Assembly: GCA_947494705.1 (NCBI GenBank) | Contig: CANLVN010000003.1 | Span: forward strand, 558,001 to 622,000 | Reading direction: 5' to 3' | Length of the DNA: 64,000 nt | Origin: an uncultured Erythrobacter sp. | GTDB lineage: Bacteria; Pseudomonadota; Alphaproteobacteria; Sphingomonadales; Sphingomonadaceae | Shown: one piece after another, positions 1 through 64,000 of the stretch | Numbering within the stretch: position 1 is the stretch's first letter | How the letters are laid out: every line of letters begins with the position of its first letter | Translations under genes and position numbers: made by a program | Notes under the pieces: model-generated | Database searches by the model: none | Told to the model about the DNA's origin: nothing | What the model saw: only the letters and a program-made list of their open reading frames with translations

Positions 1-2
1 CT

Positions 3-1919
3 GGAGTCTTCGGACAAATCCTCAGCCGCGCAGGAATCGAAGCGGCGATCACCGGTCCCGATGGAGTGATCCGCAGTGTCAGCGCCGGGTTTGCCGAGCG
101 CGCTTCCGGGGATGAGACCGCAACGCTCGCGGGCCAGGACTTCGTCTCCTACCTGCGCGCCGATGATCGCGACCGCATTTTCTTCGCGCGTGAGGGCCGT
201 GCAGGTACGCCGCAGACGTTGATCGACGTGCCCCTGTCCGAGCCGGGCGCAGCCGGTGAGGCACCCGCACCCGACGAAGGCGTTTCGCTTATGATGCTGC
301 TCGATAGCGGCGTGGGCATCGGCAGCGGCTGGGACGGGTCGTCGCAGGCCGGCGTCGCCCAGCTCGAGGCGCTGTTGGGCCAGTTGCCGCTCGGCCTCGC
401 CATGACAGACCGCGACGGGCGCTTCCTGTTCGGGAATGACGCTTTCCTGCGCTCGGTCGACCGCGAGGGCAGGGGATTGCCCGCATTCCCGACCGACCTC
501 GTGGTGCGCGAGGACAAGGCCGCATTGTCGGACGCGGTGCGTCGCCACGGACGCGGCCCGGCGACCAGCGGGGACATGGCGGTGCGGCTCGGCTCAAGCC
601 CCGAAGATCCGGTCTCGCTCGGCATTTCGGGCGTACGCGGTCTGGGCGAAGCCGCAGTGCTATTGAGCCTGGCCGATTCCAGCGAGGAAACCCAGCTCAA
701 GCGCCAGGTTGCGCAGGCGACCAAGATGCAGGCCGTGGGCCAGCTGGCGGGCGGGGTTGCGCACGATTTCAACAACGTGCTGACCGCGATTATCGGGACC
801 TGCGACCTCATGCTGCTGCGTCACACGCCGGGTGACAGCGACTATGACGACATCCAGCAGATCCGTGCCAACTCCAATCGCGCCGCCTCGCTGACTCGCC
901 AGTTGCTCGCCTTCTCGCGTCAGCAGACCTTGCGGCCCGAGATACTGCAACTGCCCGATGTGGTCAGCGAGGTTAACCCACTCATCAAGCGGCTGTTGGG
1001 CGAGAAGATCGACTATTTCGTCCAGCACGACCGCAATCTGGGCGCCGTGCGCGCCGATCCGCAGCAGCTCGAACAGGTCATCATGAACCTGGCGGTCAAT
1101 GCGCGCGACGCAATCCAGATGAACGGAGCGCACGACAAGGTCGGCAGGCCCGGTGGGACGGGTCGAATCTCGCTACTAACGCGCAGCCTGAAGTCGAAAC
1201 ATGTAGTCAAGCTCGGCTCGGAAATCCTGCCTGCAGCCGATTACACGGTGCTGATCGTGCAGGACAATGGCGGTGGCATCCCGCCAAAGGTGCTGCCCAA
1301 GCTGTTCGAGCCGTTCTTCACGACCAAGGAGCAGGGCAAGGGCACGGGTCTGGGCCTTTCCACCGCCTACGGCATCGTCAAGCAGTCGGGCGGGTTCATC
1401 TTCGCCGACAACATTACCGAGCCGGGCGGTCGTCCGGTCGGGGCGCGCTTCACGGTCTATTTCCCGGTCCATCACGGCGAAGCTCCAAGCCGGCCGACGC
1501 CCGCGCCGGAGGAATCCTCGCAATGGTCGGTCACGGGGCGCATCCTGCTGGTCGAGGACGAGGACATGGTCCGCGCCGTCGCCGAGCGCGCGCTGTCGCG
1601 TGCCGGGCACGAGATCGTCGCCTGTCCCGGCGGCGAGGAAGGTCTCGCCGCGATCAGCGAGGGCGCGCATTTCGACCTGGTGGTCAGCGACGTCGTCATG
1701 CCGGGCATGGACGGCCCGGCCATGGTGCGCGCGATCCGCGAACAGCGCCCCGACATCCCGGTCCTGTTCATGTCCGGCTATGCCGAAGAGGCATTGCGCA
1801 AGGACATCGACATCCCCGACATGCACTTCATCCCCAAACCGTTCAGCGTCGCCGCAATCAGCGACAAGGTCGCAGGCGTGATGCGCAAGGCAAGGACAGA
1901 GGCCGCCACCGACGCTTGA
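3..1919 (+). CDS. cckA: Cell-cycle hybrid histidine kinase CckA (5' truncated by window edge)
   Basis: The frame is open upstream of the listed start (GVFGQILSRAGIEAAITGPDGVIRS...), so the gene runs off the left edge. PAS-like region, HisKA H-box 'GQLAGGVAHDFNNVLTAIIG', HATPase 'GTGLGLSTAYGIVKQSGG', C-terminal receiver 'ILLVEDEDMVRAVAERAL...DVVMPGMDG...KPF'. Confidence 0.9.
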   Translation, partial: GVFGQILSRAGIEAAITGPDGVIRSVSAGFAERASGDETATLAGQDFVSYLRADDRDRIFFAREGRAGTPQTLIDVPLSEPGAAGEAPAPDEGVSLMMLLDSGVGIGSGWDGSSQAGVAQLEALLGQLPLGLAMTDRDGRFLFGNDAFLRSVDREGRGLPAFPTDLVVREDKAALSDAVRRHGRGPATSGDMAVRLGSSPEDPVSLGISGVRGLGEAAVLLSLADSSEETQLKRQVAQATKMQAVGQLAGGVAHDFNNVLTAIIGTCDLMLLRHTPGDSDYDDIQQIRANSNRAASLTRQLLAFSRQQTLRPEILQLPDVVSEVNPLIKRLLGEKIDYFVQHDRNLGAVRADPQQLEQVIMNLAVNARDAIQMNGAHDKVGRPGGTGRISLLTRSLKSKHVVKLGSEILPAADYTVLIVQDNGGGIPPKVLPKLFEPFFTTKEQGKGTGLGLSTAYGIVKQSGGFIFADNITEPGGRPVGARFTVYFPVHHGEAPSRPTPAPEESSQWSVTGRILLVEDEDMVRAVAERALSRAGHEIVACPGGEEGLAAISEGAHFDLVVSDVVMPGMDGPAMVRAIREQRPDIPVLFMSGYAEEALRKDIDIPDMHFIPKPFSVAAISDKVAGVMRKARTEAATDA

Positions 1920-2014
1920 ACGGAGGCTGTTCCCGTGGACATTCGGGCTGTTCACCTTGGATAAACCGCACCGAACCATCATGATCGCTCGGTGGGTATC
2001 GCGAGGGGAGTTTC

Positions 2015-3532
2015 ATGAGATCAAAGAGATGGATGCGCGCGGGCAAGGTTTCGGCGCTTTCGATAGGTTCTGTGATCGCAGGGTTTGCGTTGGCGACCCC
2101 AGCTTCCTCACAATCCGTCCCCGATCCTGACGCCACGGCTCAGGGCGAGGTCGCGCTGACGATCTACAACAATAACCTCGTGCTGGTGCAGGACGTTCGA
2201 CAGCTGAACATCCCGCGCGGAGAGACGCGCATCGAGTTTCCCGATGTATCGGCCATGATCCGTCCCCAGACACTCAGCTTCGCCGCGCCGGACACCACCA
2301 TCATCGAGCAGAATTTCGACTACGATCTGCTCACTCCATCCAAGTTGATGGAAAAGGCCATCGGCCAGACCGTAACCCTTTTGCGCACCAATCCCGCAAC
2401 CGGGACCGAAACGCGCGAGCGCGCCAAGGTGCTGTCGGTTGCAGGCGGCGTCGTGATCCAGATCGGAGACCGGATCGAAGTCTTGCGCGATGATGGCCTG
2501 CCGGTGCGAGTGATCTTCGACCGCGTGCCCCCCAATCTGCGCGCCCGCCCGACGCTATCGGTCAATCTCGACAGCAGCCGTGCAGGAACGCGCCCGGTCT
2601 CGCTGCGATACCTATCGAGCGGAATCGGCTGGAGCGCAGATTATGTCGCGCTCTATGACGAACAGGACGACAGCATCGACATGCAGGGCTGGGTTACCCT
2701 GACCAACAATTCGGGCACCACCTTTCACGATGCCGACACCGTGCTGGTAGCGGGCAGCCCCTCGGGCGGGAGCAATCGCGGGTTCGGCAGCAGGGGCATC
2801 ACCCGCGCCGGAACAGAGGCGGCGGATCGCGAACGGTTGGGCGACTATTATCTCTATCCGATCAGCGGGCGCACCACGGTCGCCAATGCGCAGACCAAGC
2901 AGGTGAGTTTCCTGGATGTTCAGGGCGTTCCCGCGCGCAAGGTGTATGAGATCAGCACACGCTGGCAGCAGAACGACGAAGACCCGCAAAATGTAAGGAG
3001 CGCTATCGCCTTTTCCTCCTCGCGCGATCAGGGGCTGGGCGATGCGCTTCCTGCAGGGACGGTGCGCTTCTACCAGCGCGATAGCCAGGGCACGCCGCAA
3101 TTCATCGGCGAGAACGCAATCAGCCACACTCCGATGGGCAGTGAACTTTCGCTCGCGACCGGCGATGCTTTCGACATCTTCGTCCAGACCGAGGTGGAAT
3201 CGCGCGAAACCATCACTGCCGACGAATGGGAACGCAGCTCGCGATATCGGGTGATCGAGGAAGGCGAAGTGGTCCGAACCGTCGAGGTCGAGCGGCCACG
3301 TCGGTATTATCGCACCACCATGCGCTACACTCTCACCAACGCGAAATCCGAGCCCGTCAATGTGGAGCTGACCCAGACGGGCCTTGGCCGGAGCTGGTGG
3401 GCCAGTGACTTCCGCATCACCGACGAAGACATTGAAGGCGAGCAACTCAACATCGACCGCCGCAAGTGGGTGATCCCCGTCCCCGCCGAGGGTGAGCGGG
3501 TATTCCGGGTAACCTACGAAACCCGCTACTAA
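2015..3532 (+). CDS. DUF4139 domain-containing secreted protein (copy 1)
   Basis: Signal peptide; 'VALTIYNNNLVLVQDVRQLNIPRGETRIEFPDVSAMI' and 'LRYLSSGIGWSADYVALYD' typical of DUF4139; SD-like GAGGGGAG before ATG. Confidence 0.8.
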   Translation: MRSKRWMRAGKVSALSIGSVIAGFALATPASSQSVPDPDATAQGEVALTIYNNNLVLVQDVRQLNIPRGETRIEFPDVSAMIRPQTLSFAAPDTTIIEQNFDYDLLTPSKLMEKAIGQTVTLLRTNPATGTETRERAKVLSVAGGVVIQIGDRIEVLRDDGLPVRVIFDRVPPNLRARPTLSVNLDSSRAGTRPVSLRYLSSGIGWSADYVALYDEQDDSIDMQGWVTLTNNSGTTFHDADTVLVAGSPSGGSNRGFGSRGITRAGTEAADRERLGDYYLYPISGRTTVANAQTKQVSFLDVQGVPARKVYEISTRWQQNDEDPQNVRSAIAFSSSRDQGLGDALPAGTVRFYQRDSQGTPQFIGENAISHTPMGSELSLATGDAFDIFVQTEVESRETITADEWERSSRYRVIEEGEVVRTVEVERPRRYYRTTMRYTLTNAKSEPVNVELTQTGLGRSWWASDFRITDEDIEGEQLNIDRRKWVIPVPAEGERVFRVTYETRY

Positions 3533-3549
3533 GGGCGAGGGCAGGGCGC

Positions 3550-5172
3550 GTGCGCTTCCTCATTCCCCTGCTGGGCCTTTTGACATTGGTCGGCCCGGGC
3601 ACGGCTTCGGCGCAGTCCCGCGCGATTGTCGATGCCTCGGCGCCCACTGACATTTCGGTAACGATCTATCGCGATCCGGACCGTTGGGTGGGCGAGGAAC
3701 TGGAGCGCGACAATCCGCAAGGCTTCGCGATGATCTCCGAGACGCGCACGGTGACGCTGCCACCGGGCGAGTCAACGATCCGCTTCGAAGGTGTTGCCGA
3801 AGGGATGGTCGGGGTGAGCGCTATCGTCACCGGCCTGCCGGGCGGCACGATCGAGAAGAACCGCAACGCCGAACTGCTCTCGCCCGCCGCGCTGGTCAAC
3901 GGCGCGCTCGGCAATCGGGTGACCATTACCCGCACCAATCCCGCAACGGGAGAGGCGCTTTCCGAACAGGCCATCGTGCGCACCCGTGCAGATGGGGGCC
4001 TCGTGCTCCAGACCTCGCAAGGTTACGAAGCGGTGCGGTGTTCGGGCCTCCCCGAGAAGCTGAGCTTTGCGAGCGTTCCCGCCGGTCTTTCGGCCAAGCC
4101 CGTCTTTTCGGTCGACACAAGCTCGCCCTCGGGCGGCACATATGAGGTCATGCTGACCTATCTGTCGTGGGGCTTTGACTGGCAGGCGAATTATGTCGGG
4201 ACGCTCGGCGACACGATGGATGGTGATGAATTGTCGATGCAGCTGATGAGCTGGCTGACGCTGGTCAACGACAATGGCCAGAGCTTTGACGATGCAAAGC
4301 TTCAGATTGTCGCAGGGCGGCTCAATATCGAGACCGATTTTGAAGCGCTCGCAGATCCGCCTGTTGCGCGTGGCCTGCGCCTGACCTGCTATCCTTTCGG
4401 AAACACCTCGGCGGGGGCGCCCATTCATGTCCCCCCGCCACCTCCAGGCGCGCCGGAACCGCTTATGGATGCGAGCTTGATCGTGGTTACCGGATCGCGC
4501 GCGCGCAAAGAAAGTTTTGAATCGGCCTCCCCGGTATCGGTCGTCACCGCAGAGGAAGAGAATCTGGGCGACCTGAAATTGTTCCGCGTTCCAGACCGTG
4601 TCGACGTCTCGGCAAGGGGCATGAAGCAGGTCGCCTTTCTCAACAAGGAGGCGGTCGAGGCACGGTTTCTCTACACGGCACGCTGCACCCCCTATAACTG
4701 GATCGACGACATCGACGTGCCTATGCCGGCCGACGTGCTTCTGGTTACGAAGAATGAGGACGACAAGGGGCTGGGCATTGCCATGCCGCAGGGCGCTCTC
4801 AACCTGTTCGAGCTGACGTCGCGCGGTCCCATGTTAGCGGCTACCAGCCAATTGCGTGATTATGCACGCGGGCAGGATGTCGAACTTGAACTGGGCGAGA
4901 GCGCGCAGGTCTTCTCACGGTGTGCGAGGATAGCGGAGAACCCGGTGGAAGAAATTTCGGACGCATGGATCGAAATGCGTGCCGAACTTACCAACGCCAA
5001 TCCACACCCGGTGATGGTGCGGCTCGAACTAGGCTCGACCGGGGAGTGGCAGGCGCGCTTTTCTCGCCACCGCGTCTTCGTGAAGAACGGTGCGCGCATG
5101 GCCGAGGTCGAAATCCCTGCGAACGACCGCGTCGAATATGCCTGGCGCCTGAGGTCCTCGCTGCGCGACTGA
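3550..5172 (+). CDS. DUF4139 domain-containing secreted protein (copy 2, with insert)
   Basis: GTG start, signal peptide; aligns by eye with the upstream ORF ('LLSPAALVNGALGNRVTITRTNPATGEALSEQA', 'LTYLSWGFDWQANYVGTL'). Confidence 0.75.
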   Translation: MRFLIPLLGLLTLVGPGTASAQSRAIVDASAPTDISVTIYRDPDRWVGEELERDNPQGFAMISETRTVTLPPGESTIRFEGVAEGMVGVSAIVTGLPGGTIEKNRNAELLSPAALVNGALGNRVTITRTNPATGEALSEQAIVRTRADGGLVLQTSQGYEAVRCSGLPEKLSFASVPAGLSAKPVFSVDTSSPSGGTYEVMLTYLSWGFDWQANYVGTLGDTMDGDELSMQLMSWLTLVNDNGQSFDDAKLQIVAGRLNIETDFEALADPPVARGLRLTCYPFGNTSAGAPIHVPPPPPGAPEPLMDASLIVVTGSRARKESFESASPVSVVTAEEENLGDLKLFRVPDRVDVSARGMKQVAFLNKEAVEARFLYTARCTPYNWIDDIDVPMPADVLLVTKNEDDKGLGIAMPQGALNLFELTSRGPMLAATSQLRDYARGQDVELELGESAQVFSRCARIAENPVEEISDAWIEMRAELTNANPHPVMVRLELGSTGEWQARFSRHRVFVKNGARMAEVEIPANDRVEYAWRLRSSLRD

Positions 5173-5194
5173 CGCCACCTCGGAAAAATAATTT

Positions 5195-5209
5195 GTTCCA
5201 CTCTTGTTC
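5195..5209. promoter_or_regulatory. LexA box upstream of recA (GTTC-N7-GTTC)
   Basis: GTTCCACTCTTGTTC matches the alphaproteobacterial LexA consensus GTTCN7GTTC exactly, ~120 bp upstream of the recA start. Confidence 0.85.
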
Positions 5210-5329
5210 TTGCGGAACAAATGGGGTACTTCCGATTCCAACATCATGGAAATGGGGCGGCAAAGAGGCTTCTCCAGAGGGCCGGTTAAAACTCGATAAC
5301 TGCCCTAGGCAAGCGAAGGAGTGCATGCG

Positions 5330-6394
5330 ATGGCTACGCAACTTAAGCTCGTAGAGAAGGAAAAAGACGTGGACCGTCAAAAGGCGCTCGATGCGGCCCT
5401 TTCACAGATCGACCGGGCCTTCGGCAAAGGGTCGGCGATGAAGCTCGGCTCTAAGGAGGCGATGCAGGTCGAATCGATTTCGACCGGATCACTCGGTCTC
5501 GACATTGCTCTCGGCATCGGCGGCCTGCCCAAAGGCCGCGTGATCGAGGTTTATGGCCCGGAAAGCTCCGGCAAGACGACGCTCGCGCTGCATGTCATTG
5601 CAGAGGCGCAGAAGGCTGGCGGGACTGCCGCATTCGTCGATGCCGAACACGCGCTCGATCCCGTCTATGCCAAGAAGCTGGGCGTGGACATCGACGAACT
5701 GATCGTCTCTCAGCCCGATACGGGTGAGCAGGCGCTCGAAATTACCGACACGCTGGTCCGCTCCAACGCGATCGACGTGCTGGTGGTCGATTCGGTTGCC
5801 GCGCTGGTGCCGCGTGCCGAGATCGAGGGCGAGATGGGCGATTCCCATGTCGGCCTCCAGGCGCGGCTCATGTCCCAATCTCTGCGCAAGCTGACCGGGT
5901 CGATCAACCGTTCCAAGTGCATGGTCATCTTCATCAACCAGCTGCGCATGAAGATCGGCGTGATGTACGGCAATCCGGAGACGACGACGGGCGGCAACGC
6001 GCTCAAGTTCTACGCATCGGTCCGCCTCGACATCCGTCGCACCGGACAGATCAAGGACCGCGACGAAGTGATCGGCAACTCGACCCGCGTGAAGGTGGTC
6101 AAGAACAAGGTTGCACCGCCCTTCAAGCAGGTTGAATTCGACATCATGTATGGCGAGGGCATTTCGAAGATTGGTGAAATCCTCGACCTCGGCGTCAAGG
6201 CCGGCATCGTCGAGAAGTCGGGCAGCTGGTATTCGTACGACAGCGTGCGCATTGGCCAGGGGCGCGAGAACGCCAAGACCTATCTCAAGGAAAATCCCGA
6301 GACTTGTGACAAGTTGGAAGCCGCTATTCGCGGTAAGACCGACGAAGTCGCCGAGGAGATGATGGCAGGGCCGGACGCGGACCCCGAAAACTGA
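5330..6394 (+). CDS. recA: Recombinase RecA
   Basis: Walker A '[13 protein letters not shown]', '[20 protein letters not shown]', full-length. ATG at 5330 is preceded by AAGGAG at 5316-5321. Confidence 0.98.
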
Positions 6395-6485
6395 TCCTCA
6401 AGCGGGCGCCCTGACGATCCATCGGAAAGGCGGGGCAGGCAAAGCGCGGATGGCTGAACACATCCGCCGCCCGGACACACGGAAT

Positions 6486-6548
6486 ACCGGTGCGAACCTC
6501 GTGCTTCTCTATCGAAGCGCAGATGGTCCGCACCGGTTTTTCGTTTTG
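6486..6548 (+). terminator. Probable recA intrinsic terminator
   Basis: ACCGGTGCG (6486-6494) / CGCACCGGT (6529-6537) with nested GTGCTTC/GAAGCGC stem, followed by TTTTCGTTTT. Confidence 0.7.
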
Positions 6549-6675
6549 CGTGAAGGCTTCGTGACACCGTGCGATTTTACGGGGATGGGCCGTGCCGCAA
6601 CAGCGGCGGACAGATTGGGTGCAACCGCCTAGCTTTCGCTTGTCGCTGGCGGACGCATTGCCTAACTGCTTTTCC

Positions 6676-9333
6676 ATGACTTCGACCAACGATATCCGCC
6701 GATCCTTCCTGGACTATTTCGGCAGCGCCGACCACGTCGAGGTGCCCAGTGCACCGCTGGTGCCGTACAACGACCCCAGCCTGATGTTCGTCAATGCCGG
6801 GATGGTGCCGTTCAAGAACAATTTCACCGGGCTCGAAACCCCGCCAGGCCCACGCGCGACTTCTTCGCAGAAATGCGTTCGCGCAGGCGGCAAGCACAAC
6901 GACCTCGACAATGTCGGCTACACGGCGCGCCACCACACCTTCTTCGAAATGCTCGGCAATTTCTCGTTCGGAGATTATTTCAAGGAACAGGCGATCCTCC
7001 ATGCCTGGACACTGCTGACCAAGGAATGGGGCCTGGCTCCTGAAAAGCTGACAGCAACGGTCTATCACACAGATGACGAAGCCTTCGACTTGTGGCGCAA
7101 GATCTCGGGCCTGCCCGAAGAGCGCATCATCCGCATCGCGACCTCGGACAATTTCTGGTCGATGGGCGATACCGGCCCATGCGGTCCGTGTTCGGAAGTG
7201 TTCTATGACCACGGCGATCATATCCCCGGCGGCCCTCCCGGCAGTCCGGACGAGGACGGCGACCGATTCATCGAGATCTGGAACCTCGTATTCATGCAGT
7301 TCGAGCAGTCTGCCGACGCCACTCGCACTGATCTGCCGAGTCCCTCGATCGACACAGGCATGGGCCTCGAACGCATCGCCGCCGTCATGCAAGGTGTGCA
7401 TGACAATTACGACATCGACACGTTCAAGGCGTTGATCGAAGCCTCGGAAAGCCTGACCGGTGTAGCTGCGACGGGCGACAACACTGCCTCGCATCGCGTT
7501 ATTGCCGATCACCTGCGCTCGACGTCGTTCCTTATGGCCGATGGCGTGCTGCCCTCGAATGAAGGGCGCGGTTATGTCCTGCGCCGTATCATGCGCCGTG
7601 CCATGCGCCACGCCCACCTACTCGGGGCGAACGAGCCGTTAATGCACCGCCTCGTCCCTGCGCTCGTCACCGAAATGGGTCAGGCCTATCCCGAGCTCCA
7701 GCGCGGCCAATCGCTGATCGAGGAAGTGCTCCAGCGCGAGGAAACGCAGTTCCGCAAGACCCTGGAAAAGGGGCTGAAGCTGCTCGACGAAGCCACAGGC
7801 GACATGGCCGAGGGCGGCGAGCTCGACGGCGAGACTGCGTTCAAGCTCTATGACACCTACGGCTTTCCCTACGATCTCACCGAAGACGCGCTGCGCGAAC
7901 GCGGCATCGGCGTCGACCGCAAAGGCTTTGACGACGCGATGGCTCGCCAGAAGGAAGCCGCACGCGCTGCGTGGAAGGGTTCGGGCGATGCAGCTTCGGA
8001 CGAAATCTGGTTCGACATTGCAGACCGCGAAGGGGCGAGCGAATTCACCGGCTATGCCGCGACTGCGGGTGAGGGCAAGGTGGTCGCCATCGTCAAAGAC
8101 GGGGCCGAAACCGACTCCGCCGATGCGGACGACGAAGTCGTGATCCTGACCAACCAGACCCCCTTTTATGGAGAAAGCGGCGGACAGACCGGCGACACGG
8201 GCACCATCACGACTCCCGATGGTCTCGAAGTCGAGGTCACCGACACGGCCAAGCCGCTCGGTCGCCTCCATGCGCATCATGCCAAGGTCAAGGTGGGGAC
8301 GATCCGGGTGGGCGATAACGTCCATCTCGACGTGGACGCGGAACGCCGCAACCAGATCCGCGCAAACCACTCTGCAACTCACCTCGTTCATGCCGCATTG
8401 CGCAACCAACTGGGCGATCACGTCACGCAGAAGGGGTCGCTGGTTGCTCAGGACCGCCTGCGCTTCGATTTCTCGCACCCCAAGGCCCTGTCCCCTGAGG
8501 ACATCACGGCAATCGAAGCCGAAGTGAATTCCGAAATTCTCGCGAATGAACCGGTCGACACCCGTTTGATGAGCCCCGACGACGCGGTCGAGGCGGGCGC
8601 GTTGGCGCTATTCGGCGAAAAGTATGGCGACGAAGTGCGCGTGCTTTCGATGGGCCGCAAGAGCGGGTCGAGCAACTACTCGGTCGAGTTGTGCGGGGGA
8701 ACCCATGTGAGCGCGACCGGTGATATCGGTGTCTTTCGCATTGTTTCTGAAAGCGCGGTGTCCTCCGGCGTTCGCCGCATCGAAGCGCTGACCGGAGATG
8801 AGGCACGACGCTGGCTTGTCTCACGCGAAGACGCGTTGAAAGAGGCAGCCAGCGCGATCCGCGCAACGCCGGAAGAAGTGCCCGCTCGCATTGCCGCGTT
8901 GCTCGACGAGCGCAAGCGCCTCGAAAAAGAACTTGCCGAAGCGAAAAAAGCACTCGCTCTGGGTGGCGGGGCTGCGGCAGGCGCAGCATCAGCCGCGGCC
9001 GACGAAGAGGTCGGCGGCGTCGTGTTCAGTGGTCAGGTGGTCGATGGGCTAAGCCCCAAGGAATTGCGTCCGTTGCTTGATGAAGCCAAGGCCCGGCTCG
9101 GCAGCGGTGTCGCGACCATCATCGCGGTCAACGATGGCAAGGCCAGCATCGCGTCGGCTGTAACCGACGACCTGACCGAGCGGTTCAGCGCGGTCGATCT
9201 CGTGCGGGCAGGCGTCGAAGCGTTGGGCGGGAAGGGCGGCGGTGGCCGCCCCGACATGGCGCAGGGCGGCGGACCGAACGGTGCTGCGGCGGATCAGGCG
9301 ATCGCGGCGGTCAAGGCCGCGCTCGCCGGATAA
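6676..9333 (+). CDS. alaS: Alanine--tRNA ligase
   Basis: '[40 protein letters not shown]' and the HxxxH site '[13 protein letters not shown]'. Start at MTSTNDIRR rather than the longer ORF start at 6592. Confidence 0.96.
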
Positions 9334-9354
9334 TCGCGCCGCGCCTCAGCTGGA

Positions 9355-9540
9355 TTAGGCGTCGGGCGTCTGCTTCGTCACGCCGTCGCTGCCCTGAGAC
9401 AAATCGTTGCCGCCGGTATCGCCCGGGTGTCCACGTCCCTTGTCGGTCGGTGCCTTGTTCTTGAGCGGGCCCTTCACGTTCTGCGGCTTGAACTTCTCGT
9501 CATTGGGAATGGGCTTGGTGGGGTCGTTTTCGTTGCTCAT
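9355..9540 (-). CDS. Small hydrophilic hypothetical protein (61 aa)
   Basis: Hydrophilic, P/K/D-rich ORF with SD-like AGGAGA; EcfG-like promoter candidate upstream. Confidence 0.6.
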   Translation of the reverse strand: MSNENDPTKPIPNDEKFKPQNVKGPLKNKAPTDKGRGHPGDTGGNDLSQGSDGVTKQTPDA

Positions 9541-9564
9541 GAGGTTTCTCCTGTCATTGCAGGA

Positions 9565-9592
9565 TCAACGCATGGGTCGCCGAAAAGGTTCA
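9565..9592 (-). promoter_or_regulatory. Candidate EcfG (general stress sigma) promoter
   Basis: Minus strand TGAACC-N16-CGTTGA, about one mismatch from GGAAC(C)-N16/17-CGTT, 25 bp upstream of the 61-aa ORF. Confidence 0.5.
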
Positions 9593-11356
9593 AGAATCTG
9601 CGACGGAGGTGCGCAGCTTGGGCGGTGACTTGAGGCCACCATCGATTTCGAGCCGCTCGCGATATTCGTCGCGCTTCTCGTGGATCGAGGCGATGACCGG
9701 ACCCATCGCGAAGCCGATGTCGACCAGAACCGCTTCGGACAATTGCAGCGAACTCTCGAGCGTTTCGGGCACTGCGTGGCTGGCTCCCGCACGGTAGAGT
9801 TGCGCAGCGTGTTCGGTGTCGCGGGCGCGCGCAACGATTAGCAGGTCGGGATAATCGCTGCGCAACTTGCCCACGAGGCGTTGTGCCAGAACCGGCTCGT
9901 CCATGGTGAGGACCACGGCTGAGGCCGTTTCGATTCCGAGCCCCAACAGCGAATCGCCGCGGGCCGCATCGCCGAACGTCGCGCGATAGGCATCGCGTTT
10001 GGCCCGGTCGATCAAGTCGGGATCTGAGTCCAGGATCACATAGGGTTGGCCATGCGCGCTCAGCATGTCGGCGATCAAACGGCCCACGCGCCCGCCGCCG
10101 ATAATGATGACGCGTGCCGCGTCTTCGTTGTCCTCTTCAGGCAATTCGGGGGCGGCTTCGATCCGGCGGGCAATGACCCTGCCCAGTTTCGCAAGCAGGG
10201 GCGTGACTGTCAGCCCGATGGCGGTGACGATCTGCCAGAATTGCGCAGTTTCGGTGTCGATCACCAGCGCGCTGGTCGCCGCGGCGAGCACGATCAGGGT
10301 CGTTTCCGAGGGGCTGGCCATCAGGACGCCGGTTTCGGCCGCGGTGCTGCGCCGAGCGCCCATCATTTTGAGCAAGGTGCCGGTAATGATCGCCTTGAAA
10401 GCCAACACACCAACCACCGCAGCGGCAATCTCGCCAAAGTTGTTCCAGATTTGCATCAGGTCGATGCTCATGCCGATGGTGATCAGGAAAACACCGAGCG
10501 CCAGTCCCTTAAACGGCTCCATGATGCTTTCGACTTCGCTGTGATATTCGGTCTCGGCGATCAGCAGGCCAGCGATCAGCGCGCCGACGATGGGTGACAG
10601 GCCGGTGGCGGCGGTTGCAAGGCTTGCGCCGATAACCACGAGAAGCGAGGCGGCAAGGAACAGTTCGGGGCTCTTGGTGCGCGCGGCCTGACCGAACAGG
10701 CGGGGGAGGGCAAACCGGCCCACCACCAGCAGTGCGATGATGACAAGGCCGCCTTGGATCAGCGTGCTGGTAAGACCACTGACTCCTTCCGCAGAAGCAT
10801 TTGGAGCGAGCGCGCCGAGTATGAAGATGATCGGGACGATCATGATATCTTCGAACAACAGCATTGAGAGCGCGGCGCGGCCGACCGGGCTTTTTGTCCC
10901 GGATATAGGCAGCACGATTGCGGTCGAGGAGAATGCCAGCGCAAAGCCGAGGGCCATCGCTGCCGTCGTGTCCATGCCGTTGTAATAGCCGAAAAACACG
11001 GCGGAAATGCTGCCGATGATGAGCAGTTCGAGGCTGCCTAGGCCGAACACCAGTTTGCGCAATTGCCACAGGCGGTTGAACGACAGCTCCAGCCCGATGG
11101 CGAACAGCAAGAGGATGATCCCGAAATCCGCAAAGGGCGTCAATCGATCCGGGTCGGATATGGTAATCCAGTAGAGCCACTCATACTGGCCGACCATAGC
11201 GCCGAGCCCGAACGGGCCGACGAGCACTCCGATCAGGATGAAGCCGATGATCGGCGTTATGCGGAACCGTGTAAAGACCGGGATGACTATACCCGCCGCG
11301 CCTAAAATGACGAGCGCGTCGGACATCATCGGGGACATTGAAAGTTCGCCAGCCAT
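9590..11356 (-). CDS. Monovalent cation:proton antiporter, CPA2/Kef type with TrkA-N domain
   Basis: Polytopic N-terminus plus Rossmann 'VIIIGGGRVGRLIADMLSAHGQPYVILDSDPDLIDRA'. Confidence 0.85.
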   Translation of the reverse strand: MAGELSMSPMMSDALVILGAAGIVIPVFTRFRITPIIGFILIGVLVGPFGLGAMVGQYEWLYWITISDPDRLTPFADFGIILLLFAIGLELSFNRLWQLRKLVFGLGSLELLIIGSISAVFFGYYNGMDTTAAMALGFALAFSSTAIVLPISGTKSPVGRAALSMLLFEDIMIVPIIFILGALAPNASAEGVSGLTSTLIQGGLVIIALLVVGRFALPRLFGQAARTKSPELFLAASLLVVIGASLATAATGLSPIVGALIAGLLIAETEYHSEVESIMEPFKGLALGVFLITIGMSIDLMQIWNNFGEIAAAVVGVLAFKAIITGTLLKMMGARRSTAAETGVLMASPSETTLIVLAAATSALVIDTETAQFWQIVTAIGLTVTPLLAKLGRVIARRIEAAPELPEEDNEDAARVIIIGGGRVGRLIADMLSAHGQPYVILDSDPDLIDRAKRDAYRATFGDAARGDSLLGLGIETASAVVLTMDEPVLAQRLVGKLRSDYPDLLIVARARDTEHAAQLYRAGASHAVPETLESSLQLSEAVLVDIGFAMGPVIASIHEKRDEYRERLEIDGGLKSPPKLRTSVADS

Positions 11357-11404
11357 GTCAGGCTTCTATCGCGCTCTTACGGGACTGTCATCAACTGGTG
11401 CAGG

Positions 11405-13045
11405 TCATCCACCACCATGCCCGCGCGCAACACCCGGTAGCGAGGGCGTGCCACCCTCTTCTTCGCCCAGAGAGTCCGAGATATTGCCCACACGCTTGTC
11501 CCATTCGATGCGATAAAGATCGAAGCGGCGGTCTGCGAGGTTCTGTACGGTCCCCTCGGCGCGCGCCCATTGCAGGTCGGCGAGGTTCACGTCGCTGATC
11601 GTCAGCGTTTCGACATTCTCCGAAGCCTCAGCCGCGATACCGTCGCGTGCGAACGGGAAGTCGCAGGGGGTGAGGATGCAGCTTTGCGCGTACTGGATGT
11701 CCATGTTTGCGACATTGGGGAGGTTGCCGACATTGCCGGACATGACCACGTAGCACTGGTTCTCGATCGCACGGGCCTGCGCACAGTAGCGAACCCGCAT
11801 GTAACCCTGGCGGCTATCGGTGCAGAAGGGCACGAAGATGATGCGCGCGCCTTCGTCGACGAGGCGGCGGGCAAGCTCGGGAAACTCGCTGTCGTAACAG
11901 ATAAGCACGCCGATCGGGCCGCAATCGGTGGGGATAGCGTCAATGGAGTCGCCGCCCTTGATGTTCCACCAATAGGCCTCGTTGGGCGTGGGGTGGATCT
12001 TCTCCTGCGAATAGATCGATCCATCGCGCAGGCAGACATAGGCGACGTTGTGGATGTCGCCGTCGGGCATGCGGGTAGGGTGCGATCCGCCGATAATGTT
12101 GATGTTGTAGGCGAGCGCCATTTCGCTGAGTGCGTTGCGGATTTTCGGCGTGTACTCGGACAGTGCCTCGATCGCTTCCTGCGGGCTGAGTTCGTCCTCT
12201 TCGGCGCTCAGCAACATCAGGGTGAACAGCTCCGGGAAAACGATGAAGTCGCTTTCATAATCCGCTGCAACATCAACGAAGTATTTCACGCTTCGCATGA
12301 ATTCGTCGAAGTCTTTTACCGCGCGCGCCTGAAGCTGGCAGGTGGCGATGCGAACGCCCTCCACATCGCGCGGCAGGCGGTGCTTGGGCGGGGCATCGGC
12401 ATCGACATACGGGTTGCGCCAGACCATGCGCACGGCGTTTCCGCGTGAGGCCTTGTCCTCGGGAAGGTACTTCAGGAGGATTCCGTCGGGTTCGAACCCG
12501 TTGGCCAGCTGGAAACGCAGGACGGGGTCGTGGACCTTCCCCTCGAGGATCAGGTCGAGATATTCCTCCGGGGTCTCCGCCCGATTGTTCTTGCGCCGCG
12601 TGGCCCGCGCATAGCCGGGCATGCGTCCGCCGAACACGATGCCGGTCAGGTCTAGTCGCTCGGCCAGCGCACGGCGTTCTTCGTAAAGCCGCCGCCCGAG
12701 CCGCGTTCCGCGCACCTTGGGATCGACGCACAACTCGTAGCCGTAAAGCCAGTCCCCGGTTGGGTCGTGGCGCGAGCCGAAGCCGTTGCCGGTCACCTCG
12801 TCCCAGGTGTGGTTCGACAGTGCAACATCAGCATCGAGCCGCATCGAGGCGCAATAGCCGACGATTTTCCCGTCGAGCTTGGCGACGAAGCAGCCATCGG
12901 CGTAATTGTTGATTTGTCCGCGTATCTCGCCCTGCGTGTAGGCGGGCAGATCGGCATAGGCTCGCCGGACGAGGTCGCCGATGGCGCGCACGTCCTTGAG
13001 CTTGGCCTGCCTTACCTCAAGCCGTGCTTTCGAACCGCTCGCCAT
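11405..13045 (-). CDS. GNAT N-acetyltransferase / carbon-nitrogen hydrolase fusion
   Basis: N-terminal GNAT ('CVDPKVRGTRLGRRLYEERRALAE') and C-terminal nitrilase fold ('FPELFTL', 'GVLICYDSEFPELARRL'). Confidence 0.85.
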   Translation of the reverse strand: MASGSKARLEVRQAKLKDVRAIGDLVRRAYADLPAYTQGEIRGQINNYADGCFVAKLDGKIVGYCASMRLDADVALSNHTWDEVTGNGFGSRHDPTGDWLYGYELCVDPKVRGTRLGRRLYEERRALAERLDLTGIVFGGRMPGYARATRRKNNRAETPEEYLDLILEGKVHDPVLRFQLANGFEPDGILLKYLPEDKASRGNAVRMVWRNPYVDADAPPKHRLPRDVEGVRIATCQLQARAVKDFDEFMRSVKYFVDVAADYESDFIVFPELFTLMLLSAEEDELSPQEAIEALSEYTPKIRNALSEMALAYNINIIGGSHPTRMPDGDIHNVAYVCLRDGSIYSQEKIHPTPNEAYWWNIKGGDSIDAIPTDCGPIGVLICYDSEFPELARRLVDEGARIIFVPFCTDSRQGYMRVRYCAQARAIENQCYVVMSGNVGNLPNVANMDIQYAQSCILTPCDFPFARDGIAAEASENVETLTISDVNLADLQWARAEGTVQNLADRRFDLYRIEWDKRVGNISDSLGEEEGGTPSLPGVARGHGGG

Positions 13046-13068
13046 CGATCAAACCGGGACTGGACCGA

Positions 13069-14289
13069 TCAGGCCCAGTTCGCCATTTCCTTTTCAAGGT
13101 TGGTGACGATTGCTTCGAAGAATTGCTCGGTCGTCAGCCAGTTCTGACCCGGACCGATCAGCAGCGCGAGATCCTTTGTCATCTGGCCGTTCTCGACCGT
13201 CTGGATGCAGACCCGCTCAAGCGTCTCGGCGAACTTCACCACATCTGGCGTCTCGTCGAACTTGCCGCGATACATGAGGCCGCGCGTCCATGCGAAGATC
13301 GAGGCGATCGGGTTAGTCGAGGTCGCCTTGCCCTGCTGGTGCTGGCGATAGTGGCGGGTGACGGTGCCGTGCGCCGCTTCCGCTTCTACGGTCTTGCCAT
13401 CGGGTGTCATCAGCACCGAGGTCATCAGGCCGAGCGAGCCGAACCCTTGTGCAACGGTGTCGGACTGCACGTCGCCGTCGTAATTCTTACAGGCCCAGAC
13501 GAACTTGCCCGACCACTTGAGCGCCGAGGCGACCATGTCGTCGATCAGGCGGTGTTCGTAGGTGATACCAGCGGCATCGAACTTGTCCTTGAACTCGGTC
13601 TGGTAGACCTCTTCGAACAGATCCTTGAAGCGGCCATCATACTTCTTGAGGATGGTATTCTTGGTCGAGAGGTAGACCGGCCACTTGCGGTCGAGGCCGT
13701 AATTCATCGAGGCGCGGGCAAAGGCGCGGATCGAATCATCGAGGTTGTACATCGCCATTGCGACGCCGCTCGACTGGAATTCGAACACGTCCAGATCGAT
13801 TTTCTCGCCATCTTCGCCCTCAAACACGAGGCGCAGCTTGCCAGGACCGGGGATCAGTGTGTCCTTCGCGCGATACTGGTCACCGAAAGCGTGGCGGCCG
13901 ACGACGATCGGATGGGTCCAGCCTGGAACGAGGCGCGGCACGTTGTCGATCACGATTGGCTCGCGGAAGACCACGCCGCCAAGGATGTTGCGGATTGTGC
14001 CGTTGGGGCTCACCCACATCTTCTTGAGGTCGAATTCTTCGACGCGCTGCTCGTCAGGCGTGATGGTTGCGCATTTGACGCCGACGCCGTGTTCCTTGAT
14101 CGCGTTGGCGGCATCGACGGTGATCTGGTCGTCGGTCTCGTCGCGCTTTTCGATCGAGAGGTCGTAATATTTCAGGTCGACATCGAGATAAGGCAGGATC
14201 AGCCGCTCGCGGATCCATTGCCAGATGATCTTCGTCATCTCATCGCCGTCGAGTTCGACGACCGGGTTCTTGACCTGAATTTTCTGCAT
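13069..14289 (-). CDS. icd: NADP-dependent isocitrate dehydrogenase
   Basis: '[41 protein letters not shown]' and '[37 protein letters not shown]'. Confidence 0.96.
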
Positions 14290-14405
14290 GGTGTGTCCTA
14301 TCCCCTGGACTGGAATTGAATGTTGATGGCGGCTCTAGCAGAGGCGTCGCGAGGTGCAAGCGGTGCAGCAAACCCTGCCCGAAAGCGCGCTGAAAACGGC
14401 CCGCT

Positions 14406-15101
14406 TCAGAAGGGCCACAACTCTTCAACCAGAGCAGGTGGTGTCTCAAGCGCTATATTTTCCTTGCGCGCGATGAAAGGGCATTCGCGCACATGTTTTC
14501 CGTCAAGCGCGCAATCGAGCATGAACTGCGCGAGATCGGCGCGACGTGTGCGCAGCTTGCCGCCGGGAAGATCCTGTGTCGACACTTCGAAATCGCCGGT
14601 ATGCGAGCGGCTCAGTAGCCAGCCGGGACGCACGGCGGTCCATTGGATGTCGTCGCACACCCGCAAAACCCTCTCCATTTCGCCCATCTGGCGGAATATG
14701 CGGTCAAGCGGACGGGTCGCGGCCCTGAACCACATCGGTACGCTCGCATCGGGATCGGCAAAGGCAGCGGATATGACGACCAATCGCTTTACTCCTGCCT
14801 TGCGCATCGCGCTGACCATGTTGACCGCGCTTTCTGTGTAAAGCGGCGGCGGGTTCATGATCGTTTGCGGATCGCGTGGCAGGCCGATGGCGCTGATCAC
14901 ACAGTCAACTCCGTCGAACAGGTCGGTGTCGAGCGGATCGAGCACGTTGGCCTCGCGCTTTTCGAGCCGCGCATGGTCGCGAAAGCCTTCAGGAAAGTCG
15001 CGCTCCGACGCGCGGACTTCGAGTCCCCGGTCGAGAGCTTGATCGAGGACGTGCGACCCGGTTTCGCCAGTGGCGCCGAAGAGAAGAATGCGTTTTGTCA
15101 T
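14406..15101 (-). CDS. NAD(P)H-binding Rossmann-fold protein
   Basis: 'MTKRILLFGATGETGSHVLDQALDRG' atypical SDR/NmrA-like start. Confidence 0.75.
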   Translation of the reverse strand: MTKRILLFGATGETGSHVLDQALDRGLEVRASERDFPEGFRDHARLEKREANVLDPLDTDLFDGVDCVISAIGLPRDPQTIMNPPPLYTESAVNMVSAMRKAGVKRLVVISAAFADPDASVPMWFRAATRPLDRIFRQMGEMERVLRVCDDIQWTAVRPGWLLSRSHTGDFEVSTQDLPGGKLRTRRADLAQFMLDCALDGKHVRECPFIARKENIALETPPALVEELWPF

Positions 15102-15226
15102 GCTCTCTACAACCGAGGAGCGGCGATTGGGTGCCGAGCAGTATGTGCGAAAACACGCAAACAGCGTTGCGCGGCGCTCAAACCGACGAGAACAACGTCA
15201 TTTTTTCTAGGGGAGGGAGATGATGG

Positions 15227-15298
15227 TGGGCGTAGGAAGAGTTGAACTTCCGACCCCTGCGATGTCAACACAGTGCTCTACCACTGAGCTATACGCCC
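15227..15298 (-). tRNA. tRNA-Val(GAC)
   Basis: Complete cloverleaf GGGCGTA TA GCTC..GAGC A CTGTG TTGACAT CGCAG GGGTC GGAAG TTCAACT CTTCC TACGCCC A; anticodon GAC; CCA not encoded. Confidence 0.95.
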
Positions 15299-15407
15299 AC
15301 ACGCATCATCAATTGTCCCGCGGCACCAGGTCCGATGGGAAGCGGGCAGTTAGCGAACCCTTATCCGCGATGCAAGCGATTCGCGCCGTGGTTCGCCGAA
15401 AATGTTC

Positions 15408-15812
15408 TCAGCCTTGGATCGCGCGCGCATCCTCGAACACGCGTTCCACCTCCAGCACGAGATCGCGCAGGTGGAATGGCTTGGACAACACCTTGGCATG
15501 CGGTTGTTCGCGGCTTGCGCGCAGCGATACCGCGGCAAAGCCGGTGATGAACATCACCTTGGTCCGTGGCGAAACCTCCGCGCATCGCTGCGCGAGTTCG
15601 ATCCCATCCATTTCGGGCATCACAATGTCCGAAAGCAGCAGGTCGAACTCTTCGCTCTCCAGCAATGGCAAGGCATCGGTCCCGCGATCGACGCTGACGA
15701 CTTCGTAGCCTGCTTTTTCGAGCGCACGCACGAGATAAGCGCGCATGGCGTCCTCATCCTCGGCGAGGAGAATCCGTTGTCGCGAGCTTTCGGGGGAGTG
15801 AATTGAATTCAT
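15408..15812 (-). CDS. cpdR: Single-domain response regulator, CpdR-like
   Basis: 'RILLAEDEDAMRAYLVRALEKAGYEVVSVDRGTDALPLLESEEFDLLLSDIVMPEMDGIELAQRCAEVSPRTKVMFITGFA...KPFHLRDLVLEVERV'; receiver only. Start at MNSIHS. Confidence 0.82.
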   Translation of the reverse strand: MNSIHSPESSRQRILLAEDEDAMRAYLVRALEKAGYEVVSVDRGTDALPLLESEEFDLLLSDIVMPEMDGIELAQRCAEVSPRTKVMFITGFAAVSLRASREQPHAKVLSKPFHLRDLVLEVERVFEDARAIQG

Positions 15813-15996
15813 GTCCGCCACATACCTCAATCCACTTAAGAAATCTTTCTTCGACCACACAGATTGTCACCTGTGCCCTCATTTGAGACGGATTGAAGAT
15901 CGTGGTGGAGAACGCAGGTTAACATCGGTGCGCATGATTTGCGGGCGTACCCACATCGGCCTTTACACGGACACGGGAAAGCGGCAGCACCGATTC

Positions 15997-16998
15997 ATGC
16001 CTGCATTCCCGCTATCTTCATCCGGAAAGCCGTCGAACGACGTGTTTCCCGGCGACCTGATAACGCGCAGGGGAGGGCGCATCTCAGCCAACGAGGATGC
16101 TGCGGCCTTTATCCATGTCGCACCGCGCATGATGCCATTGCCGGTGCTGGTTTCCGTGCCGCATGCAGGAAGGTCCTATCCCGAGAATGTGCTGGCCAAT
16201 ATGCGCGATCCGCAACTCAGCCAGCTTCGGCTAGAGGATCGGCACGTCGATGCGCTGGGAGTGGAGATTGCGCGGGCCACCGGGACCGGACTGCTTGTGT
16301 CGCATGCACCGCGCGCGATGGTCGACCTCAACCGGGCGGAAGACGACGTCGACTGGGAAATGATCGCGCCGAGCCGGGAAGATGAGCCGCGGGCTCGCCG
16401 TACGGCGGCGGGGCCTGTAGGTACCAATGCACGGGCACGCAGCGGGTTGGGGCTGGTGCCGCGCCGTTTGCCGGGATTCGGAGAAATCTGGCGCCAGCGC
16501 CTCGACCGCGAGGAACTGGACCGCCGGATCAGGGAAGTTCACCAGAGCTATCACGAATTCCTGGGACAGGAACTGGCGCGCATCCGTGACGAATGGGGCG
16601 CGGCCTTGCTGATCGATCTGCATTCGATGCCGCCGCTGCGCCCTACAGATGGCGAAACCGCCGCGCCACGCATCGTGCTGGGCGACCGGTTCGGTGCGAG
16701 TTGTCACAACGCTCTGATCTCCAGGGCTTTCGGGTATCTGGACCGAGAGGGCTGCGCGGCCGCGCACAACCGACCTTATTCGGGCGGTTATGTCCTCGAT
16801 CGCCACGCCGATCCGCGCAATGCGATCCACGCAGTGCAGATCGAGGTGTGTCGCTCCGCCTATCTCGACATCGGCCTGTCGAAGCCGAGCGCCGCGCTCG
16901 GCCCGTTGGCAAAGATGCTGGCTGGCCTGGTCCGCGAGCTGGGTGCGCAAACAGCCGGTCTGGGTAATCGCGGCGATATGCCGCAGGCAGCGGAATAA
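15997..16998 (+). CDS. N-formylglutamate amidohydrolase family protein
   Basis: 'PVLVSVPHAGRSYPENVLANMRDPQLSQLRLEDRHVDAL', 'LLIDLHSMPP', 'GGYVLDRHADPRNAIHAVQIEVCRSAYLD'. Start uncertain (15934 also possible). Confidence 0.8.
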   Translation: MPAFPLSSSGKPSNDVFPGDLITRRGGRISANEDAAAFIHVAPRMMPLPVLVSVPHAGRSYPENVLANMRDPQLSQLRLEDRHVDALGVEIARATGTGLLVSHAPRAMVDLNRAEDDVDWEMIAPSREDEPRARRTAAGPVGTNARARSGLGLVPRRLPGFGEIWRQRLDREELDRRIREVHQSYHEFLGQELARIRDEWGAALLIDLHSMPPLRPTDGETAAPRIVLGDRFGASCHNALISRAFGYLDREGCAAAHNRPYSGGYVLDRHADPRNAIHAVQIEVCRSAYLDIGLSKPSAALGPLAKMLAGLVRELGAQTAGLGNRGDMPQAAE

Positions 16999-17035
16999 CG
17001 GGTTTTCTTGTCTTGGCTCGTGGGAGCGAGAGGCC

Positions 17036-17081
17036 AAAAAAAGGCCACCTCTCGCGTAAAGGGGGAAAGCAAGAGGTGGCC
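17036..17081 (-). terminator. Intrinsic terminator of the candidate sRNA
   Basis: Perfect 10-bp stem GGCCACCTCT/AGAGGTGGCC followed by T7 on the minus strand. Confidence 0.8.
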
Positions 17082-17148
17082 AGGTTCAGGGAGGATAGCG
17101 CCCCGAAGGGCGCGTCCCGGACGGCGAATGAGGGGGTAGCCGTCCGTG
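17036..17148 (-). ncRNA. Candidate intergenic small RNA (three hairpins, C-rich loops, own terminator)
   Basis: On the minus strand: CGGACGGC/GCCGTCCG hairpin; GCGCCC-TTCG-GGGCGC; linker TATCCTCCCTGAACCT; GGCCACCTCT/AGAGGTGGCC hairpin (17043-17081) followed by TTTTTTT. Promoter-like TTGAAC-N17-TATCTT directly upstream. Confidence 0.6.
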
Positions 17149-17153
17149 CGTTT

Positions 17154-17182
17154 AAGATAAGAAAAGGGCGGCCTACGTTCAA
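17154..17182 (-). promoter_or_regulatory. Putative sigma70-type promoter inside the sapC terminator
   Basis: Minus strand -35 TTGAAC (17182-17177), 17-bp spacer, -10 TATCTT (17159-17154). Confidence 0.45.
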
Positions 17183-17196
17183 TACGTAGGCCGCCC
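17166..17196 (-). terminator. Intrinsic terminator of the SapC-family gene
   Basis: Perfect 13-bp inverted repeat GGGCGGCCTACGT/ACGTAGGCCGCCC followed on the minus strand by TTTTCTTATCTT. Confidence 0.8.
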
Positions 17197-17254
17197 AAGA
17201 ATTTTCGCATTTGGCGGCATCAGTGGCACGCCGCGTCGCAGAACGCCGAACTGC

Positions 17255-18067
17255 TTACATTGAGCCGTTCGGAATTTCCGGCGTTTCCGCATCAGGCATC
17301 GGCACCTTGCCCTGCGCACTTTGACGCTCGAAAACCTGACGCATCAGGTTCAATGAGAACAGGTGCGCGTGGATCAGCATCAGCATGCCGCTCTTGTTCA
17401 GCGCATCGACCGTCTCGCTGGGCAGTTCGCGAAGCTTCTGTTCGTCGATCATGCGGAAACCGCGATAGACGAAAGGCTTGTCGGGCATGTCGTTGCGGGT
17501 GATCGCGATCTCGCCATCCATCATGATGTCGAGCTTCTTGATTTCTTCGAGGAAGGCGCGGGTACGCTGGCCCGATTCCTCGAAGCGCTTGCAGAATTCG
17601 AGCACGCCGTTGGTGTATTCGGTCGGCTTTTTCGCGCCGTCATCACCGTCTTCGAACAGCGCCTGGCCTTCCTTGTCCTTGCCCACGACGTTAGCCGATG
17701 GGTCGAAGCACAGTGACATGTCCTCGCTGTTCTGGTTGAGGCGCGCGAGGATGAACGGATAGCGGCGGATGTAGGCGGGCACATAAAGGCCGGCTTGCAG
17801 CTTACCGTTCTCTTCCATGAAGGTGTTGACGCCTTCATTGAGGCCCATCAGCGCGATCGGCAGCGGATTATCGCCGGCGGTGAAGACGATCGGGTAACTG
17901 CGCTGCGCATCGACGAATTCGTCTACGGTGAGCGGGATAGCGTGGCTGTCGGCGACGAAACCTGCATCTTCGAACGGGCCGACTTTCCAGTCGGCGTGGT
18001 CCTTGGAATTGAGCGGAAGCAGGTCCTTGTAGAACAGCGGAAGTTGCGGCTGCGGCGCGGTGGCCAT
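17255..18067 (-). CDS. SapC family protein
   Basis: 'LPLFYKDLLPLNSKDHADWKV..AIPLTVDEFVDAQRSYPIVFT...IALMGLNEGVNTFM..YVPAYIRRYPF' SapC-like; SD GGAGAG before ATG at 18067. Confidence 0.85.
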   Translation of the reverse strand: MATAPQPQLPLFYKDLLPLNSKDHADWKVGPFEDAGFVADSHAIPLTVDEFVDAQRSYPIVFTAGDNPLPIALMGLNEGVNTFMEENGKLQAGLYVPAYIRRYPFILARLNQNSEDMSLCFDPSANVVGKDKEGQALFEDGDDGAKKPTEYTNGVLEFCKRFEESGQRTRAFLEEIKKLDIMMDGEIAITRNDMPDKPFVYRGFRMIDEQKLRELPSETVDALNKSGMLMLIHAHLFSLNLMRQVFERQSAQGKVPMPDAETPEIPNGSM

Positions 18068-18202
18068 GGAAATCTCTCCGAAATCTGCGGATGGTAAACT
18101 GGTGGTCGCGAGTGGTTGCGAAGAGAGGCGAGCGCCTCCCTGCGCGTGCGCGATGGCGGGGGCTTTAGGCGCTGATTGTGGCCGGTGCAAGTTCGCTGCG
18201 TT

Positions 18203-19675
18203 TCAGTCCCCTTTCGACATCTCAGGCGAGGGCACGAGTTTGCCCGGATTTAGGATGCCGAGCGGGTCGAGCGCATCCTTCACAGCGCGCATCATTGACA
18301 GCGCGACCGGATCCCCAAGGCGACCGAGCTCGTCGACTTTCATCTGCCCGATGCCGTGTTCGGCGCTGATCGATCCGCCCCATTGGGTGACGAGGTCGTA
18401 GACCTTCGCGCTGATTGCCTTGCCTTCGCTGCGTTCCCACTTGCCGGGCGTCGCGCCGTCAGGTGCAAGCACATGGAAATGAACATTTCCGTCGCCAAGA
18501 TGCCCGAAAGCGGCGACAGTGGTGCCTGGCCATTCTTCCTCGATTTGGGGCGAAGCTTCGAGGATGAACTCTGGCATCCGCTCGACCGGCACCGAGATGT
18601 CGTGCTGCATAGCCGGTCCGCGCGCGCGCTCCCCTGCGGAGATCGAATCGCGCAGTGTCCAAAGCTCTTCGGCCTGGCTTTCACTCGTCGCAAGCACCGC
18701 GTCCGCCAGCAGCCCCTCCTCGGCAGCCGTGGCCAGTGCATTCTGCAAACGGTCGCGCAGGGCGGCATCATCACCCTCGGTTGCGACACATTCGATCAGC
18801 GCGTTCCATTCGTGCCGCTCGCCCAACGGGGAGCGCGCGTCGGGAAGGTGATCCAGCACGCTATCGAGGCAGTGAGCAGGCACGACTTCGAAGCCCTCCA
18901 GCGTGTCGCCCAACGCCCGATCCACCCGTTGCAGCAGAGTGCGCGCATCGGTGATGGAGGCGAGGCCGACCCACGCGGTCGCACGGGCGGTGGGGGCAGG
19001 CAGCAGTCGCAAGGTCGCCGCAGTAACAATGCCCAGCGTGCCCTCCGAGCCAATCATCAATTGTTTGAGATCGAAGCCGCGATTGTCCTTCTTGAGCACG
19101 GTCAGTGCATCGAAAATGCTGCCATCAGCGAGAACCGCTTCGACCCCCAGCACCTGCGAACGCATCGTGCCGTGACGCAGTACCTGCGTGCCTCCGGCAT
19201 TGGTCGAGATGAGCCCGCCGATTGTCGCCGACCCCTTGCCGCCCAACGTCAGCGGGAAGCGCAAGCCCTTTGCTTCGGCAGCTTCATGGAAAGTCTGGAG
19301 TATCACGCCCGCCTCGCACACTGCCTGACCAGCATCGCAATCAAGGCTTCGGATCGCGTTCATGCGGCGCAGGGACAGGAGCAGGGCATTGCCACTGTCA
19401 TCGGGGGTCGCACCGCCTGCCATGCCGCTGTTGCCGCCTTGCGGAACGATTGCGATGCGGTGTGACGCGCACAGTTTGAGAAGTGCTGCGACTTCCTGCG
19501 TCGACGCGGGGGAGGCGAGGCCGAAGGCGCGCCCGGAATATTGTCCGCGCCAGTCGGTCAACCAGCCATCCAGATCTTCCGGATCTTGCGAAAAGCCTTT
19601 CGAGCCAAGCAGTTGCGCGGCAGCATTGATAAAATCTGCGCGGGAGTCGGAAGCGGGGGCGGTCAGCGTGGTCAT
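18203..19675 (-). CDS. FAD-binding oxidoreductase (GlcD / D-2-hydroxyacid dehydrogenase type)
   Basis: 'VPQGGNSGMAGGATPDDSGNALLLSLRRMNAI', 'GGLISTNAGGTQVLRHGTMRSQVLGVEAVLADG', 'SAEHGIGQMKVDELGRLGDPVALSMMRAVKDALDPLGILNPGKL'. Confidence 0.9.
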   Translation of the reverse strand: MTTLTAPASDSRADFINAAAQLLGSKGFSQDPEDLDGWLTDWRGQYSGRAFGLASPASTQEVAALLKLCASHRIAIVPQGGNSGMAGGATPDDSGNALLLSLRRMNAIRSLDCDAGQAVCEAGVILQTFHEAAEAKGLRFPLTLGGKGSATIGGLISTNAGGTQVLRHGTMRSQVLGVEAVLADGSIFDALTVLKKDNRGFDLKQLMIGSEGTLGIVTAATLRLLPAPTARATAWVGLASITDARTLLQRVDRALGDTLEGFEVVPAHCLDSVLDHLPDARSPLGERHEWNALIECVATEGDDAALRDRLQNALATAAEEGLLADAVLATSESQAEELWTLRDSISAGERARGPAMQHDISVPVERMPEFILEASPQIEEEWPGTTVAAFGHLGDGNVHFHVLAPDGATPGKWERSEGKAISAKVYDLVTQWGGSISAEHGIGQMKVDELGRLGDPVALSMMRAVKDALDPLGILNPGKLVPSPEMSKGD

Positions 19676-19815
19676 GTTGCCCTTATGTCACAAACAGTAC
19701 CCGCGAAGCCACCCGAAACATCTTCTTGCTGCGATAGTTAAGCCCGCGTTCAATCGCCCATGCTAGGACGTCGGCAACTGATCGTTGCTTTTAAATCCCA
19801 CGGGGGTCCCTTTTC

Positions 19816-20385
19816 TTGCCAAGCCTGCTTTTCCTGGCTGCCCCGCTTGCCTTGCTCCTGCCGTTCTGGAGCCCTGCCGGTGTGCTGATCCAGGATGAGG
19901 GTCCCGACCTTGAGCAGGATGAGCCAGCCCCACTCTCGCTTGCGCCGGACGCCTTGACAGGCGGTAGCACGCTTGAGGCCTTTTATGATGGCCAGCAAGT
20001 CAACCAGGTTCGCATCGAACAGCGAGTGGTCATCCGCATCACCCCGCGCCGTGCGACCAATCGCAATTCCCTGCTCGCGCAACTGCCTGGCAACGGCGCC
20101 AACGCCCGCTACGAAGAGCGCGAGATGGAAAGCTGCGTGCCGGTCAATCGCATTTCCGGCGTGCAGACGGGCACGGGAAATCGCTTGATACTATTCCTCA
20201 GCGACCAGCGGATCGTGACGCTCAACCTGGAACGCGCCTGCCGCGCGCGTGACTTCTATTCCGGCTTCTATGTAGAACGCAGCAAGGACGGAAAGTTGTG
20301 TGTCGGTCGCGACGAATTGCAATCGCGCAGCGGCGCGAAATGCGAAGTCGAGGCGATGCGCCAGCTTGTCGCGGTCAGCAACTGA
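19816..20385 (+). CDS. Hypothetical secreted protein (189 aa)
   Basis: TTG start, N-terminal hydrophobic signal, four Cys in the mature part; no family recognised. Confidence 0.6.
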   Translation: MPSLLFLAAPLALLLPFWSPAGVLIQDEGPDLEQDEPAPLSLAPDALTGGSTLEAFYDGQQVNQVRIEQRVVIRITPRRATNRNSLLAQLPGNGANARYEEREMESCVPVNRISGVQTGTGNRLILFLSDQRIVTLNLERACRARDFYSGFYVERSKDGKLCVGRDELQSRSGAKCEVEAMRQLVAVSN

Positions 20386-20543
20386 GTTTCCACGGGCGCG
20401 TCATCGGGCGCAATTCTTGACTTTTCGCGCATTTTTCGCCAAGCGCGCCGATGCTGGTTGCAGGTCGACGAACGGTCGATAGCGCTTAGCACCCAAAAAC
20501 CGGTGGCCACGCGCCGCCCACTATCCGGACAATATACTCGCTC

Positions 20544-21977
20544 ATGAAATTTGCCGATCTCGGCCTTTCGCCCGAATTGCTCAAAGCGGTCGACGACGCC
20601 GGTTACACCGAGCCCACCGCGATCCAAGCCGAGGCGATCCCGGCTGTGCTCATGATGAAAGACATCATCGGCATAGCTCAGACCGGCACCGGCAAGACCG
20701 CCAGCTTCGTGCTGCCGATGATCGACGTGATGGCCAGCGGTCGCAGGCGCGCTCTGATGCCGCGCTCGCTGATCCTCGAACCGACACGTGAACTTGCTGC
20801 GCAGGTGGCGGAGAACTTTGAAAAGTACGGCGCCAACCACGATCTGAAGATGGCGCTGCTGATCGGCGGCGTGCAAATGGGAGACCAGCTCAAGACGCTC
20901 AATGAAGGCGTCGACGTGCTGATCGCCACGCCGGGCCGGTTGATGGACCTGTTCGAGCGCGGCAAGATCCTGCTCAACGGTTGCGAATTGCTCGTCATCG
21001 ACGAGGCGGACCGCATGCTCGACATGGGTTTCATTCCCGATATCGAGTTCATCTGCGACAAGTTACCCGAAACGCGCCAGACGATGCTGTTTTCGGCGAC
21101 GATGCCTGCACCGATCGAGAAGCTGGCAAAGAAATTCCTGAACAACCCCAAGCGGATCGAAACCGAGCGCGCGGCGACCACGAACAAGGATATCACCGCG
21201 TTCAAGGTGCCGGTGCAGGCTCGGCAGAAGCGCGAGACGCTCGAATGGCTGCTGGCCAACGACCACGTCGAGACGGCAATCGTCTTTTCGAACCGCAAAA
21301 CCACCGTGCGTGAACTCAACAAGCACCTGCAGCGGCGCGGCTTCAGGAGCAGCGAGATCCATGGCGACATGGATCAGTCCTCTCGCTTGAAGGAACTGAG
21401 CCGGTTCAAGGCGGGCGAGGTCAATATTCTCGTCGCATCGGACGTTGCGGCGCGCGGGCTCGATATCAAGGGTGTCTCCCACGTCTTCAACTTCGACACG
21501 CCTTGGCACCCGGACGATTACGTCCACCGCATTGGCCGCACGGGACGGGCTGGGGCAAAGGGCCGGGCCTTCACCTTCGTCGCCAATGAGGACGCCGAAG
21601 CGATCGACAATGTCGAAAAGCTGACTGGAGCGAAGATCAAGGTCTTCGGCAAGGAAGACGTTCGTGTGGACCTGGCTGAAGGCAGTAAAACCGACAAAAC
21701 CGACGCACAGGATGGCGAAAAGGCATCGGACGAAAAGCCCAAGCGCCAAAGCCGAAGCAAGAAGAAAGACGACGACGAGCCCGCGAACAAGCCGCGCGCC
21801 AAACGCTCATCCGACTCCGAGGAGAAGCCCCGGAGCAAGGATAAGGACACAGAGTCGGACGCGGACAAGCCGACACCCAAGGGCCGTAGCCGCAAGCGCA
21901 AGGATGACGGTGAGCCGTCCGCTTCTGACGATTGGAACGGCCCTAAGCCCGGCTTTCTTGACGTCGGTTTTCGCTGA
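20544..21977 (+). CDS. DEAD-box RNA helicase (RhlE-like) with charged C-terminal tail
   Basis: 'AQTGTGKTASFVLPMIDVM', 'LVIDEADRMLDMGF', 'FSATMP', 'HRIGRTGRAGAKG'; K/E/D/S-rich tail. Confidence 0.93.
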   Translation: MKFADLGLSPELLKAVDDAGYTEPTAIQAEAIPAVLMMKDIIGIAQTGTGKTASFVLPMIDVMASGRRRALMPRSLILEPTRELAAQVAENFEKYGANHDLKMALLIGGVQMGDQLKTLNEGVDVLIATPGRLMDLFERGKILLNGCELLVIDEADRMLDMGFIPDIEFICDKLPETRQTMLFSATMPAPIEKLAKKFLNNPKRIETERAATTNKDITAFKVPVQARQKRETLEWLLANDHVETAIVFSNRKTTVRELNKHLQRRGFRSSEIHGDMDQSSRLKELSRFKAGEVNILVASDVAARGLDIKGVSHVFNFDTPWHPDDYVHRIGRTGRAGAKGRAFTFVANEDAEAIDNVEKLTGAKIKVFGKEDVRVDLAEGSKTDKTDAQDGEKASDEKPKRQSRSKKKDDDEPANKPRAKRSSDSEEKPRSKDKDTESDADKPTPKGRSRKRKDDGEPSASDDWNGPKPGFLDVGFR

Positions 21978-22054
21978 GCGACTGAACTCGCAGTCCGTTT
22001 GGCGTAAGCTTTGCCGGGTACGGGGTCAGCGTCTGCCGGTCCCGGCTCGCGCGA

Positions 22055-22420
22055 TCACTGCTGCTTGATAGCTGCGCGTAGGGCACCGACAAGGGCAGGG
22101 CCGTTTATAGGCTTTTTCAGCACACGGTCCTGTTCATCGATGAATTCAACATCTCCCGCATCATAGGCGGTGATGAAAACGTAAGGTATCCCGCGAGCTT
22201 CGAGGATATCGCGAACCTGTTTCGATGTTTTGTCCCGGCCGAGATTCACGTCGAGAAAGGCTACATCGAAATCATCCTCGCGCGCGCGCTCCTTCGCATC
22301 TTCCAAGTGGATGCTCGGGCCCACGACCTCGAACCCCATGTCCTCCAAAAGGTCGGACATTTCGAATGCGACGATCATTTCATCTTCGACGATAAATACG
22401 CGTTGTGGCGTCTGGCTCAC
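22055..22420 (-). CDS. Single-domain response regulator
   Basis: 'RVFIVEDEMIVAFEMSDLLEDMGFEVVGP...DVAFLDVNLG...VFITAYDAGD'; receiver only. Confidence 0.85.
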   Translation of the reverse strand: MSQTPQRVFIVEDEMIVAFEMSDLLEDMGFEVVGPSIHLEDAKERAREDDFDVAFLDVNLGRDKTSKQVRDILEARGIPYVFITAYDAGDVEFIDEQDRVLKKPINGPALVGALRAAIKQQ

Positions 22421-22421
22421 A

Positions 22422-23531
22422 TCAACTCTCGATCTCTAGTTTTTTCATCGGCATCTCCAAAGTCCATTGGAGACCCTTGATCCCATAATCGGCTGAGACC
22501 TTGCCGCCGGTTTCGGCAGCCAGGCCGCGGCCTGTAATAAATGAACCAAAACCCCTGGTCTTCGGTTCCGAACAAGGTGGTCCGCCGACTTCGCGCCACG
22601 TAAGATGGAGGCGGGCATCATCGGCGGTCCCGGTCACTTTCCAGTCGAGTTCTACCCGGCCCTTGGGCACCGAAAGCGAGCCATATTTCACGGAATTGGT
22701 CGCCAGTTCGTAGAATGCCATCGAAAAAGCGAGCGCCTGCCGACCTGGAATGGAGACCGCTGAGCCGGTCATGTGCACCCGCTCACGTTCGATGGCATGG
22801 ACGATCTCTTTCGCGATCTCGTCGAGGCGGGCGCTATCCCATTCCTTTCCGACAAGCCGTGAATGGGCGATCGCATAGGACTGCAGACGATCGTCGAGCT
22901 TGTCGCGCAGACCGGCGGGAACATCTTCACCGCGCAAAGACTGGGCGACGATCGACTTGACCACGCTGAAAGCGTTTTTCACGCGATGATTGAGTTCGGC
23001 GATCAGGACTTTCTGCATCTTCTGCAGACGTCGTTCTTCGTCGATATCGACCAGAGCCACCGTCGCGCCGATCAGTTCGCCTTGCGGGTCCTTCACAGCC
23101 TTTCCGATGATGCGCATCCAGAACCGCGAACCATCGCCTCGCTCGTAGTGGACGTCGAGTTCGCAATGATCCTCATCATCGAACAGAACCCGGTAGAGCG
23201 GATATTCCTCGCTCTCCACTCTCCTGCCGTCGGGGTGAAATGACTTCCACGCGACGTATTCTTCGGGGTCCTCCGAGTAGTGCACAGGGTGCCCAACCAT
23301 GGTTTCGACATGGCTGTTGCCATAGACGATCCTTCCGGTGGCATCGGCCATGATCACTCCGACCGGAACCGTCTCGAACATGGTCTCGAAAAGGTTCAGA
23401 CGTTCGGATGCACGCTGGGCGAGCTTCTTGTCCGATGCGAACAGAGCAGTCGATTGCGCTATTTCGGCGGCCAGCGAGGATGCATAACCCTCTTGCGCTG
23501 CCGTGTGCGTTGCCATGATCGGACCTTTCAA
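22422..23531 (-). CDS. PAS-domain sensor histidine kinase, HWE/HisKA_2 type
   Basis: PAS 'LFETMFETVPVGVIMADATGRIVYGN' and H-box 'KVLIAELNHRVKNAFSVVKSIVAQSLRG'; 1 nt upstream of the RR gene. Confidence 0.85.
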   Translation of the reverse strand: MKGPIMATHTAAQEGYASSLAAEIAQSTALFASDKKLAQRASERLNLFETMFETVPVGVIMADATGRIVYGNSHVETMVGHPVHYSEDPEEYVAWKSFHPDGRRVESEEYPLYRVLFDDEDHCELDVHYERGDGSRFWMRIIGKAVKDPQGELIGATVALVDIDEERRLQKMQKVLIAELNHRVKNAFSVVKSIVAQSLRGEDVPAGLRDKLDDRLQSYAIAHSRLVGKEWDSARLDEIAKEIVHAIERERVHMTGSAVSIPGRQALAFSMAFYELATNSVKYGSLSVPKGRVELDWKVTGTADDARLHLTWREVGGPPCSEPKTRGFGSFITGRGLAAETGGKVSADYGIKGLQWTLEMPMKKLEIES

Positions 23532-23588
23532 GCGGTGGACTTTATCAAGCTTTGAGCCGCGTTAGTGTTCCCATTTCTCGGTCGGATG

Positions 23589-25907
23589 TCACCCCACCAC
23601 GGTCACGAAACTGTCGATCACCCGTTTTTCGCCCGCTTCCTCGAAATTTATGGTCAGCTTGTTGCCTTCCTGGTCGATCACGCATCCGGTGCCGAACTTC
23701 TTGTGTTCGACCATTGCGCCGATGGCGATGTCGCTTCGTGGCTTTGCGGCGAAGCTGGCGGCGCTGGAGCGCGCTTCTGCGACGCGGCGCTGCTGGGGTT
23801 CATAGCCGGTCGCGACTGCGCGCTGCCAGCCGGGGCCGCGCGTCTTTGCGCGGTCGGGCCGGTCACGGGCGACATGGGCAAAGGGGTCCTCATTTTCCGA
23901 CCAGTTTGCACGCCACAGGCTTGCTCCGCCTGTCAGGGTGGTTTCGGTCTCGACATGCTCCTCAGGCAGTTCCTCGATGAAGCGGGAGGGGATCGAGCTG
24001 GTCCACTGGCCATATATCCGGCGGTTGGCCGCATGCAGGATGATGCACCGGCGCCGGGCGCGAGTGATCGCGACATAGCCCAACCGACGCTCTTCCTCGA
24101 GGCTGGCCAGCCCGCCTTCGTCGAGAGAGCGCTGGCTGGGGAAGACGCCTTCTTCCCAGCCGACGCAGAAAACGTGGTCGAATTCGAGGCCCTTTGCCGC
24201 GTGCATCGTCATGATTGTGACGGTCTCCTCAGCATCGCCGCGGTCGTTATCCATGACGAGGCTGACATGTTCGAGAAAGTCGGAAAGCGTCTCGTATTCC
24301 TCCATTGCGCGAGCGAGTTCGGAGAGGTTCTCCGCGCGTCCGGCGCTTTCTGCGGAGCGATCCTTTGAGAGCATTTCATTGTAGCCGCTTTCGTCGAGCA
24401 CGAGGCGCAGCAGGTCGCTGGGTGACATATCCTCTGCCGCTTCGCGCCAGCTCAGGAATGAGCGCATGAGAGTGCCGATCGTGTTCGCCGCGCGCGCCGG
24501 GAGCTCGTCCGTATCTGCCAATTGCAGCGATGCGGCGGCGAGCGGCAGGTTTGTGGCCCGCGCATGCTGATGCATCTTCTCCAGCGTCTTCGCACCTAGC
24601 CCGCGTTTGGGCTGATTGTAGATCCGCTCGAACGCGAGGTCGTCCTGCGGCTGAGCGATCACCCGCAAATAGGCCAGCGCATCGCGGATTTCGGCGCGTT
24701 CGTAGAAGCGGAAGCCACCGATGATCCGGTAATTGATCCCGGTCTGGATGAAGCGGTCTTCGAATTCGCGCGTCTGGTATTGTGCACGTACAAGGATCGC
24801 GACTTCGTCGAGCGGTGCCCCCTCGCGTTCGAGGCGTTCGATCTCCTCGCCGACGCGGCGCGCTTCTTCTGGAGCGTCCCACACACCGATCACGCGTACC
24901 TTGTCTCCGCCATCGGCCTCGGTCCACAGCGTCTTTTCGTGCCGCTCGCTATTGGCGCGGATCAACCCCGATGCCGCGCCCAGAATATGCGGGGTAGAGC
25001 GGTAATTCTGTTCCAGGCGGACGACGTGGGCGCCGGGAAAATCCTTCTCAAACCGCAGGATATTCGCGACTTCTGCTCCACGCCATGAATAGATGGACTG
25101 ATCGTCGTCACCCACCACGCAGATGTTCTTGCGCGTCTGAGCGAGCAGTCGCAGCCACAGATACTGCACCGCATTGGTGTCCTGGTATTCGTCGACGAGG
25201 ATATATTTGAAGCGCTCCTGATAGTCGGCCAACACGTCCGAATGAGCGCGGAAGATGTTTAGAACGTGCAGCATCAGGTCGCCGAAATCGCAAGCGTTCA
25301 AGCTCTTCAATCTATCCTGGTAGGCCTGGTAGAATTCGCGTCCGCGTCCGTTGGCAAAGGCCTCGCTATCGCCAGAATCGAGATCCTTCGGATTCAGGCC
25401 GCGGTTCTTCCAGCGATCGATCAGGCTGGCCAACTGCCGTGCCGGCCAGCGTTTCTCGTCCTCGCCCTTGTCGACAATCAACGCCTTGAGCACTCGCAAC
25501 TGGTCGTCGGTGTCGATGATCGTGAAATTCTGCTGCAGCCCCACGAGCTCGGCATGGCGGCGCAGCATCTTTGCGCAAATAGAGTGGAATGTGCCAAGCC
25601 ATGGCATCCCTTCGCCCGGTGCACCGAGATGTCCCGCGACCCGCTCGCGCATTTCGCGCGCGGCCTTGTTGGTGAACGTGACGCACAGGATCTGGCTCGG
25701 CCAGGCGCGGCGTGTCGCAACCAGATGGGCGAGCCGCGCGGTCAAGGCGGCGGTTTTGCCCGTGCCCGCTCCCGCCAGCATGAGCACCGGCCCTTCGGTC
25801 GTCAGCACAGCGTCGCGCTGCGGCGGATTGAGACGCGCCGCGTAGGGTGGGACCTGGGTATCCACGGGGCCGTCCGAACCGGCGGGGGAGGGGAGGTTAG
25901 AACTCAT
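23589..25907 (-). CDS. uvrD: ATP-dependent DNA helicase, UvrD/PcrA family
   Basis: 'LNPPQRDAVLTTEGPVLMLAGAGTGKTAALTARLAHLV', 'VDEYQDTNAVQYLWLRLLA', 'VVGDDDQSIYSWRGAEVANIL', 'TMHAAKGLEFDHVFCVGWEEGVFPSQRSL'. Confidence 0.95.
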   Translation of the reverse strand: MSSNLPSPAGSDGPVDTQVPPYAARLNPPQRDAVLTTEGPVLMLAGAGTGKTAALTARLAHLVATRRAWPSQILCVTFTNKAAREMRERVAGHLGAPGEGMPWLGTFHSICAKMLRRHAELVGLQQNFTIIDTDDQLRVLKALIVDKGEDEKRWPARQLASLIDRWKNRGLNPKDLDSGDSEAFANGRGREFYQAYQDRLKSLNACDFGDLMLHVLNIFRAHSDVLADYQERFKYILVDEYQDTNAVQYLWLRLLAQTRKNICVVGDDDQSIYSWRGAEVANILRFEKDFPGAHVVRLEQNYRSTPHILGAASGLIRANSERHEKTLWTEADGGDKVRVIGVWDAPEEARRVGEEIERLEREGAPLDEVAILVRAQYQTREFEDRFIQTGINYRIIGGFRFYERAEIRDALAYLRVIAQPQDDLAFERIYNQPKRGLGAKTLEKMHQHARATNLPLAAASLQLADTDELPARAANTIGTLMRSFLSWREAAEDMSPSDLLRLVLDESGYNEMLSKDRSAESAGRAENLSELARAMEEYETLSDFLEHVSLVMDNDRGDAEETVTIMTMHAAKGLEFDHVFCVGWEEGVFPSQRSLDEGGLASLEEERRLGYVAITRARRRCIILHAANRRIYGQWTSSIPSRFIEELPEEHVETETTLTGGASLWRANWSENEDPFAHVARDRPDRAKTRGPGWQRAVATGYEPQQRRVAEARSSAASFAAKPRSDIAIGAMVEHKKFGTGCVIDQEGNKLTINFEEAGEKRVIDSFVTVVG

Positions 25908-25917
25908 GGCAACCTAG

Positions 25918-25932
25918 GAACAGATATAGAAC
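25918..25932. promoter_or_regulatory. LexA box upstream of uvrD (GAAC-N7-GAAC = GTTC-N7-GTTC on minus)
   Basis: GAACAGATATAGAAC, 11 bp upstream of the uvrD start; exact alphaproteobacterial LexA consensus. Confidence 0.8.
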
Positions 25933-26003
25933 AAACGAAAGCGGGGCAAGCGGCAGCATCAATTGAACATCATGCACGATTGCGCCGCGCCGCACACTTT
26001 TTC

Positions 26004-26031
26004 GGAACCCGAACATGGGGATTGCCATTGG
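26004..26031 (+). promoter_or_regulatory. Weak EcfG-like promoter candidate
   Basis: GGAACC-N16-CATTGG upstream of the 100-aa secreted protein; exact -35, imperfect -10. Confidence 0.3.
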
Positions 26032-26067
26032 TAAGGCAACACACGCGCAAACCAAGGAATTGGAATC

Positions 26068-26370
26068 ATGAAGAATCTTATCGCCAGCACCATTACCGCT
26101 GCTTCCGCCGCAACGCTTTTCGCAGTTGCTCCCGCCCTCGCTCAGAATGATGGCACGACGATGGACGACGGTTCGACCAAGGCAGATAGCCCGGTCGTCG
26201 TCGAAACCAATGCTCGAGGCAAGGCCACGAAGGTCCGGGTTGATGGAAAGGTCTACGACGTTTGCATGACCAACGATCAAGACAGCTGCATCAATCCGCG
26301 TGCGGCGGGCCTCAACTGGGGCAACCGCCCGCTCGATTACTGGCCTGGCCAGCCCGCAAGCTCGATGTAA
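26068..26370 (+). CDS. Small secreted hypothetical protein (100 aa)
   Basis: Signal peptide 'MKNLIASTITAASAATLFAVAPALAQ', SD-like AAGGAA, two Cys. Confidence 0.7.
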   Translation: MKNLIASTITAASAATLFAVAPALAQNDGTTMDDGSTKADSPVVVETNARGKATKVRVDGKVYDVCMTNDQDSCINPRAAGLNWGNRPLDYWPGQPASSM

Positions 26371-26388
26371 GTGAGCGCTCAGCCGATC

Positions 26389-26424
26389 AAAAAGGGCGGC
26401 CCTTTGAATAGGGGCGCCCTTTTT
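26389..26424. terminator. Bidirectional intrinsic terminator
   Basis: AAAAAGGGCG(G)CCC-TTTGAATA-GGGGCGCCCTTTTT, between convergent genes. Confidence 0.8.
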
Positions 26425-26445
26425 CGTGGGTGCCCCTGATGCAGG

Positions 26446-26997
26446 CTAGGAAGCGCTCTCCAACCGCATGAGGGTCAACCGCGCCTTGCCGACCTTCCGG
26501 GTCGCGTCGATCTGGAGCCCCTTGATACTCGGGTTCTCGTCGAATGCGGTTTCGAGCGCGATCCACGTTGCCTCGCCGATCCAGCCGAGTCGCAGGAGGC
26601 GGTCGAGCGCCACTTCGCCAGCGCCACTGCGATAGGGCGGGTCAGCAAGGATAAGGTCGAGCGGGGCCGAAGCTGCGCGCAGACCCATGACCGATCCGCT
26701 CTCGACGGTGGAGCGAGCCCGGCAATCGAAACTAGCGATATTGGCACGGATCGCATCGAGAGCACCGCGTTCCTGTTCGACGAACAGGCAATGACCGGCG
26801 CCGCGTGACAGGGCCTCGAGTCCCAGCGCACCAGACCCGGCGAACAGGTCGGCCACGCGCAACTCCTCGAAACTGCCGAGCCGACTGGCGAGCATGGAGA
26901 ACAAGGTCTCGCGCGTGCGGTCGGCGGTTGGACGGGTGGCATCACCCTTGGGCGAGGTCAGTTTCCGGCCGCGCCAGTCGCCTGCGATAATCCTCAT
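26446..26997 (-). CDS. rsmD: 16S rRNA (guanine(966)-N(2))-methyltransferase RsmD
   Basis: 'MRIIAGDWRGRKLTSPKGDATRPTADRTRETLFSML', 'VADLFAGSGALGLEALSRGA', 'LILADPPY'. Confidence 0.93.
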   Translation of the reverse strand: MRIIAGDWRGRKLTSPKGDATRPTADRTRETLFSMLASRLGSFEELRVADLFAGSGALGLEALSRGAGHCLFVEQERGALDAIRANIASFDCRARSTVESGSVMGLRAASAPLDLILADPPYRSGAGEVALDRLLRLGWIGEATWIALETAFDENPSIKGLQIDATRKVGKARLTLMRLESAS

Positions 26998-27773
26998 TTG
27001 CGCGATTTCTTCAAGCTGCTGACAAAGCGGTCGAGGTCGCCCTTGCGAATTCGCGCAGCTTGCCCGCGGGGCAGATCGCCGAGTGCGAAAGGACCGTAGG
27101 CGGTGCGGATCAGGCGGTTCACCTTCAGGCCCAGATATTCGAGCACCCGGCGCACTTCGCGATTCTTGCCCTCGGTGATGGTCATTTCGATCCAGTTGTT
27201 CTTGCCCGAACTGCCATGTTCGAGGTTTGCGTCGATCGAGCCATATCGAACACCGTCGATCTCCACCCCTTCGCTGAGGTCCTCAAGCTGCTCCTGCGAA
27301 ACATCGCCAAACGCGCGGGCGCGGTAAACGCGCGGAATGCCCGATGACGGCAGCTCCATCTGACGCTTAAGCCCGCCATCATTGGTCAGAAGCAGAAGCC
27401 CTTCGGTATTGAGGTCGAGTCGCCCGATCGGCATCAGACGCGGCGTATCCTTGGGCAGGGCATTGGTCAGCGCGGCATAGATCGTCGCGCGACCCGCAGG
27501 ATCACGCTCTGCGGTGATGAGGCCGGTAGGCTTGTGAAAAGCATAAAGCTGTGCAGGCTCCGGTCCGGCGACCGGCTTGCCATCGACGCTCACCCCTCGA
27601 AGGCTGGTGAGGAACGTCGCGGGCGTTTCGACCGGCTTGCCGTTCAAGGTGATCCGCTTGTCTGCGATCATCCGCTCGATCTCGCGGCGACTGGCTACAC
27701 CCGCGCGTGCGAGCAGCTTGGCTATGCGGTCGCCTTCGGGGCGGTCGGCCGATTGTTTGGGGTTCGTGGGCAT
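26994..27773 (-). CDS. rRNA pseudouridine synthase (RluB/RsuA family)
   Basis: S4 domain 'IAKLLARAGVASRREIERMIADKRITLNG'; catalytic 'IGRLDLNTEGLLLLTNDG'; overlaps rsmD start by 4 nt. Confidence 0.93.
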   Translation of the reverse strand: MPTNPKQSADRPEGDRIAKLLARAGVASRREIERMIADKRITLNGKPVETPATFLTSLRGVSVDGKPVAGPEPAQLYAFHKPTGLITAERDPAGRATIYAALTNALPKDTPRLMPIGRLDLNTEGLLLLTNDGGLKRQMELPSSGIPRVYRARAFGDVSQEQLEDLSEGVEIDGVRYGSIDANLEHGSSGKNNWIEMTITEGKNREVRRVLEYLGLKVNRLIRTAYGPFALGDLPRGQAARIRKGDLDRFVSSLKKSRK

Positions 27774-27790
27774 TGCGGGCAGCTAGGCCC

Positions 27791-28951
27791 TCAATTGGTT
27801 GCCCGCAAGGCATCCTGCACAATCTGGTCGAAGCGCGCTATGCCACCTTCGAGCGTGCCGAGCGTCAATTCCTCGACTGCGCCCGAGGACAGGCCTTGCT
27901 GACCCAGTTCAGCGGCGCGGAAGTCTTCGGACGCGAATACACCGCCGTCGAGCAGCTTCCAGCTGCGCTCCCAATGATCGCGCGCCTTGTCCGTCTTCGG
28001 CTCTTCGGGGATCAGCATGAAATCCTCGACTAGCGTCAGGTCATGGCTATGCGGCATGAGGACCATCACATTGACGTAATCGGGGCTGGGCACGATCACT
28101 GTGCCCGGCAGAAGTTGATAAGCGAAGGTCACGACGCGTCGCAACGAAGCCATGTCGCCAAGATCGACGCCTTCCATCTCCTCCAATCTTCCGACGGCGC
28201 TGCGCATATGCGGGCCGATCTCGTCGCCCGCAGTCACCCCATCCTTGAAGAACGGGCCGATCGTGTTCGCGTGCAGCCGGGTCACGTGATAGCTTTCAAG
28301 GAAAGCATCCATAATCAGCTTCCAGTTGCCTTTCACCGTGTGCATCTTGCGACGGAACAGATGCGCATCGGGCATCCCGAACGCGCTGAAATCCGCGCCC
28401 AGGGTTTCGGCATCGGAGAAATCGGCGGCTTTGTCGGGTGAAAACCAGATGAGCCCTCCCGCCTCGACGCTGGGCAATTCGACGAGGCCCTGTTCTTTTT
28501 TGTCCAGACCGGGAAACGTCTCGGGGCGGGGCAGGGCGAGCAGCTTGCCATCAAGCTTGTAGGTCCAGGCGTGATAAGGGCAAACGAGCCGTTTGGCGCA
28601 TTGCACCTCCTCGCCTTCTACCAGTCTTGTCCCCCGGTGACGGCAGACGTTCAGGAAGACATGCGCCTCCCCCTCGGCATCGCGGGTAATCAGCAGCGGG
28701 CGACCAGTTGCATCGTGCGGCACCGCCATGCCCGGTTCGGGGATCAGCGCGGACGGCACGAGCACTTGTGGCAGTCTGTCGAACAGCGCAGCTTTCTCGC
28801 GTGCGAAGTGATCTGCATCGGTGTAGCGGTGTGCGGGCACGGTCTGCCCCGCTTGCGCCGCGCGTGGCTGTCCCTCGGCGACTGCTTCTGCAAGCGCAAG
28901 CTGGCCGGGGGTGGGACGCATTCTGGGTAAATCTGTTGTCGGGGCGTTCAT
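27791..28951 (-). CDS. Aromatic ring-hydroxylating dioxygenase, alpha subunit (Rieske)
   Basis: Rieske '[33 protein letters not shown]'; catalytic-domain '[24 protein letters not shown]'. Confidence 0.9.
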
Positions 28952-29035
28952 CGCGGGTTCCCTAATCCTCTCTTCGACGCCTAATGTTGCATAGTTTTTG
29001 GCCCATGCAAATGCGAGTGGCCCAACGGAGGATCA

Positions 29036-30754
29036 ATGGCAGAGACATCAGCCGCCGACCAATCAAGACTATCGCGCTGGATGGTGCTGCTCGGTTCGTT
29101 ACGCCAACCCAAGACCGGCTACATGCTGATCTTCGGCTTTGCTTCGGGCCTGCCGTATGCTCTGCTGCTCGGTACGCTGTATGCGTGGCTCACCGACGCC
29201 GAGGTGGATGTTGAGACAATGGGCGTCTTTTCGCTCATCGGGCTTGCCTACGCGTTCAAGTTTCTCTGGTCCCCGGCCCTCGACCGGGTCGATGTTCCGC
29301 TGCTGAACAGGCTGGGCAAGCGCAAGCAGTGGATCGTCACCGCACAATTGTTGCTCGGCGCCATTCTCGTAATTCTTTCTTTCCTCGACCCTCTCAGTTC
29401 GCTTGGGCTGTTCTCGCTTCTTGCCGGGATTGGAGCCTTTGCCAGTGCGACGCAGGATGTCGTTGTGGATGCATGGCGCGTCGATGTCGCCGATGAGAAG
29501 GCAACGATCGATATCCTCTCGACCGTTTACCAGATGGGCTACCGCATCGCCGCGCTTATCGGTGGTGCGCTCGCCCTGTTCATGGCGGAGCGCATGGGTT
29601 GGCCGGCGGTCTATGCGAGCATGGGTGGCATCCTCTTGGCAGTCGGTTTCCTTGGCCTGTTCGCACCGGATGCGGAGCGTTCGGAACAGGCGATGTCCGA
29701 CGAGCGCGCCGATCTGGCGACGCTGCGCGAGGCAGGGCAACTGGAGCCGAAGGTCCGGGCATGGGCGCTGGGCGCGGTTGCGTTGCTGTGGGGCTGGGCG
29801 CTGGTGACGGTGCTGATCTTCATGGTCCGCTCGCTGAATTCAGACCCCGAGCTCCGGCCCGACAGCACGGCCTTCGTCAGCCAGATGGGGCCGCTGATCG
29901 TTGTTGCGACCGTGGTGGTGCCGGGCCTGATTGCAGGTTGGCTTGAGGCGATGCGCAAGAGGGGACGGTATGTCCTGAAACACACAGCGCCATCGAAGGA
30001 CGGCTTCGACACCGCTCTCGACCACGGTTACCGCGCGTTGATCCTGCCACTTGCCGAGATCATCGGGCGGCTGAAGTGGGCAGCGGTGCTGGTGATCGCA
30101 TTGGTGCTCACCTATCGCATCACCGACGCGATTTGGGGCAGCTTTGCCTACCCGTTCTATCTTGGCGAGCTCGAATACACCAAGGACGAGGTCGCGATTG
30201 CTTCGAAATTCTTCGGAGTCGGCGCGCTTTTGCTGGGGCTGGCGCTGGGCGGAGCTTTGCTGACCGTGATCGGACGCATGATGACGCTGACGCTGGGCGC
30301 GCTGATTGCGGCACTCACCAACCTGCTTTACGCCGACCTCGCCATTGGAGGGGAGCGTATGCAGGTCGCAAGCGATATGACCGGTTTTACATGGCTCACA
30401 TCGCTGTTCGGCGCGGATGAGCGCTTGTCGAAACTTATGCTGACCATCGGGATGGAGAATATCGCCGTCGGCATCGCAGGCGCAGCCTTTGTCGCATATC
30501 TCTCAAGCATCGTCGCCAAGGGATATAGCGCAGTCCAATACGCTCTGCTGTCCTCGCTTACGCTTCTCGTCGGCACGTTGGGACGACCTGCGCTCGGCCA
30601 GATGATCGAGGAACGCGGCTATTATGACGTGTTCATCCTCACAACGCTGATCGGACTGTTTGCCGTGGTTTTGTGCCTGATCGAATGGGTGCGCCAGGCA
30701 CGGCTGGGCAAGGAAGCGGGTGTCGTTGCCGGAGAAGCGCAACCGGCTGAATAG
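29036..30754 (+). CDS. MFS transporter, AmpG-like
   Basis: 'MLIFGFASGLPYALLLGTLYAWLTDAEVDVETMGVFSLIGLAYAFKFLWSPALDRV' AmpG-like N-terminus; polytopic. Confidence 0.85.
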   Translation: MAETSAADQSRLSRWMVLLGSLRQPKTGYMLIFGFASGLPYALLLGTLYAWLTDAEVDVETMGVFSLIGLAYAFKFLWSPALDRVDVPLLNRLGKRKQWIVTAQLLLGAILVILSFLDPLSSLGLFSLLAGIGAFASATQDVVVDAWRVDVADEKATIDILSTVYQMGYRIAALIGGALALFMAERMGWPAVYASMGGILLAVGFLGLFAPDAERSEQAMSDERADLATLREAGQLEPKVRAWALGAVALLWGWALVTVLIFMVRSLNSDPELRPDSTAFVSQMGPLIVVATVVVPGLIAGWLEAMRKRGRYVLKHTAPSKDGFDTALDHGYRALILPLAEIIGRLKWAAVLVIALVLTYRITDAIWGSFAYPFYLGELEYTKDEVAIASKFFGVGALLLGLALGGALLTVIGRMMTLTLGALIAALTNLLYADLAIGGERMQVASDMTGFTWLTSLFGADERLSKLMLTIGMENIAVGIAGAAFVAYLSSIVAKGYSAVQYALLSSLTLLVGTLGRPALGQMIEERGYYDVFILTTLIGLFAVVLCLIEWVRQARLGKEAGVVAGEAQPAE

Positions 30755-30757
30755 CGA

Positions 30758-32044
30758 CTAGTCCGGCAGTTCGTCATTGAGCCTGAGCGCTTCGCCCGCG
30801 AGGTAGAGCGATCCTGCGATCAGCACCGGATGACCGTCCACGGGCACGTTCAGCATCGCCTCTTCAAGGTTGGCGCGAGGCGTGGCTTCCTCGCCAAAGG
30901 CACTGGCCGGGTGGCAGTCATGGTCTGGCACGGGGACGACCTGCAGCGACCGGATACGCTCGCCGAGCGGGGTGAGGATGGCGCGCGGGTCCTTGTTGTC
31001 GAGCATACCGAGGATGAGGTGAAGCGGACTGTCCAGAGCCCGCGCAATCGCAGCGCCAGCGCTCACATTGTGGCCCCCGTCGAGCCAGACCTCGCGGTCT
31101 CCAGTGAGCGCCCCGAACTTGAGCCGCTGCATTCTGGCGGGCCACGCCGCTGTACCCATCCCCATGCCCATCGCTTCTTCAGAAACTTTCACCTTGCTCT
31201 GATGACGCAGCATCGCCAGCGCCAGCGCCGCATTGGCGAACTGGTGCGCTCCCGGCAGAGCGGGCACGGGCAGGTTCAGCCGCCCCGATCCATCGATGTA
31301 CGCGAGCGTTGGTCCATCGCGAAAGTCCCAGCCATCGCCTGCAATCAGGAACGGCGCGCCCACCGTGGCGCAACTCGCCGCCATCTGGCGATTGGCTTCG
31401 GGGACACTGCGCAACGCTGCGAGCGGTACGCCTTTCTTCGCAATCCCTGCTTTTTCAAAGGCGATGCGCACGATCGGCTCGGTCGGCACGCCTTCTTCCG
31501 GCGCCAGCAAAAACCGCTCGTGGTCGATCCCCAGCGCCGCGATCCCGCACGCGGCCAGCACATCGGGCTCCAGCACATTGGTCGCATCGAACCGCCCGCC
31601 TAGGCCCACTTCGACCACGCAAGCGTCTGCCGGGGTTCGCGAAAAAGCAAGGAAGGCGGCGGCGATGGTGACTTCGAAGAAGCTGGGGGCGAGGTCAGCG
31701 CCCTCATCCAGCACTTCTTCCAGGAGATCCGCCAGCGGACCGTCTTCGATCAGCTTACCCGCCACCCTGATACGCTCATTATAGCGCACCAGATGCGGGG
31801 AGGTGGTCACATGAACGCTTTTGCCATCGGCCTCCAGCATCGCGCGCAGAAAGGCGCAGACCGATCCCTTGCCGTTGGTCCCGGCGACGTGGAAGGTCGG
31901 GGGCAGCTTGCGGTGGGGATCTCCAAGCCGTTCCATCAGCGCTGTGATGGTTTCCAGCCCCAGCCGCCCTTGAGGGACGCTGAGCGCGGAAAGTCGGTCG
32001 AGTTGTGCCTGGACGCGCGGGTCCTGCGACCTGCCGAAGTCCAT
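30758..32044 (-). CDS. folC: Bifunctional folylpolyglutamate synthase/dihydrofolate synthase
   Basis: 'HVAGTNGKGSVCAFLRAMLEADGKSVHVTTSPHLVRYNERIRV', 'LDGGHNVSAG'. Confidence 0.94.
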   Translation of the reverse strand: MDFGRSQDPRVQAQLDRLSALSVPQGRLGLETITALMERLGDPHRKLPPTFHVAGTNGKGSVCAFLRAMLEADGKSVHVTTSPHLVRYNERIRVAGKLIEDGPLADLLEEVLDEGADLAPSFFEVTIAAAFLAFSRTPADACVVEVGLGGRFDATNVLEPDVLAACGIAALGIDHERFLLAPEEGVPTEPIVRIAFEKAGIAKKGVPLAALRSVPEANRQMAASCATVGAPFLIAGDGWDFRDGPTLAYIDGSGRLNLPVPALPGAHQFANAALALAMLRHQSKVKVSEEAMGMGMGTAAWPARMQRLKFGALTGDREVWLDGGHNVSAGAAIARALDSPLHLILGMLDNKDPRAILTPLGERIRSLQVVPVPDHDCHPASAFGEEATPRANLEEAMLNVPVDGHPVLIAGSLYLAGEALRLNDELPD

Positions 32045-32050
32045 TGTGGC

Positions 32051-32902
32051 TCAGGCAGCCTTGCTTGGCGCGAGGTAGTCCAGCACTGCCGCCAGCTGAT
32101 CTTTCAGCTCCTTGCGATGCACGACCATGTCGACCATGCCGTGCTTGTGCAGGTACTCGGCCCGTTGGAAGCCCTCGGGCAACTGCTCGCGGATCGTATC
32201 CTGGATAACGCGCTGGCCTGCGAAGCCGATCAAAGCGCCCGGCTCGGCGATATGGATATCACCAAGCATCGCGTAGCTCGCTGTCACGCCTCCCGTGGTC
32301 GGATCGGTCAGCACGACGATATAGGGCAGGCCGGCTTCCCTCAGGCGCCGTGTCATGACGGTCGCGCGCGGCATCTGCATGAGAGAAAGAATGCCCTCCT
32401 GCATCCGCGCACCGCCCGCTGCGGTGACGACCACGAAAGCGCATTTGCGATCCAGCGCCTTTTGCGCACCGCGAATGAAAGCCTCGCCCACCGCCATGCC
32501 CATCGAGCCGCCCATGAAGGTGAAGTCCTGCACACCGACCACCGCTGGCCGCCCGTCGATTGCGCCAGAGCCGGTGACGAAGGCGTCCTCGTGGGGGCTT
32601 TTCGCGCGCGCGGCCTTGAGCCGGTCGGTGTAGCGTTTCTGGTCCTTGAACTTCAGCGGGTCTTCGGTGACCTGCGGGATCGGGAGAAGTTCGAAGCTTT
32701 CGTCCAGCAGCAGTTTGAGCCGGGTATCGGCATCGATACGGCCGTGGTGCTCGCATTTCGGGCAGACGTGGAGGTTCTCTTCGTATTCCTGCACGAAGAG
32801 CATTTCCTGGCAATTCTTGCACTTGATCCAGAGGTCTTTCTCGGTCGACTTCTTGTCGCCGATGAAGCCGAGCGAATTGCGGACGCGGGTGAACCAGTTC
32901 AT
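32051..32902 (-). CDS. accD: Acetyl-CoA carboxylase carboxyltransferase subunit beta
   Basis: Zn motif '[29 protein letters not shown]'; '[18 protein letters not shown]'. Confidence 0.96.
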
Positions 32903-33681
32903 GCTTTTGCTGCTTTCATTGCGGAGACCATCGCGGCGGTAAGCTCTTGTAGCTTGGCCGGGGCCTTTTCGCCAAATTCGCCCACCAGATCGACGAAGGC
33001 CGAGCCGACGACGACGCCGTCTGCGACCTTGGCGATTTCGGCGGCTTGTTCCGGCGTGCGCACCCCAAAGCCAACCGCGACGGGAAGGTCGGTCGATTGC
33101 TTGATGCGGCTGACATTCGCTTCAATCGAGTCGATGGCGGCCTGCTGCTTGCCGGTGATCCCTGCGACACTGACGTAGTAGAGGAAACCCTCGGAGCCTG
33201 CGATCACCGCCGGAAGCCGAGCGGCGTCGGTGGTGGGGGTGGAAAGGCGGATCGGCGCGATGCCCTTGGCGCGCAGGGCCGGGCCGAGCGCGTCGTCTTC
33301 CTCGGGCGGAATGTCGACGCAGATGACGCCGTCGACGCCTGCGTTGAAGGCGGCGTCGGCGAACCACTCCGGCCCGCGCCGGATCATCGGGTTCGCATAA
33401 CCCATAAGGACCAGCGGGGTGTCCGGATGCCGCGCGCGGAATTCGGTCGCGATCTGTAGGACGTCGGCGGTGGTCGTGCCCTTGCCGAGGCTGCGCAAGT
33501 TGGCGCTCTGGATCGCGGGACCATCGGCCATCGGATCGGTGAAGGGCATGCCGAGCTCGATCACATCCGCACTGCCCGCAACGAGCGCATCGAGATTGGC
33601 CGCGGTGTCGCCATCACCAGCGGTGATGAAGGCGACGAAGGCGGGGTGGGGCCTGGCGAAGGTGGTGGAGAGGCGGGTCAA
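32899..33681 (-). CDS. trpA: Tryptophan synthase alpha chain
   Basis: '[11 protein letters not shown]', '[29 protein letters not shown]', '[13 protein letters not shown]'. Confidence 0.96.
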
Positions 33682-34211
33682 GTAAGTTTGGCTCCCAATC
33701 GTGACTCAAGAATTCGAACTGGGGTGGCGAGGATTGGCAGAAGCAGCATCGACCATTGAGCAATTTTTCGGATCACCATCGAGCGTTCGCACCGATAAAC
33801 CTCATCCACCAGAATAACTGTCGTGGGTTCATCAGCACCGCAAAACACACTGTAGTCGTAGAAGTCTAGGGCTCCGTGTTCAAAGAGCTCGAGCAGCGCC
33901 GCCAGACCGGCAAACGCCAGCATGGCGTTGGCGAGGGGCTTGCGCGCGGCCCCCGGTTTTCCAAAAAGCCCGGAAAGGCCCCAATGGATGAAGAGAAGGA
34001 CAGAAATCATTGCGGCGTAAACAACCGGAGTTCCCGGGTTAAGGGTGAAGAGGGAGACACCTTGCGGGGCATCGGGATATTCCCGGATGGTTGCTGCTAT
34101 GTGGGCATTCAGCAAGGGGTCGATGATGAAATAGAGCCCTGCCGCTACTATCCACAAGAACAGCAGCGAAAAAAGCAAGGGCTTGCCTACCTCACCTCTG
34201 GCATCTTTCAA
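33678..34211 (-). CDS. Hypothetical integral membrane protein between trpB and trpA (177 aa)
   Basis: Several hydrophobic segments; 4-nt start/stop overlaps with both trpB and trpA. Confidence 0.75.
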
Positions 34212-35425
34212 ATTTCCACTCCAAGCTTCTCAGCCACTGTAAAGATGTCCTTATCCCCACGTCCGCACAGGTTCATCAGGATGATCTCGTCCTCTCGCAT
34301 CTGCCTGGCGCGATCGGCGACGGCGGCGATGGCGTGCGACGGCTCAAGCGCGGGGATAATGCCTTCAGTGCGGCACAGCAGCTTGAAGCCTTCCAGTGCC
34401 TCATTATCGGTGACGGCGGTATATTCGACCCGCCCGCTTTCTTTCAGCCATGCGTGCTCCGGCCCGATGCCTGGGTAATCCAACCCTGCGCTGATCGAGT
34501 GGCCTTCGGTGATCTGGCCGTCCTCGTCCTGCAAAAGGTAGGTCTTGTTGCCGTGGAGCACTCCGGGGAAACCTCCCAGAAGGCTTGCCGCATGTTCGTC
34601 GCCGTCCAAGCCATGCCCCGCCGCTTCGACGCCGAGCATCTTCACGTCCGCGTCGTCGAGGAACGGGTGGAACAGCCCAAGCGCGTTCGACCCGCCGCCG
34701 ATGCAGGCGACCAGCAGGTCGGGCAGGCGCCCGGTGCGCTCCAGCATCTGTTCGCGCGCTTCGGTGCCGATCACGCTCTGGAAATTGCGCACCATCTCCG
34801 GATAGGGGTGCGGTCCAGCGGCGGTGCCGATGATGTAGAAGGTGTCGTGAACATTCGCGACCCAGTCGCGCAGCCCCTCGTTCATCGCGTCCTTCAGCGT
34901 CGCACCGCCCGAAGTCACCGGGACCACCTCGGCCCCCAAAAGCTTCATGCGAAAGACGTTGGGCGACTGCCGCTTCACGTCTTCTGCGCCCATATAGATC
35001 ACGCAAGGCAGGCCGAAGCGCGCGCAGACGGTCGCGGTCGCGACGCCGTGCTGGCCCGCGCCGGTTTCGGCGATGATCCGGGTCTTGCCCATGCGCCGCG
35101 CGAGCAGGATCTGCCCGATGCAATTGTTGATCTTGTGCGCGCCCGTGTGATTGAGTTCGTCGCGCTTAAACCACACTTGTGCGCCCCCCAGTGCCTCTGT
35201 GAGCCTTTCGGCGAAATAGAGCGGGGAGGGGCGACCGACATAATGCTTCATCAGGTCGTCGAACTCGGCGGCAAAGGCCGGATCGGCCTGTGCGGCGCGG
35301 TATTCGCGCTCCAGATCGAGGATCAGCGGCATCAGCGTCTCTGCGACATAGCGGCCGCCATAATCGCCGAAATGCCCGCGCTCGTCGGGCTGGGTGCGGA
35401 AGGAATTGGGTTTGTTCTCAGTCAT
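34208..35425 (-). CDS. trpB: Tryptophan synthase beta chain
   Basis: '[19 protein letters not shown]', '[45 protein letters not shown]'. Confidence 0.97.
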
Positions 35426-35433
35426 GGATGCTC

Positions 35434-36081
35434 TCAAGCTTTGAGCGCCGCTTTGCAGAAGGCGGCGATTCTGTCCACGTCCTTGACCCCCGGTGCGCTT
35501 TCGACTCCGCTCGACACATCGACCAGCGGCGCTTTCGTGGCGCGGATCGCCTCGTCGACATTGTCAGGAGAAAGGCCGCCCGCAAGGCCCCATCGCCCGC
35601 GACGGTCGAAGCCGCGCAAATGGTCCCAGCCGAAGGTTTCGCCATTTCCGCCGGGCAGGGCCGAACCCTCGGGTGCGGGCGCGTCGAACAGGATGAGGTC
35701 GGCGACATCGTCATAGGATGCAGCGGAGCGGAGTGAAGCGGCATTGCGAACGGGCAAGGCCTTCCACACCTCGCATCCCGCCTGCGCGCGAACTTCGGCG
35801 AGCCGGGCCGGCGTTTCGCTGCCATGGAACTGGATCGCGTCAGGTCGGACAGCAGAGATAATATCGGCAAGCGTCTGAGCATCTGGGTCGACCACGAGCA
35901 CCACTGCTTTTACACCCTGCGGCACCCCGGCGCGCAATTCGGCGGCTCGGTCCAGGCTGACATTGCGTGGGCTCTTGGCGAAATGCACAAGGCCCACATG
36001 GCTCGCCCCCGCATCGCAGGCGGCACGGATCGTCTCAGGCGTCGACAACCCGCAAATCTTGATAAGTTGGTCGTGTGCCAT
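35434..36081 (-). CDS. trpF: Phosphoribosylanthranilate isomerase
   Basis: '[43 protein letters not shown]', '[14 protein letters not shown]'. Confidence 0.95.
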
Positions 36082-36195
36082 GCGCGCCTCCTAGCGCGGC
36101 TTGCGGCGTGGGTCCAAGCGAATGGCTTGCAACGCCCCTTGCATCAGGAGCGCAATTGCATGAGACAACGCGCGCACTTACCGAAAGGGTCTCCC

Positions 36196-36654
36196 ATGCC
36201 GATAAAGCTGTATCTCGCCTGCGCCTTCGCGCTCCTGCTCGCAGCGTGCAATCCGATGGAGCAAGCCGACGCAGTCGACGCGAAAATCGCGCAGTTCCAC
36301 GAGACCTACAATGCCGGCGACGCGCAGGCATTGTACGAGCAGACGGGGCAGGAGTTTCATGAGGCGACCACGCCGGAGCAGATGGCCGCTTTGGTGGAGG
36401 AAGTGAGCGAAAAGATGGGTGCGGTTGAAAGCACCGAACGCACCAACATCAATATCGACATCAACGATGGGGACAATGTCACGGTCGTGACCATGGGAAC
36501 CGTCTTCACCAAGGGTGAGGGAACCGAAACCTTCACCTTCTACGGCCAGGGCGAAGAAGCACGGCTGGTCGGCTGGAACGTCGATTCGCCCAATTTCCTC
36601 GATGTGCCGGAAGATGCGGTCACTACGGTTGAGCCGGAGGCGAGTTCTCAGTAA
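36196..36654 (+). CDS. Hypothetical lipoprotein (paralog 1)
   Basis: Lipobox 'LLLAACNP'; start MPIKLYL; NTF2-like 'FHETYNAGDAQALYEQTGQEF'. Confidence 0.75.
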   Translation: MPIKLYLACAFALLLAACNPMEQADAVDAKIAQFHETYNAGDAQALYEQTGQEFHEATTPEQMAALVEEVSEKMGAVESTERTNINIDINDGDNVTVVTMGTVFTKGEGTETFTFYGQGEEARLVGWNVDSPNFLDVPEDAVTTVEPEASSQ

Positions 36655-36686
36655 TGCTACAGACAAACCTTTGAAAGGTGTCCTAA

Positions 36687-37160
36687 ATGCATATTAGGTT
36701 GATGGTCGTAGCGCTTCTTGGGACTCTGCTTTCCGCCTGCAATCCCAGCGTCAACATTGAGACAGCCGAACGACAGATCAAGACCTTTCACAGCCGCTAC
36801 AATGACGGAGCAGTGGATACGCTCTACGACATTGCAGGCGATGAGCTCAGAAAAACGACAACGCGAGAAGAGATGGCTGACTTCGTCACGGTCGTTAGCA
36901 CTAGGCTGGGTAAGGTCGAGATGAGCGAGCAAGTGAACTGGAACGTGGCCTTCAACAACGGCGTGAGTTCGACGGTGATCACCATGGAAACCGATTTCGA
37001 AAAAGGCGAAGGGTTGGAAACCTTCACCTTCCAAGGGACTGGTGACGATCTTGAACTCGTTGGATGGCTCGTCAATTCACCCCGTTTATCTTTGACCGTC
37101 GATGACTTGAAGATGCTCGAGGCTGATGATGAGGAACAGGAGCCGGACACGGTCAACTAG
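36687..37160 (+). CDS. Hypothetical lipoprotein (paralog 2)
   Basis: Lipobox 'TLLSACNP'; shares 'FHxxYNxG..LY', 'TT.E.MA..V..VS..(M/L)G.VE', 'KGEG.ETFTFxGxG' with 36196..36654. Confidence 0.75.
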   Translation: MHIRLMVVALLGTLLSACNPSVNIETAERQIKTFHSRYNDGAVDTLYDIAGDELRKTTTREEMADFVTVVSTRLGKVEMSEQVNWNVAFNNGVSSTVITMETDFEKGEGLETFTFQGTGDDLELVGWLVNSPRLSLTVDDLKMLEADDEEQEPDTVN

Positions 37161-37831
37161 AGCGTCGCCTCAATCGCCCTTGCTGCAGCTTCGGGATCGT
37201 CCGCACGGCTGATCGGGCGGCCTATCACGAGAACGCTTGCGCCATCGTCGCGGGCTTGGCGCGGGGTGACGGTGCGTTTCTGATCTCCGACGCTTGCACC
37301 GGCAGGGCGCAGGCCGGGGACGACGAAGAAGCCGTCTTTCCATTGCTTGCGGACCTGTCCGACTTCCTGACCTGAGCACACGATCCCGTCGAGGCCAGCC
37401 TCTTGAGCGAGTTCGGCAAGGCGCATGACGTGGTCGTGCGGTGTTCCGCCGACGCCGGTACGTGCAAGGTCACGCTCGTCGAGGCTGGTGAGCATGGTTA
37501 CGCCGACGACCTTACAGCCTTCTGCTGCTGCCGCCTTCGCATCCTCCATCATCGCGCGTCCGCCGCTGGCGTGGACGGTGACGATGGCGGGCTCGTAGAC
37601 ATGCACTGCCTGCATCGCGCCAGCGACCGTGTTGGGGATGTCGTGAAATTTCAGGTCGAGGAAGATTGGCAGGCCCATATGCGCGATTTCGTGGACCCCA
37701 TGGGGCCCGTGCGCGCAGTAGAATTCGAGGCCTAGCTTGACGCCGCCGATATGCGCCTTGACCTTTTCGATGAGCGCTTTGGCAGGCTCGATCTGAGGTA
37801 CGTCGAGCGCGAGGAAGACCGGATTGCTCAT
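37157..37831 (-). CDS. pyrF: Orotidine-5'-phosphate decarboxylase
   Basis: 'FLALDVPQIEPAKALIEKVKAHIGGVKLGLEFYCAHG', 'IFLDLKFHDIPNTVAGA'. Confidence 0.96.
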   Translation of the reverse strand: MSNPVFLALDVPQIEPAKALIEKVKAHIGGVKLGLEFYCAHGPHGVHEIAHMGLPIFLDLKFHDIPNTVAGAMQAVHVYEPAIVTVHASGGRAMMEDAKAAAAEGCKVVGVTMLTSLDERDLARTGVGGTPHDHVMRLAELAQEAGLDGIVCSGQEVGQVRKQWKDGFFVVPGLRPAGASVGDQKRTVTPRQARDDGASVLVIGRPISRADDPEAAARAIEATL

Positions 37832-38208
37832 GCTGGCTTGTCGCGGCTGTCGGGAGCCAAGTTGTCGTCAGCTTGTGCCGGATTATCCACAGGACCGCCC
37901 ACAGGCCTTTCGGCGGGAGAGTGAGTGCTGGTCGTGTCCTCGGGATCGTGGCGCTGTGCCAGAGCGGTGGACTTTATCGAGGCCTCAAGGCTGCGAATGC
38001 GGCGCGATAGGCTCCATTTGACGCTGCGATGATAGAGCCACATCGGTACGAGGCCGAGCAGGAAGGCAATGATGACCAGCACCGGGACCTTCGTCTCCAG
38101 CACGAGGTTCTCCCACAGGTTCACCTCGACCGTGTCCCAGTTGAAGAACGAGAACGTCAGCATCGCGAACAGGATCAAGACCCAGACGATGGTGCGGATG
38201 ATCTGCAC
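37828..38208 (-). CDS. LapA domain-containing protein
   Basis: 'MQIIRTIVWVLILFAMLTFSFFNWDTVEVNLWENLVLETKVPVLVIIAFLLGLVPMWLYHR', LapA-like. Confidence 0.75.
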   Translation of the reverse strand: MQIIRTIVWVLILFAMLTFSFFNWDTVEVNLWENLVLETKVPVLVIIAFLLGLVPMWLYHRSVKWSLSRRIRSLEASIKSTALAQRHDPEDTTSTHSPAERPVGGPVDNPAQADDNLAPDSRDKPA

Positions 38209-38277
38209 GAGCGGTTTCCTCCCTAAAGCGACAATTGCTATGCGAAACTAAGGTATTTGAGCGCTTAGTCCAGCGTC

Positions 38278-39594
38278 TCAGTCCTCGCCGAACACCCGCG
38301 CGAAGATCGTGTCGACATGTTTGAAGTGATATTCGAGGTCGAATTTTTCTTCTAATTCGGCCTCGGACAAGGCGGCGGTTACCTCCTCGTCCCCCTTCAG
38401 CAGTTCGAGCAGCGAAAGCTGGCCTGAGGATTCCCACACCTTCATCGCGTTGCGCTGGACCAGGCGATACGCATTGTCGCGCGTCACCCCGGCCTGGGTG
38501 AGTGCCAACAGCACACGTTGCGAGTGGACGAGGCCGCCCATTGCATCCATGTTCTTCTGCATCCGCTCGGGATAGACCAGCAGCTTGTCGACGACACCGG
38601 TCAATCGTGCGAGCGCGAAGTCGAGTGTGATCGTGGCGTCGGGCCCGATGAAGCGCTCGACCGAGCTATGCGAGATATCGCGCTCGTGCCAAAGCGCCAC
38701 GTTTTCCAGCGCGGGCAGGGCATAGGCGCGGATCATGCGAGCCTGTCCGGTGAGGTTTTCGGTCAGGATTGGATTGCGTTTATGCGGCATCGCCGATGAA
38801 CCCTTCTGGCCGGGCGAGAAATACTCTTCGGCTTCCAGCACTTCGGTGCGCTGCAGATGGCGGATTTCGACGGCGAGCCGCTCGATGCTCGATGCGATCA
38901 CCGCCAAGGTGGAGAAATAGGCGGCGTGTCGGTCGCGCGGGATCACCTGCGTGCTGACTGGTTCGACACTCAGCCCAAGCTGCTCGGCGACATATTCTTC
39001 GACGCTGGGGTCTATGTTGGCAAAAGTGCCGACCGCGCCCGAAATCGCGCAGGTCGCCACTTCGGCGCGCGCGGCAACCAGGCGTTCACGGCAGCGAGCG
39101 AACTCGGCATAGGCTTGCGCGAGCTTGAGGCCGAACGTTGTCGGTTCGGCATGGATGCCATGACTGCGCCCGATCGTGGCGGTGTATTTGTGCTCCTTTG
39201 CGCGTCCCTCGATAGCCGCAAGCAGCGCGTCCATGTCTTCAAGCAAGAGGTCACTCGCCCGAGCCAATTGGACCGCCAGTGTCGTGTCGAGCACATCGGA
39301 CGAGGTCATCCCTTGGTGCATGAAGCGCGCTTCGGGGCCGACCTGTTCGGCAACCCAATCGAGGAAGGCGATGACGTCGTGCTTCAGCACCGCTTCCTTC
39401 GCGTCGATTGCGGCAACGTCGATGCCCGGTTCGGTTTTCCACCAGTCCCACAACGCCTTCGCGCCGCTTTCCGGCACGACGCCCAACTCGGAGAGCTTCT
39501 GGGTCGCGTGCGCTTCGATCAGGAACCAGATTTCGTACTTGGTTTCCGGCTCCCAAATGGCGGTCATGGCGGGACGGGCGTAACGGGGGACCAT
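38278..39594 (-). CDS. purB: Adenylosuccinate lyase
   Basis: 'MVPRYARPAMTAIWEPETKYEIWFLIEAHA', signature 'GSSAMPHKRNPI'. Confidence 0.96.
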   Translation of the reverse strand: MVPRYARPAMTAIWEPETKYEIWFLIEAHATQKLSELGVVPESGAKALWDWWKTEPGIDVAAIDAKEAVLKHDVIAFLDWVAEQVGPEARFMHQGMTSSDVLDTTLAVQLARASDLLLEDMDALLAAIEGRAKEHKYTATIGRSHGIHAEPTTFGLKLAQAYAEFARCRERLVAARAEVATCAISGAVGTFANIDPSVEEYVAEQLGLSVEPVSTQVIPRDRHAAYFSTLAVIASSIERLAVEIRHLQRTEVLEAEEYFSPGQKGSSAMPHKRNPILTENLTGQARMIRAYALPALENVALWHERDISHSSVERFIGPDATITLDFALARLTGVVDKLLVYPERMQKNMDAMGGLVHSQRVLLALTQAGVTRDNAYRLVQRNAMKVWESSGQLSLLELLKGDEEVTAALSEAELEEKFDLEYHFKHVDTIFARVFGED

Positions 39595-39829
39595 GTGGGG
39601 CTCCTGAACTGGTAGGGTTTTGCCCAGCGCGGCTATGCGCGCAAAGGCCGAATGGCAAGGGCAGGCGTCGCGCTTTCACCTGCTTGGGACAATTTTCCGG
39701 CACCCGCGCGGCAAGGCGAACGTGTCTGTCCCGGCTGAGGACAAATCTTCTTTAGGTCCCGAATTACCTTTGACTTGAGACTGCGCCCTATTAGCGTCCT
39801 TCCCGACTTTTACTTCAGGGGCGCATACC

Positions 39830-42607
39830 ATGACACTTCGTATCGAGCGGGCGGCAATCTCATTATTGGCGTTGGGATGGTCCTCGCTCGCCTTGGCAGG
39901 GGACGAACCGCTTTACGAACCCGCACCCGACTGGGTGACGCCGGTCGAAGTCGACAGCGTCGAGCGCGACCCAACCAACAACCAGGTGCTGCTCGACACG
40001 CAGGTCCGGCTCCAGGAAGGCCTCCTGTCGGAATACCGCGATGTTGTGCTCCGCGTCTCAGGGCTGAGCGACCTGGCAGAAGTCGGTACGCTGACGGCCA
40101 AGTGGCTGCCGGACAAAGGCGACCTGATCGTCCATCAAATCACGATCCTGCGCGATGGAGAAGCCATCGACCTAATTGAGGAAGGGGAGAGGTTCGAGGT
40201 GCTGCGGCGCGAGCAGAACCTCGAACAGCAGATCCTCGATGGCTCACTTACCGCGACCCTGTCGGTTCCCGGCATGCAGGTAGGCGACGAATTGCGCCTG
40301 TCCTACACCGTGACCAACACGGATCAGGCTTTGGGCGACGAGGTGCAGAGCCAGACTTATCTTTGGCGCGAACCCGATGCTTTTGCAGATTTTTCGCGGG
40401 TGATGGTGTCTTGGCCGGAAGATCTGGACGTTACTTACAAGGCTGGTCCCAACTACGACCTCGCTGCACCCGAACTGCGCAACGGGCATCGCTGGCTTAA
40501 TGTCGCACTGCCGCTGCCAGAGGCCAAGGAAATGCCCAACGACGCGCCACTGCGGTTCCGTCGCGGCACTATCTTGCAGGTGGGCACCTTTGCCGACTGG
40601 GCTGAAGTTTCGAGCGTAATGGCACCCTATTACGAGGTAGATGGCGCGCTCGACGGCTTGGACGAACTTGCCGAAAAAACCGATGCGATCCGAGCCGATT
40701 ATGATGACGACCTTTCACGCGCTGTCGCCGCACTCGAATTGGTGCAGGAAGACATTCGCTATCTGCTCAACGGTTTAGACGGCGGCAATTACATCCCTCA
40801 GTCGGTGGCGACCACCTGGGAGAAGAAATACGGTGACTGCAAGGCGAAGACGCTGATTTTGCTCGCCCTGCTCGACAGGCTGGGAATTGATGCCGAAGCG
40901 GTGCTGGTATCGACCGATGGCGGCAATGCGGTCCCGATCTCGCTGCCATTGCCAGGCGCGTTCAACCATGTGCTGGTGCGTGCAAATATCGATGGCAATC
41001 TGTATTACCTCGACGGAACATCGCTAGGCGCGAACCTGGCGATTGTCGGCAATGTGCCGGCTTTCGAGTATGCGCTACCCGTCCGATCTGCCGGAGCGCA
41101 GCTCGAGCCGATCGTTCAGGTGTTGCCGCGCGCGACGGAATTCACGATGGACATGGAAGTCGATGCCACGGCTGGCGGCGATTTGCCCACTCTCGGGACG
41201 CTGCGCCTGGAGTTCGTCGGCGCTTATGCAGCTCAACTTGCCTCGGTGGCAGACAAGCTAACCGACGAGCGCAAGAAGGAAATGGCTTCCAATTTCGACG
41301 CGGAAATGCAGTTGCTGGATGTCGAGATCGTGTCGGGCGATGACGACAGCGAAGCCGCCATGGTCATTACCGGGATCATGCCCGCGATGTTCGAATATGA
41401 CGGGACACGGGCCGAATTCAGCCCGATCGTGTCGACCGACGAGGTCAACTTCTCGCCAGACCGCTCGCGCCGCGACTGGCGCGAATTGCCGGTTTCGGTT
41501 GGCGCTGCCTCGGCCATGGCGATCAATATCCGCACCCGGCTGCCGCTCGCATCCGAAGCTTTCGAACTGCGTGGTGAGGCTGTGCTCGACGAGGAAGTGG
41601 CGGGTCGTCGCTATATTCGCGAGGTCGGCTTCAGAGGCGAAGAGCTGTTCGTCACGGAGCGAATCGTTAGCCGTGGCGGGGAAATCGACCCAGCACAGAT
41701 CCGCGACGAACGGCGCAAGGCGGCAAGTTTCGCGCGCAACGAGATCAAGGTCGTTGCCCCCGATGACATGCCCCGCCGCTGGCGTTTTGCGCAGAGCGAC
41801 AACCGCTCACCGCTTGCCGCGCTCGATGCGGCTTATGCGACAATGATCGAAAAGGACCCTGAGGAGGCGGCACCCTATCTCTCGCGCGCATCCTTCCGAT
41901 ACGACACTTATGACTTTGCCGGATCGCTCGAAGACATGGACATGGTGGTAGAGCTGGAAGGTAATGCAGAGTATTATTCGCAGCGCGCCGCCGTGCATCG
42001 GCAATTGCTCGATTTCGAGAGTGCGCGTGACGATCTCGAAGAAGCATACTTGCTCGAACCGTCACCGTGGCGCGCCATCGCTTATTCTGCGGCCCTGTTC
42101 GATCTGGGCGATGTCGAAGGTGCTCGCGCCCTGCTTGAGGGCGAGGACGGCGACGAAGACGTTCGTCAGTCTCTCGCGCTCAACTTAGCTGGGCTTGATG
42201 CCTTTGAAGGTCGGGGCGAGGAAGGGTTGGAGCGCATTACGGAGGTCATGATGGCCAAGCCCAATGATGCCAACATGCTGAACCAGAAGTGCTGGTATAT
42301 GGGCACCTGGCAGGTCCGGCTGCGCGAGGCACTGGAGGTCTGCCGAAAGGCGGTAGAGGTTGGCGGCACCGCATCCGCCCTCGACAGCCGCGCGCTCGTC
42401 TATTTCCGCAACGGGATGGTCGCAGAAGCTCTGGCCGATCTCGACGCAGCGCTTGAACTTGCGCCGGGTCAAAACGGTTCGCTGATAATGCGCGGCCTGA
42501 TCCGGCGTGATCAGGGCGACGAGCGCGGACAGGCCGATATCGATGCCGCGCTCGCCCGCGAACCGGTGATCGTGGCCGACTGGCGCAAATGGGGGTTCGA
42601 CCTCTAG
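39830..42607 (+). CDS. DUF3857 / transglutaminase-like / TPR secreted protein (925 aa)
   Basis: DUF3857-like N-terminus; 'YIPQSVATTWEKKYGDCKAKTLILLALLDRLGIDAEAVLV' transglutaminase-like; C-terminal TPR-like repeats. Confidence 0.8.
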   Translation: MTLRIERAAISLLALGWSSLALAGDEPLYEPAPDWVTPVEVDSVERDPTNNQVLLDTQVRLQEGLLSEYRDVVLRVSGLSDLAEVGTLTAKWLPDKGDLIVHQITILRDGEAIDLIEEGERFEVLRREQNLEQQILDGSLTATLSVPGMQVGDELRLSYTVTNTDQALGDEVQSQTYLWREPDAFADFSRVMVSWPEDLDVTYKAGPNYDLAAPELRNGHRWLNVALPLPEAKEMPNDAPLRFRRGTILQVGTFADWAEVSSVMAPYYEVDGALDGLDELAEKTDAIRADYDDDLSRAVAALELVQEDIRYLLNGLDGGNYIPQSVATTWEKKYGDCKAKTLILLALLDRLGIDAEAVLVSTDGGNAVPISLPLPGAFNHVLVRANIDGNLYYLDGTSLGANLAIVGNVPAFEYALPVRSAGAQLEPIVQVLPRATEFTMDMEVDATAGGDLPTLGTLRLEFVGAYAAQLASVADKLTDERKKEMASNFDAEMQLLDVEIVSGDDDSEAAMVITGIMPAMFEYDGTRAEFSPIVSTDEVNFSPDRSRRDWRELPVSVGAASAMAINIRTRLPLASEAFELRGEAVLDEEVAGRRYIREVGFRGEELFVTERIVSRGGEIDPAQIRDERRKAASFARNEIKVVAPDDMPRRWRFAQSDNRSPLAALDAAYATMIEKDPEEAAPYLSRASFRYDTYDFAGSLEDMDMVVELEGNAEYYSQRAAVHRQLLDFESARDDLEEAYLLEPSPWRAIAYSAALFDLGDVEGARALLEGEDGDEDVRQSLALNLAGLDAFEGRGEEGLERITEVMMAKPNDANMLNQKCWYMGTWQVRLREALEVCRKAVEVGGTASALDSRALVYFRNGMVAEALADLDAALELAPGQNGSLIMRGLIRRDQGDERGQADIDAALAREPVIVADWRKWGFDL

Positions 42608-42630
42608 GCTGAACCGCTCGTTCGGCGGCG

Positions 42631-43383
42631 CTATATCAGCCCCTTTGCGCGCAGCGACACGTGTCCTTCACGCCCGACGATAACGTGATCGTGCAGCGTC
42701 ACGCCGAGTAGCCGTCCGGCCTCGGCTATGCGCTGCGTAATCTGGATATCGGCGCGGCTGGGTTCGGGATTGCCGCTAGGGTGGTTGTGGACGAGGATCA
42801 GCGCGCTCGCGCCGACATCCATCGCTCGACGGATTACTTCGCGCGGGTGGATGGCGGCTTCGTCGATTGAGCCGTCGCCTACGTGATGGTCGTCGATCAA
42901 CCGGTTCTTGGTATCGAGATAGAGCACGCGCACACGCTCGACCGTCAGATGCGCCATGTCGATTGCGAGATAGTCGAGCAGTGCCTGCCAGCTGCCGAGC
43001 ACCGGCTTCGCGCTCACTTCGCTGCGGGCCATCCGACGCGCTGCGGTAGCGACGCTTTTGAGCGCTGCGGCGCTCGTTCGGCCCACGCCCTTGACCCGCT
43101 GCAACGCTGCCGGATCGGCGTTGAGCACTCCGGCGAGTGAGCCGAACTGAGCGATCAGGTCTTTTGCAATAGACTTGGTATCGCCTTGTTTGATGGCGGC
43201 GAACAGCAGGTATTCGAGCACTTCGTAATCGGCAAGCGCCTCAGCGCCACCCTTCAGAAGCCGCTCGCGCAGGCGTTCGCGGTGGCCCGTTCCGGCATGC
43301 TTGCTAGAATCGGATTTCGACGCGGGCGGGGCGCCGGTTCCAAAATCGAAACTTCCTTCAGATTGCGGCAATCTCGCCCTCAT
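42631..43383 (-). CDS. radC: RadC family JAB-domain protein
   Basis: 'HRERLRERLLKGGAEALADYEVLEYLLFAAI', JAB motif 'ALILVHNHPSGNPEPSRADI'. Start position uncertain. Confidence 0.88.
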   Translation of the reverse strand: MRARLPQSEGSFDFGTGAPPASKSDSSKHAGTGHRERLRERLLKGGAEALADYEVLEYLLFAAIKQGDTKSIAKDLIAQFGSLAGVLNADPAALQRVKGVGRTSAAALKSVATAARRMARSEVSAKPVLGSWQALLDYLAIDMAHLTVERVRVLYLDTKNRLIDDHHVGDGSIDEAAIHPREVIRRAMDVGASALILVHNHPSGNPEPSRADIQITQRIAEAGRLLGVTLHDHVIVGREGHVSLRAKGLI

Positions 43384-43441
43384 CAATACATGGCTTTCAG
43401 ATATCATTGCCTTTGCAAGGCGATCCGCGCAAGTGAGCAGC

Positions 43442-46400
43442 ATGCAGGCCGAAGCCGACCCGGAAAGCGACAACGATTACGCGCCTGAGTCGCCGACGCG
43501 GGTCGGTTGGCTATGGCGAGTGCTGATCGTGGCGGTGATCTCGTTGCTCGTCGTCGCGACCATCGCGTGGTTCTCGCGCGAGCGGATTGCGAGCAATCTC
43601 ATCGACGGCGCGCTGCGCGATGCGGGGCTGGAGGCGAGCTACGATATCGTCTCAATCGGCACCGACCGACAGACCATCGCGAACCTCGTGATAGGAGATC
43701 CCAGCGCACCCGACCTGACCGCAGAGCGGGTGAATGTCGACATCGTCTACAGTTTCGGCGCGCCGACGATCGGGCGGGTCGAACTCGTCCATCCGCGGGT
43801 CTATGGCACGCTGCGCGACGGTGAGCTGAGCCTCGGTTCGCTCGATCCACTGATCTTTGCCGAGAGCGACGAACCAGCGGGCCTCCCCGAACTCGACATA
43901 GCCATGCGCGACGGTCGCGCCCTGATTGTGAGCGATTATGGCCGGATTGGCGCCAAGCTCGAAGGGGCGGGGCGGATCGATGACGGTTTCCGCGGCAAAT
44001 TCGCGGCGACTGCTCCGGGGATCGGAACCGAAGGATGCAGGGCACAGGGTGCGACGCTTTACGGCAACGTCGCTACCAATGAAGGCCGTATTGGCTTCGA
44101 CGGACCGCTGCGGCTGCGGGGCGCGGATTGCGACGGAGCGAGCATCGCGAGTGCCGATGTCGCGGCGCGGATCAGCCTCTCGCAGGACTTCACCGCGATC
44201 CGGGGCGATTTCGACATCGAGGCGGCCGATCTGGCGCAAGGAGACACCGCGCTCAATACCTTGGCTGGAACTGCGGATATAGCCTGGGCTTTCGACGGAG
44301 AACTCAGCCTGCGCCACGAGCTGACAGGGCAGGGGTTCGCCTCTGCTTACGCTGCAGTGGACCGCCTGAACGCAACCGGGACGCTGCGCAGCACCGGTGG
44401 GCTCGACCATGCCGAATGGGATAGCGACTTCTCCGCGTCTGGCGTCGCCGCCGAGGCAAACGCGCTTGCGCTGGCCGATGCGCGCGAGGCGACGCAAGGG
44501 ACTTTCGCTGGAAACCTCCTGTCGAAGCTGGAGCGCGGCCTTACCCGCGCACTCCGGAGAGGAGACGCTTCGGCGAGCATGACGGTCCGCGTCGATGGCG
44601 ACAGTGTGCGCGCCATCGTTCCCGAGGCCCGCCTGCGCAACGCTGCCGGCGAAACCGTGATCGCGCTGTCTCGCCTCAGCTATACCAGCGCCACGCAGGA
44701 CCGCCCCCAGCGTCTCACTGGCAATATCCTCACCGGTGGCGCCGACATGCCGCGCATCAATGGGCGCATGGAACGCGTTGCGGGCGGGGACATCATCCTG
44801 CGTTTGGCTATGGCCGAATACCGCGAAGGCGGCGATGCGCTCGCCATTCCGAGGCTCGAATTGCGGCAGGACAATCGCGGCAACCTGACGTTCAACGCGA
44901 TGGTGCAAGCCGAAGGTGCAATCCCCGGCGGAGAGGTGCGCGGGTTGGTCCTGCCGCTCGAAGGTACGTGGACGAGTGCGAGCGGGCTTGCGGTGGGCCG
45001 GAGATGCACCGATGTCAGAATAGGCGGGCTACGCACTTACGACCTCGCCCTTGCGGAACGCTCGCTTACGCTGTGTCCCGTCGATGGCGGCGCAATCGCG
45101 AGTTATACCGACAGCTTCCGCCTCGCAGCGCGCACCGACGATCTTGACCTGCGCGGCGAACTGGCGGGTACGCCCACCCGCATCGCCGCTGCCAGCGCAG
45201 TCGTACGCTACCCCGGACCCTTCCGTATTGATGGGCTCGACGCCGTGATCGGACCAGAGGACAACGCCGTGCGGCTTTCGGCGAGCGGGCTGGAGGGCAC
45301 TTTCTCCGAAACCATTGGCGGGCGTTTCGAAGGAGGAAGTGCGGCGATCGACGCGGTGCCGCTCGACCTTTCCGAACTCGCGGGAAGCTGGGCTTACGAA
45401 GGCAACGTTCTGAGGATCGGCGAGGGCAGCTTCAAACTCACAGAGCGCATCGACCCTGCCAACGGCCCACAGGCGCGATTCGAGCCTGTCATCGCAAAGG
45501 ATGCAACGCTTACGCTCGAAAACAATGCGATCCGCGCGCAAGCCGCGCTGCGCCATCCAGATACCGGCAGCCTCGTCACCAATGTCGCCGTTCGCCACGA
45601 CCTGTCTAGCGGCAGGGGCAGAGCCGACCTCGACGTGCCCGGCGTCACCTTCACCGAGGATTTCCAGCCCGAGGATCTCAGCTATCTTGCGCGCGGTGTC
45701 ATCGCGCTCGCCGACGGCACCGTGCGTGGTGAGGGGCAAGTAGTTTGGACCCCCGACACACTCGACAGCAGCGGAACCTTTTCCACCGACAGTTTCGACT
45801 TTGCGGCCGCCTTCGGTCCAGTGCGCGAGGTCTCTGGAACGATCACCTTCACCGACCTGCTGGGCCTCACAACGGCGCCCTCGCAGTCCCTGAACATCGG
45901 AGCGATCAATACCGGCGTCGAGGTGCTCGACGGGCGTGTGGTCTACTCGATCGAGAACGGGACGCTCATAACGGTAGAGGACGGGCGCTGGCCATTCATG
46001 GGCGGTCAGCTGATCCTGCGCCCGGTCACGCTCGATTTCGGAGGCGAGACCGGACAAAGTTACATATTCGAGATCGTCGCGCTCGACGCCGCGACCTTCG
46101 TGTCGCAGCTCGAACTCGACAATCTCAGCGCGACGGGGACTTTCGACGGAACTATACCGATCCTGTTCGATGCCGATGGCAACGGCACCATCGAAGGCGG
46201 TATCCTCGTTTCGCGCCCTCCCGGAGGCAATGTCGCCTATGTCGGCGAGCTGACCTATGAAGACCTCGGCACGATGGGCAATTACGCCTTCCAGACGCTG
46301 CGCTCGCTCGATTACAACCAGATGCTGATCGAGTTGAACGGCAACCTCGCGGGCGAGATCCTGACCCAGTTCCGCATCGACGGCGTGCGGCAAGGTGCGG

Positions 46401-46714
46401 GGACCAGTAAAAACTTCATCACCCGCCAGCTTGCCGACCTGCCGATCCGCTTCAACATCAATATCCGGTCGGAAAACTTCTACCTGCTTGCCACGATCGT
46501 ACGCGGCCTGTTTGACCCGACCGTATTCGGTAATCCGATCGAGCAAGGATTGTTCGATGTCGAAGACGGCCGGTTCGTGCCGCCTGACCCGGAGCCCGAC
46601 CCGGACCCGGACCCCAATCCCGATACGACCTATTCCAATGGCGACGCACCACGCCGACCTGAACCAGACGATGAAGCCACCGTTCAAGCTCCAGAAAGCG
46701 ACGAAATGCCATGA
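43442..46714 (+). CDS. ydbH: YdbH-like (AsmA-like) envelope protein
   Basis: N-terminal TM anchor, long beta-rich body, C-terminal YdbH-like segment ('GGNVAYVGELTYEDLGTMGNYAFQTLRSLDYNQMLIELNGNLAGEILTQFRIDGV'); followed by ynbE and ydbL. Confidence 0.82.
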   Translation: MQAEADPESDNDYAPESPTRVGWLWRVLIVAVISLLVVATIAWFSRERIASNLIDGALRDAGLEASYDIVSIGTDRQTIANLVIGDPSAPDLTAERVNVDIVYSFGAPTIGRVELVHPRVYGTLRDGELSLGSLDPLIFAESDEPAGLPELDIAMRDGRALIVSDYGRIGAKLEGAGRIDDGFRGKFAATAPGIGTEGCRAQGATLYGNVATNEGRIGFDGPLRLRGADCDGASIASADVAARISLSQDFTAIRGDFDIEAADLAQGDTALNTLAGTADIAWAFDGELSLRHELTGQGFASAYAAVDRLNATGTLRSTGGLDHAEWDSDFSASGVAAEANALALADAREATQGTFAGNLLSKLERGLTRALRRGDASASMTVRVDGDSVRAIVPEARLRNAAGETVIALSRLSYTSATQDRPQRLTGNILTGGADMPRINGRMERVAGGDIILRLAMAEYREGGDALAIPRLELRQDNRGNLTFNAMVQAEGAIPGGEVRGLVLPLEGTWTSASGLAVGRRCTDVRIGGLRTYDLALAERSLTLCPVDGGAIASYTDSFRLAARTDDLDLRGELAGTPTRIAAASAVVRYPGPFRIDGLDAVIGPEDNAVRLSASGLEGTFSETIGGRFEGGSAAIDAVPLDLSELAGSWAYEGNVLRIGEGSFKLTERIDPANGPQARFEPVIAKDATLTLENNAIRAQAALRHPDTGSLVTNVAVRHDLSSGRGRADLDVPGVTFTEDFQPEDLSYLARGVIALADGTVRGEGQVVWTPDTLDSSGTFSTDSFDFAAAFGPVREVSGTITFTDLLGLTTAPSQSLNIGAINTGVEVLDGRVVYSIENGTLITVEDGRWPFMGGQLILRPVTLDFGGETGQSYIFEIVALDAATFVSQLELDNLSATGTFDGTIPILFDADGNGTIEGGILVSRPPGGNVAYVGELTYEDLGTMGNYAFQTLRSLDYNQMLIELNGNLAGEILTQFRIDGVRQGAGTSKNFITRQLADLPIRFNINIRSENFYLLATIVRGLFDPTVFGNPIEQGLFDVEDGRFVPPDPEPDPDPDPNPDTTYSNGDAPRRPEPDDEATVQAPESDEMP

Positions 46715-46782
46715 ATGATGCCAAATTGACCGCAATCGGCGCCGCTGCCACAACCAAACTGAAAGACAGGCGGGGGCGAGCG

Positions 46783-46971
46783 ATGCGAAATACAGGTTTC
46801 AAGGCCGGACTGGCGGCTCTGGGAACGATGGCTCTGGGGGGATGCATCAATATCGCTGCCCCCGAAGAACCGATCGTGATCGAGCTGAACGTCAATATCC
46901 GCGCCGAGGTTCTCTACCGTCTTGCAGAGGACGCCAACAACACGATTGAAGAGAATGCCGATATTTTCTGA
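46783..46971 (+). CDS. ynbE: YnbE family lipoprotein
   Basis: 'MALGGCINIAAPEEPIVIELNVNIRAEVLYRL'. Alternative start at 46711 overlaps the ydbH stop. Confidence 0.85.
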   Translation: MRNTGFKAGLAALGTMALGGCINIAAPEEPIVIELNVNIRAEVLYRLAEDANNTIEENADIF

Positions 46972-47017
46972 CCGCGCGCGACTTGGGCCGCGTAGTCATC
47001 CGGGAAGGAAACGAGAA

Positions 47018-47407
47018 ATGACGAAACTTCGCACGACAATGATGGCCGCTGCCGCAGCGCTGGTCGCTGTAACCGGCATGGTTGCTCCCGCTCACGCACA
47101 GCGCGACCCGGCCTATGCCGCCGCGCGGGCAAACGGACAGGTCGGCGAACAGGTCGACGGCTACCTCGGCATCGTCGGACAGGAAAGCGCCGCCCTGCGC
47201 AGCCTCGTCAACGACATCAACATAAAGCGGCGTGCGGTGTATGCGCAGAAGGCTAAAGAAAACAACGCGACGCTGGAGCAGTTCGCGATGACTGCGGGGT
47301 GTCAGGCTATCGCCCGCACCGAACCCGGCGAGAAATACCAGGCGCCCGATGGTACTTGGCAGACCCGCACCTCTGCGCCGCCGATGCGCGACCCGCGTTG
47401 TCCGTAA
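47018..47407 (+). CDS. ydbL: YdbL (DUF1318) family protein
   Basis: Signal peptide; 'ANGQVGEQVDGYLGIVGQESAALRSLVNDINIKRRAVYAQKAKENNATLEQFAMTAG'. Confidence 0.88.
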   Translation: MTKLRTTMMAAAAALVAVTGMVAPAHAQRDPAYAAARANGQVGEQVDGYLGIVGQESAALRSLVNDINIKRRAVYAQKAKENNATLEQFAMTAGCQAIARTEPGEKYQAPDGTWQTRTSAPPMRDPRCP

Positions 47408-47457
47408 AAATTTCGCAAACCAGACATTTCTCCCCCCACGAAAACACCGGCTTCGTG

Positions 47458-47486
47458 TTGACACCTATATCCCCCTCTTCTAGGGG
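47458..47486 (+). promoter_or_regulatory. Putative F0 operon promoter
   Basis: TTGACA-N17-TAGGGG upstream of atpI; -35 perfect, -10 not canonical. Confidence 0.4.
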
Positions 47487-47548
47487 GCAGGCGCCCTCGG
47501 CGGGCACCTCTTTGCTGCGTGCCGCGCTTGCCCTTACAGGAAGCTTGC

Positions 47549-47884
47549 ATGAGCGACGAGAAACCTGCCGGAGAACCCATTGCTGAGGATGCGCGGATCG
47601 ACGCGCTCGAGGCGCGGCTGAAAGCTGCACGCGAGCGTGAAGACAATCGCAACCGGCCAAAGGTGCAGGGGACCGACGCGAATTATCGCAGCGGAAACCG
47701 AGTGCTGGCGGATCTTCTCGGCGGGATTCTTGGAGGGAGCGTTATTGGCTGGGCAATCGATGTCCTGTTCGGAACGCTTCCCTGGGGTCTGTTGGTCGGC
47801 CTGTTCGTTGGGATAGGTGTCGCCTTCAGGAACATACTTCGCAGCGCCAATACGCGCCCGGATGATGTCGACGCGGACTCTTGA
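47549..47884 (+). CDS. atpI: ATP synthase protein I (AtpI/AtpZ-like)
   Basis: 'LADLLGGILGGSVIGWAIDVLFGTLPWGLLVGLFVGIGVAFRNILR' plus position before atpB. Confidence 0.85.
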   Translation: MSDEKPAGEPIAEDARIDALEARLKAAREREDNRNRPKVQGTDANYRSGNRVLADLLGGILGGSVIGWAIDVLFGTLPWGLLVGLFVGIGVAFRNILRSANTRPDDVDADS

Positions 47885-47938
47885 TGGGGCCGCAATGGCC
47901 GGGGCGCGTTGCAACAGGTACTAGGGATAGAAGAGATC

Positions 47939-48724
47939 GTGGCAGCCGACGCAGGCAAAGTCGATCCGATGCAGCAGTTCCAGATCGAGCCGTTGATCGG
48001 CGAGGCCTGGGAAATCGGTGGCTTCAACATCGCATTCACCAACTCCGCCCTCTGGATGGCGGTCACTACGCTGTTGCTTTGGGCATTTGTCTTCGGCGGC
48101 ATGAAGCGCGAGCTGGTGCCCGGTCGCTGGCAGATGGCGGTCGAGAGCTTCACCGGCTTCATCGACGACATGCTGGAGGCGAATATCGGTAAGGAAGGGC
48201 GCAAATACCTTCCCTACATTTTCAGCCTCTTCATGTTCATCCTGTTCGGCAACCTGCTTGGCTTGCTGCCCGTTGGGCTCGTCGGCCTGCACCCGTTCAC
48301 GTTCACGAGCCACTTCACCATAACCGGGGTGCTCGCGATCATCAGCTTCTCGATCGTGCTGATCGTCGGTTTCTGGAAGCACGGCTTCCACTTCTTCTCG
48401 CTGTTCGTGCCGCACGGCACGCCCGCGCCGATGATCCCGGCGATCGCGCTGATAGAGTTCTTCTCGTTCCTGATCCGCCCGTTCAGTCTCGCTCTGCGTC
48501 TGTTCGTCGCGATGATGGCGGGCCACGTCCTCTTGAAGGTGCTTTCGAGCTTCGTCATGGACGGTCTCAACTACGGCATCGGTACCAGCCTGATGGTCGC
48601 GATCCCGAGTTTTGCTTTGATGATCGCCATCAGCGCGCTCGAAATTCTCGTCGCAGGTATCCAGGCCTACGTCTTTGCGCTGCTCACGTCGCTGTACATC
48701 AACGACGCCGAGCACCTTCACTAA
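47939..48724 (+). CDS. atpB: F0F1 ATP synthase subunit a
   Basis: 'PYIFSLFMFILFGNLLGLLPVG', 'IRPFSLALRLFVAMMAGHVLLKVL'. GTG start inferred. Confidence 0.94.
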   Translation: MAADAGKVDPMQQFQIEPLIGEAWEIGGFNIAFTNSALWMAVTTLLLWAFVFGGMKRELVPGRWQMAVESFTGFIDDMLEANIGKEGRKYLPYIFSLFMFILFGNLLGLLPVGLVGLHPFTFTSHFTITGVLAIISFSIVLIVGFWKHGFHFFSLFVPHGTPAPMIPAIALIEFFSFLIRPFSLALRLFVAMMAGHVLLKVLSSFVMDGLNYGIGTSLMVAIPSFALMIAISALEILVAGIQAYVFALLTSLYINDAEHLH

Positions 48725-48773
48725 GTTTCACCTTTCCCTTACCAACAGAATTGATTTTCAAGGAGTTTTCAAA

Positions 48774-49001
48774 ATGGATCCAGAAGCAGCCAAGCTCGTC
48801 GGCGCAGGCCTCGCAGCGATCGGTGCCGGTATGGCAGCAATCGGCGTGGGTAACGTCTTCGGTTCGTTCCTCGAAAGCGCGCTGCGCAATCCGGGCGCAG
48901 CCGACGGTCAGCAGGGTCGCCTGTTCATCGGCTTCGCCGCAGCCGAACTTCTCGGCCTGCTGGCGTTCGTCGTCGCGATGATCCTGATCTTCGTCGCCTA
49001 A
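48774..49001 (+). CDS. atpE: F0F1 ATP synthase subunit c
   Basis: 'MDPEAAKLVGAGLAAIGAGMAAIGVGNVFGSFLESALRNPGAADGQQGRLFIGFAAAELLGLLAFVVAMILIF'. Confidence 0.97.
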   Translation: MDPEAAKLVGAGLAAIGAGMAAIGVGNVFGSFLESALRNPGAADGQQGRLFIGFAAAELLGLLAFVVAMILIFVA

Positions 49002-49083
49002 GCACTCCGGACGAGGGGTGGGCCAGCCTTGGCTGGTCCGCTCCTTTTCCAGTATTTTCGACTAGCCCCTCGGGACCCAGTCC

Positions 49084-49578
49084 ATGCCTCAGATAGCCCA
49101 GCTCGCAGAGACCTATTCCAGCCAGATATTCTGGCTGCTGGTCTTCTTCGGCGTTACCTTCTTCCTAATCGGTCGGGGCATGGTCCCGAAGGTGATGGAA
49201 ACCGTGGGTATGCGCGACAAGCAGATTGCCGACGACCTCGCAGCAGCGCAGGCCGCTCGGGATGCTGCCGACGAGCAGGAAGAGACCTGGCGCGAGCGCG
49301 AGAGCGCCAATCGTGCCAAGGCGCAGGGGCTGATCGCCGAGGCCAAGGCCAAGGCGGCAAAGACCTCCGAGGCAAAGCTCGCCGCCGCGCAGGAGCGTTT
49401 CGACACGCAACTCGAGGCTGCCCAGTCCGAGATCGAAGCTGCGCGCACCAGCGCCATGGCCGAGATCGAGGATGTCGCTACCGAGGCGGCCCAGGACATC
49501 GTGAACCGCCTGACGGGCACGACCGTCGATAAGCGGACCGCGCGGTCCGCCGTGAAGAAGGCACTCGTCAATGGCTGA
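49084..49578 (+). CDS. F0F1 ATP synthase subunit b' (AtpF2/AtpG type)
   Basis: Single N-terminal TM plus long coiled coil, between c and b subunits. Confidence 0.88.
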   Translation: MPQIAQLAETYSSQIFWLLVFFGVTFFLIGRGMVPKVMETVGMRDKQIADDLAAAQAARDAADEQEETWRERESANRAKAQGLIAEAKAKAAKTSEAKLAAAQERFDTQLEAAQSEIEAARTSAMAEIEDVATEAAQDIVNRLTGTTVDKRTARSAVKKALVNG

Positions 49579-50089
49579 TATCATCCTCAACCTTGCAGCT
49601 GCCGCACACCCCTCGGCCTTCGGGCTCCAGGACTATCAGTGGGTTAGCCTCGCGATGGCGGTGCTGATCGCAGTTGTCATCTGGAAGAAAGTCCCGGGTG
49701 CGATTGCGGGCGGGCTCGATACGAAGATCGCGGAGATCAAGCAGCAGCTCGACGAAGCCAAGGACCTGCGCGCCGAGGCGGAGAAACTCCGTGACGAATA
49801 TGCCGCGAAGATTGCATCGGCTGAAAAGGACGCCGAAGCGATGATGGAAGGGGCTCAGCGCGAAGCCGACTCGATCCTCGACAAGGCCGAAGCTGATAGC
49901 GAAGCGATGGTCGCGCGCCGCCAGCGTATGGCCGAAGACAAGATCGCCGCCGCCGAGCGCGAAGCTGTCGAGGACGTGCGCGCCAGTGCTGCCAATGCCG
50001 CAGCCGCAGCGTCGCGCAAGATCATTCGTGAAAAGCACGATGCCGCCGCCGACAAGGCGTTGGCCGACGAAGTCATTTCCTCGCTCTAG
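49571..50089 (+). CDS. atpF: F0F1 ATP synthase subunit b
   Basis: 'AVVIWKKVPGAIAGGLDTKIAEIKQQLDEAKDLRAEAEKLRDEYAAKIASAEKDAEAM'. Confidence 0.92.
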   Translation: MADIILNLAAAAHPSAFGLQDYQWVSLAMAVLIAVVIWKKVPGAIAGGLDTKIAEIKQQLDEAKDLRAEAEKLRDEYAAKIASAEKDAEAMMEGAQREADSILDKAEADSEAMVARRQRMAEDKIAAAEREAVEDVRASAANAAAAASRKIIREKHDAAADKALADEVISSL

Positions 50090-50117
50090 TTTCGACGGCT
50101 TACAAGTTGGAGAGAGG

Positions 50118-50147
50118 AAGGGGCGGTCCATCGGGCCGCCCTTTCTT
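50118..50147 (+). terminator. Intrinsic terminator of the F0 operon
   Basis: AAGGGGCGGTCC-ATC-GGGCCGCCCTTTCTT hairpin. Confidence 0.7.
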
Positions 50148-50190
50148 GTTGTGTCGAAGTCGGGGTAATCGGACCTCCTAGGGCAAAGGT

Positions 50191-51171
50191 TCACCTTCCC
50201 GGTTCGAATACCACCTTACCCACCAGGTCGCGTTGCGCCATTGCCTCGAAACCTTGTCGCCATTGCGACAAGGGCAAGACGCGATCGATTACTGGCGCGA
50301 TCCGGCCTTCGCTGGCAAGCGCTGCAATTGCGGAACCGATTGCTGCCCCGCGTTCGGGAAAGCGGCGCGCATATTCGCCAGCGCGCAGGCCGACCACGCT
50401 GAAGCCCTTGATGAGCGGGATGTTGGTCGCAATCTCTGCGATCCTTCCGCTTGTGAAGCCTACCACGACCAGTTTCCCGCCAAAGGCCACACAGCGTGTG
50501 GATTCGTCGAAGACGTCGCCACCTACCGGATCGAAGACCATGTCGGCGAGTTTGCCATCGGTCAGCGATGCGACCTCTTCGCGGAAGCGACCTTTCGAGA
50601 CGATCACGGCGTCTGGCTCCACCGCAGCCGCGATCCGCGCACGCTTCTCTTCTACCCCGGTGGCTGCGATGACCCTGGCACCGAGGGTTTTTGCAAGATC
50701 GCAAGCAGCGAGGCCTACGCCGCCGCTAGCGCCGTGGACCAGCACAGTGTGACCTTCGCGCAAGCCACACAGTTCGACCAGTCCGGTGTAGGCAGTGGCG
50801 TAAGCTGCACCCATCGCTGCCGCTTGCGCGTCGCTCAGACCCTCTGGAACGGCGGAGAGGCTGCTCTGCGGCAGGCTTGCATAATCTGCGAAAGCGCCGG
50901 TTTTCTGCCCTCCCATCACACGGTCGCCCGGCGCGAAGGTGCAACTCGGGTCCGCCTCGACCACCTCACCGGCCATTTCCAAGCCACTGGTGAAGGGTGG
51001 TTCGGGTTTGAACTGGTATTCCCCGCGCGTCATCAGAAGGTCAGGGAAGTTGAGCGATCCGGCTCTAACGTGGACCAAGACTTCGCCTGCCTTTCGAACG
51101 GGCAAGGGTGCCTCGGCAAGCGCAACGCCAGAGAGGTCGTCCGACAGGCTCTGGACGCGCAGTGCCTTCAT
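50191..51171 (-). CDS. Quinone oxidoreductase-like MDR/zinc-type dehydrogenase
   Basis: 'MKALRVQSLSDDLSGVALAEAPLPVRKAGEVLVHVRAGSLNFPDLLMTRGEYQFKPEPPFTSGLEMAGEV', 'VLVHGASGGVGLAACDLAKTLGARVIA'. Confidence 0.9.
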   Translation of the reverse strand: MKALRVQSLSDDLSGVALAEAPLPVRKAGEVLVHVRAGSLNFPDLLMTRGEYQFKPEPPFTSGLEMAGEVVEADPSCTFAPGDRVMGGQKTGAFADYASLPQSSLSAVPEGLSDAQAAAMGAAYATAYTGLVELCGLREGHTVLVHGASGGVGLAACDLAKTLGARVIAATGVEEKRARIAAAVEPDAVIVSKGRFREEVASLTDGKLADMVFDPVGGDVFDESTRCVAFGGKLVVVGFTSGRIAEIATNIPLIKGFSVVGLRAGEYARRFPERGAAIGSAIAALASEGRIAPVIDRVLPLSQWRQGFEAMAQRDLVGKVVFEPGR

Positions 51172-51178
51172 CACGGGA

Positions 51179-51934
51179 TCAGAAGTTATCCTTCGCCGCC
51201 CGCAACGCTGCAAAGGTCTCATGCGGAGCTTCGCCGCCCCAGCGCTCCATCATCGCCGGATCGTCCGCACGCAGGAAGGGATTGGTCTCTAGCTCGCGCC
51301 TGAGAACGGTGGGTACCGTCCATTCCCCGCGGGCGCGCTTCTCGTCGATCTCGGAGGCGTATTCCTGTAGCGCTTCGTTGTCCGGATCTGCGTGTAGAGC
51401 GAACTTGGCGTTAGCTTGAGTGTATTCGTGCGCGCAATAGAGCACCGTCGCGGTCGAGAGGCGCTTGATCCGTTCAAGGCTTCGCCAGAACTGCTCGGGC
51501 TCGCCTTCGAACATGCGACCGCAGCCCAATGCGAAGACGCTGTCGCCGACGAAGGCGATGCCCTCCTCGACGACGTGGAAGGCGATGTGGCCGTTCGTGT
51601 GGCCCGACACATCGATCACGTCGGCGCGATGCTCGCCCAGCGTGACGGTGTCGCCGTGTTCGACCACCCGGTCGATAGGCGAGAGCTTCTCGACTTCCTT
51701 GGGGGCCAGCACCCTCGCTCCGGTAGCTTCGACGATCTCCACGTTTCCGCCGGCATGATCGGGGTGCCAGTGCGTGTTCCAGATGTGGGTGATCGTCCAA
51801 CCCTTGGCCTCGGCCTGTTTGAGGTATTCCTTGCCGTCGGGAGTGTCGATTGCGGCGGTTTCGCGGGATACCGAGTTGTGCAGCAGGAAGCCGTAATTGT
51901 CGGAAAGGCAGGGGAATTGGTGGACTGTCAGCAT
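51179..51934 (-). CDS. gloB: Hydroxyacylglutathione hydrolase (glyoxalase II)
   Basis: 'MLTVHQFPCLSDNYGFLLHN', metallo-beta-lactamase 'IWNTHWHPDHAGGN', 'YCAHEYTQANAKFAL'. Start at 51934; the longer ORF upstream is spurious. Confidence 0.94.
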   Translation of the reverse strand: MLTVHQFPCLSDNYGFLLHNSVSRETAAIDTPDGKEYLKQAEAKGWTITHIWNTHWHPDHAGGNVEIVEATGARVLAPKEVEKLSPIDRVVEHGDTVTLGEHRADVIDVSGHTNGHIAFHVVEEGIAFVGDSVFALGCGRMFEGEPEQFWRSLERIKRLSTATVLYCAHEYTQANAKFALHADPDNEALQEYASEIDEKRARGEWTVPTVLRRELETNPFLRADDPAMMERWGGEAPHETFAALRAAKDNF

Positions 51935-51967
51935 GTCGCGACCATACGCGGCTTGTCCATAGTAGGA

Positions 51968-52000
51968 AAGGCCCGCTCTCCGGGTGGGAGAGCGGGCCTT
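51968..52000 (-). terminator. Intrinsic terminator downstream of rpsA
   Basis: 14-bp perfect stem AAGGCCCGCTCTCC/GGAGAGCGGGCCTT. Confidence 0.75.
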
Positions 52001-52025
52001 CCTGATTGCCGTATCGGCGTTTGGC

Positions 52026-53735
<1,710 letters not shown>

Positions 53736-54237
53736 GTGTCTGGCTGTTCCTTGTGTCGTTTTGCTACCGGCCACGGGTTTGCCCCGGGTCTTTACCGCCG
53801 CCTGGCGCACCATTGCGCTGGCCTTGCGGGCAAGAGGCCGATCTCTGCGCGGGGCCGGATGCCACCGCACAGGTCCTTTCAACCGAATTGATTGCGAGAA
53901 CGGCCGCGCGCCTAGTGCAAACGGGCCGGAAAGGCAAGGCATTTTGGGAAGGGCACCGGGCCGAATTGCTGGAGATATGGAACGGCGAAGTGGGGTCTTT
54001 GCAAAACTTTCCCATCCCGTGGGACCCGCGCAAATGCGAAGGTTTGCGGTGGTCCGGGCGGACCGAAGTGTCAACTTCCGCGCAGGCGCTGAAGAGTTCG
54101 CACAGAAGGGGCGGTTTCGTCATGGTCGCGACCTTGCTCGATCAAGGTGCCGGTAGGAAAGTTCCAGATGCAATAACCCAATCCTAACCCGGCGGTGCGA
54201 CATGAGGGAAAGTCATTGCAAAGGGGTCGCATCCACC

Positions 54238-55029
54238 ATGACCATGATTCGTATCGGCCTGCTCGCCGCCGTGCTGTCCGGCGCCGTGTGGCTTCAGTTC
54301 ATCAGCGCCTATCCAGCCAGCGCCTATGTCCAGACAGCCACCGACGCCATTGACGAGCGCCCGGCCAAACGGGTGCTCTTCATTGGCAACAGCCGCAGCT
54401 TCTCGAACGACATGCCCGGGATGATGCGCGAGATCGCCGATGCGAGTGGCGCGCCGTACAAGTTACAAATCGTCGAACACCTGCTTCCGGGCGCACGGCT
54501 GCGCGATCACTGGACCAACGCCCGGCTGCATGCCCTGCTGGCCGCAGAACGCTGGGACGAGATCATCATCCAGGCGCAGAGTGGCGCGCATATCGACGGG
54601 GAGCGCAGCTACTTCCATGACTATGGTGCCCGCCTGGTTCGAAAGGCGCAGGATCACGGCGAAACCGTGCGTTTGTTCGTCACCTGGTCTTACGATGATG
54701 CAGCGATGACAAAGGCGATGCGCAATGAATATCATCACCGCATTCAATCCGACCACAAGAGCCTTGCCGCCAAGACCGGCGCATCGCTGACCAATGTCGG
54801 GAAGATCTGGGAGGCCAATCGCGCCCATTCGTTCGATTTCGCGCTGACGACCGATGGCAATCATCCGACGCCGCAGGGCAGCTATATTGCCGCTTTAGCG
54901 CTCTATTCGGATATGGCCGGCAACGCACTGGAGCCGATGGCTTATCGCCCAGCCGACGTGAGCGCAGAGCAGTCTGAACGGATACAGGAGCGCGTTGCTT
55001 TTCAATGGCAACTGACCAGCGACATCTAG
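54238..55029 (+). CDS. SGNH/GDSL-like hydrolase, secreted
   Basis: Signal-anchor N-terminus; 'RVLFIGNSRSFSNDMPGMMREIA', 'TTDGNHPTPQGSYIAALALY' (catalytic D-x-x-H-like). Confidence 0.65.
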   Translation: MTMIRIGLLAAVLSGAVWLQFISAYPASAYVQTATDAIDERPAKRVLFIGNSRSFSNDMPGMMREIADASGAPYKLQIVEHLLPGARLRDHWTNARLHALLAAERWDEIIIQAQSGAHIDGERSYFHDYGARLVRKAQDHGETVRLFVTWSYDDAAMTKAMRNEYHHRIQSDHKSLAAKTGASLTNVGKIWEANRAHSFDFALTTDGNHPTPQGSYIAALALYSDMAGNALEPMAYRPADVSAEQSERIQERVAFQWQLTSDI

Positions 55030-55670
55030 GCGCGCTTTTCCCTCAACGCTTCTTCGACTGCCTCCAGCACCGTCTCGAAAGCCTGTTCGCGGTCGAAGCT
55101 CGTGGTGTCGATCACCAGTGCATCCGGCGCCGCCTTTAGTGGAGCGTCCTTGCGGTTGATGTCGCGGGCATCGCGCGCGACCACGTCCTTCTCGATTTCG
55201 GCGAGGGGGATTTCCTCTTCGTGGTCGATATGCTTGTCGATCATCTCAAGCCAGCGCCGACGCGCGCGCTCCTGCACACTGGCGGTGATGAAAAGCTTCA
55301 CGTCCGCATCGGGGGCGATAACCGTACCGATATCACGCCCATCCAGAACCGCGCCACCGGGCTGCTCGGCAAAGGCGCGCTGTCGCTCGAACAGTGCCTG
55401 ACGCACTGCCGGATGGACCGAGACGCGGCTTGCCAGCCCACCGACCTCTTCGGTGCGCAGGATATCGTCTTCCAAGAGTTCATCCGGGAAGTCGCAGGCC
55501 GCAAGTGCGTCGGCTTCGCTGTCCGGGTCGCCGCCATTGATTGCAACCTGCCGACCCACCGCGCGATAGAGCAGCCCGGTGTCGAGGTATGGCACGCCGA
55601 GATGCGCCGCAATTCGTTTGGCGAGTGTGCCCTTTCCGCTGGCGGTTGGTCCGTCGACGGCGATGATCAT
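55026..55670 (-). CDS. cmk: Cytidylate kinase
   Basis: 'MIIAVDGPTASGKGTLAKRIAAHLGVPYLDTGLLYRAV', 'VLDGRDIGTVIAPDADVKLFITAS'. Confidence 0.96.
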   Translation of the reverse strand: MIIAVDGPTASGKGTLAKRIAAHLGVPYLDTGLLYRAVGRQVAINGGDPDSEADALAACDFPDELLEDDILRTEEVGGLASRVSVHPAVRQALFERQRAFAEQPGGAVLDGRDIGTVIAPDADVKLFITASVQERARRRWLEMIDKHIDHEEEIPLAEIEKDVVARDARDINRKDAPLKAAPDALVIDTTSFDREQAFETVLEAVEEALREKRA

Positions 55671-55927
55671 TGCGTGACCTTTCTCTTCTGGAATGCCTTC
55701 GTCAGTCCCACAATCGCAATCGCCGCCCAGAACCCTTCAAGCACGAGACTGGGCCAGTTGGTGTGGACGACGAGACTGATGGTCAGCAGTGCGGCTCCGG
55801 CCAGGTTGGTGCCATGCAGGATGAAGGGGTTCGGCTGTTCGGTCAGCGTCAGATAGGCATAGGCGCCGATGATGCAGGCGGTGCCCAAAAATCCGACGAG
55901 CGAATAGATATCGAGCGGGGTGTTCAC
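55667..55927 (-). CDS. Small membrane protein (CBU_0592-like)
   Basis: 'IYSLVGFLGTACIIGAYAYLTLTEQPNPFILHGTNLAGAALLTISLVVHTNWPSLVLEGFWAAIAIVGL'; three TM segments; overlaps cmk start by 4 nt. Confidence 0.75.
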   Translation of the reverse strand: MNTPLDIYSLVGFLGTACIIGAYAYLTLTEQPNPFILHGTNLAGAALLTISLVVHTNWPSLVLEGFWAAIAIVGLTKAFQKRKVTQ

Positions 55928-55930
55928 GTC

Positions 55931-56374
55931 TCAGCCGTAGGTCGCGAAGACGACGCGGCTGCCATTCTCGCGAAAGGCGATGACCTGATAGGGCTGCGTG
56001 CGGTCGCCCATTTCCATTCCCGGGGAGCCGATGGGCATTCCGGGCACGGCAAGGCCGCGCACGCCTTCGGGCTTTTCCTCCAGCAGTCGCTCGATCTGTT
56101 CGGCGGGGACGTGGCCTTCGATCACGTAGCCGTCGACGATCATCGTGTGACAGCTCCAAAGATCGCGGGGGACGCCGCGCTCGAGCTTTACCTTCGCCAT
56201 GTCGGCGGTGATGGTCTCCGAAACCGGGACCTCGATCTCGGTGCGGACATGTTCAGCCCACTTGCCGCAACATCCGCAATTGGGGTCGCGAAACATCTCG
56301 TAGGTCGCGGCCTGCGCCGCGCCGGTACAGGCCGCGAGGAAAAGAAGGGCGGGGGCGAAAAAGCGATGTTTCAT
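55931..56374 (-). CDS. DUF411 domain-containing periplasmic protein
   Basis: Signal peptide; 'YEMFRDPNCGCCGKWAEHVR', 'LWSCHTMIVDGYVIEGHVPAEQIERLLEE', 'GLAVPGMPIGSPGME'. Confidence 0.9.
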   Translation of the reverse strand: MKHRFFAPALLFLAACTGAAQAATYEMFRDPNCGCCGKWAEHVRTEIEVPVSETITADMAKVKLERGVPRDLWSCHTMIVDGYVIEGHVPAEQIERLLEEKPEGVRGLAVPGMPIGSPGMEMGDRTQPYQVIAFRENGSRVVFATYG

Positions 56375-56407
56375 GATGAGTCTCCGCACAAGTGGGACTG
56401 ACAGGCC

Positions 56408-57727
56408 TTAGCGCGAACTAGCCTGTTCGATGAGGTCCATAAAGGTCGGAAAGCTCGTGGCAATCGGGGCGGTGTCGTCCACCTCAACGCCACTGCTGCT
56501 CGCCAGCCCTGCGACCGCCATGCTCATTGCGATGCGGTGGTCGAGATGGGTTTTCACCCGGGCATTGGACGTACCGCGCAAGGGTTCCCCTCCGGTGCCG
56601 TGGATGGTGAGGCCGTCTTCATGCTCCTCCACCCGCACGCCGGCTGCGGTGAGGGCCGCGGCCATCACGGCGATGCGATCGCTCTCCTTGACCCGCAGTT
56701 CGTCGAGGCCGCTCGTGCGGGTCGTGCCTTGCGCCAGCGCCGCGGCAACGAAGAGGACGGGAAACTCGTCGACCATGCTCGGCACGATGGCGGGATCCAC
56801 CTCGATGCCCTCAAGGGCCGCGTGGCGCACACGGAGATCCGCGACCGGTTCGCCGCCGACTTCGCGGCGGTTCTGTTCCTCGATATCCGCGCCCATTTGC
56901 CTCAGCACGGTGACGATCCCGGCGCGGGTGGGGTTCAGGCCGATATTCTCGACCACGAGATCGCTGTCCGGCACGATGCTCGCCGCGACGAGGAAGAAAG
57001 CGGCGCTAGATGGGTCGCCGGGAACGTCTACGTCCATTGGCTTCAGGTCCGCCTCGCCGTGAATGGCGATGACGCGCTCGCCGTTTTCTTCGCCGATCTC
57101 CAGATTCGCACCAAAGCCAGTCAGCATCCTCTCCGTGTGATCGCGAGTGGCGACCGGCTCGACCACGCGAGTGATGCCCGGCGTATTGAGTCCGGCGAGC
57201 AGCACCGCGCTTTTCACCTGCGCACTGGCGACTGGCAGGCGGTAGGTGATCGGCACGGCGGGCGAAGCGCCGCGCAGCATACAGGGCAGGGTGCCTCCAG
57301 CCGACGCTTCGAAACTCGCGCCCATCTGGCTCAGCGGATCAATCACGCGGTTCATTGGCCGGCCCGACAGGCTCGCATCGCCAACGAAGGTCGCGGTGAT
57401 GCCGTGGCTGGCGAGCAGGCCCATCATCAGACGGGTCGAAGTGCCCGAATTGCCCATGTCGAGCGCGGCGTGAGGCTCCACGAGGCTGCCGACCCCGGCG
57501 CCATGGACAGTCCATGTGCCATCCTCGCTGCGTTCGATCTGAGCGCCCAGCTGGCGCATTGCAGCGGCAGTGGCGAGCACGTCTTCACCTTCGAGCAGGC
57601 CGGTAATACGGCTGCGACCTACAGCGAGCCCTGCGAACATCAGCGCGCGGTGGCTGATCGACTTGTCGCCGGGAACGCGCAGGCGACCCTTTAGCGGCGG
57701 CGATGACGTGAATGTGTGACTGGGCAT
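56408..57727 (-). CDS. aroA: 3-phosphoshikimate 1-carboxyvinyltransferase
   Basis: 'LKGRLRVPGDKSISHRALMFAGLAVGRSRITGLLEGEDVLATAAAMRQLGA', 'DMGNSGTSTRLMMGLLA', 'DELRVKESDRI'. Confidence 0.96.
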   Translation of the reverse strand: MPSHTFTSSPPLKGRLRVPGDKSISHRALMFAGLAVGRSRITGLLEGEDVLATAAAMRQLGAQIERSEDGTWTVHGAGVGSLVEPHAALDMGNSGTSTRLMMGLLASHGITATFVGDASLSGRPMNRVIDPLSQMGASFEASAGGTLPCMLRGASPAVPITYRLPVASAQVKSAVLLAGLNTPGITRVVEPVATRDHTERMLTGFGANLEIGEENGERVIAIHGEADLKPMDVDVPGDPSSAAFFLVAASIVPDSDLVVENIGLNPTRAGIVTVLRQMGADIEEQNRREVGGEPVADLRVRHAALEGIEVDPAIVPSMVDEFPVLFVAAALAQGTTRTSGLDELRVKESDRIAVMAAALTAAGVRVEEHEDGLTIHGTGGEPLRGTSNARVKTHLDHRIAMSMAVAGLASSSGVEVDDTAPIATSFPTFMDLIEQASSR

Positions 57728-57879
57728 TTCAGCGGCGGTCTTTGACAGCGCCTCACCCTTCTGGCAAGGCGCGCCGCACTTTGGATGGACCGCTTGATTC
57801 CACGCCGGTCCGGTCCCACTACAGTGATAAGTTTTCAAGCGCCCGCGCCAAGCTTGCGGGCCAACCGAGGAATATTCGA

Positions 57880-58221
57880 ATGGCGAAGCCAGAATGGGGA
57901 ACCAAGCGCACCTGCCCCAAATGCGGTGAGCGTTTTTACGATCTGGGCAAGGATGATCCGGTGACCTGCATCGAATGCGGGGAAGAATGGACTCCTGAAC
58001 CGGTGCTCAAGTCGAAGCAGCCGATCCCGCTCGATGACGAGAAGAAGAAGGACAAGGAAGCCGACAGCGATCTGGGCGGCGACGACGATGACGATGAACT
58101 GAAGGACATCGAGAACATCGACGACGACGACGACTCGCCCGATAACGATGTCGACCTTGGCGGCGATGATGACCTTGGCGTTTCCAAGGGCAAAGGCGAC
58201 GACGACGACGACGACAATTAA
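57880..58221 (+). CDS. TIGR02300-like protein with poly-acidic tail
   Basis: 'AKPEWGTKRTCPKCGERFYDLGKDDPVTCIECGEEW' plus D/E-rich C-terminus ending in DDDDDDN. Confidence 0.85.
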   Translation: MAKPEWGTKRTCPKCGERFYDLGKDDPVTCIECGEEWTPEPVLKSKQPIPLDDEKKKDKEADSDLGGDDDDDELKDIENIDDDDDSPDNDVDLGGDDDLGVSKGKGDDDDDDN

Positions 58222-58329
58222 TTCTTGCGTTTCGCGAGGGTGCGCCTTATCGGGGCGCTCCCTTGCGAAAGCGAGGGTCTGGCCTTATCTTCGGACAGGC
58301 CGGAAATCGATGACACCGATGTATTTCGG

Positions 58330-58405
58330 GGGGCCTTAGCTCAGCTGGGAGAGCGCAACACTGGCAGTGTTGAGGTCAGCGGTTCGATCCCGCTAGGCTC
58401 CACCA
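58330..58405 (+). tRNA. tRNA-Ala(GGC)
   Basis: GGGGCCT TA GCTC AGCTGGGA GAGC G CAACA CTGGCAG TGTTG AGGTC AGCGG TTCGATC CCGCT AGGCTCC A CCA; anticodon GGC; CCA encoded. Confidence 0.97.
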
Positions 58406-58525
58406 TCGAACCATATTTGTGAGTTTGCCTTCGAGTAAGCTCCGCACGCTGGCTGACGAGGTTTCGTCCGCCGGCGTTTTTCGCGTTTATTCCCGGTGCG
58501 TATCGGGAAGAGGAGTTGAAGACAC

Positions 58526-59992
58526 GTGTTTGACAATTTGTCCGATCGCCTTGGCGGTGTCTTCGACCGGCTGAAAGGCCGTGGTGCTCTCAAGGAACAG
58601 GATGTCCGCGACGCGATGCGCGAGGTGCGCGTGGCGCTTCTCGAAGCCGACGTTGCGCTGCCTGTCGCCCGCCGCTTCATCGACGCCGTCACCGAAAAGG
58701 CTATCGGTCAGGAAGTCCTGCGCTCGGTCAGTCCGGGCCAGCAAGTGGTCAAGATCGTTCATGACGAGTTGATCGCGACCCTGACGGGCGAAGACGGCGA
58801 CCAGGCGGGCGAGGGCCTGAAACTCGACGCCAAGCCGCCGGTCGTCGTCATGATGGTCGGCCTGCAAGGTTCGGGTAAGACGACTACCACTGCCAAACTC
58901 GGCAAGCTGATCCGCGAAAAGCACGGCAAGAAGGCGATGATGGCCTCGCTCGACGTCAACCGTCCGGCGGCGCAGGAGCAGCTTGCGGTGCTCGGCACCC
59001 AGGTCGATGTCGCGACCCTGCCGATTGTCGCAGGCCAGCAGCCGGTCGATATTGCCCGGCGCGCGATGGAAAGCGCGAAGCTCCAGAATTTCGACGTCCT
59101 GCTGCTCGACACCGCGGGCCGCCTGCATGTCGACGAAGCGCTGATGGCCGAGATGAAGGCCGTCTCCAGCGTCTCGGCCCCGACCGAAGTGCTGCTCGTG
59201 GTCGACTCGCTCACCGGTCAGGACGCGGTCAACGTCGCTCAGAGTTTCTCCGGCGAAGTCCCGCTCACCGGCGTCGTGCTCACCCGCATGGACGGCGATG
59301 CGCGCGGCGGTGCGGCGCTCTCGATGCGCGCGGTCACCGGCAAGCCGATCAAGTTTGCAGGGACCGGTGAGAAACTCGATGCGATCGAAACCTTCCGCCC
59401 GGCCAGCGTTGCCGACCGCATCCTCGGCATGGGCGACGTCGTCAGCCTCGTCGAAAAGGCTGCGGCCACGATCAAGGAAGAAGAGGCCGCGAAGCTCGCC
59501 GAGAATTTCGAGAAGGGCAAATTCGACCTCAACGACCTGCGGATGCAGTTGAAGCAGATGCAGAACATGGGCGGCCTTGGAATGCTCGCAGGCATGATGC
59601 CCGGCATGAAGAAGGCCAAGCAGGCGATGAATGCCGCGAACATGGACGACAAGGTGCTCGTCCACATGGACGCGATCATTGGCTCGATGACGGCCAAGGA
59701 GCGCGCGAATCCCAATCTCATGAACGCCAAGCGCAAGAAGCGCGTTGCGGCGGGCAGCGGCACCGACGTTCAGACGGTGAACAAGCTGCTCAAGATGCAT
59801 CAGGAAATGGGCCGCGCGATGAAGCAGCTTCGCAAGATGGGCGGGCTCAAAGGCCTTGCCGCGATGTTCGGCGGAGGCGGCGGAATGCCGCCTGGCATGG
59901 GCGGTCCCGGTGGCGGGATGCCCGGTATGGGCGGCCCAGGCGGCGGGATGCCTCCGGGTCTTCCGGGCCTCGGCGGCCCGAACAAGAAATAA
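58526..59992 (+). CDS. ffh: Signal recognition particle protein Ffh
   Basis: 'MFDNLSDRLGGVFDRLKGRGALKEQDVRDAMREVRVALLEADVAL', 'GLQGSGKTTTTAKLGKLI', Met-rich M domain with GGMPPGMGG tail. Confidence 0.97.
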   Translation: MFDNLSDRLGGVFDRLKGRGALKEQDVRDAMREVRVALLEADVALPVARRFIDAVTEKAIGQEVLRSVSPGQQVVKIVHDELIATLTGEDGDQAGEGLKLDAKPPVVVMMVGLQGSGKTTTTAKLGKLIREKHGKKAMMASLDVNRPAAQEQLAVLGTQVDVATLPIVAGQQPVDIARRAMESAKLQNFDVLLLDTAGRLHVDEALMAEMKAVSSVSAPTEVLLVVDSLTGQDAVNVAQSFSGEVPLTGVVLTRMDGDARGGAALSMRAVTGKPIKFAGTGEKLDAIETFRPASVADRILGMGDVVSLVEKAAATIKEEEAAKLAENFEKGKFDLNDLRMQLKQMQNMGGLGMLAGMMPGMKKAKQAMNAANMDDKVLVHMDAIIGSMTAKERANPNLMNAKRKKRVAAGSGTDVQTVNKLLKMHQEMGRAMKQLRKMGGLKGLAAMFGGGGGMPPGMGGPGGGMPGMGGPGGGMPPGLPGLGGPNKK

Positions 59993-60040
59993 CAATTCAG
60001 ATCACGATTACAGACAGTTAAACTCGAAAGGTAATACAAA

Positions 60041-60544
60041 ATGGCAGTTGCAATCCGGCTTTCGCGCGGCGGTGCGAAGAAGCGTCCTTACTACCGCATC
60101 GTTGTCGCCGATTCCCGCGCTTCGCGTGACGGCAAGTATCTTGAGCAGATCGGCACCTACAACCCGCTGCTCGCCAAGGATTCGCCCGAGCGCGTCAAGC
60201 TCGACGAAGACCGTGCGCGCCACTGGCTGAGCGTCGGCGCCAAGCCGTCCGATCGCGTCCACCGCTTCCTCGATGCCGCCGGCATCCTCGAGCGTGAGCC
60301 GCGCAACAACCCGAAGAAGGGCGAGCCTGGCGAAGCCGCAAAGGAACGCGCCGAGGAAAAGGCAGCCAAGGCGGCTGAAGCCGAAGAAGCCGCAAAGGCT
60401 GCCGAGGAAGAGGCGAAGGCTGAAGCAGAAGCTCCCGCAGAAGAAGCGGCTGCTGAAGAAGCGCCCGCCGAAGAAGCTGCTGCTGAAGAGGCACCGGCTG
60501 AAGACGCCAAGGAAGATGGCGCCGAAGAAAAGGCCGAAGGCTGA
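60041..60544 (+). CDS. rpsP: 30S ribosomal protein S16 with Ala/Glu-rich C-terminal extension
   Basis: '[44 protein letters not shown]' followed by [27 protein letters not shown] repeats. Confidence 0.96.
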
Positions 60545-60555
60545 TCTCCTAATGG

Positions 60556-60660
60556 AAAACCCCGCTCGTGCTGAGCTAGCCGAAGCACCGTTCTTCCTCT
60601 TGGACCCAACGGGCCAGGAGACGTGCGGCCCTTCGACAGGACCAGTGCGAGCGGGTTTTT
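60556..60660. repeat. REP-like imperfect palindrome between rpsP and rimM
   Basis: AAAACCCCGCTCGTGCTGAGCTAGCCGAAGCACCG ... CGGCCCTTCGACAGGACCAGTGCGAGCGGGTTTTT: ends form a stem; internal words 'GTGCTGAGC..CGAAGCAC' and 'CCCTTCGACA' resemble REP-like intergenic repeats. Confidence 0.6.
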
Positions 60661-60664
60661 AGGT

Positions 60665-61168
60665 ATGGCGAAAGACTCCATAACCCTAGCCGCGATCACT
60701 GGTGCGCATGGTGTCGCGGGCGAGGTCAGGCTCAAGCTGCTGGGGGAAGGTATCGACGCCCTCCGCCAGCATGCGAGTTTCAACGATGGGTCTCTGACCC
60801 TCAAGAAAATCCGCTCCGATAACAAGGGCGGCGCGATTGCGCGCTTTGCCGAGGTCAACGGGCGCACCGAGGCCGAAAAGCTGCGCGGCACCGCGATCAC
60901 GATCGCCCGTGAAGCGCTTCCCGACCTCGAAGACGACGAATATTACCATGCCGACCTGATCGGCCTCGCAGTCGAGACCGACGCCGGGAAGCAAATCGGC
61001 AAGTCTATCGCAGTCCACAATTTCGGCGCGACCGACATCATCGAGATCGCTCTCGAACCGCCACCGGAAAAAGGCACCAAGACCCTGATGGTGCCCATGA
61101 CCCGCGCAGCTGTGGTGGAATGGGACGAGGCCCGTCTTGTGATTTCGCAGGATTTCGCCGACGATTAG
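60665..61168 (+). CDS. rimM: Ribosome maturation factor RimM
   Basis: 'ITLAAITGAHGVAGEVRLKLLGE', 'YYHADLIGLAVETDAGKQIGKSIAVHNFGATDIIEI'; position after rpsP. Confidence 0.93.
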   Translation: MAKDSITLAAITGAHGVAGEVRLKLLGEGIDALRQHASFNDGSLTLKKIRSDNKGGAIARFAEVNGRTEAEKLRGTAITIAREALPDLEDDEYYHADLIGLAVETDAGKQIGKSIAVHNFGATDIIEIALEPPPEKGTKTLMVPMTRAAVVEWDEARLVISQDFADD

Positions 61169-61173
61169 CGCCC

Positions 61174-61737
61174 ATGAGCGCTCCCGCCATCTCGACCGAC
61201 CTTTGGCAGCGGCTAGCTGCTTACGAGATCGGCCCAGATGGCGCGGTGCTTTCCTTTGCCAACCGCTTGGCTCGCGAGAACCACTGGGATGCCGATTTCG
61301 CCAAGCGGGTCATCCTTGAGTACAAACGTTTCTGCTATCTGGCGATAACCGCTGGCCATGAAGTTACCCCGTCCGACGCGGTCGATCAGGCATGGCACCT
61401 GCACCTCACCTACAGCCGCGACTACTGGGACGTGTTCTGCCGTGACGTCTTGCAGGCGGACCTCCATCACGGCCCCACTGCCGGAGGCACTGCTGAACGG
61501 GCGCGCTATTATGACCAGTATGCCGCGACTTTTCGCTCTTACGAAACGGCCTTCGGCGCGCCCCCTCCACCCGATATTTGGCCCGGTGCGCAGCGTCGCT
61601 TCAAAGTCGATCCAAGAGGGCGTCGCGTTAACCCGAAAGACGTTATGATCCTCGACAGACGCTTTGCCGTACTTGGTGCGATTGGCTGGGTGATGCTGGG
61701 GATTTTCATCGCCGTGGTTGCAGGAGTGGTGTTCTGA
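61174..61737 (+). CDS. Glycine-rich-domain-protein-like (GRDP-like) protein with C-terminal TM helix
   Basis: 'KRFCYLAITAGHEVTPSDAVDQAWHLHLTYSRDYWDVFCRDVLQADLHHGPT' resembles the GRDP-like His/Cys core; C-terminal hydrophobic helix. Confidence 0.7.
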   Translation: MSAPAISTDLWQRLAAYEIGPDGAVLSFANRLARENHWDADFAKRVILEYKRFCYLAITAGHEVTPSDAVDQAWHLHLTYSRDYWDVFCRDVLQADLHHGPTAGGTAERARYYDQYAATFRSYETAFGAPPPPDIWPGAQRRFKVDPRGRRVNPKDVMILDRRFAVLGAIGWVMLGIFIAVVAGVVF

Positions 61738-62555
61738 TGGAAATTTTTGCTTCGTATTCCGGCCCCGACTTCCTCGCTTTTTATGCGGTGATGCTGGCGA
61801 CTTGCGTCGGTCTGGGCCTTTGGCTCCCGGCTTATCTGCGGCCCGCGGGTCGCGCCAGCACGGTCGAGGATATGGAAGAGGTGGCGGTCCTTGTCGGCGG
61901 AGCGGACCAGCACGCTGTTGCTGTGCTCAGCGATCTCTATGCCCAAGACGCGTTGAGAGAGGCCGATGGAAGGAAACTCGCCGTGGCGCGAACCGGGGTC
62001 GATGTAGGGCAAGCCGGCCATGCGATCCTCGCGAAGGTCGGCACGTTCCGCCTTAGCGAGGCGACGACGGCGCTCAAGAGCCATGCAGAACGTGCCGAAC
62101 ATCGACTGGTGCGGCGCGGGCTGATGATCGCACCCGATGAACGCTGGAAGCTGCGCTGGCTTTCGGTTTTGCCCTATATCGCGCTGTTCGTGATCGGCTT
62201 CTATCGCCAGCAGGCGGGCGCGGCGTTGGGTGAGCCGACAGGTTTCCTGATCGGTTTGCTCGTCGCGACATTCGTCTTTGCCCTATGGCGGCTCGCCAAG
62301 TTCAATTCGCGCACCGAGGCGGGCAACGCCATTGTCCGTGAACTGGAAAACCAGGGAAGCCGGTTAAAGCGCGCTCCGCAAGCCAACGAAGCGGGCTTTG
62401 CCGTCGCGATTTTCGGCACCGCTGTGCTGGTGGGCACGCCTTGGGAACCTGTCCATGCCGCGCGGCAAGCGGGCAGCGGAGGCGATAGCGGGTATGGCGG
62501 CGACGGTGACGGCGGGGGCGGTTGCGGTGGGGGCTGTGGCGGTTGCGGGGGTTGA
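61737..62555 (+). CDS. TIGR04222-like membrane protein with Cys-Gly tail
   Basis: Membrane protein ending 'GSGGDSGYGGDGDGGGGCGGGCGGCGG'; start overlaps the stop of the upstream gene. Confidence 0.7.
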   Translation: MEIFASYSGPDFLAFYAVMLATCVGLGLWLPAYLRPAGRASTVEDMEEVAVLVGGADQHAVAVLSDLYAQDALREADGRKLAVARTGVDVGQAGHAILAKVGTFRLSEATTALKSHAERAEHRLVRRGLMIAPDERWKLRWLSVLPYIALFVIGFYRQQAGAALGEPTGFLIGLLVATFVFALWRLAKFNSRTEAGNAIVRELENQGSRLKRAPQANEAGFAVAIFGTAVLVGTPWEPVHAARQAGSGGDSGYGGDGDGGGGCGGGCGGCGG

Positions 62556-62623
62556 GGTCGCCGGCGATAGGTGTATTGGTGTAATAATACAGACGATCGA
62601 AGGACTCGACGAAGGATACGCCC

Positions 62624-62914
62624 ATGCTGATCGACAACCCCGTGACACTGATCGCTGCATGTTCCGCCAGCGCTGCGGCAATCAATCTCGCCGTGCTCAA
62701 GGTTTCCCCCGGCATTTCTGACCGGATGCGGCACACGTTGAGCGGCGCAGGCCCGGTTGTAGCCGCGCTCGGCGTGATGATCGCCCCTCATGACAGCGTC
62801 GTTGCCAACGGCACCGATCTCGCGGTGCTCGCTGCCTCGCTTGTTGGGGGTGTGGCCGCGGCGATAGGTGCGACGAAGTTCGTGCGGCCTGACCGGGCGC
62901 TGACCGGAGCCTGA
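62624..62914 (+). CDS. Hypothetical membrane protein (96 aa)
   Basis: Hydrophobic ORF with upstream GAAGGA. Confidence 0.5.
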   Translation: MLIDNPVTLIAACSASAAAINLAVLKVSPGISDRMRHTLSGAGPVVAALGVMIAPHDSVVANGTDLAVLAASLVGGVAAAIGATKFVRPDRALTGA

Positions 62915-62959
62915 CCCGCCGCATCTCGGAACATTTTCAGGCTCGCTCGTTGATTCGAC

Positions 62960-63667
62960 ATGCGACACATTCTTCCCATTGCCGCCGCCCTTGTCCTGAC
63001 CGCCTGCGCGGGTTCCAGCGATGAGTCGGCTTCGCCTCCGCCGCAATCGACCGACAATCCCGCTTCAGGAACACGCCCTGTCGGAGAGCCCCAACTCGTA
63101 ACGGTCGAAGGCCGGGTCGAGGCAGGGGTCGAATGCAGCACGATCCGCACGCCCGATGGCGAGGTGTGGGCGGTCAATTTCGGTGAGCGCGAATTCGGGC
63201 CCGGCGACTATGTCCGTATTACCGGAGAGGTCGCCGATGCGAGCTTCTGCATGCAGGGGCAGGGCACGCTCATCCCGCAGGACGTCGAAGCGATCGAGCC
63301 ACCCGCGCGTGACCGAAACCCGGCGCGCTCTGGCGGTATGGCTCTGACACGCGAATATCTCACCGGAAACTGGGTGGCCAAGGGAGTGAACGCGGATTGC
63401 GACACGCCCGATTTCAGCATTGAAAGCAGCCCCGGTGGTATCGTCCTGAGCGGCGACATGGGCGCGCATGACAACGATGCACTGATCGTGCTGGGCGATT
63501 ATCCGCGCCTAGACCTCGATGAGCCGCGACAGGACCTGCCGATCGAAGCGCGCGGTCCCGACGGCCTCGCAATTCTGCGCCCGGCGAGCGACGCGGATTA
63601 CGATCCTCTCACCATTGGCGGTGCGAGCATCGAAGACGACGGCGTGGTGTTTGTGAAATGCGCCTGA
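62960..63667 (+). CDS. Hypothetical lipoprotein (235 aa)
   Basis: Lipobox 'LTACAG' after a signal peptide; no family recognised. Confidence 0.7.
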   Translation: MRHILPIAAALVLTACAGSSDESASPPPQSTDNPASGTRPVGEPQLVTVEGRVEAGVECSTIRTPDGEVWAVNFGEREFGPGDYVRITGEVADASFCMQGQGTLIPQDVEAIEPPARDRNPARSGGMALTREYLTGNWVAKGVNADCDTPDFSIESSPGGIVLSGDMGAHDNDALIVLGDYPRLDLDEPRQDLPIEARGPDGLAILRPASDADYDPLTIGGASIEDDGVVFVKCA

Positions 63668-63846
63668 CACGCTAGAGGCGGCAGCGATGAGTTTCGCCGC
63701 CACCGTCCTTACGCTCTATCGCGCGATCTTTCCCGTCTCGTGCAGCAGCTCGCTGACGGGTTTCGCCACCGACGGCCACTATCCGCGGCCCGATGTGTTT
63801 GAGCACAATATGCGGGCTAAGGATGGGGTGAGTTGGAAGACATGGA

Positions 63847-64000
63847 ATGAATGAGTTTATTGGATGGATCGGTGTGCTCGCCGGATACTCAATTGTCGTC
63901 GCGTTATTTGCGGTGGGCATCGCATTTTGGTTAAGCACGGCGCCTAGAATCGAGCCACTTCGAAAGCGAGCTACCATCGCAGGTGTGGCCGCTTCATCGA
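63847..64000 (+). CDS. Hypothetical membrane protein, 3' truncated by window edge
   Basis: MNEFIGWIGVLAGYSIVVALFAVGIAFWLSTAPRIEPLRKRATIAGVAASS..., open to the edge. Confidence 0.4.
   Translation, partial: MNEFIGWIGVLAGYSIVVALFAVGIAFWLSTAPRIEPLRKRATIAGVAASS

Follow-up and report, generated by a model that had tools for sequence, protein, structure and literature searches.

A probable FGase-linked alpha-r8 small RNA in Erythrobacter-group Sphingomonadaceae

Known alpha-r8 RNAs and the sapC-FGase locus

The alpha-r8 RNAs (MmgR/suhB/SisA) are a known class found across the Alphaproteobacteria, and they are represented in Rfam by RF00519 (suhB, now mmgR) with a curated gathering cut-off of 41 bits. 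The gene for N-formylglutamate amidohydrolase (FGase) is their standard neighbour; in Caulobacter, the copy beside it is SisA (PMC12559287). Two further members have been described: MmgR of Sinorhizobium meliloti, a 77-nt RNA with three stem-loops and an anti-Shine-Dalgarno (anti-SD) motif (PMC7143759), and the 61-nt SuhB of Sphingopyxis granuli TFA, an Hfq-dependent repressor of thnR translation (PMC6563040).

In the window (the whole stretch of 64,000 nucleotides that was analysed), we identified an alpha-r8-type sRNA gene from its structure, a sub-threshold RF00519 match and its homologs. The approximate transcript (17036..17148, minus strand) is about 112 nt long, running from 17148 to 17036. 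Its 5' neighbour is sapC (17255..18067, minus strand; PF07277, E 2e-67), and its 3' neighbour is a convergent FGase gene (15811..16998, plus strand; PF05013, E 1.5e-59). The RNA resembles SisA of Caulobacter crescentus (PMC12559287) in its FGase neighbour, in the anti-SD core 3' of a hairpin, in its intrinsic terminator and in having additional copies elsewhere in the genome. However, its core is UAUCCUCCCU rather than UUUCCUCCCU, it carries a conserved C-rich loop in the 5' hairpin, and its Rfam score is under the cut-off. With MmgR it shares the three stem-loops, the anti-SD motif (PMC7143759) and the RF00519 model, but MmgR is shorter and the sole alpha-r8 copy, whereas the window RNA is one of at least two. 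SuhB is likewise a sphingomonad RNA of the suhB group (PMC6563040), but besides being much shorter it may correspond to another copy. A weak match to SorX (RF02784) on the same stretch (19.2 bits, E 0.022) was far under the SorX cut-off of 46.6 bits.

Fold, covariation and transcription unit

On the minus strand, the RNA opens with an 8-bp 5' hairpin (hairpin 1, 17118..17146) with arms CGGACGGC/GCCGUCCG and the loop UACCCCCUCAUUC at 17138-17126. Hairpin 2 (GCGCCC-UUCG-GGGCGC, 17098..17113) and the unpaired anti-SD core UAUCCUCCCUGAACCU (17082..17097) follow; the columns of this core are near-invariant, and it corresponds to the alpha-r8 core (PMC12559287). The intrinsic terminator (17036..17081) has the arms GGCCACCUCUUGC/GCGAGAGGUGGCC, a loop UUUCCCCCUUUAC containing CCCCC, and a U7 tail. 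The sequence-only reading had described the 8-bp hairpin, the C(UUCG)G hairpin, the linker and the U7, all of which are present in the sequence and in the fold; its terminator stem of 10 bp has to be corrected to 13 bp, one U-G pair included. The minimum free energy was -59.3 kcal/mol, compared to a mean of -37.2 for shuffled sequences (z -7.1), and none of 200 shuffles reached it. In the single-sequence ensemble, the loops of hairpin 1 and of the terminator are open, with a probability of being unpaired of at least 0.85. Within the window sequence, the core is open just in part, because its initial UCC (about 0.2 unpaired) has an alternative pairing with GGA, while the remainder stands at 0.7-1.0.

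The same sequence-only reading had proposed covariation in homologs as a check, and compensatory changes were found in three of three stems. In a model-fitted alignment of 76 sequences, standard pairs filled 95% of the pair cells, and 21 of the 26 pairs showed compensatory change (8/8 in helix 1, 5/5 in helix 2 and 8/13 in helix 3, the terminator). When the partner was slid out of register, only 37-53% of the cells were paired. A smaller MAFFT alignment agreed for helix 1, where 6 of 8 pairs were compensatory. RNAalifold recovered the terminator as the sole structure from the first MAFFT alignment, because the hairpins shift register there; with a structure given by hand and then the model-fitted alignment, all three stems were recovered. 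The structure of alignment A2 came from the window's own sequence and alignment A3 was fitted to the model, so that the pair counts lean toward the structure. Controls by shuffling and sliding were taken as support rather than proof. Stems 1 and 2 are variable in sequence, with information of about 0.65 bits per column, whereas the core with its linker (1.57) and loop 1 (1.12) are conserved. Conservation and covariation show an RNA structure beyond chance.

A putative promoter, TTGAAC-N17-TATCTT (17154..17182, minus strand), sits about 33 nt upstream of the RNA. Of the 32 loci listed from the genus, 30 have TTGAA at a near-fixed distance upstream of the RNA, and the strict pattern was present in 28 of 76 loci, compared to a mean of about 1 in shuffles. 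A plain sigma-70 consensus scan placed the element under its threshold and did not call it. The sapC terminator hairpin (17166..17196, minus strand) carries the -35 box in its loop, an arrangement that recurs in the genus: by a fold test, 29 of 43 same-genus loci and 10 of the 33 remaining loci have their -35 inside the loop of a hairpin. The U-tract of the sapC terminator extends into the spacer and the -10 of this promoter (17196-17154, minus strand).

It might be supposed that there is no separate sRNA gene, and that the RNA is a tandem terminator of sapC or a 3' UTR processed out of the sapC mRNA. In the genus, the RNA does lie immediately 3' of sapC on a common strand. However, the strong sapC terminator is located upstream of the RNA, the promoter-like element is conserved at a near-fixed distance, and in other families of the order the RNA adjoins FGase at loci that gave no sapC match. 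We consider this explanation improbable. An own terminator downstream of that of sapC, as had been proposed from the sequence, was indeed found. The reading as a stand-alone, probably trans-acting sRNA is well supported by the conserved promoter-like element, three covarying stems, the conserved anti-SD core and the wide matches to a three-stem covariance model built from the window's genus (R1), which cover 192 of the 251 genomes and 64 of the 72 genera sampled from the order.

Relation to RF00519

At the Rfam gathering thresholds, only tRNAs were reported within the window. A lax search, in which the sequence-only reading had suggested including RF00519, returned a match of this model at 17118-17028 that spans the whole model (1-77) with E = 3.7e-5, though at 32.3 bits it is under the curated 41 bits, which is why annotation misses the RNA. 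The terminator lies directly 3' of the core, as expected of an alpha-r8 RNA, and the FGase gene is adjacent, an arrangement kept in relatives. We conclude with high confidence (a probability of roughly 0.9) that the locus is an FGase-linked alpha-r8 (suhB/MmgR/SisA) sRNA in the form of Erythrobacter-group Sphingomonadaceae. Because the curated cut-off is not reached, we use the term divergent ortholog of the alpha-r8 locus rather than RF00519 member. The RNA is not a new class, and the novelty implied by the sequence-only reading is not supported: it is a diverged copy of alpha-r8/suhB, the very family which that reading had named as making it "described".

The forms in other families bear on this assignment. 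R1 matches alpha-r8 RNAs throughout the class as well. In other families of the order, eight loci had exactly UUUCCUCCCU (UUUCCUCCCUGA) as their core, and seven of the eight were over the RF00519 cut-off, at 46.6-59.5 bits. FGase stands beside the RNA in six of the seven; it was not found there at the highest-scoring locus (L102) or at the one just under the cut-off (L098). The simplest reading of the sequences is a single orthologous locus across the order that has diverged in Sphingomonadaceae. A new sRNA family, similar to alpha-r8 only by convergence on an anti-SD core ahead of a terminator, would fit the low score of the window RNA and the fact that none of 20 loci from other Sphingomonadaceae genera reached the cut-off. 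However, the RNA occupies the same position beside FGase as alpha-r8 does in other families, full-length matches were obtained in both model directions (RF00519 and R1), and intermediates over the cut-off share UCCUCCCUGA; such graded forms largely refute a separate origin, which we regard as very unlikely. An AbcR/alpha-r15-type RNA, which in length and layout (three stem-loops, two CU-rich anti-SD motifs, about 114-120 nt; PMC7143759) resembles the RNA in question, is the least probable of all, as the FGase synteny and hairpin 2 suit alpha-r8 and the ar15 model RF02345, run against the entire genome, gave nothing at E <= 1.

C-rich segments, proposed function and variation within the genus

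The three C-rich segments emphasized by the sequence-only reading are not equally conserved: the core and loop 1 are kept, whereas a C-run in the loop of the terminator is confined to 28 of 76 sequences and marks a sub-lineage. The core 10-mer of the window is identical to alpha-r8 UUUCCUCCCU at 9 of 10 positions, and its CCUCCC is kept in most relatives. At three loci (L120, L121 and L123) the core lacks CCUCC and CCCCCUCA-like motifs occur in the terminator loop, as if the seed had moved. In Sphingomonadaceae, the loop 1 motif is CCCUCAU in 62 of 76 sequences and CCCCUUU in 6 of 76. A 5' hairpin upstream of alpha-r8 is present in most FGase-linked loci elsewhere in the class, but it is variable, and its loop was C-rich in only 1 of 26 other alphaproteobacterial FGase-linked loci (single-sequence folds, approximate). 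The fixed C-rich loop of hairpin 1 is therefore a Sphingomonadaceae trait and apparently the new part; in a literature search whose reach did not include the primary description of MmgR, it was not reported in anything found.

The FGase-linked alpha-r8 RNA of Sphingomonadaceae may be a two-seed regulator, in which loop 1 (CCCUCAU, or CCCCUUU in some genera) would be conserved as another pairing site, with targets distinct from those of the ancestral core; some Erythrobacter relatives have a third C-run as well, in the loop of the terminator. We put the chances for and against this reading at about equal. Should loop 1 prove to be a second seed, the family would illustrate how an sRNA can acquire a set of targets once the loop of a pre-existing hairpin becomes fixed.

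Most likely, the RNA acts in trans with the help of Hfq and blocks ribosome binding sites via its core, and perhaps via loop 1 too. Transcription would start near 17148 from the promoter embedded in the sapC terminator and end at the RNA's own terminator, where the U-tail is expected to be bound by Hfq. The unpaired CCUCCCUGAACC core would pair with the Shine-Dalgarno regions of mRNAs, and in Sphingomonadaceae hairpin 1, whose CCCCUCAU loop is exposed, may offer a second pairing site there. SisA represses mRNAs via the same core with Hfq (PMC12559287), and SuhB of Sphingopyxis represses thnR (PMC6563040); by analogy with these RNAs in carbon metabolism, pairing would probably lower translation of the target mRNA. 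The window's genome encodes hfq. This Hfq (L132, G000:C3:846794-847219) is encoded in one open frame of 196 aa and carries a tandem pair of Hfq domains.

A genome scan for targets of the extended core (CAGGGAGG-N-ATG) gave 8 matches, compared to 6 for the reversed pattern, and thus no enrichment. One of the 8 was acsF (loci L136, L141-L170), encoding the bacteriochlorophyll cyclase, a gene with a match in 84 of the genus's 114 genomes. The Shine-Dalgarno sequence of acsF, GGGAGGAUCAAAUG, was invariant in the 30 relatives read. We do not count acsF as evidence for regulation, because GGGAGGAUCAAAUG is a plain strong Shine-Dalgarno sequence and coincides in part with the 3' end of the reading frame upstream.

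Judged by its named loci (E. longus, Qipengyuania, Porphyrobacter and others), the genus belongs to the Erythrobacter group. Similar DNA was found in 55 of its 114 genomes and R1 matches in 67 of 114, and all 34 same-genus homologs examined first were located between sapC and FGase. The sapC-FGase gap was read in 19 of the 47 members without an R1 match; the RNA was absent from all 19 and is thus dispensable in those genomes. The loci with clean absence (L171-L189, L199-L202 and L204) form a natural knockout set. In E. sanguineus and E. dokdonensis, the RNA persists with a decayed core (AAUUCCCCUGAACC). A single genus thus offers a natural experiment, in which the gap may hold the RNA, hold it with a decayed core, or lack it. 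For the alpha-r8 RNA of a large family of ecological importance (sphingomonads, aerobic anoxygenic phototrophs), the locus also supplies a form that can be tested and that the Rfam cut-off misses.

RF00519 matched at E <= 1 in all 114 genomes of the genus and over the cut-off in 92 of them. In the window's own genome, the copy that passes scores 43.1 bits (L067, G000:C2:675379-675458), and because another copy passes, the window RNA could have diverged in role. The core of this second copy is AUCCUCUCCCAAAC, and it lies near a gene for CoA-transferase subunit A.
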